Shown here: positions 1-21,984 of the stretch, one piece after another | Layout: the number at the start of each line of letters is the position of its first letter | Position numbering within the stretch: position 1 is the first letter of the stretch | Virus record (IMG/VR): IMGVR_UViG_3300031227_003906 | Coordinates: 1-21,984 of that record | DNA: 21,984 nt | Source: a virus | Direction: 5' to 3' (one strand) | Made by a program: the position numbers and the translations under genes | The notes under the pieces: generated by a model | What the model saw: the letters and a program-made list of their open reading frames with translations, nothing else | The model's database searches: none | What the model was told of the DNA's origin: nothing

Positions 1-488
1 TCATACATTGATTCGGTGATGTTAGCAATTGTTACTGCTGCTCCACCTGCTGTAGTTGCTCCTGCACTGTCTAATGCTGTAAGAATTAAATCAGTTTCTT
101 TCTCTGCAAACTTTTTACCGATTGCTCTGATATTACGCTGTAGTAACTCAAACTGGCTATCTTCCATCATCTCTCTTGTAATTCTAACTGATACACCATA
201 CTTAACTGGCGTAAATGTTATGTTAGTAAAACCAAGAGAATCCATAAGTACTTCTGCTCCTTCTGCTACTTGATTCAAATCATTCAAAGAATTTTCTGAT
301 TCTAAGTTAACATCGAAAGAACTACCTTGTATCTGTGATGGTCCGAAAACCATAGCCGCCATCTCTCTTGGAAGTAATGTTTTGTCTACTTCTTCAATTA
401 ATGTTGGCATAATTAACTTTGGAATTAATAGTGTTCCTGCTGTTCCGTCATCCGTACTAATGTATTCTTTTATTTTTTCAAATGCCAT
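1..488 (-). CDS. HK97-fold major capsid protein, N-terminal part (runs off the window)
   Basis: The gene starts at the ATG at 488 and reads out of the window, leaving about 162 residues. The protein begins MAFEKIKEYIS and continues with a segment typical of HK97-type capsid proteins: LLIPKLIMPTLIEEVDKTLL, then residues about LPREMAAMVFG, then a VSVRITREMMEDSQFELLQ helix region followed by a conserved-looking IGKKFAEKETDLIL helix. It would form the icosahedral shell. Position supports this: it directly follows the protease and decoration-protein genes, the usual order in tailed viruses. The start codon shares one base with the upstream stop (TAATG), and no Shine-Dalgarno site is visible, so translation is probably coupled. 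No long N-terminal delta domain is seen before the shell-like region, which fits a separate scaffold protein encoded upstream. The family call is by recognition; the E-loop is only partly visible and most of the fold lies outside the window. Confidence 0.85.
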   Translation of the reverse strand, partial: MAFEKIKEYISTDDGTAGTLLIPKLIMPTLIEEVDKTLLPREMAAMVFGPSQIQGSSFDVNLESENSLNDLNQVAEGAEVLMDSLGFTNITFTPVKYGVSVRITREMMEDSQFELLQRNIRAIGKKFAEKETDLILTALDSAGATTAGGAAVTIANITESMY

Positions 489-991
489 TATAGATTTAAG
501 TTTGCAAGAACGTACAAATTAGTTCCACTTGCACTGTTAGTCAAAGACCTTCCAATTACTGTCTGCGCTGGATATGTTCCTGTTGAACTTACTGTACCTG
601 ATGTTATTGTTAACACCGCACTTTCTGCTGTAACTGCTTGAGATACTCCAGAAAATGGTACAATATTTTGTCCTCCAGAAATTACTCCTGCCGACCTTAG
701 TATGTATGTTCCTCTTGTTGCTACTGGTAAGTATGCATTTGTACCAGAACTAACTGATGCTAATGCTATTCCATTACAGTGTACGCTATCCTTTACATAT
801 AGAAATTCTATATCTGTAGGTGCATAATCTCCTGTGCTGCTTCCCACTGCTTGTGCAGATGTAGCTGCATTTGAAACTACTAATGTTCCAGCAATTATGT
901 CTTCAGTTGCGACACCTGTAATTATTCTTGGATTTCCTCCATCTCCTAATACTTGTGCACCACTTGGACTTGCTGCCATTGTCATTGCCAT
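488..991 (-). CDS. probable capsid decoration (head-stabilising) protein
   Basis: A 167-residue protein rich in Ala, Ser, Thr, Gly and Val, almost free of Lys and Arg, with no signal peptide or membrane segment. Around residues 18-45 there is a GGNPRIITGVATEDIIAGTL stretch, and the later half has repeated short beta-strand-like runs. This composition and the place between protease and major capsid protein match small beta-rich head decoration proteins (the capsid-cement or DUF2190-like type). It would bind the outside of the expanded shell. The start overlaps the protease stop by one base (TAATG), and its own stop overlaps the capsid start in the same way. Met1, Met3 and Met5 are all possible starts. 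The role is inferred mostly from composition and synteny. Confidence 0.6.
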   Translation of the reverse strand: MAMTMAASPSGAQVLGDGGNPRIITGVATEDIIAGTLVVSNAATSAQAVGSSTGDYAPTDIEFLYVKDSVHCNGIALASVSSGTNAYLPVATRGTYILRSAGVISGGQNIVPFSGVSQAVTAESAVLTITSGTVSSTGTYPAQTVIGRSLTNSASGTNLYVLANLNL

Positions 992-1332
992 TATCTAACT
1001 AACGTGAATGCTCCGCCTTTTATACTGCCAAAAGATTGGTCGATTTTATAACCTTCACTTACTTCAGATTCATCTTCTTCTTCTTCTTCCTTTGCTTCTT
1101 TAGGTTCCTCTTTTTCAGCCTCTACAGGCTTCTCATCTTCATCAGCTTCTTTAATGGCTTGTTTCATCCATTGTTTAACTTTTTCTTCAGTTACAGCTGG
1201 TTCAGGTGTAGATTCTTCTTCAGATTCCTTTTCAGGTTTTGTTTCAGGCTCTTCAGTTTTAACTTCCTCTTCTTTAGGTTCTGGTTTAACTTCCTCTTCT
1301 GGTGTTTCTACTTTTGCGTCTTCTTCACTCAT
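991..1332 (-). CDS. nested in-frame scaffold protein inside the protease gene
   Basis: An in-frame ATG at 1332 (Met170 of the protease) is preceded by AAAGGAGG with a five-base spacer, the strongest kind of ribosome site seen in this window. Initiation there would give a 113-residue protein beginning MSEEDAKVETPEEE. It would be dominated by Glu and Lys, with a probable helical stretch around TEEKVKQWMKQAIKEA and a C-terminal tail ending KGGAFTLVR. Scaffold proteins made from an internal start in the protease gene are known in phage lambda (C and Nu3). By analogy this product would be an assembly scaffold removed by the protease. The start and ribosome site are direct observations; the function is inference. 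Confidence 0.65.
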   Translation of the reverse strand: MSEEDAKVETPEEEVKPEPKEEEVKTEEPETKPEKESEEESTPEPAVTEEKVKQWMKQAIKEADEDEKPVEAEKEEPKEAKEEEEEDESEVSEGYKIDQSFGSIKGGAFTLVR

Positions 1333-1839
1333 TTTAACCTCCTTTATATTAATTTGAATATCACCCTTATTAGCATTATATGCTTCTTTTAAGGCGATTT
1401 GAAATGTAGCTCCTGAATCTGCAGGTACTGCTACTAAACTTAATTCTTTAAATGTAATTCCTCTTGGGATAAATATTCCATCCATCTCTTCGATGTCTTC
1501 AACTATTGCTCCAACACTTACTGTTTGTAATCTTCCATCTTTAATTAATTCTTTAATGCCTTCATCCATTACTTTGGCTCTGAACTCAACATTTTCATTC
1601 ATCTCATTAAATTCGCCAACTAATACTCGACCCTTAATTGAACTAACTTTATTTTCATGGTCTATTAATAAAGGGACTCCCCTCAATGTTTGTGCACTTT
1701 TTTGTAATTCTTCTGGTAGAAATTTGTGGTTGTTACTTGTTACAACAGAATTAATTGCGATTCCTTGAATAATAAAATCCCCATTAATCATTCCCTGTTC
1801 TTGAATGTCAACTTGATAATTTAAATTTAGATTTTTCAT
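991..1839 (-). CDS. HK97-type prohead protease with acidic scaffold-like C-terminal region
   Basis: A 282-residue protein that matures the procapsid by cutting scaffold and capsid proteins. Residues about 1-155 match the phage prohead protease family (U35/PF04586 type): GVPLLIDHE gives His61, LQTVSVGAI gives Ser108, and FKELSLVAVPA gives Glu132, a plausible His/Ser/Glu triad by family analogy. Residues about 170-260 are extremely rich in Glu, Lys and Pro and look like a disordered or coiled scaffold segment. The C-terminus returns to ordinary composition (GYKIDQSFGSIKGGAFTLVR). I chose ATG 1839 rather than an upstream TTG at 1890 because family homology begins right after it. The gene is the first of a protease, decoration and capsid operon. 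An internal start at 1332 is described separately. Confidence 0.87.
   Translation of the reverse strand: MKNLNLNYQVDIQEQGMINGDFIIQGIAINSVVTSNNHKFLPEELQKSAQTLRGVPLLIDHENKVSSIKGRVLVGEFNEMNENVEFRAKVMDEGIKELIKDGRLQTVSVGAIVEDIEEMDGIFIPRGITFKELSLVAVPADSGATFQIALKEAYNANKGDIQINIKEVKMSEEDAKVETPEEEVKPEPKEEEVKTEEPETKPEKESEEESTPEPAVTEEKVKQWMKQAIKEADEDEKPVEAEKEEPKEAKEEEEEDESEVSEGYKIDQSFGSIKGGAFTLVR
1338..1345 (-). promoter_or_regulatory. internal Shine-Dalgarno site for the nested scaffold
   Basis: On the minus strand this reads AAAGGAGG, followed by TTAAA and then ATG. The same GGAGGTWAAATG layout precedes true starts elsewhere in the window, for example at 7131, 13096 and 13257, so this internal copy is unlikely to be decoration. 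It lies inside the protease coding sequence at codons 165-168, where selection on the protein alone would not be expected to produce a perfect site with good spacing. Confidence 0.7.
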
Positions 1840-1900
1840 AGTATTGTATAAGTTATTTACTCTTTTAAAGTTAATAAATATTGATAGCAATGGTATATAA
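1840..1900 (-). promoter_or_regulatory. AT-rich promoter-like gap before the protease gene
   Basis: A 61-base gap separates the stop of the upstream gene (TAA at 1901-1903) from ATG 1839. On the minus strand it holds TTATATACC near its start and ATATTTATTAA about 35 bases before the ATG, both usable as TATA boxes. No Shine-Dalgarno site precedes the ATG. A separate transcript for protease, decoration protein and capsid would suit a late, high-expression unit. The exact box is uncertain. Confidence 0.4.
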
Positions 1901-2239
1901 TTAACGCATTCTTAAAATAATCTTAATGTCTGTATTTTTCTTACCAATCACGGTGATTATGAGTTTCTCATTTAGATTAAACTCGCCATAACCTGAAGAA
2001 TCTTTAAGGTCTTCTATTGGCGTTGTTGTTCTTGCTCTCGGCAACAAATAGTTTATTCCGGATATTTCCTTTCTTTGTAATATTAAATAACCTAATTCAC
2101 TTTCTATTATTAGTTCTACTTTTTCGATACCATCTGATTCGTTGACATCTATTAAAATTGCATCTAGTTTGCCGACTATCTTTTTAGTTGTAAATGATTC
2201 TTGTCCATCGCGAGTATTTATGCTTATTTTAGTTTCCAT
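1901..2239 (-). CDS. hypothetical head-module protein (112 aa)
   Basis: The protein starts METKISINTRDGQES and appears beta-rich, with alternating hydrophobic stretches such as KVELIIESELGYLILQRKE and a C-terminal LIITVIGKKNTDIKIILRMR strand pair. There are no Cys residues, membrane segments or recognisable motifs. The ATG lies inside the last codons of the upstream gene (an 11-base overlap in another frame), so the two are probably co-translated. It sits between portal and protease genes, where accessory head, connector or virion surface proteins are often found. I do not recognise the family. A small structural protein is the most economical guess, but it rests on location only. Confidence 0.6.
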   Translation of the reverse strand: METKISINTRDGQESFTTKKIVGKLDAILIDVNESDGIEKVELIIESELGYLILQRKEISGINYLLPRARTTTPIEDLKDSSGYGEFNLNEKLIITVIGKKNTDIKIILRMR

Positions 2240-2543
2240 GATTTCTCTTTATTAATCTCCTTCTTGTAGTGCTTGCACTTTGTCCAACAATGTTTAATCT
2301 ATCTAAATTTTCTCCTTCTAATCCTGGTTCAGTCCATTGAAATTGATTCTCTGCTCCACCCGCATACATCTGCATTTTAGTAGAAGGTTCTAATGAGCTT
2401 CCGGTGTTGTCTTCCCATGGTCCAATTACTGGCACTGTTTCCATTGCTAATGCTGAGCCTGCATTTATATCCAAATCATAATTGATGTCTCCGGTATTAT
2501 TCATTCTTAATACTCTTTGTCTAGTTATTGGGTCTACTATCAT
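2229..2543 (-). CDS. hypothetical head-module protein (104 aa)
   Basis: This acidic to neutral protein starts MIVDPITRQRVLRMNNTGDI, has a middle rich in Gly, Ser, Asn and Glu (PVIGPWEDNTGSSLEPSTK), and ends in a basic TTRRRLIKRNHGN tail. No membrane segment or signal peptide is present. Its ATG overlaps the stop of the 32-residue basic gene (ATGA), with AGGA a few bases upstream as a weak ribosome site. Downstream it overlaps the next gene by 11 bases. I do not recognise it. The soluble, loop-rich composition and the position beside the portal gene suggest a small virion component, but nothing in the sequence fixes a function. Confidence 0.6.
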   Translation of the reverse strand: MIVDPITRQRVLRMNNTGDINYDLDINAGSALAMETVPVIGPWEDNTGSSLEPSTKMQMYAGGAENQFQWTEPGLEGENLDRLNIVGQSASTTRRRLIKRNHGN

Positions 2544-2638
2544 CTTTTTCCTGTTCTTCTAGTAGTTGAGCATCCACCTCTTCCTGCATTCGCTCTTGTA
2601 CCTTTTCCAGAACCGTTTTTTTTAGGTTGTCCTTTCAT
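2540..2638 (-). CDS. tiny highly basic protein (32 aa)
   Basis: The peptide begins MKGQPKKNGSGKGTRANAG and ends CSTTRRTGKR, with about ten Lys or Arg residues, many Gly, one Cys and no acidic residue. It would be disordered and strongly nucleic-acid-binding in character. The start is well supported: GGAGG lies five bases upstream of ATG 2638, at the end of the zinc-finger gene, and the stop overlaps the next ATG (ATGA). It is too short for ordinary gene callers. Possible roles are binding packaged DNA or a minor capsid peptide, both guesses. Tight coupling on both sides is the main argument that it is real. Confidence 0.6.
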   Translation of the reverse strand: MKGQPKKNGSGKGTRANAGRGGCSTTRRTGKR

Positions 2639-2794
2639 TTATTCCTCCAACAAGAACTTATCATTAAAGTCTTGTATTTTTTTATGAACCTTTACGAAAC
2701 AATCTCCACATACCCATCTACCATTGAATTTAGTTAATGCATTTTTTTCACATTTGAAACATTTTGGTCTGTTGTCTTCAGTTATCTGTATCAT
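2639..2794 (-). CDS. small zinc-ribbon protein (51 aa)
   Basis: A 51-residue protein starting MIQITEDNRPKCFKCEKNAL with two Cys pairs, CFKC at residues 12-15 and CGDC at 29-32. It ends in a charged helix (VHKKIQDFNDKFLLEE). The paired CxxC motifs spaced about 13 residues apart are what a treble-clef or zinc-ribbon fold needs to bind one zinc. The ATG lies four bases after the portal stop (TAA at 2798-2800), and the stop is next to the start of the 32-residue gene, so it belongs to the portal operon. Its partner is unknown; portal-linked zinc proteins may act in connector assembly or bind nucleic acid. Confidence 0.65.
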   Translation of the reverse strand: MIQITEDNRPKCFKCEKNALTKFNGRWVCGDCFVKVHKKIQDFNDKFLLEE

Positions 2795-2797
2795 TGT

Positions 2798-4804
2798 TTA
2801 TTCTAATACACTTAACCAGGTGCATCTACATGCTACGTGGACAGGTATTATTCCTCTACTTTCGTTTAATTCAAAAACCTGACCATTTAATGCTTCACAT
2901 TGAGGGCATGTTCTTTCAGATAAAGCTGCTAGAAATCTTACTTTTTGAATGTTGTTTTCTTTGTAAGTATCTAGTAGTCCTTCATTTGATAATCTTACTA
3001 CCTCAGTTCTTGCAATCATGTTCGGTCTTAATTTTGCTGCTGCAGTAATCTTACCATCTTTTAATCTATCTTTTAATGCTATTGAGCTGTCTATTTCTTT
3101 TTGTATATCGAAGATTGATTTGTTCTTTCTAAATGCATCCTTTAAAATTATTCTTAATTTGTTTATTTCTCTTTTATCCAACAGTCCATTTATTAGGTCT
3201 TGGTCTGTCATTGCTGCTAAGTCTGCAAAGCTATCTGTCTTGAGTCTCTTTAATATTCTAACTAAGTAATCTGAATAATTGAATCCTGCCATCTCCTTGA
3301 GATTTGTGAACTCTCTTATTGACATTATGCCACTCTGTGATTCAGTTAATTGTTGTCCACACCCACATCCAGGCATGTGCTTATTTTTAATTAACATTAA
3401 ATCATGACTTGCATTAGCTCCTGGTTTAGCTCCTGGTACTTCTGGTTGTTTTATTTTACTTTCTTTTTTTGCTTCTGGAGAGTCACTTGCTTTTGGTTTT
3501 TCTTCTTCTTTTGGTTCATATTTAAAATCATCTTCTTTATCTTTCTCAATTTTATCTAATCCTGGTTCTGGTGAAAGTAAGAATTTACTAGCATCATCAA
3601 AGTCTAATAGCTTTGCTAATTCTAATTGTAGCATTCTTTTCATGTTCTCACTTATTCCAAATGAGTTAAGAAGTTGCGTTACCTTTTCAATACGAGCGTT
3701 TATTTCGCTCTCTCCAGGAAGATTCCATATAAAGTTAGGATTTTCACTTGCTCCAACTGCTTTTTTATCTAATCCTAATGCATCACTATCTGGGAACTTT
3801 TGACTTAATAGTAGTGGTTTAATTACTTTTTCTTCAACTATGCTCTCTATTTCTTCTCTAATTGAACGAATAAACCTCTCAAAGTCTTCACTTTGTGCAT
3901 TTGCTAGTCCCTCTGCCACATTTGCTTTTCCTAATAAAACAACAGGAATATTTAATGATGTAGCCAAACTTTCTTTATCATATTCTAATGTACTAGTCAA
4001 ATTGTTTCCTATTCCAGCAAAGTCAATTAATTTCATTTCAATGTTACCATCTGTTACCCACTCTGTTTTGTTAGTCATGTATTGTAACTTAGCACTCATT
4101 GCTTCAATATCTTCTGTTTGAACTGATTCTCCTGGCTGTCCTATTTTAACATGAAGTGGCATCCCTGCTTTTCTAGTCATTAACTTGTGTAAGTCTTGCT
4201 CATTTTGAACTGTGTTAGTGATTGTTCTCTCAGATGGCCATATTAATCCTATTCCATAAGGTTCATTAGAAATCTTATTCATCTTTAAGTGAGCAATTTG
4301 ATTTGGTTTAAAATTTGTTAGTGAGGTGCTATTTCTATTGAAGCCATTAAGATTACCTAACCATTGATTGTATTCTTTGACCTTTCCTTTCTTGTCTCTT
4401 TTTACATACATGTTGTTTGCATTAAGAACTCTTACATTTGCATTCTCTAAGTCTAACTCCATGAATCCGTTACCTTTTAGTACTGCTTCTTTGACCCATT
4501 CTCTAAGAATGCTTGGAAAGTTAGTTGTATGTAAAAAATCATCAATAAATGCTTGAATGTTTTCATTGTCCACAGTTAGTTGAAAGTCACCAACAATTGC
4601 ATTTTTAATTTTATTAACAACACCATTAATTAGACCAATCTTCTTAAATGATTTCTCCATGTCCTCGAAGCTAAATGGGTGCACTGCTCCTAGTTCCTTT
4701 GGAAACTTTATCTCTTTGTCTAAGACCACTCCCTTAAAATTTTCATATATAGAAATATTTTTCTCTTGTTCACTTAATGCAATGTAACCTTTTACTTCAG
4801 CCAT
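2798..4804 (-). CDS. portal protein fused to a Mu gpF / SPP1 gp7-type domain
   Basis: A 668-residue fusion. Residues about 1-410 are a tailed-virus portal, the dodecameric ring through which DNA enters the head. Recognisable parts are the IAHLKMNKISNEPYGIGLIW region, the long stem-like helix before it, and the DFERFIRSIREEIESIVEE helix after the clip region. Residues about 413-472 are a Lys/Glu/Pro linker. A PGCGCGQQ patch follows near residue 480. Residues about 592-665 are a Mu gpF-type minor head domain: IARTEVVRLSNEG, then ERTCPQCEALNGQVF and IPVHVACRCTW, with a Cys/Cys and His/Cys/Cys pattern that may bind zinc. In most phages these are two genes. The ATG at 4804 lies about 25 bases from a TATA-like box and has no ribosome site, suggesting a leaderless message. 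Confidence 0.92.
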   Translation of the reverse strand: MAEVKGYIALSEQEKNISIYENFKGVVLDKEIKFPKELGAVHPFSFEDMEKSFKKIGLINGVVNKIKNAIVGDFQLTVDNENIQAFIDDFLHTTNFPSILREWVKEAVLKGNGFMELDLENANVRVLNANNMYVKRDKKGKVKEYNQWLGNLNGFNRNSTSLTNFKPNQIAHLKMNKISNEPYGIGLIWPSERTITNTVQNEQDLHKLMTRKAGMPLHVKIGQPGESVQTEDIEAMSAKLQYMTNKTEWVTDGNIEMKLIDFAGIGNNLTSTLEYDKESLATSLNIPVVLLGKANVAEGLANAQSEDFERFIRSIREEIESIVEEKVIKPLLLSQKFPDSDALGLDKKAVGASENPNFIWNLPGESEINARIEKVTQLLNSFGISENMKRMLQLELAKLLDFDDASKFLLSPEPGLDKIEKDKEDDFKYEPKEEEKPKASDSPEAKKESKIKQPEVPGAKPGANASHDLMLIKNKHMPGCGCGQQLTESQSGIMSIREFTNLKEMAGFNYSDYLVRILKRLKTDSFADLAAMTDQDLINGLLDKREINKLRIILKDAFRKNKSIFDIQKEIDSSIALKDRLKDGKITAAAKLRPNMIARTEVVRLSNEGLLDTYKENNIQKVRFLAALSERTCPQCEALNGQVFELNESRGIIPVHVACRCTWLSVLE

Positions 4805-4825
4805 GGATTACTAAATACTTAATCC

Positions 4826-4840
4826 TTTAAATATTTTGAA
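4826..4840 (-). promoter_or_regulatory. BRE/TATA-like promoter of the portal gene
   Basis: On the minus strand this reads TTCAAAA followed by TATTTAAA. The centre of the TATA-like octamer is about 25 bases before ATG 4804, the distance at which archaeal transcription normally starts, so the mRNA would begin at or next to the start codon. There is no bacterial -35 element at a suitable spacing and no Shine-Dalgarno site. It occupies the 67-base gap between the terminase stop and the portal start. Confidence 0.55.
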
Positions 4841-4871
4841 TAAAGTGGTATATACTCTGTTTTAGATATAA

Positions 4872-6215
4872 TTAAGCAATGTGTGGTCTGTAGCCGCCTT
4901 TTACTTCGAATAACATTCTCATCATTAGTGCATCTGAGAAGTCTGTACTTCTTCCTAGTTTTTCTTTCATCTCTTCCTTAGGTATTAATTCTATTTTGCC
5001 ATCTTTATCTATATTCTTTTGTGCTATTTGTTCTAGGTCAGCAATAATTAAATCTTTTATTTCTCCTGCAGCATCTCTATAGCATATTTTTCCAGCATTA
5101 ACATACTCTGCAAGTTTAAAATAACATTGTGCTTTTAAGTTCCCATAGTTGTGAAATTTTTTAGTGTGCTCTGTTTCTATTGCCTTAGAATTATTAATAA
5201 ATCCCTTACAGTTGGGAATGTAATCTACAACTCCCATTCCGCCAACACCATCATCATCAACAACTATGTTTGAATTGGGAACGCCATTAATTTTTGCTAA
5301 TTCTAATATGGCGCTCACCACCTCTGGTCCAGAGCTCTTAGCCATTACTTTCATCTGCTTGATTAAAAGTCCATGCCATACCATTATGACTGTTTTATCT
5401 AATCCAAATCTAGCCACATCGCAGGAAATGTATCTTTGTTCTTTTGGCGTATGATAATAATCATTTGTAAAGATGTCTATAATCTTATCATACTCAAATA
5501 ACTTACTTGGGTCATCATCATATTCAAAGTTACCATAAAGTAATCTTTCCTTAGTAATCCTATCAGCATTCTTTAATTGTTCAATATAAGATGGGTCTAA
5601 ATATGTATTGTCTGTTGCTAATGCAGTGATAAAAACTCTATGTTTAGGTAGTTTATTATCTTTAAATGGTTTATAATATCTATGATATACATGATTCTTA
5701 GATGGATTAAATGTTTCTAATAGCTTCGGTATTAAATTATACTCCTCATTCTTACCTCTACCTAATCTTGTTTTAATTATTTCAATTGATTGTAATTCGT
5801 TTTCATTTGATTCATCAATAAAGGCTCCAGTCAACTCTAGTCCACCAAATCTGGTATATAATGGGTCTGATGGTTGATAACTCATATCCATTAGAAATAT
5901 CATTGATTTATTCTTTAAATGAATCACATTTGTTTGAGAATTAAGGGTGAGTATATCATTAGGATTAATTTTCATAACATCTATAACTTTAAATAATGAC
6001 AACAAAGTAGTTTTCTTTAGATTAGTTAGTTCTCTTCTACCAATTAACCATGAAGTTCCTGGATAAGCTAAGGCTTGAGATAATATCCAGAAGCATCCAA
6101 TAAAAGACTTTCCTCCGCCTGCTGCTCCACCATAACCAATTTCAGTAGAAGTTGCATCAATTAGTGTCTTGTATGCTGTTGTCTGTTTCGCTGTTAGGTG
6201 AAACTCTGCTTTCAT
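4872..6215 (-). CDS. terL: terminase large subunit (ATPase and nuclease)
   Basis: A 447-residue DNA-packaging motor that drives viral DNA into the prohead and cuts the concatemer. The N-terminal ATPase has a Walker A loop GGAAGGGKS at residues 29-37 and a Walker B end GAFIDESNE with Asp134 and Glu135. The C-terminal RNase H-like nuclease shows its acidic residues in CDVARFG (Asp266), VVDDDGVGG (Asp320-322) and TDFSDALMM (Asp425, Asp428). Length and motif order are normal and the gene appears intact. The start at 6215 has GGTGATG upstream as a ribosome site and overlaps the small-subunit gene by 59 bases in another frame. It is the best marker of a tailed virus in this window and the best gene for placing it phylogenetically. 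Confidence 0.96.
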   Translation of the reverse strand: MKAEFHLTAKQTTAYKTLIDATSTEIGYGGAAGGGKSFIGCFWILSQALAYPGTSWLIGRRELTNLKKTTLLSLFKVIDVMKINPNDILTLNSQTNVIHLKNKSMIFLMDMSYQPSDPLYTRFGGLELTGAFIDESNENELQSIEIIKTRLGRGKNEEYNLIPKLLETFNPSKNHVYHRYYKPFKDNKLPKHRVFITALATDNTYLDPSYIEQLKNADRITKERLLYGNFEYDDDPSKLFEYDKIIDIFTNDYYHTPKEQRYISCDVARFGLDKTVIMVWHGLLIKQMKVMAKSSGPEVVSAILELAKINGVPNSNIVVDDDGVGGMGVVDYIPNCKGFINNSKAIETEHTKKFHNYGNLKAQCYFKLAEYVNAGKICYRDAAGEIKDLIIADLEQIAQKNIDKDGKIELIPKEEMKEKLGRSTDFSDALMMRMLFEVKGGYRPHIA

Positions 6216-6552
6216 TTGTCATCACCACCTTTATTTCAGTAACACCAATACTTCCAGAATGTTCTGTTTTAATATCCTTTTGTTCTACATATCCTCTAGT
6301 TTTGCCTTTGGTAGCTAATAAGAATTTTGTAGCTCCTAAATCTCTATCTGCTACTTGTTCAAATAAACTAGTTTCAGCCATATCTAATATCTTTTCAGTC
6401 TCTGATTTAACAATCTCTTTAGATTCTGGGTGTTTATCCATCCACTGATATAAACCTCTTCTGGTTACATGTATTCTATTAGCAATGGTAGTAATAATTC
6501 CACCACTGTCTAATGCTGCTTCTTTAAAGTTTTTAATGTTTATTTTTGCCAT
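6157..6552 (-). CDS. terS: terminase small subunit
   Basis: A 131-residue protein directly upstream of and overlapping the large terminase gene. Residues about 1-60 contain a helix-turn-helix of the terminase small-subunit kind: GGIITTIANRIHVTRRGLYQ followed by WMDKHPE. A helical stretch then runs to about residue 95 (ILDMAETSLFEQVADRDLGA), which would form the oligomer, followed by a polar tail. The protein would recognise the packaging site on viral DNA and regulate the motor. Its ATG has a purine-rich leader with no GGAGG but follows an AT-rich promoter region. Length is within the usual range. The call rests on the helix-turn-helix, the DLGATKFLLATKGKTRGY segment typical of these proteins, and synteny. 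Confidence 0.85.
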   Translation of the reverse strand: MAKINIKNFKEAALDSGGIITTIANRIHVTRRGLYQWMDKHPESKEIVKSETEKILDMAETSLFEQVADRDLGATKFLLATKGKTRGYVEQKDIKTEHSGSIGVTEIKVVMTNESRVSPNSETDNSIQDTN

Positions 6553-6648
6553 TTTACTTTTGCTTTCTTTGTTTTCTTTGTTTCCTTTGTATACTTTGTA
6601 TATATATCGTTTAATATATTTTAAGTTATATATTTATGAATATATACT
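6553..6648 (-). promoter_or_regulatory. AT-rich promoter and purine-rich leader of the terminase genes
   Basis: This 96-base gap has almost no G or C in its upstream half. On the minus strand it contains several TATA-like runs (GTATATATTC, ATAAATATATAAC, AATATATTAAA, GATATATATAC). The last is about 50 bases before ATG 6552, so transcription would begin some 24 bases upstream. The leader is a run of ACAAAG/AAAC-like purine-rich units. I see no clear bacterial -35 and -10 pair. Confidence 0.45.
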
Positions 6649-7131
6649 TTATTTCTTACTTAATGCTCTTTCTAAAGCTACAATACCATCTTCCATTATT
6701 GTGTAAGTTTGATTGAATCCTTTAAATTTATACTTCTTTGCTTTAATAAATACTTGTACTTTATGTCTATTAGTTAGATTTTCATCATTTCTTTCATGTT
6801 CATCTATTAGTTCAAAGTTCTTTAAATCTGAATACTTACCCCAATTAATCTTTATTGGTTTTATATCTTCTGGCTTAACAAATCCATTCTTTCTTAGTGA
6901 GACTAATGCCTCTGATTTATAGTGGTCATTAAAGTCTGCTCTTGCTACGTGAGCTGCAAATGGTATTCCTTTTTTGGTTGCTTCTTGTTCTTTCTCTACT
7001 AATTGCTTTTTAAATTGTGCTTCTACTGTTGCTTTGTTACCAATTAGTGAGACAAATCCTGTTGTATTGCCATCTATTCCTGGTGTTAAGTCTTTTTCTG
7101 CATCTGTTTGTGGTCTAATTATTCCTGCCAT
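6649..7131 (-). CDS. hypothetical protein (160 aa)
   Basis: A soluble, Lys-rich protein starting MAGIIRPQTDAEKDLTPGID. Its middle has a helical, charged segment (EAQFKKQLVEKEQEATKKG), and its C-terminal half looks alpha/beta, with a VQVFIKAKKYKFKGFNQTYT stretch. There are no Cys pairs or membrane segments. The start is supported by GGGAGG five bases upstream. It is the last gene of the small-gene operon before the terminase promoter, an area where genes for DNA processing or packaging regulation may sit. I do not recognise the family. Confidence 0.6.
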   Translation of the reverse strand: MAGIIRPQTDAEKDLTPGIDGNTTGFVSLIGNKATVEAQFKKQLVEKEQEATKKGIPFAAHVARADFNDHYKSEALVSLRKNGFVKPEDIKPIKINWGKYSDLKNFELIDEHERNDENLTNRHKVQVFIKAKKYKFKGFNQTYTIMEDGIVALERALSKK

Positions 7132-7271
7132 TTTACCTCCCTTCCATGATTGTCTTTAAAGTTAATTAATTGTTTTAATATTATTTCTAATTCTTTAGTT
7201 GATTTAAATTTCCAGGATTCACCATCTATGTTTAATCTCCATTCACCTTGAAACATTTTTATTGATATCAT
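7119..7271 (-). CDS. small hypothetical protein (50 aa)
   Basis: The protein begins MISIKMFQGEWRLNIDGESW and ends NHGREVKWQE. The first half looks like a short beta-meander (hydrophobic and aromatic residues alternating) and the second half is a helix, KSTKELEIILKQLINF. Its ATG overlaps the stop of the membrane-protein gene (ATGA), and its tail overlaps the next gene by 13 bases. The ribosome site of that next gene is contained in the Gly-Arg-Glu-Val codons of this one. Function is unknown; the compact overlaps are the main evidence that it is translated. Confidence 0.55.
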   Translation of the reverse strand: MISIKMFQGEWRLNIDGESWKFKSTKELEIILKQLINFKDNHGREVKWQE

Positions 7272-7429
7272 TTTGTTGTAATTAGTGTAAATAGAATTAA
7301 TATAACAAAATAAATTGTTAGTTCTACTACATAAGCTAATAAATTAAACCAAAAACTCATAAAAGGTTGTCCATTAAATATTAATGCAAATAGGTTTGCT
7401 ACTAATAATATTGTACTAATTGCCACCAT
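7268..7429 (-). CDS. small two-helix membrane protein (53 aa)
   Basis: The protein has two hydrophobic helices, about residues 3-18 (AISTILLVANLFALIF) and 30-51 (LLAYVVELTIYFVILILFTL). They are joined by a short NGQPFMSFWFN loop with Trp and Phe, and the protein ends ITTK. It would sit in the host membrane. The ATG overlaps the previous stop (TAATG) and its stop overlaps the next ATG (ATGA). Small two-helix proteins in tailed viruses are often holins or membrane disruptors, but no lysis enzyme is visible nearby. Archaeal viruses often lack classic holins, so that role is only a possibility. Confidence 0.6.
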   Translation of the reverse strand: MVAISTILLVANLFALIFNGQPFMSFWFNLLAYVVELTIYFVILILFTLITTK

Positions 7430-7728
7430 TAAATTACACCTGCTGGAGATTCTACTCCCTCTTTAAGTTGTCTTTCCATTTCTTTAATTGTGTTATTCTT
7501 TTCAGTTATCATGTCTGAGATTTGTTTTAATGTTTTTTCATCTGCTTCATCCTTTCTAGTTCTTAATGTTGTTCTCCATCTATCATCAAATTCTCTTAAG
7601 TATTTTTCTTTTTCTTTTAGGTCTTTATTATATTCTAGGCTTTCAGTTAATTCAACAACATCTATTGTTAATCTAAACATTCCTTTATTTGTTAGTTCCT
7701 TTTCTGTATCGTCTAATTGTCTTTTCAT
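7429..7728 (-). CDS. coiled-coil protein of unknown function (99 aa)
   Basis: Almost entirely helical and highly charged, starting MKRQLDDTEKELTNKGMFR. Residues about 30-90 carry heptad-like Leu, Ile and Met spacing between Glu and Lys (for example ITEKNNTIKEMERQLKEG). This suggests a dimeric or oligomeric coiled coil, similar in style to small phage scaffold or chaperone-like proteins. The ATG overlaps the upstream stop (ATGA) and the stop overlaps the next start (TAATG). No catalytic motif is seen, and I cannot name the family. Confidence 0.6.
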   Translation of the reverse strand: MKRQLDDTEKELTNKGMFRLTIDVVELTESLEYNKDLKEKEKYLREFDDRWRTTLRTRKDEADEKTLKQISDMITEKNNTIKEMERQLKEGVESPAGVI

Positions 7729-8024
7729 ATTAAATCTTTACCTACAAGTTTATCTATCATTTCATATAAGTCTTCAACATCAGGAGTAAAGCTTGGTGTT
7801 TGGTTAAAAAATCCAGCTTTAATCTCTGCTTTCAACAACTTAATAAATTCTTTAACCTCTTGTTTTCTAAATACTTCATCATCTTCACTACCTGCATAAT
7901 CTCCTTCCCTTATAGCTTCTTCACTTAAATTAAACTCAGGTAACTTTCCACAGTTTGTTGTTAAATCTAATTCTTCATTTGACATTGCATCATCCTCTAC
8001 AAAGTGGTGAGATTCTTTTGTCAT
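7725..8024 (-). CDS. acidic hypothetical protein (99 aa)
   Basis: A strongly acidic protein starting MTKESHHFVEDDAMSNEELD, with one Cys (TTNCGKLPEF) and a helical second half (VFRKQEVKEFIKLLKAEIKA, then VEDLYEMIDKLVGKDLI). The start is clear: GAGGTG lies five bases before ATG 8024 and the start overlaps the previous stop. The net negative charge could suit a DNA-mimic or regulatory role, but nothing specific supports that. It is part of a chain of overlapping small genes that begins at the promoter near 8220. Confidence 0.6.
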   Translation of the reverse strand: MTKESHHFVEDDAMSNEELDLTTNCGKLPEFNLSEEAIREGDYAGSEDDEVFRKQEVKEFIKLLKAEIKAGFFNQTPSFTPDVEDLYEMIDKLVGKDLI

Positions 8025-8185
8025 AGAAACACCTCATCTGTTAATTTAATTTGTTCATCAATTATCATTCTACAAAATTCATCTGGTTTAAAATCTGGAA
8101 ATTTATTAAAGAATTCTACTTGTCTAAAATGAAATCCAATGCATCTTTGCACTATTTTCTCCCTTGGTTCTACTTTTCTTCCCAT
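8021..8185 (-). CDS. small hypothetical protein, first gene of the small-gene operon (54 aa)
   Basis: The protein begins MGRKVEPREKIVQRCIGFHF and ends DEQIKLTDEVFL, mixing a basic N-terminus with an acidic C-terminus. The FFNKFPDFKPDEFCRMIIDE stretch looks helical. It is the first gene after a promoter-like element at 8211-8233 and has no ribosome site, so the message may be nearly leaderless. The stop overlaps the next ATG. A first-position small protein may be regulatory, for example a helix-turn-helix remnant, but no motif is strong enough to say so. Confidence 0.55.
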   Translation of the reverse strand: MGRKVEPREKIVQRCIGFHFRQVEFFNKFPDFKPDEFCRMIIDEQIKLTDEVFL

Positions 8186-8210
8186 ATGCAAGTTAATTAC
8201 TTAATTAGAG

Positions 8211-8233
8211 TACTTAAATGTTTCTATAAGTTA
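8211..8233 (-). promoter_or_regulatory. BRE/TATA-like promoter downstream of the glycan cassette
   Basis: On the minus strand it reads TAACTTATAGAAACATTT and then AAGTA. AGAAAC would be the BRE, and TTTAAGTA the TATA box, centred about 29 bases before ATG 8185. That predicts a transcript with a leader of only about four bases. The first 18 bases are identical to the element in front of the 18916-19134 gene, where the same spacing logic gives a leaderless start. It overlaps the stop of the 64-residue gene. Confidence 0.55.
8216..8233. repeat. 18-base direct repeat, copy 1 (of two)
   Basis: Plus strand AAATGTTTCTATAAGTTA, identical to 19161-19178 and in the same orientation. Both copies lie in promoter position before the first gene of a transcription unit, and between them is the whole glycan cassette. 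Confidence 0.75.
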
Positions 8234-8418
8234 ATATGCTTCTTTCCTTGACATATTTGCTTGTTTAAACTAGCTTTCTGCTCCGGAGTTAAACTTCTTT
8301 GAAAATTAAGAACAGCACTTTGTTCAATTGATATAATCTCTTTAGATTGAATTGTTATTTGTTTTATCCAACTTTCCTCTAAATCAATTCTACTATTTTT
8401 TTGGCTGTCTTCTGCCAT
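8224..8418 (-). CDS. small hypothetical protein at the end of the glycan cassette (64 aa)
   Basis: A helical, charged protein starting MAEDSQKNSRIDLEESWIKQ, with a later FQRSLTPEQKASLNKQI segment. Its ATG lies 40 bases inside the C-terminal codons of the split GT4 gene, in another frame, and no ribosome site is obvious. This lowers confidence in the start, although translational coupling is possible. The stop (TAG) overlaps the promoter-like repeat. I do not recognise the family, and it has no sugar- or methyl-transfer motifs, so its link to the cassette is by position only. Confidence 0.45.
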   Translation of the reverse strand: MAEDSQKNSRIDLEESWIKQITIQSKEIISIEQSAVLNFQRSLTPEQKASLNKQICQGKKHINL

Positions 8419-8987
8419 GTAAAATTATTGGCAGTTTTAATTGCCTCCTCTTTTCTACTCTTTAAATTTGATTGCGTTGCTGTTCTTAGTTTTAATTTTA
8501 ATTCTTCTATGTTTGGGGTCAACCATTTGATTCCCTCATATTGTAATTCGTGTTTAACTTCTTCTAGTTCTCCACTTATTATCCATCCATTTGTGTTATC
8601 AACAAAATCAGTTTGTCCTCCAAAGTCTGTAGTGATTACTGGTTTACCACAAGCCATTGCTTCTATCATTGGTATTCCAAAAGACTCTGCTCTAGTTGGA
8701 CACACAAATACATCAGAGTTATTATAGAGTTTAACTAGGTCTGAATAATTGTAGTTGTTTACATCAAATATAATCTTTGGTCCATCCTCATTGTAACCTA
8801 AATCTTTTAGTATTTGTTCTACATTTGGGATTCCATAAGCTGGATTAATCTTAACTAATAATTCTACATTCTCTTCTTTTGTAAATTCTTCTATAAAAGC
8901 TTTAATCAAATACTGAGTCCCTCCACGGTCTTCAAGATTACGAAATCCCTTATTAGCCAAAAAAACAAACGGTTTTTCAGATTTCAT
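8379..8987 (-). CDS. GT4 glycosyltransferase, C-terminal (nucleotide-sugar-binding) half of a split gene
   Basis: A 202-residue protein that forms the C-terminal Rossmann domain of a GT-B fold GT4 enzyme. It begins close to the domain boundary (MKSEKPFVFLANKGFRN) and carries the donor-binding core: CPTRAESFGIPMIEAMACGK, with the E-x7-E pair at Glu101 and Glu109. The acceptor-binding N-terminal domain is a separate gene at 9602-10083, and the homing endonuclease gene at 8977-9600 lies between. A ribosome site GGAG about ten bases before ATG 8987, inside the endonuclease tail, lets this half be translated alone. The two halves could reassemble as a split enzyme; whether they do is unknown. Confidence 0.85.
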   Translation of the reverse strand: MKSEKPFVFLANKGFRNLEDRGGTQYLIKAFIEEFTKEENVELLVKINPAYGIPNVEQILKDLGYNEDGPKIIFDVNNYNYSDLVKLYNNSDVFVCPTRAESFGIPMIEAMACGKPVITTDFGGQTDFVDNTNGWIISGELEEVKHELQYEGIKWLTPNIEELKLKLRTATQSNLKSRKEEAIKTANNFTWQKTAKKIVELI

Positions 8988-9600
8988 ATTCTATACTCTC
9001 CATAATTCCATCTAAGATTCCCTGATGTATTTTATAATTCTTATCTAAAAAACTTAATGCTTTTATCCTAAGAACTGTAAATCCTTGCTCTTCTAGTTCT
9101 GCAGTTCTTACTAAATCCATTGCTTTAGTTTTTGGTCTATTATGCCAATATTCTCCATCAATCTCTATAACAAGTTTTGGTTCAATAAAAATATCACATT
9201 GATAAGCATGTTTGATTTCTTTCATATACCTATGTTTTTTAAATTTGATTTTTCGTTTAGTAAGTTCTTGTTGTATTAGTTTTTCATGTTGGCTTTCATA
9301 AACTCTTTTTTGTTTTGCTCTTGCTGTTTTGATTTTCTCTCTATATTCTGGATTTTCTTTAAATAATCTCTTAATAGATTTGCTTATATTTTTTCTAGTT
9401 TCTAAAGATACTATTCTCCCTTTACCTCCAGAACCATTAGTATTTCCTTTTAGTGCAATTTTATTCTTTTCACTTATCTTTCTAGCCCTTTCAGGATTTT
9501 CAGAAATTCTTTTTACAATTGCATTAGTCTGACTAGTTAAACCTTTATTCCAGGGGATTGTTCCTTTACTTGGTGCCATAATTAAATCAATTGATTGCAT
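8977..9600 (-). CDS. Vsr-like (EDxHD-type) homing endonuclease inserted in a GT4 gene
   Basis: A 207-residue protein (200 if it starts at Met8). The N-terminus has a PSKGTIPWNKGL motif of the NUMOD3 type, a DNA-binding module of homing endonucleases. A Lys-rich helical region follows. Residues about 105-180 are a Vsr-related nuclease: HEKLIQQELTKRKIKFKKHR, then CDIFIEPKLVIEIDGEYWHN with Asp136, Glu146, Asp148 and His153, then LEEQGFTVLRIKAL. This matches the family that includes I-Bth0305I. It would cut an allele lacking the insertion and promote its own copying. It fills almost the whole gap between the two GT4 halves, leaving no room for a ribozyme. The stop overlaps the next start by 11 bases. 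Confidence 0.85.
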   Translation of the reverse strand: MQSIDLIMAPSKGTIPWNKGLTSQTNAIVKRISENPERARKISEKNKIALKGNTNGSGGKGRIVSLETRKNISKSIKRLFKENPEYREKIKTARAKQKRVYESQHEKLIQQELTKRKIKFKKHRYMKEIKHAYQCDIFIEPKLVIEIDGEYWHNRPKTKAMDLVRTAELEEQGFTVLRIKALSFLDKNYKIHQGILDGIMESIEYEI

Positions 9601-9601
9601 A

Positions 9602-10083
9602 TTATAAACCTTTCTCTATTGGATAAAACTTATCTAAATCTACGCCATGAGGCATTACTTTTACTTTGTCCCAAAACTCTTTATCTGGTTTGTGGTTTAA
9701 ATCTTTTTCTCCACCTTCCCAATAAGATTTCTCTAGTGCTTCATAAGTGTGTTTGCTTGGTACAAATATAAATTCTATTTCTGGATTAAGACACTCTTCT
9801 AAATAACAGTCTGGTATTTTGTCTCCTTCCCAAACTAAGAATACCCAGTTTCTTTTTGCATTGGTGTGTAGTTTCCAGTTTAATGGATTTGTTATTATTA
9901 GATTTATTTCTCCTGGTTTCCTTTTAATCATTTCGAGCTCTTTATCATTTACCATTCTTTCCCAACCTTGAACTAATCCTGTTTGTAAACTAACCTCAGT
10001 TTCATCTGCTAAGGCATTAGCTAGTTCTCTTGTGTGAATTTCATAACCTGAACTGCCTAGAAAATTTCCAATAATATTAATCA
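9602..10083 (-). CDS. GT4 glycosyltransferase, N-terminal (acceptor-side) half of a split gene
   Basis: A 160-residue protein equal to the N-terminal Rossmann domain of a GT4 enzyme. It starts MINIIGNFLGSSGYEIHTRE (the glycine-rich first loop) and ends after MPHGVDLDKFYPIEKGL. In complete GT4 enzymes the PHGVD-x-D-x-F segment lies just before the C-terminal domain; the full-length neighbour at 17678-18913 has PHGVDTDVFYRL there. The stop follows two or three residues later, where the endonuclease gene begins. The start has a strong GAGGAGG site. Sequence elements look intact up to the break, so this is a clean split, not a decayed gene. Confidence 0.85.
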
Positions 10084-10151
10084 TGGTTCCTCCTCAAATG
10101 AGGATAAATGTCAAATTCTTTTTCACATGTATAACAAATTGTGTTTATCAT
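10077..10151 (-). CDS. 24-residue zinc-finger-like micro-protein
   Basis: A very short reading frame: MINTICYTCEKEF then DIYPHLRRNHD. It has CYTC and PHLRRNH, giving a C-x2-C-x8-H-x4-H pattern that resembles a shortened C2H2 zinc finger. The ATG overlaps the stop of the cytidylyltransferase gene (ATGA), and its tail overlaps the GT4 N-half start. The GAGGAGG ribosome site of that gene lies within the codons for Leu-Arg-Arg. The overlaps and the metal-binding pattern argue for expression, but a chance frame at this size cannot be excluded. Confidence 0.4.
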   Translation of the reverse strand: MINTICYTCEKEFDIYPHLRRNHD

Positions 10152-10603
10152 TCTTCACCTAATCCTGTAAAATCTCTTGAGCTTCTTATCTTTGCACCCA
10201 ATCCATCCACTAATCTGATTCCTAATTCTTGGCATACTTGTTTTTCAGGAATCTCATCGGAAAATCTATCTCCACCTTTTGCAAAGATGTCTGGTTGTAA
10301 TGCCTCTAATGTTTTACAGACTGATTCATCCGTGTCAATACTTGTAACTACTCTGTCTACTCCTTTAATACTTTGCATGATTTTCTTTCTTTCTTCTTCT
10401 GGCATAAATGACTTTCCTTTTTTGAGAATGCATTGCTCATCAGTATTTAGTATGATTACTAGCTCGTCTGCTAGTTTACTTGCTAATTTAATTCCTTCCA
10501 AATGTCCAACGTGCAATGGGTCAAAGTAACCACTAAATGCAACTACACTAGATTTGTTTCTTTCATTAGCTCTTGTTTGCTTAGCTTTTCTGACGTAAAC
10601 CAT
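10148..10603 (-). CDS. cytidylyltransferase-like nucleotidyltransferase (TagD/RfaE-C type)
   Basis: A 151-residue enzyme of the HxGH nucleotidyltransferase fold that would join a nucleotide to a sugar- or glycerol-phosphate. The core starts at GYFDPLHVGHLEGIKLASKL, with His31 and His34 in HVGH. ADELVIILNTDEQC follows, then FMPEEERKKIMQSI, then LQPDIFAKGGDR, which resembles the KGGD segment of RfaE C-terminal domains. The SSRDF motif near the end fits the (I/S)SST-like position of these enzymes. The start at 10603 has a GGAGG site about ten bases upstream and overlaps the GT2 gene by 61 bases. The exact substrate (glycerol 3-phosphate, heptose 1-phosphate or other) cannot be told from sequence. 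It likely supplies an activated donor to the glycosyltransferases around it. Confidence 0.82.
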   Translation of the reverse strand: MVYVRKAKQTRANERNKSSVVAFSGYFDPLHVGHLEGIKLASKLADELVIILNTDEQCILKKGKSFMPEEERKKIMQSIKGVDRVVTSIDTDESVCKTLEALQPDIFAKGGDRFSDEIPEKQVCQELGIRLVDGLGAKIRSSRDFTGLGEE

Positions 10604-11403
10604 TTTTTTAGTTCCTCCTTATTTTCTTTAGTAAACTTCTCGAATTGTTCTTGATTAAATTGAGTCATGTTTTGAGTTGGTCTCTCTCCACCGCTTGGAG
10701 TCATCTGATGATAATTTATTGCACCTAAATCTACTCCTATTTTGAATCCACTCATTATTGCTTTGTAACTAAATATTTGTTCTTCACGGAAACCATGATT
10801 GCTTAATGGTGTTGGATAGTATTTTACTTTCTCGTGTACTTCTCTTTTAATTAATGCACATGAACGAAAGTGGTGTGCTGGCAATACTAAAGCTTCAGTG
10901 TATTCCATTCCACAATCATCACCATTTAAAATGTGTTTTCCATCTTCATCTAAAACAACTTTATTTACTATTCCATTTAAAAATTTAGGATTTCTTCTAA
11001 ATGTTGGCACATGCATTGCCACTGTTACACCGGAGGCTATATCAAAATTCTTTAAAACATCATGCAATCTTTCAAGGTAATCAGGTTCTAGAATAACATC
11101 ATCATCCACTCTTAAAAAATAATCATAATCTTTTTCCATTGCCCAGTCCACTATTGTTTGTCTAGCTCTGCTTACGCCATTTACAAAATCTGTTCTCTTA
11201 ATAAACACCTTGTGGCCTTCTAGTTTTAATCTATTTATCACACAATTAAAGAAATGGTAATTAGTTAGAGGTGTCCCAGAGCAGTCGTCTAAGATATAAA
11301 TATCGTAATCACTATTGGTTTGTGTTCTGAGACTTTGAAGTAATAAAGATATTTCTGTTGGTCTATCTCTTACATTAATTAGTATTGCTGTTTTATTTTC
11401 CAT
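10543..11403 (-). CDS. GT2-family glycosyltransferase (A)
   Basis: A 286-residue single-domain GT-A enzyme. It starts with the family N-terminus (MENKTAILINVRDRPTEISL), has YDIYILDDCSGT as the nucleotide-binding strand, and has a metal-binding motif FLRVDDDVILEPDYLE with Asp100-Asp102. The later YYPTPLSNHGFREEQIFSYK region would hold the catalytic-base area, then DLGAINYHQMTPSGG. A long helical tail rich in Glu and Lys closes the protein. The enzyme would transfer a sugar from a nucleotide donor to an unknown acceptor. It overlaps the upstream GT2 by 25 bases and the cytidylyltransferase by 61 bases. No transmembrane helix is present, so it is cytosolic or peripheral. Confidence 0.85.
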   Translation of the reverse strand: MENKTAILINVRDRPTEISLLLQSLRTQTNSDYDIYILDDCSGTPLTNYHFFNCVINRLKLEGHKVFIKRTDFVNGVSRARQTIVDWAMEKDYDYFLRVDDDVILEPDYLERLHDVLKNFDIASGVTVAMHVPTFRRNPKFLNGIVNKVVLDEDGKHILNGDDCGMEYTEALVLPAHHFRSCALIKREVHEKVKYYPTPLSNHGFREEQIFSYKAIMSGFKIGVDLGAINYHQMTPSGGERPTQNMTQFNQEQFEKFTKENKEELKKWFTSEKLSKQELMKETNLV

Positions 11404-12047
11404 TTTTCTTGAAAGTATTTAGCATGAGCTTTTTTGATTTCTTCTGCAGCCATTGGGTGTTCTTTCTTTCTATGATGGTCTACCCAGTAATCTATTTGAT
11501 AAATATTTAATCCTGCATTTTGAACTCTGTAAGAATAATCAATGTCATCTCCTTGTCCTGGATTAAAGTTTTCATCAAACAAACCAACCTCATTAATTAC
11601 TCTCATTGGCATATACATATTCCAAGTTCCTGCCCAATGTAATCCATCTAAATAATCTGGACCAGAAACTCCACCTCCACTAAGACCTATAACTTGTCCA
11701 CATAATTCATTCTTACCAACCTCTGCAAATGTTTGTAACCAATCTCTTTCATATAATTTAAAGTGTATTACATCATCTTGAGTAAAATATACACCTTCAC
11801 ATCCTAATTCTTTTGCTCTTTTAATTCCATAATTCATTGCATCAATATAACCATTGCATTCTATGTGATGAGCTTCTACTTGTTCAAATTGTTCTGCCCA
11901 TAAGTCTGCATTTTCTTTAGTTCCATCAGTACTTCCGTTTTCTACTATAATTAATTTGTAAGGATAATTCGTAGTATGAACTAAGCTTTTAATTGCATAT
12001 TTAAAACTCTCTCCGCCATTTCTTGTTGGTAATATAATTCCTATCAT
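11379..12047 (-). CDS. GT2-family glycosyltransferase (B)
   Basis: A 222-residue GT-A enzyme starting MIGIILPTRNGGESFKYAIK, with LIIVENGSTDGT as the usual early motif and VYFTQDDVIHF carrying the metal-binding Asp91-Asp92. A rhamnosyltransferase-like VGLFDENFNPGQGDDIDYSY region follows, where Asp-Asp is typical of the GT2 catalytic base. It is compact and apparently complete. The start has GGAGG five to seven bases upstream and overlaps the epimerase stop by four bases. It follows the epimerase directly, so it may use the epimerised sugar, though this is an inference from gene order. Confidence 0.85.
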   Translation of the reverse strand: MIGIILPTRNGGESFKYAIKSLVHTTNYPYKLIIVENGSTDGTKENADLWAEQFEQVEAHHIECNGYIDAMNYGIKRAKELGCEGVYFTQDDVIHFKLYERDWLQTFAEVGKNELCGQVIGLSGGGVSGPDYLDGLHWAGTWNMYMPMRVINEVGLFDENFNPGQGDDIDYSYRVQNAGLNIYQIDYWVDHHRKKEHPMAAEEIKKAHAKYFQEKWKIKQQY

Positions 12048-13096
12048 TTTTTAGCCTCCACAATTTCAGCAATCATTTCTTTTAATCCTTTTGTTACTTT
12101 CCAACTTGGATAATCTTTCATAAATTTATTAGGATTACAATAAAAACATATGTGGTCTCCCATTCTATTTTTATCCTCATAAGCATAATTCAATTGAATT
12201 CCATGTTCTTCTTTTAGAATGTCAATTACTTCTAATATTGAAATTGTGTTATTTTTTCCTGGACCTAAATTATATACTTCTCCATGTTTTGGATTCTTGT
12301 AGAAATGATATAATGCATTTACTACGTCATAGCTATGAATCTGGTCTCTTACTTGTTTTCCACCATAACCAAAAATAGTGTAGGGTTTACTTTGCACTGC
12401 ACACTCAATAATATAATTCAAAAATCCATGAAGTTCTACTGCTGAATGTTGTGGTCCAGTTAAACATCCTGGTCTAAATATTCCAATGTTTAGATTAAAG
12501 TATCTACCATATTCTTGACATGCTATGTCCGCTGCAGCTTTACTTGCTCCAAAAAGACTATGAGTGCATTGGTCAATACTAAATCTTTCATCTATCCCCT
12601 CACTAGTTACACCAATCAAGTCTTGTCCTGCTGCATAGTCATATCTTTTTTCCATCTCAACTAGATTAGCTTTGTTTGGATTATCTCCATACACTTTACT
12701 GGTGGAAGTATAAACAAACACTCCTTTACTAGAGTGTAATCTAAAGGCTTCTAACATATTGAAAGTAGCAACTGCATTAACATCAAAATCTGTAAACGGT
12801 TCTTTTACTGCCCAATCGTGAGCAGGTTGTGCTGCTGCATGAATTATTAAATCAAATGGTCCTTCTTCTTCCATAAACGCTAATAATCTTTCTCTTTCTC
12901 TTAAATCAAAATAATAATTAGTAAATTTATTAAATTTGTTTAAAGCAACTAAATTCATAGAAGTATCTCCTTTTTCTCCAAAGAAATACTTTCTCATGTT
13001 GTTATCTATTCCTAATACCTCTGCTCCTTTCTCAAGAAAGAATCTACATGCCTCTGAACCAATCAATCCTCCTGAACCTGTAACTAATACTTTCAT
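12044..13096 (-). CDS. NAD-dependent NDP-sugar epimerase/dehydratase (CDP-tyvelose/paratose 2-epimerase-like)
   Basis: A 350-residue extended short-chain dehydrogenase/reductase. The Rossmann motif VTGSGGLIGSEACRFF (TGxxGxxG at residues 6-13) binds NAD. HAAAQPAHDWAVKEP and TSTSKVYGDNPN (Thr130, Ser131, Thr132) resemble the CDP-tyvelose and CDP-paratose epimerase branch, as do FGASKAAAD and GCLTGPQHSAVELHGF. The normal YxxxK motif reads FGASK, so Phe182 stands where the catalytic Tyr is usual and Lys186 is kept. The enzyme would change the stereochemistry of a nucleotide sugar. The start has GGGAGG upstream and overlaps the small Cys-rich gene by four bases. The precise substrate is not determined. 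Confidence 0.85.
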   Translation of the reverse strand: MKVLVTGSGGLIGSEACRFFLEKGAEVLGIDNNMRKYFFGEKGDTSMNLVALNKFNKFTNYYFDLRERERLLAFMEEEGPFDLIIHAAAQPAHDWAVKEPFTDFDVNAVATFNMLEAFRLHSSKGVFVYTSTSKVYGDNPNKANLVEMEKRYDYAAGQDLIGVTSEGIDERFSIDQCTHSLFGASKAAADIACQEYGRYFNLNIGIFRPGCLTGPQHSAVELHGFLNYIIECAVQSKPYTIFGYGGKQVRDQIHSYDVVNALYHFYKNPKHGEVYNLGPGKNNTISILEVIDILKEEHGIQLNYAYEDKNRMGDHICFYCNPNKFMKDYPSWKVTKGLKEMIAEIVEAKK

Positions 13097-13257
13097 TTTA
13101 CCTCCCTTGGTTTATTACCTAATGTGGTGTAATATTCGCATCTAACATCATAACCAGTGCAGTGGTTACATGTTTTTTTAAATCCTTCTGGCTCTTTATT
13201 GTATTTTCTTATATCCTCATTTACTATTTCTTTCCACTCACAAATTGTTTCTAACAT
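13093..13257 (-). CDS. small cysteine-rich protein (54 aa)
   Basis: Starts MLETICEWKEIVNEDIRKYN and has CNHCTGYDVRC later, giving Cys6, Cys30, Cys33 and Cys40 with His32. It ends GNKPREVK. The Cys pattern could hold one metal or an iron-sulfur cluster. The ATG overlaps the stop of the methyltransferase (ATGTTAG) and follows a TTGGAGG site; its own stop is ATGA with the epimerase start. It was missed by ordinary length cut-offs. It has no recognised family. Position between methyltransferases and the epimerase suggests an accessory to the glycan pathway. Confidence 0.6.
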   Translation of the reverse strand: MLETICEWKEIVNEDIRKYNKEPEGFKKTCNHCTGYDVRCEYYTTLGNKPREVK

Positions 13258-13712
13258 TTTACCTCCAATACAAAGTGTAGTTCTTTTCCATATCTTTTAT
13301 CAGTATCAATTTCTGTTCCTACATCTACAACTTTTGATGAAATTAATCTAAATTCATAACCAGTTTCTTGAGGTATATTCCAATCTGTAAAAAACACTGC
13401 ACTTTTCTCATTCCAAAAAGATTTGTGTTCTGGAAAATTCATTAAGCCATCTCCAACTGGTACAACAATACTTATTTTTGTTTTATCTTTACACACTCTC
13501 CACATCTCTTTGATTACAAATTGAATATCATCTGGACCAATGTGTTCTAAACAATGCTCTGTGTAGATTTCATCAACTGAATTATCATCAAAAGGTAACC
13601 CTCTAGTGATGTCTCTTTTCATGTCTGTTTTCCAAAAGCTAGTTAAGTCTATGTTTATCCATCCATCCATATATTTCCTTCCGCTTCCCAGGTGTAATTT
13701 TCTTTTATCCAT
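13251..13712 (-). CDS. SAM-dependent methyltransferase-like protein, tandem copy 2
   Basis: A 153-residue class I methyltransferase-type domain: KLHLGSGRKYMDGWINIDL is the glycine-rich SAM-binding loop with the acidic end of strand beta-2. LPFDDNSVDEIYTEHCLEHI follows, then the MWRVCKDKTKISIVVPVGDG strand. It is shorter than a full class I fold and lacks extra substrate domains. It is clearly related to the gene just upstream (13713-14153), sharing the LxLGSG, NIDL/NID, VLEH/CLEH, RVC and PVG/PIG landmarks, so the pair arose by duplication. The acceptor is unknown; in this cassette a sugar hydroxyl or carboxyl is plausible. Confidence 0.75.
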   Translation of the reverse strand: MDKRKLHLGSGRKYMDGWINIDLTSFWKTDMKRDITRGLPFDDNSVDEIYTEHCLEHIGPDDIQFVIKEMWRVCKDKTKISIVVPVGDGLMNFPEHKSFWNEKSAVFFTDWNIPQETGYEFRLISSKVVDVGTEIDTDKRYGKELHFVLEVKC

Positions 13713-14153
13713 TTAATATCTTAATACCTCCAAGTCTAATCTTAATTCATCTCCAGAACCATCCTCTGTTCTTATTACTTCTTTGTTTTTTATATTAAAC
13801 ATTGGTTTCTTGTTTGTAAAAAAGATTGTAAAAAAATCTTCACTTCCCTCATCAAAAGGTATTCTATGTTCTGGCCATTTTTGCCAATTTTTTCCTATTG
13901 GCACGATTATTTTTATTATTGCATTGCCACAACAAACTCTATATAATTCTTTTACAAAGTTATGAATTGCTATTGGGTCTAAATGTTCTAAAACATGTGT
14001 TGCTATAATCTCACTAATGACTCCATCATTGAAAGGTATTCCATTATTTAAATCCCATAGTAGGTCTGGTCCATAAGCATTGTTTATATCTATATTTATG
14101 TAGTCCTCCATAATGCTTCCTCCGCTTCCTAAGTTTAATTTTAATTGTTTCAT
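13713..14153 (-). CDS. SAM-dependent methyltransferase-like protein, tandem copy 1
   Basis: A 146-residue protein with the same plan as its downstream neighbour: KLNLGSGGSIMEDYINIDI for SAM binding, IPFNDGVISEIIATHVLEHL for the motif around beta-4, then LYRVCCGNAIIKIIVPIGKN. It ends LRLDLEVLRY. The ATG overlaps the stop of the GT2-methyltransferase gene (ATGA), and its stop abuts the next ATG. The two copies differ enough to have separate acceptors. The call is a family-level one. Confidence 0.75.
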   Translation of the reverse strand: MKQLKLNLGSGGSIMEDYINIDINNAYGPDLLWDLNNGIPFNDGVISEIIATHVLEHLDPIAIHNFVKELYRVCCGNAIIKIIVPIGKNWQKWPEHRIPFDEGSEDFFTIFFTNKKPMFNIKNKEVIRTEDGSGDELRLDLEVLRY

Positions 14154-15385
14154 TTTTCAAATATGTAGACTTGTTCCTTATATAAAAAATTGTCTGGGGT
14201 TTTAATTAGTTTTAATCCTCTCTTTTCAAATTGTGATAGCCACCACTCTTCACTCTCTTTTATTATGTGAGTTGGGTCTATTTCTAATGCTGGATTTCCT
14301 ATAACTGGCACACTAATTAGAATATACTTTTTTGTTGATTCAATCATGTTATCTATTGCATGTCCTAAATCTTCATACTTCAAATGTTCTAGTACATCAA
14401 ATGCTACCACTAAATCTTTTGGATGCATTGTACCTTCTGTAATACTTCCTTGACTTACTCTTTCATGTAATCTATTCTTTACAGCGTATTCAGATAATTC
14501 CATTCCATAAGTATCTACTCCTAATTTATTCATAGTGTAAACTCTTTGTCCCATTCCACAACCATAAATCAAGCAAGTCTTTGGTTTAAAAAACTCTTTC
14601 CAATTGATTGCATCTTGATAGTGTTTAACTTCCATGTTCTCTCTTCCTTGAAAATATAATTTATCTCTACTCATTTGGAACTCATTTAAAATTGCATCTG
14701 GTAATTCTAGTGGATTAAATTGCTTTCTTGGATATAAATTAAATAGATGTTCGAAGTACCACTTGTCTAAATAATCTTTAGAATGTATTTTACTTTTGTT
14801 TAAATGGTTTTCGTATTTCTTTTTAATATTAAACATTCCATCAATGTATGATAGGTGCCAAATAACTAACTTACTTATTCCAATTCCTTTAGTTTGTGAT
14901 TTTGGAATTAATAGTGGATGTTCCTGCTCTGGGTATTTATCTACTTCACTTATTTTAAAAAATCTGTTTAAGACAAAGTGTGTTTCTTGAATGGAGTCTT
15001 CATAATTTAAATTTCCTATTAAATGTCTCATCTTTGGAGAATACACGCCAGGTTTAGCTTGATTAATAAATTTCTTAAATTCATTCATATTTTCTACCAC
15101 CTCATCTGGGTCACAAACAAGCATCCATTCGTTTGGAAAATGTTTTTTAGCATATTCTAAATATACATTTCTTGCCTTACCATTCATTCCCTTATTTTCT
15201 TGGTCATAAGGATTATTTATGATTATGAGTTTATCTTTAAATTTTTTTGCCCAATCGTCTAATTTTCTTTTAGTTTCTAAATCTTGTGCACCCCAAACAA
15301 AAATTATTTTATCTGCTTCTTTAACACTCTCAAAACTCATATCTATAAATTTTGCACAATAGTCTCCAATATATCCTATTATCAT
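14150..15385 (-). CDS. bifunctional GT2 glycosyltransferase-SAM methyltransferase fusion
   Basis: A 411-residue two-domain protein. Residues about 1-230 look like a short GT2-type glycosyltransferase: MIIGYIGDYCAKFIDMSFES at the start, IIINNPYDQENKGMNGKARN, then WMLVCDPDEVV with the metal-binding Asp92-x-Asp94. Residues about 265-400 are a class I methyltransferase: CLIYGCGMGQRVYTMNKLGV binds SAM, then VVAFDVLEHLKYEDLGHAID and KYILISVPVIGNPALE. The fusion suggests that one acceptor is glycosylated and then methylated by the same polypeptide, as happens in some capping steps of polysaccharide synthesis. The start overlaps the HNH gene stop by four bases. Confidence 0.8.
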   Translation of the reverse strand: MIIGYIGDYCAKFIDMSFESVKEADKIIFVWGAQDLETKRKLDDWAKKFKDKLIIINNPYDQENKGMNGKARNVYLEYAKKHFPNEWMLVCDPDEVVENMNEFKKFINQAKPGVYSPKMRHLIGNLNYEDSIQETHFVLNRFFKISEVDKYPEQEHPLLIPKSQTKGIGISKLVIWHLSYIDGMFNIKKKYENHLNKSKIHSKDYLDKWYFEHLFNLYPRKQFNPLELPDAILNEFQMSRDKLYFQGRENMEVKHYQDAINWKEFFKPKTCLIYGCGMGQRVYTMNKLGVDTYGMELSEYAVKNRLHERVSQGSITEGTMHPKDLVVAFDVLEHLKYEDLGHAIDNMIESTKKYILISVPVIGNPALEIDPTHIIKESEEWWLSQFEKRGLKLIKTPDNFLYKEQVYIFEK

Positions 15386-15831
15386 TTTTCATTAAGTTTA
15401 TGCAATTTAGTGTGAAAATCATTAGTCATAAGTTGTAAATTCTCAACCCTATTATCATCTCTTATTCCATTAATGTGATGAATTACACATCCTTTTGGTA
15501 GTCTATGAAGTTGATTAACTTTTAACCAAATTAAGTGGTGTTCTTGTATAAATCTTCCATTTAAATTAATAAACCTATAGCCTCTTGATTTATAATGTCC
15601 TTTTCCTTTACCTAACCAAAAAGGTTTCATTATTCCTTTTTCATATTTTCTTTTTAAAGTTTTTCCTATTTTTATTTTTCTTTGTTCATTAGTTTCTTTA
15701 GACATTTGTTGATTAATAGATATTCCTTTATTCCAGGCCTTTTGCCCTTTATGTGCTTCTGACATCTTCTTTCTATAATCTGAATTTTTCCAGAGTTCTT
15801 TTGTTTTACATCCCAAATTTATTTTTTCCAT
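15382..15831 (-). CDS. HNH homing endonuclease with NUMOD3-like N-terminus
   Basis: A 149-residue DNA endonuclease. Residues about 20-70 have repeated short basic motifs of the NUMOD3 kind (MSEAHKGQKAWNKG), used for DNA binding. Residues about 95-145 are the HNH core: QEHHLIWLKVNQLHRLPKG, then CVIHHINGIRDDNRVENLQL, then TNDFHTKLH. The paired His and the Asn in DDNRVENL fit the family. The start has GGAG seven bases upstream and overlaps the methyltransferase stop by 13 bases. Unlike the endonuclease at 8977-9600, it does not split a recognisable gene; both neighbours look complete. It is a free-standing mobile gene in the cassette. Confidence 0.88.
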   Translation of the reverse strand: MEKINLGCKTKELWKNSDYRKKMSEAHKGQKAWNKGISINQQMSKETNEQRKIKIGKTLKRKYEKGIMKPFWLGKGKGHYKSRGYRFINLNGRFIQEHHLIWLKVNQLHRLPKGCVIHHINGIRDDNRVENLQLMTNDFHTKLHKLNEK

Positions 15832-16490
15832 TTGTTTACTCCTATAAGATATTCTTGAAAGTTTATGTCTTCCTTTTTTGTAGCCAACACATAGAAATCA
15901 GTGTTATGCTCTATAATTCTGTAATCCATTTTTAGTAATTCAAAAATATATTCTAATTCTTTTTTACTATAAAATTCCATTATTGGATTAGTTCCACCAA
16001 ACATTGGCCTAAATATTAAACTTGATTTAAACATTTGTTCTAATTTTTCTAAGTTTGGAAATTGAATTAACATTTGACCACCTTTTTTTAATGAGTAGTT
16101 TATATTTAACAACACTTGAAAAGCTGTAATCTTATCTAAATGTTGTAATACAATTAAACTATATGCCTTATCAAAGTAGTTATTCATTAATTCTAAGCCA
16201 TCATTATTTCTTAACATCTTAAAAGTTATATTATCTTCTTTGCAATAATTTGTAGCATGTAGAATCATATCATCTGAAATGTCTGCCCCAATTATTTGAT
16301 TGCATTGTTTGCTTATTGGTTGTGTTAGTCTGCCTATTCCGCATCCGAAGTCTAAAACAATATCTGTGTTCTTAATGTTTAATTCTTTTAATAATTCTAG
16401 GTGAGCCTCAGTGGTCTTTTCAAAGTCTCCAATTAATACTTTCTTCTTTGCTTCTGAAAATGTTTCTGCATTTGTCCAATAGCTATTCAT
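15819..16490 (-). CDS. SAM-dependent methyltransferase (class I)
   Basis: A 223-residue protein starting MNSYWTNAETFSEAKKKVLI. DIVLDFGCGIGRLTQPISK is the SAM-binding loop, IIGADISDDMILHA the acidic residue that contacts the ribose, then FDKAYSLIVLQHLDK and LLNINYSLKKGGQMLIQFPN. I chose ATG 16490, which has GGGAG eight bases upstream and shares eight bases with the radical SAM stop. A start 16 codons earlier would lie deep in that gene. The protein looks complete with a C-terminal extension. It follows the radical SAM gene, so the two may act on the same glycan or lipid. Confidence 0.85.
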   Translation of the reverse strand: MNSYWTNAETFSEAKKKVLIGDFEKTTEAHLELLKELNIKNTDIVLDFGCGIGRLTQPISKQCNQIIGADISDDMILHATNYCKEDNITFKMLRNNDGLELMNNYFDKAYSLIVLQHLDKITAFQVLLNINYSLKKGGQMLIQFPNLEKLEQMFKSSLIFRPMFGGTNPIMEFYSKKELEYIFELLKMDYRIIEHNTDFYVLATKKEDINFQEYLIGVNKWKK

Positions 16491-17697
16491 TTTTATGCTC
16501 CCATGGACACAATGATTTCTTGTGTTCTTTCCATTCATCTCTACAAAACTTTACTAGTTTATTAATGTTTCTTAATCCCGTATCCACATTTGAATCTAAC
16601 ATGGTTTGATGAGTTTTCTTACTGTTTATTTTTACTCCAAAGTCTTTGGGGTTCTCATAAATTGGAGTTCCTGGATAAGCAATCAATGGATAGAAATCTG
16701 CATAATCTAAATCTAATTCAATTGCTTTTGCAAGAGTTCTTTTTATTGTTTGTTCTGTTGCTCCAGGAAGGTTCACAATAAAGCTTCCTCTTATTTTAAT
16801 TCCTAATTCTTGGCATATCTTAATTGCTTTCAAATGGTCTTCAACTGTTTCTCCTTTATTTGCTAACTTGAGGACTTGATTATCAAAGTGCTCTAATCCA
16901 AATGAGATGCTTCTTAGACCTGCTTCTTTTAGATATTTCATTAACTCTTCATCTACTCTATCGGTTCTAGATGTGCATCTAAAAGAAATATTTAGGTTTT
17001 CTTGTATAATTCTATTACATATTTCAATAGCTCTACCTCGATTAGCAGTAAAATGGTCATCTAAAAAGTAAAAAGAATCATATCCTTTAGCAATTAACCC
17101 CTTGATTTCCAGTAGAACTCTATCTGGCGAATGTACTCTATAAATTCCTAAGTTTCCTCTTGTACAGAAACAACAATTATATGGACAACTTCGACTAGTT
17201 AATAATACTGCAGTCTTGTGTCCTTCTTGATTTAAAGTATAAGGATAATCTGTTTGGTCATGTGGTATTGGCAAACTATCTAGATTCTCTTCATATGGAA
17301 TTGAAATTACTCTGTCTCTTGTTCCTTCAATTATTTCAATGATTGCTTTTTCTCCTTCACCTTTTACAATATAATCAAAGTAACCTAATCCTTCTTGAGA
17401 ATTTGTAGCATGTGGACCTCCAGCAATTAATGGTATATCTGGATAATTATGTTTTAAGTGCATTGAGAAATTAGTAATCCAATCTAAATATGGAGTGACA
17501 GTTGTTATTCCTATGAAGTCACACCCTTTAATCTTTTCTTTTAGTTCATCATATGAGTCATGATTTAAATCTGAGATTACTGCTTCATGTCCTTTGTCTC
17601 TTAAACTTCCTGCCAGATAGAGTAATCCCATGTTTGGTCGGTCGCCAGCATCCATAAGAATGTGTTTCTCTGGCGGACTAATTAGCACTACCTTCAT
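16483..17697 (-). CDS. B12-binding-domain radical SAM protein
   Basis: A 404-residue enzyme of the class that joins a cobalamin-binding-like domain to a radical SAM domain. Residues about 1-130 look like the Rossmann-type B12 domain (KVVLISPPEKHILMDAGDRP, IAGGPHATNS, YIVKGEGEKAI). They lack an obvious DxHxxG motif, so the cobalamin lower-ligand His may be absent. The radical SAM motif is SRSCPYNCCFCTRG, with Cys171, Cys175 and Cys178 (C-x3-C-x2-C) holding the 4Fe-4S cluster. FYFLDDHFTANRGRAIEIC and SISFGLEHFDNQVL are the following barrel strands. Relatives methylate unactivated carbons or build complex molecules. The start overlaps the GT4 gene by 20 bases. Substrate unknown. Confidence 0.88.
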   Translation of the reverse strand: MKVVLISPPEKHILMDAGDRPNMGLLYLAGSLRDKGHEAVISDLNHDSYDELKEKIKGCDFIGITTVTPYLDWITNFSMHLKHNYPDIPLIAGGPHATNSQEGLGYFDYIVKGEGEKAIIEIIEGTRDRVISIPYEENLDSLPIPHDQTDYPYTLNQEGHKTAVLLTSRSCPYNCCFCTRGNLGIYRVHSPDRVLLEIKGLIAKGYDSFYFLDDHFTANRGRAIEICNRIIQENLNISFRCTSRTDRVDEELMKYLKEAGLRSISFGLEHFDNQVLKLANKGETVEDHLKAIKICQELGIKIRGSFIVNLPGATEQTIKRTLAKAIELDLDYADFYPLIAYPGTPIYENPKDFGVKINSKKTHQTMLDSNVDTGLRNINKLVKFCRDEWKEHKKSLCPWEHKNE

Positions 17698-18913
17698 TTA
17701 ATAATTTCTCCCATTGTTTAAATACAATATTCCAATCATACTTTTCTAAGACAGCCTTACGACCATTTTGACCCATCTCCTTACACTCCTTTGGATTTTT
17801 ACTTAAGTAAACTAACTTGTCTGCACAATCTTTAATGCTACAGAATCCTCTTTCTACTTCCCAAGAGCCTGTCATGGTTCCATTCAAAGCGTTTAAATCA
17901 TATTCTTTTGAGTCTGTTTCAAACATATTTATTTCTTCTACACCACTTAATTTTATTCCTAGTCCTGCTTTATTTTCAATTACTAATTCAGGTGTACTTG
18001 TATAATTAGTTGCTAGGACTGGAATCTCACAGGCCATTGCTTCAATTATAGGAATGCCAAATCCTTCTCCAGAAGTAGTTAATAGAAAGCAATCCATTAG
18101 ATTATATATATTAATCATTTCCTTGTAATCAAATCCTTTATGTGCTTGCATTCCTGAGAAGATAACTCGGTTCTCTAGACCATATTTTTTAATCATGCTT
18201 TGAATATTAAACATTTGTCCTGCTGGGTCATTTGGGTCTAAGTGTAAAAACAAAACAGCATTAGGTATTTCATCTGCAGCTAACTTCATTGACTTGATTG
18301 TTCTATCTAAATTCTTTCTTGGTTGATTACGTGCCACTACTCCGATAACAAACTTATCTTGAACACCCCATTTTATTCTTAATGCTTTTCTTTCTTCTTC
18401 TGGAAGTCTATAAAAAACATCTGTATCAACCCCATGTGGTATGTGTTCAACATTTAATCCATGATAATCTTTTACTTGCTTTTGTCCAAATTTGGCCATT
18501 GCAACTGGATGATTTATCTTCATTAAAATTCTTTCACAGTCCTTCGGTAATCCACCACCACCATCACTTGGAAACCAAAAATATGTTTCAGCTGGTGATG
18601 TATCTTGTTCTAAAAATTTACTTTGATATAACATAAACGTGTCTAATAAAATAATAAATTTATCTGGTTTAATTTCAGTTAGTAAAGCTCTCATTGAATT
18701 GGCAAAATAACTCGGAGCCATTTCGCCATAAATAGTATATTTAAATTCTGTTCCATCTTTTAGTTTTACATACTTTAAAGTTGTTCCATTGTATGCGTTT
18801 GCTAAGAAATGTACTTCATGACCTTTGGCTGATAGGTCTCTAGCTAACTTCTTTGCTTGGTCTGAATAGCCCGTTGGTATCATTGGACTATCGCTTAAAA
18901 TCATCACCTTCAT
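17678..18913 (-). CDS. GT4-family glycosyltransferase, full length
   Basis: A 411-residue GT-B enzyme. The N-terminal domain begins MKVMILSDSPMIPTGYSDQA, with a PHGVDTDVFY junction near residues 159-168. The C-terminal donor domain has VVARNQPRKNLDRTIKS, then TTSGEGFGIPIIEAMACEIP with Glu283 and Glu291 as the E-x7-E pair, then VLATNYTSTPELV. All parts are present, so it serves as the intact reference for the split GT4 at 8379-10083. It would use an NDP-sugar to extend a glycan by a retaining mechanism. It is the first enzyme gene in the cassette, five bases after the small leader gene. Confidence 0.9.
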   Translation of the reverse strand: MKVMILSDSPMIPTGYSDQAKKLARDLSAKGHEVHFLANAYNGTTLKYVKLKDGTEFKYTIYGEMAPSYFANSMRALLTEIKPDKFIILLDTFMLYQSKFLEQDTSPAETYFWFPSDGGGGLPKDCERILMKINHPVAMAKFGQKQVKDYHGLNVEHIPHGVDTDVFYRLPEEERKALRIKWGVQDKFVIGVVARNQPRKNLDRTIKSMKLAADEIPNAVLFLHLDPNDPAGQMFNIQSMIKKYGLENRVIFSGMQAHKGFDYKEMINIYNLMDCFLLTTSGEGFGIPIIEAMACEIPVLATNYTSTPELVIENKAGLGIKLSGVEEINMFETDSKEYDLNALNGTMTGSWEVERGFCSIKDCADKLVYLSKNPKECKEMGQNGRKAVLEKYDWNIVFKQWEKLLNEGSAN

Positions 18914-18915
18914 TT

Positions 18916-19134
18916 TTATGTTCTTACTTCATTTAGATTGAATTTATTTATTTCTTGTTTAGTTGGAATTAAAGATGCTCCAGAGTAAGCAATAATACAG
19001 GCACCACTTCTTTCTATGGTGAAGTGGCACCCCTCGAAGAATACTGCAACATCATTCGGTACAGTTAATCCCATGACCAATTTGGCAGTTTTACTTGAAT
19101 CGGACTTAACTATTGAACGTAACTTGTATTGCAT
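18916..19134 (-). CDS. small protein heading the glycan operon, weakly AbrB-like (72 aa)
   Basis: The protein reads MQYKLRSIVKSDSSKTAKLV, then GLTVPNDVAVFFEGCHFTIE, then SGACIIAYSGASLIPTKQE, ending NEVRT. The short beta-hairpin-like layout with VPNDVAVFF could be an AbrB/SpoVT-type swapped-hairpin DNA-binding domain, and such a regulator would suit the first gene of an operon. The resemblance is weak and could be chance. The ATG is preceded by a BRE and TATA box at the leaderless distance and no ribosome site. Cys residues at GCHF and GACI may be structural. Confidence 0.65.
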   Translation of the reverse strand: MQYKLRSIVKSDSSKTAKLVMGLTVPNDVAVFFEGCHFTIERSGACIIAYSGASLIPTKQEINKFNLNEVRT

Positions 19135-19155
19135 AGAATAGTATATACTTTTATA

Positions 19156-19178
19156 TTTATAAATGTTTCTATAAGTTA
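19156..19178 (-). promoter_or_regulatory. BRE/TATA-like promoter of the glycan operon
   Basis: On the minus strand the element reads TAACTTATAGAAACATTTAT and goes on AAA. AGAAAC is a good archaeal BRE and TTTATAAA a textbook TATA box. The centre of the TATA box is about 25 bases before ATG 19134, so the transcript should be leaderless. No ribosome site is present. It is the clearest promoter in the window. Confidence 0.65.
19161..19178. repeat. 18-base direct repeat, copy 2 (of two)
   Basis: Plus strand AAATGTTTCTATAAGTTA, identical to 8216-8233 and in the same orientation. Here it is followed by a better TATA box, so this copy may be the stronger promoter. Confidence 0.75.
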
Positions 19179-19457
19179 TTTATAGAAAACTTCACTGATA
19201 CTTTTAATTGATTCCTTTAAAATCTTCTTTGCTTTAACTAATTCATCTAATTGTTTTTGAATCTTCTTATTCTTTGGACGAAATATACTTTTGATTTCTC
19301 CTTGAGATTTTAGTAATTTAAAAATATCTATTATCTTTTTCTTTTCTAGTTCTAGTTTTTTTCTAACTAATTGATATTTAAAATTAGTTACTTTAATGCT
19401 GAATACCTCAACATCTGATATACTATGAACCAATGCTATTTTGATTATAATATCCAT
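19176..19457 (-). CDS. hypothetical helical protein (93 aa)
   Basis: Starts MDIIIKIALVHSISDVEVFS, then a long Lys/Glu/Leu-rich helix (LVRKKLELEKKKIIDIFKLL), then ELVKAKKILKESIKSISE. The first part may be a short beta hairpin and the rest a coiled coil. The start is backed by AAAGGAG four bases upstream, inside the HNH gene, and overlaps it by 35 bases. No family is recognised. Its last codons abut the glycan-operon promoter. It could be a partner of the HNH protein because they are translationally coupled. Confidence 0.55.
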   Translation of the reverse strand: MDIIIKIALVHSISDVEVFSIKVTNFKYQLVRKKLELEKKKIIDIFKLLKSQGEIKSIFRPKNKKIQKQLDELVKAKKILKESIKSISEVFYK

Positions 19458-19767
19458 CTAACTCCTTTAACTTATTAATTAAGTGATTGTATTTAAATCT
19501 ATCATGCTCTTGTAAGAATTTAATGAACCATAATCCATTTTTGTGTGCTGAGAACTTACCAAATTTATGATGTTTGGGACAAAGAATTATTCCGTTGTTT
19601 ACATCCCATCTGGTCTCCTTGAAGTTTCTTGGTATGATATGATGTGCATTAGGCCTTATGGTAGCTCCACAAATAACACACTTAAAGTTACAAGATTCTA
19701 ACACTAACTTTCTCCATTCCCTATCTTTTTTATTTCTCTCTTTCTTTTCTTGTTTTAATTTATTCAT
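19423..19767 (-). CDS. HNH endonuclease (114 aa)
   Basis: A small HNH nuclease: WRKLVLESCNFKCVICGA with two Cys, PNAHHIIPRNFKE with the HNH His pair, WDVNNGIILCPKHHKFGKFS with the Asn and the second metal-binding Cys and His. A Lys-rich N-terminal helix (KLKQEKKERNKKDREW) likely touches DNA. The layout is a normal Zn-binding HNH domain of the phage or McrA kind. The ATG follows the hairpin region with an 8-base gap and has no ribosome site, unusual here. It may be a free-standing homing or recombination nuclease. Confidence 0.85.
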   Translation of the reverse strand: MNKLKQEKKERNKKDREWRKLVLESCNFKCVICGATIRPNAHHIIPRNFKETRWDVNNGIILCPKHHKFGKFSAHKNGLWFIKFLQEHDRFKYNHLINKLKELDGYYNQNSIGS

Positions 19768-19775
19768 TTTAATAT

Positions 19776-19918
19776 AAACTTGGGAGCTCGAACATAAGAG
19801 GAATTTGCACTCTTACACTCCCAAGTTTGTTTCCCGGTTTGGACTTAGAGCGTGTAATGCTTTCACATTAACGAACCTATCCAATGAGGATGGCTGGAGT
19901 CTCATCAGCCTGCGATAG
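19776..19918 (-). ncRNA. candidate structured RNA with several hairpins
   Basis: The stretch has clearly more G+C than its surroundings and three strong hairpins on the minus strand. Hairpin 1 is CTATC/GATAG (19877-19881 with 19914-19918) around GGCTG/CAGCC. Hairpin 2 is CGT-TAATGT with a GAAA tetraloop and GCATTA-C-ACG at 19851-19873, the GAAA being of the GNRA class. Hairpin 3 is an 11-base perfect stem AAACTTGGGAG/CTCCCAAGTTT (19776-19786 with 19818-19828) with an inner TAAGAG/CTCTTA stem. It ends eight bases before the HNH start. It could be a riboregulator, an intron remnant, a processing or packaging site. No known family is recognised. Confidence 0.4.
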
Positions 19919-19990
19919 AAGCCCAAAGTATTCACACACACTCACTCTTCCTCTCTCATCGATACATCCCCTTACCCAGTTGATATTCAT
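19877..19990 (-). CDS. small reading frame, possibly a homing-endonuclease remnant (37 aa)
   Basis: The frame begins ATGA-coupled to the HNH gene stop and reads MNINWVRGCIDERGRVSV, then CEYFGLLSQADETPAILIG. The first segment loosely resembles a LAGLIDADG motif (hydrophobic-x-G-x-IDxxG), which would make it a fragment of a homing endonuclease. It overlaps hairpin 1 of the structured stretch. Coupling supports translation, but the length is small and the resemblance may be chance. Confidence 0.3.
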   Translation of the reverse strand: MNINWVRGCIDERGRVSVCEYFGLLSQADETPAILIG

Positions 19991-20184
19991 TTAAATTCAC
20001 CTGAGTGATATCTTTTGTGACACTTATTGCATAAGATTTTTACATTTCTATGCTCGTAAGTTCCACCCTCATTTCCTCTTCTAATTCTGTGAGCTTCTAA
20101 CTCACTTAACTCAAACTTCTTTTTACACTGCTCACAAGTAAAATCCACATATTCGCATAATAACTTCTTTTGTTTTTGATTCAT
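19987..20184 (-). CDS. small HNH endonuclease-like protein (65 aa)
   Basis: A 65-residue protein with an HNH-type zinc core: CEYVDFTCEQCKKKFELSEL, then EAHRIRRGNEGG, then HRNVKILCNKCHKRYHSGEF. The two Cys pairs would hold structural zinc, and AHRIRRG with HRNV supplies the His and Asn. I chose ATG 20184, whose ATGA overlaps the winged-helix stop, over a GTG nine bases upstream. It is short compared with classic HNH nucleases and may work as a nickase or DNA-binding factor. Confidence 0.8.
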   Translation of the reverse strand: MNQKQKKLLCEYVDFTCEQCKKKFELSELEAHRIRRGNEGGTYEHRNVKILCNKCHKRYHSGEFK

Positions 20185-20384
20185 TTTATCCACTTGAACT
20201 CAAATTGTTTTATATTGTAAAGATGATGTGTTCCCATTCTTCTTTCAACATAACCTAGTTTTAATAATTTTCCAATTGCAATTGTTACTGCGCTCCTACT
20301 TTGGTCTAACTCTATTGCTAGTCTTCTTATGCACATCCACTTGTCGTGTTTCTTTAGTAGTTGATATATTTCTTCTTGTCCCAT
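20181..20384 (-). CDS. winged-helix DNA-binding protein (67 aa)
   Basis: A compact winged helix-turn-helix: MGQEEIYQLLKKHDKWMCIR, then LAIELDQSRSAVTIAIGKLL as helix-turn-helix with the recognition helix, then LGYVERRMGTHHLYNIKQFE as the wing. The size and layout fit small archaeal or phage MarR/ArsR-like repressors. AAGGAG seven bases upstream of ATG 20384 supports the start. The gene overlaps the SWIM gene by 89 bases in another frame, both apparently real. It likely regulates viral transcription. Confidence 0.82.
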   Translation of the reverse strand: MGQEEIYQLLKKHDKWMCIRRLAIELDQSRSAVTIAIGKLLKLGYVERRMGTHHLYNIKQFEFKWIK

Positions 20385-20532
20385 TCACTATCTCCTTGAT
20401 GTGTTTACACACATTTTTTCCTTCTTTATAATTCCCAGGATATAGACTTCCAAATTGGCAAGTACACGTGATGTTACTATCTGTTACTTTCTGTACGTAC
20501 TTGCCAACTGAAAACCATTTACATCTTGACAA
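20296..20532 (-). CDS. SWIM-type zinc-finger protein, TTG start (78 aa)
   Basis: A small protein starting at TTG 20532 and reading (M)SRCKWFSVGKYVQKVTDS, then ITCTCQFGSLYPGNYKEGK, then NVCKHIKEIVNG. C-T-C and C-K-H give the CxC-xn-CxH pattern of a SWIM zinc finger, a domain used to bind DNA or proteins. GAGGAG seven bases upstream makes the rare TTG start convincing. It overlaps the OB-fold gene by 14 bases and the winged-helix gene by 89 bases. The C-terminal 27 residues (NISTTKETRQVDVHKKTSNR) are basic and may be disordered. Confidence 0.65.
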   Translation of the reverse strand: MSRCKWFSVGKYVQKVTDSNITCTCQFGSLYPGNYKEGKNVCKHIKEIVNGTRRNISTTKETRQVDVHKKTSNRVRPK

Positions 20533-20932
20533 CTTCTATCTCCTCTTTTGACTCTTTCGACTCTTTTTCCTTAACTTCGGTCTTTGGATTGCATAGTTCA
20601 TCATATAAATTCATAAAACTTTTTGCATATTTTTCTATCTCGTCGACCTTTATCTTATCAGATGTTGCTAAGTCTTTTGCATAACTAATTATTACACAAG
20701 CTATCTTTGACTTTCCTGCTTCTTCGAACTTATCCAATTTATTTGGAGCTGCTTGTGATATTGATACTTTCTTAATGTTTTTGTAGTTTCCATTAACTTC
20801 GTATTCCACAGTTACTTGGTCACCTTTCTTGGCTGGCGCATCTCCGAATGCATTATACCATTCGTCGTTAAGACGCATACCATATTTTCCATCTTTATTG
20901 CTTATTGCTTGTATGGTTCCTTTTGTTTCCAT
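20519..20932 (-). CDS. probable OB-fold single-strand DNA-binding protein (137 aa)
   Basis: Residues about 1-55 look like an OB barrel: METKGTIQAISNKDGKYGMR, then AFGDAPAKKGDQVTVEYEVN, then NYKNIKKVSI. A helical middle (SKIACVIISYAKDLATSD) follows, then an acidic and polar tail (TEVKEKESKESKEEIEVVKM). An OB domain with an acidic tail resembles phage SSB-like proteins, in which the tail recruits partners. The start has GGAGG about ten bases upstream. Role in DNA replication or repair is inferred from fold only. Confidence 0.6.
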   Translation of the reverse strand: METKGTIQAISNKDGKYGMRLNDEWYNAFGDAPAKKGDQVTVEYEVNGNYKNIKKVSISQAAPNKLDKFEEAGKSKIACVIISYAKDLATSDKIKVDEIEKYAKSFMNLYDELCNPKTEVKEKESKESKEEIEVVKM

Positions 20933-20984
20933 ATTTTTTTAACCTCCTGGTTTTGTGTTTCCTAAATTTAATAAGTTTGAACAT

Positions 20985-20992
20985 ATTTAAAT
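20985..20992 (-). promoter_or_regulatory. possible TATA-like box before the OB-fold gene
   Basis: ATTTAAAT in a 64-base gap between the 54-residue gene and ATG 20932. Transcription starting about 25 bases on would leave a leader of roughly 30 bases containing the GGAGG site. The gap has no other features. Confidence 0.35.
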
Positions 20993-20996
20993 CTTT

Positions 20997-21161
20997 TTAT
21001 GCTTCATTATCTACTATTACCAATCTCACTCTCTTACCAAATAATGCTTGTGGAATTGACATTGTGTATCCTTTAATCAAATAAATTTTAGCCAGTGCTT
21101 GTTGGAGTGTATATGGTTCATTTCTTTTTCTTGACACTTCTGCTCCAGTTGAGTAACTCAT
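20997..21161 (-). CDS. small hypothetical protein (54 aa)
   Basis: Reads MSYSTGAEVSRKRNEPYTLQ, then ALAKIYLIKGYTMSIPQALF, then GKRVRLVIVDNEA. The last part has an IPxxLxGKRVRLVIV shape like small DUF2080-type or AbrB-like beta-hairpin proteins, a weak resemblance. GAGGTG six bases before ATG 21161 supports the start, which overlaps the upstream stop (ATGA). Function unknown. Confidence 0.6.
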   Translation of the reverse strand: MSYSTGAEVSRKRNEPYTLQQALAKIYLIKGYTMSIPQALFGKRVRLVIVDNEA

Positions 21162-21538
21162 TCGAAATCACCTCGTTTTGTATCTATTCCAAAATGCTTA
21201 TCTATTAATCTTAGTAAATCTTTTGCTTCTTGTACTGCCCAAATTTTATCTTTCTCAGTTGCTAAATTTTTTAAATTCATTGGTAGTCTTAATCCTATGA
21301 CCTTGCTTCTAAATTTCATTAGTCTATTCTTTAATTTTTGAGGTAAGCTTATTGGAATCTCCATATCAAATATGTGGTCTGCAGCCATGTAGAACCACAG
21401 GTCTGGTCTATTAATTATTTTGAGTGCGTCTTTTGCTTCTTTTGTTTTGGCAAATTCATCTTTAACTATGTAATCTCTTTCACTGTGGCATAAAAATAAT
21501 CCTAGACAGTATGTTAATCCTTTTCCAAATTCGCTCAT
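21158..21538 (-). CDS. hypothetical protein (126 aa)
   Basis: Mostly helical, starting MSEFGKGLTYCLGLFLCHSE, with DALKIINRPDLWFYMAADHI and a later VQEAKDLLRLIDKHFGIDTK helix. No transmembrane helix is convincing, although the first 20 residues are somewhat hydrophobic. The start is ATGA-coupled to the HNH gene upstream, and its stop overlaps the next ATG. I do not recognise the family. Such proteins in the early region of archaeal and phage genomes are often replication or host-takeover accessories, but nothing here says which. Confidence 0.6.
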   Translation of the reverse strand: MSEFGKGLTYCLGLFLCHSERDYIVKDEFAKTKEAKDALKIINRPDLWFYMAADHIFDMEIPISLPQKLKNRLMKFRSKVIGLRLPMNLKNLATEKDKIWAVQEAKDLLRLIDKHFGIDTKRGDFE

Positions 21539-21870
21539 CTTCTTGTCCCCTTCATGTGTTTAGGATTACCTTTTTGAGTTCTACTGTTCTTTCTTGATTC
21601 TTTTATTTCTGTTCCATGAACTTTGTCATGACAAGTTCTACATAAAGTCATTAAGTTCCTGTTAATATCATTTCTTGGGTTCTCATCAATATGGTGAGTT
21701 GTTAAGTTGTTAGTTGCTCCACAATTTACACATCGACTTACTAATAGTCTTTTCAATCTAAAAGGAATAACTTTTTTAATATTGCATCTATCACAACAGA
21801 TTCCTTCTGCTACTGGTTCAGCATTGTTACCAAATCCTTTTATCTTTTGTTTACAAAATATGCATTTCAT
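21535..21870 (-). CDS. HNH endonuclease with N-terminal zinc ribbon
   Basis: From ATG 21870 the protein begins MKCIFCKQKIKGFGNN, with a second pair at ICCDRCNIKK, giving a zinc ribbon. The HNH core follows: SRCVNCGATNNLTTHHIDEN, then NRNLMTLCRTCHDKVHGTE. The tail is basic (SRKNSRTQKGNPKHMKGTRR). An alternative TTG start at 21933 would add 21 residues but would overlap the end of the previous gene and has no ribosome site. The ATG has no Shine-Dalgarno site either, so the start is not settled. Likely a mobile or recombination nuclease. Confidence 0.82.
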   Translation of the reverse strand: MKCIFCKQKIKGFGNNAEPVAEGICCDRCNIKKVIPFRLKRLLVSRCVNCGATNNLTTHHIDENPRNDINRNLMTLCRTCHDKVHGTEIKESRKNSRTQKGNPKHMKGTRR

Positions 21871-21898
21871 ATAAATGTGGCAAGGATACCCAATCCTT

Positions 21899-21984
21899 TT
21901 AAGGTTGGGAGGAATTGCCACCACCTCCTTCAATTTCTTTTAAACTATTTTTCAATCCTCTTTTTACAAGACTTATACTCTCTT
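21899..21984 (-). CDS. C-terminal end of an unknown gene (runs off the window)
   Basis: An open frame enters from the right edge and ends at TAA 21899-21901. The visible tail is SLVKRGLKNSLKEI, then EGGGGNSSQP. A basic helix followed by a Gly/Ser-rich end is plausible for a real C-terminus, and the stop is 28 bases before the HNH start. With only 27 residues, no family can be named. Confidence 0.4.
   Translation of the reverse strand, partial: ESISLVKRGLKNSLKEIEGGGGNSSQP

Follow-up and report, generated by a model that had tools for sequence, protein, structure and literature searches.

The window analysed here, a stretch of 21,984 nucleotides, is the entire IMG/VR virus record IMGVR_UViG_3300031227_003906. 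It contains the terminase, portal and head genes of a tailed virus, and its genes, among them glycosyltransferase and methyltransferase-like genes, are carried on the minus strand. Two small HNH genes, HNH68 and HNH114, are co-oriented and both complete without splicing, and the Pfam matches (HNH at 19987-20193, HNH_2 at 19423-19767) agree with the earlier note in placing a G+C-rich island between two HNH genes. Three further nuclease-type genes, all on the minus strand, lie at 8977-9600 (DUF559), 15382-15831 (HNH_3) and 21535-21933 (HNH), giving the record a rich set of nucleases of the homing type. The features of the locus are as follows.

19987-20193, minus strand: HNH68, the small HNH gene that precedes the island (Pfam HNH, E 4.1e-08)
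19997-20002, minus strand: Shine-Dalgarno sequence AGGTGA for the ATG of the upstream repeat (duplex of -8.4 kcal/mol with the anti-Shine-Dalgarno core)
19984-19996, minus strand: upstream direct-repeat copy ATTTAAATGAATA, holding the HNH68 stop and an overlapping ATGA start (AAATGA)
19877-19990, minus strand: 37-codon frame, beginning at the upstream-repeat ATG and ending at a UAG stop inside hairpin B
19774-19983, minus strand: non-coding island of 210 nt between the direct repeats, most likely inserted; absent in the syntenic relative L002; the window's G+C maximum
19892-19910, minus strand: small hairpin GGCUG-AUGAGACUC-CAGCC (pairing probability 0.6-0.99 depending on the flanks; non-significant alone)
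19832-19890, minus strand: hairpin B, a long irregular stem with a GAAA tetraloop at 19861-19864, assessed by its fold against shuffles
19776-19828, minus strand: hairpin A, with 11-bp perfect arms (19818-19828 / 19776-19786) and an inner 6-bp stem (19810-19815 / 19795-19800)
19761-19773, minus strand: downstream direct-repeat copy ATTAAAATGAATA, holding the present ATG of HNH114
19423-19767, minus strand: HNH114, the gene of a small HNH endonuclease that follows the island (Pfam HNH_2, E 2.1e-07)

Using proteins of the island's neighbourhood as baits, we retrieved relatives of the virus from IMG/VR: L002/L004, a 43-kb contig with synteny to the window across most of the region (L002 being the nearest syntenic relative), L003 and L005, together with the more distant L020, which is without the operon. 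Scans of genome_contigs with the neighbourhood proteins returned no relatives. An archaeal host is plausible for this lineage; a sub-threshold PCNA match was found in L003.

Composition and folding of the island

The G+C content is 44.7% at 19776-19990 and 45.2% at 19776-19930, against 31.8% record-wide. Windows of 155 bases with a G+C content of at least 45.2% number 57, all of them starting within 19774-19836 and none elsewhere in the record, so the visibly richer composition noted earlier is confirmed. Elsewhere in the record, an A+T-rich intergenic stretch at 6553-6648 (17.7% G+C) has an unusually good fold on both strands (z about -4.3).

The whole island folds with z -2.6 on the transcribed minus strand versus -0.9 on the plus strand, and the most significant 100-nt minus-strand fold among the 438 windows scanned is that of 19751-19850 (z -4.0). 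Hairpin A reaches -22.4 kcal/mol (z -5.2, none of 200 shuffles as good), its pairing probability is near 1 whatever the flanking context, and its base lies 8 nt upstream of the HNH114 ATG. It is a perfect palindrome, and the plus strand also folds (z -5.5). In hairpin B, the closing stem comprises 6 bp (19855-19860 / 19865-19870) and 3 bp past a 1-nt bulge (19851-19853 / 19871-19873). The 61-nt form reaches -17.2 kcal/mol (z -3.25, 0/200 shuffles; a repeat run gave z -2.7, 2/200), and since the plus-strand form is non-significant (z -0.86), it is an RNA-strand feature of the minus, coding strand. The 11-base perfect stem with its second inner stem, the six-base GAAA-capped stem with three pairs beyond a bulge, and the assignment of the GNRA loop to the transcribed strand, all read from the letters in the earlier note, are thus upheld. 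The convincingly structured part of the island is roughly 19774-19890; at 19890-19990, folding is ordinary (z -0.1 for 19851-19950 and z -0.3 for 19901-20000) except for the small GGCUG/CAGCC hairpin. The ORF at 20296-20532 contains another hairpin with 11-bp perfect arms (20455-20507, z -3.35), whose 31-nt spacing is identical to that of hairpin A.

The gene junction and the leader reading

The two copies of the direct repeat, ATTTAAATGAATA and ATTAAAATGAATA, are identical at 12 of 13 positions, are spaced 223 nt apart and are located exactly at the two ends of the island. The repeat is A+T-rich and its chance level is 0.2-0.6%: 13-nt runs with one mismatch or none are found at 22 of 9424 pairs of ATGs up to 600 nt apart (~0.2%) and at 19 of 3222 pairs of ATGAs up to 1500 nt apart (~0.6%). 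Taken alone, it is suggestive of an insertion. In L002, both HNH genes have homologues (about 42-65% identity), which lie in the same order, overlap at ATGGTAA and have nothing between them. In the window, the strong Shine-Dalgarno sequence precedes the upstream repeat; the ATG from which HNH114 now starts has none (+0.8 kcal/mol; the median of the window's genes is -3.9 kcal/mol). Because a clear Shine-Dalgarno sequence is missing at many of the window's genes, the lack of one at HNH114 points only weakly to control. Combined, the repeat, the L002 junction and the displaced Shine-Dalgarno sequence make a persuasive sequence-based case for an insertion history, in which the island is most likely an insertion of ~223 bp (210 nt plus the duplicated 13-nt repeat) at the HNH68/HNH114 junction. 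Loss in the L002 lineage, rather than gain in the window, may alternatively account for the difference.

The reading that we tentatively favour, with a confidence that falls somewhat short of even, is that the island is a structured intercistronic leader in the HNH68-HNH114 mRNA, which would act in cis by lowering or delaying HNH114 translation. The two genes would originally have been linked by stop/start translational coupling, and the ~223-bp insertion in the overlapping stop/start junction would have duplicated its target and left the ribosome-binding site behind at the upstream repeat. The island would be transcribed within the mRNA of both HNH genes. Ribosomes loading at the old site would translate the 37-codon frame and terminate within hairpin B, and the HNH114 start, 8 nt past a very stable hairpin and lacking its own Shine-Dalgarno sequence, would be uncoupled. 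Given this position, HNH114 would be made less, later, or by reinitiation. The 37-codon frame has no match at E 10 in Pfam, PHROGs or solved structures, and no homologue of it was found; it is best seen as the frame that ribosomes initiating at the old site now enter. The plus strand holds another frame of 37 residues at 19805-19918. Hairpins A and B cover no ribosome-binding site, and the island could be no more than a neutral insertion. The suggestion that the island is a regulatory leader of the HNH gene stands as the one that fits the anatomy best (a hairpin 8 nt before a start without a Shine-Dalgarno sequence, and an ancestral-looking start with one 223 nt upstream). The regulatory part, a putative cis role, is read from that anatomy and from the analogy with T4-like leaders, because no homologue of the island was found among the collections searched.

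Hairpins are documented to control the endonuclease genes I-TevI, I-TevII, I-TevIII, segB and mobE, and for seg43(25) a stable hairpin is predicted whose position leaves the ribosome-binding site free (PMC2988022). The island shares with the T4-like leaders (I-TevI, segB and mobE of Aeh1; seg43(25) of Aeromonas phage 25) a stable hairpin directly before a small homing-type endonuclease gene in a polycistronic message, and with seg43(25) in particular a very stable hairpin that leaves the ribosome-binding site uncovered (PMC2988022). A same-strand gene of a homing endonuclease family lies directly downstream (HNH_2, E 2.1e-07), and the RNA hairpin is stable beyond chance (hairpin A). However, no ribosome-binding site lies between the hairpin and the ATG, and no internal promoter is known in the hairpin. 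A sigma-70 promoter scan gave nothing above chance, and sigma-70 may not be the promoter type of the host. The window's leader also differs in being insertion-like with direct repeats and in carrying a frame of 37 codons and a second hairpin, with a GNRA loop. The island therefore resembles a T4-type leader at best, as one defining feature fails (+0.8 kcal/mol at the ATG, with no ribosome-binding site after the stem).

The HEARO/OMEGA systems, in which an omega-RNA accompanies IscB, are similar in having a structured RNA of ~200 nt right before the gene of an HNH protein. In contrast to them, the island has no match to the HEARO model and HNH114 is a protein of 114 aa with a single Pfam HNH_2 domain. 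IscB is defined by its RuvC part. We rejected a HEARO/IscB omega-RNA because the covariance model did not match and HNH114 is too small to hold a RuvC part.

If the leader reading is true, a recent insertion has broken the translational coupling of a nuclease gene and given it a structured leader, and a control strategy like that of T4-like endonucleases would extend to tailed viruses, probably archaeal, of a lineage that has been little studied.

Searches for related RNAs and alternative explanations

Comparison with Rfam models, proposed as a check when the island was first described, yielded no family for the 281-nt island stretch even at E 10, group I and group II introns and HEARO included. 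Rfam against the window at E 1 gave nothing relevant; a SNORD93 match elsewhere in the window was far below its cut-off. A blastn search of the island against phages and plasmids returned nothing meaningful, the IMG/VR pattern scan with the GGCUG hairpin gave one match, a chance coding one, and no similar RNA was found upstream of the HNH114 homologues in L007-L012. Hammerhead, box C/D and GAAA-receptor patterns, sought by eye, gave no convincing match. A tRNA or tRNA-like identity of the island was rejected, as RF00005 at E 10, ARAGORN and a permuted tRNA search found no tRNA in the window.

The island could be a purely DNA-level insertion, the remnant of a mobile element or a non-autonomous one, that generated a 13-bp target duplication and whose hairpins are element ends with no viral role. 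We judge this unlikely. The flanking direct repeats, which would be a MITE-like target-site duplication (12/13, with comparable runs at 0.2-0.6% of start-codon pairs), the absence of the island in L002, a base composition unlike the rest of the record, and the palindromic hairpin A that folds on the other strand as well are all consistent with such an element. However, its terminal inverted repeats are non-significant, since 1226 of 3111 random 210-nt segments score equally well; the further copies expected of a MITE-like element were not found elsewhere in the record or in the phage, plasmid and viral collections; and hairpin B and the whole island favour folding on the coding strand. The same strand-specific folding argues against a DNA signal, and the packaging signal that the earlier note had listed, for which no specific evidence was found, is not supported. 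The direct repeats and the GNRA loop also fit a decayed intron or ribozyme, whether of group I, of group II or of the archaeal bulge-helix-bulge type, as precise removal between the repeats would recreate the ancestral-looking overlap of HNH68 and HNH114, and the start of the 37-codon frame, MNINWVRGCIDERGRVSV, recalls by eye a LAGLIDADG motif. However, the LAGLIDADG identity was rejected for want of family support in Pfam, PHROGs or structures, no Rfam model of an intron or a ribozyme matches at E 10, and the genes on either side are intact without splicing. The intron or ribozyme remnant suggested earlier is therefore highly improbable.

The relatives contain non-coding islands of their own, none of which reaches the cut-off of the tRNA model:

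L002, 4414-4540, plus strand: tRNA-Gln-like island (fold z -3.2; tRNA model 25.5 bits, below cut-off)
L003, 5235-5655, plus strand: non-coding cluster with several tRNA-like cloverleaves missed by ARAGORN; the G+C maximum of the L003 record
L005, 2740-2905, plus strand: tRNA-like cloverleaf (tRNA model 18.3 bits) followed by a 10-bp perfect GGGAG/CTCCC hairpin; z -3.2

The L002 element has a permuted order (T-arm, GUAA-capped acceptor-like stem, D-arm and UUG anticodon arm) enclosed by a CCCCCCC/GGGGGGG helix, and ARAGORN calls it a tRNA-Gln only once it is rearranged and given a made-up variable loop. The first element of the L003 cluster resembles it at the ends (CCCCCTCCTTGACA ... GAGGGGGATTCATA). 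The L005 cloverleaf has a good acceptor stem and T-arm with no space for a variable loop, and the loop of the adjoining 10-bp hairpin can pair with a downstream AAAGTTAC.

These islands bear on the reading in which the window's island is a stand-alone viral non-coding RNA, their counterpart, that would be released from the operon transcript and act in trans, for instance by binding a protein or as a decoy resembling a tRNA. We regard this as rather unlikely. These three relatives, all with the neighbouring orf126 gene, each bear a structured non-coding island near the corresponding genes, in each case G+C-rich or structured as in the window, and TTGGGAGTGTA is common to hairpin A and a tRNA-like element of L003. 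However, the relatives' islands have T-arms and acceptor-like stems, whereas the window gives no match to the tRNA model and the window's island has no significant similarity to theirs by local alignment (best 31/1000 shuffles). A single-sequence covariance model of the island, searched against nine viral records, those of the relatives in full among them, found only itself; unfiltered, it gave weak matches in L003 and in the island of L005, the latter of 12 bits. A cloverleaf-like alternative fold of 19840-19927 has a pairing probability of about 0.7 without the 5' flank and is lost with the full 5' flank; we did not adopt it because it depends on this trimming. Broader still, related, probably archaeal, tailed viruses might each insert a different structured or tRNA-like island in the same HNH/regulator block, forming a new mobile family of structured viral RNAs of which the window's would be the non-tRNA, stand-alone version, a proposal that we consider quite improbable. 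If the stand-alone RNA reading is true, the gene block of this lineage is a place to seek unknown viral RNAs, the tRNA-like elements of the relatives included. The L003 record also carries, at 2913-8600, PTPS/QueD-like, QueE-like radical SAM, GTP cyclohydrolase I and QueC genes of the 7-deazaguanine pathway, together with an RNA ligase gene.
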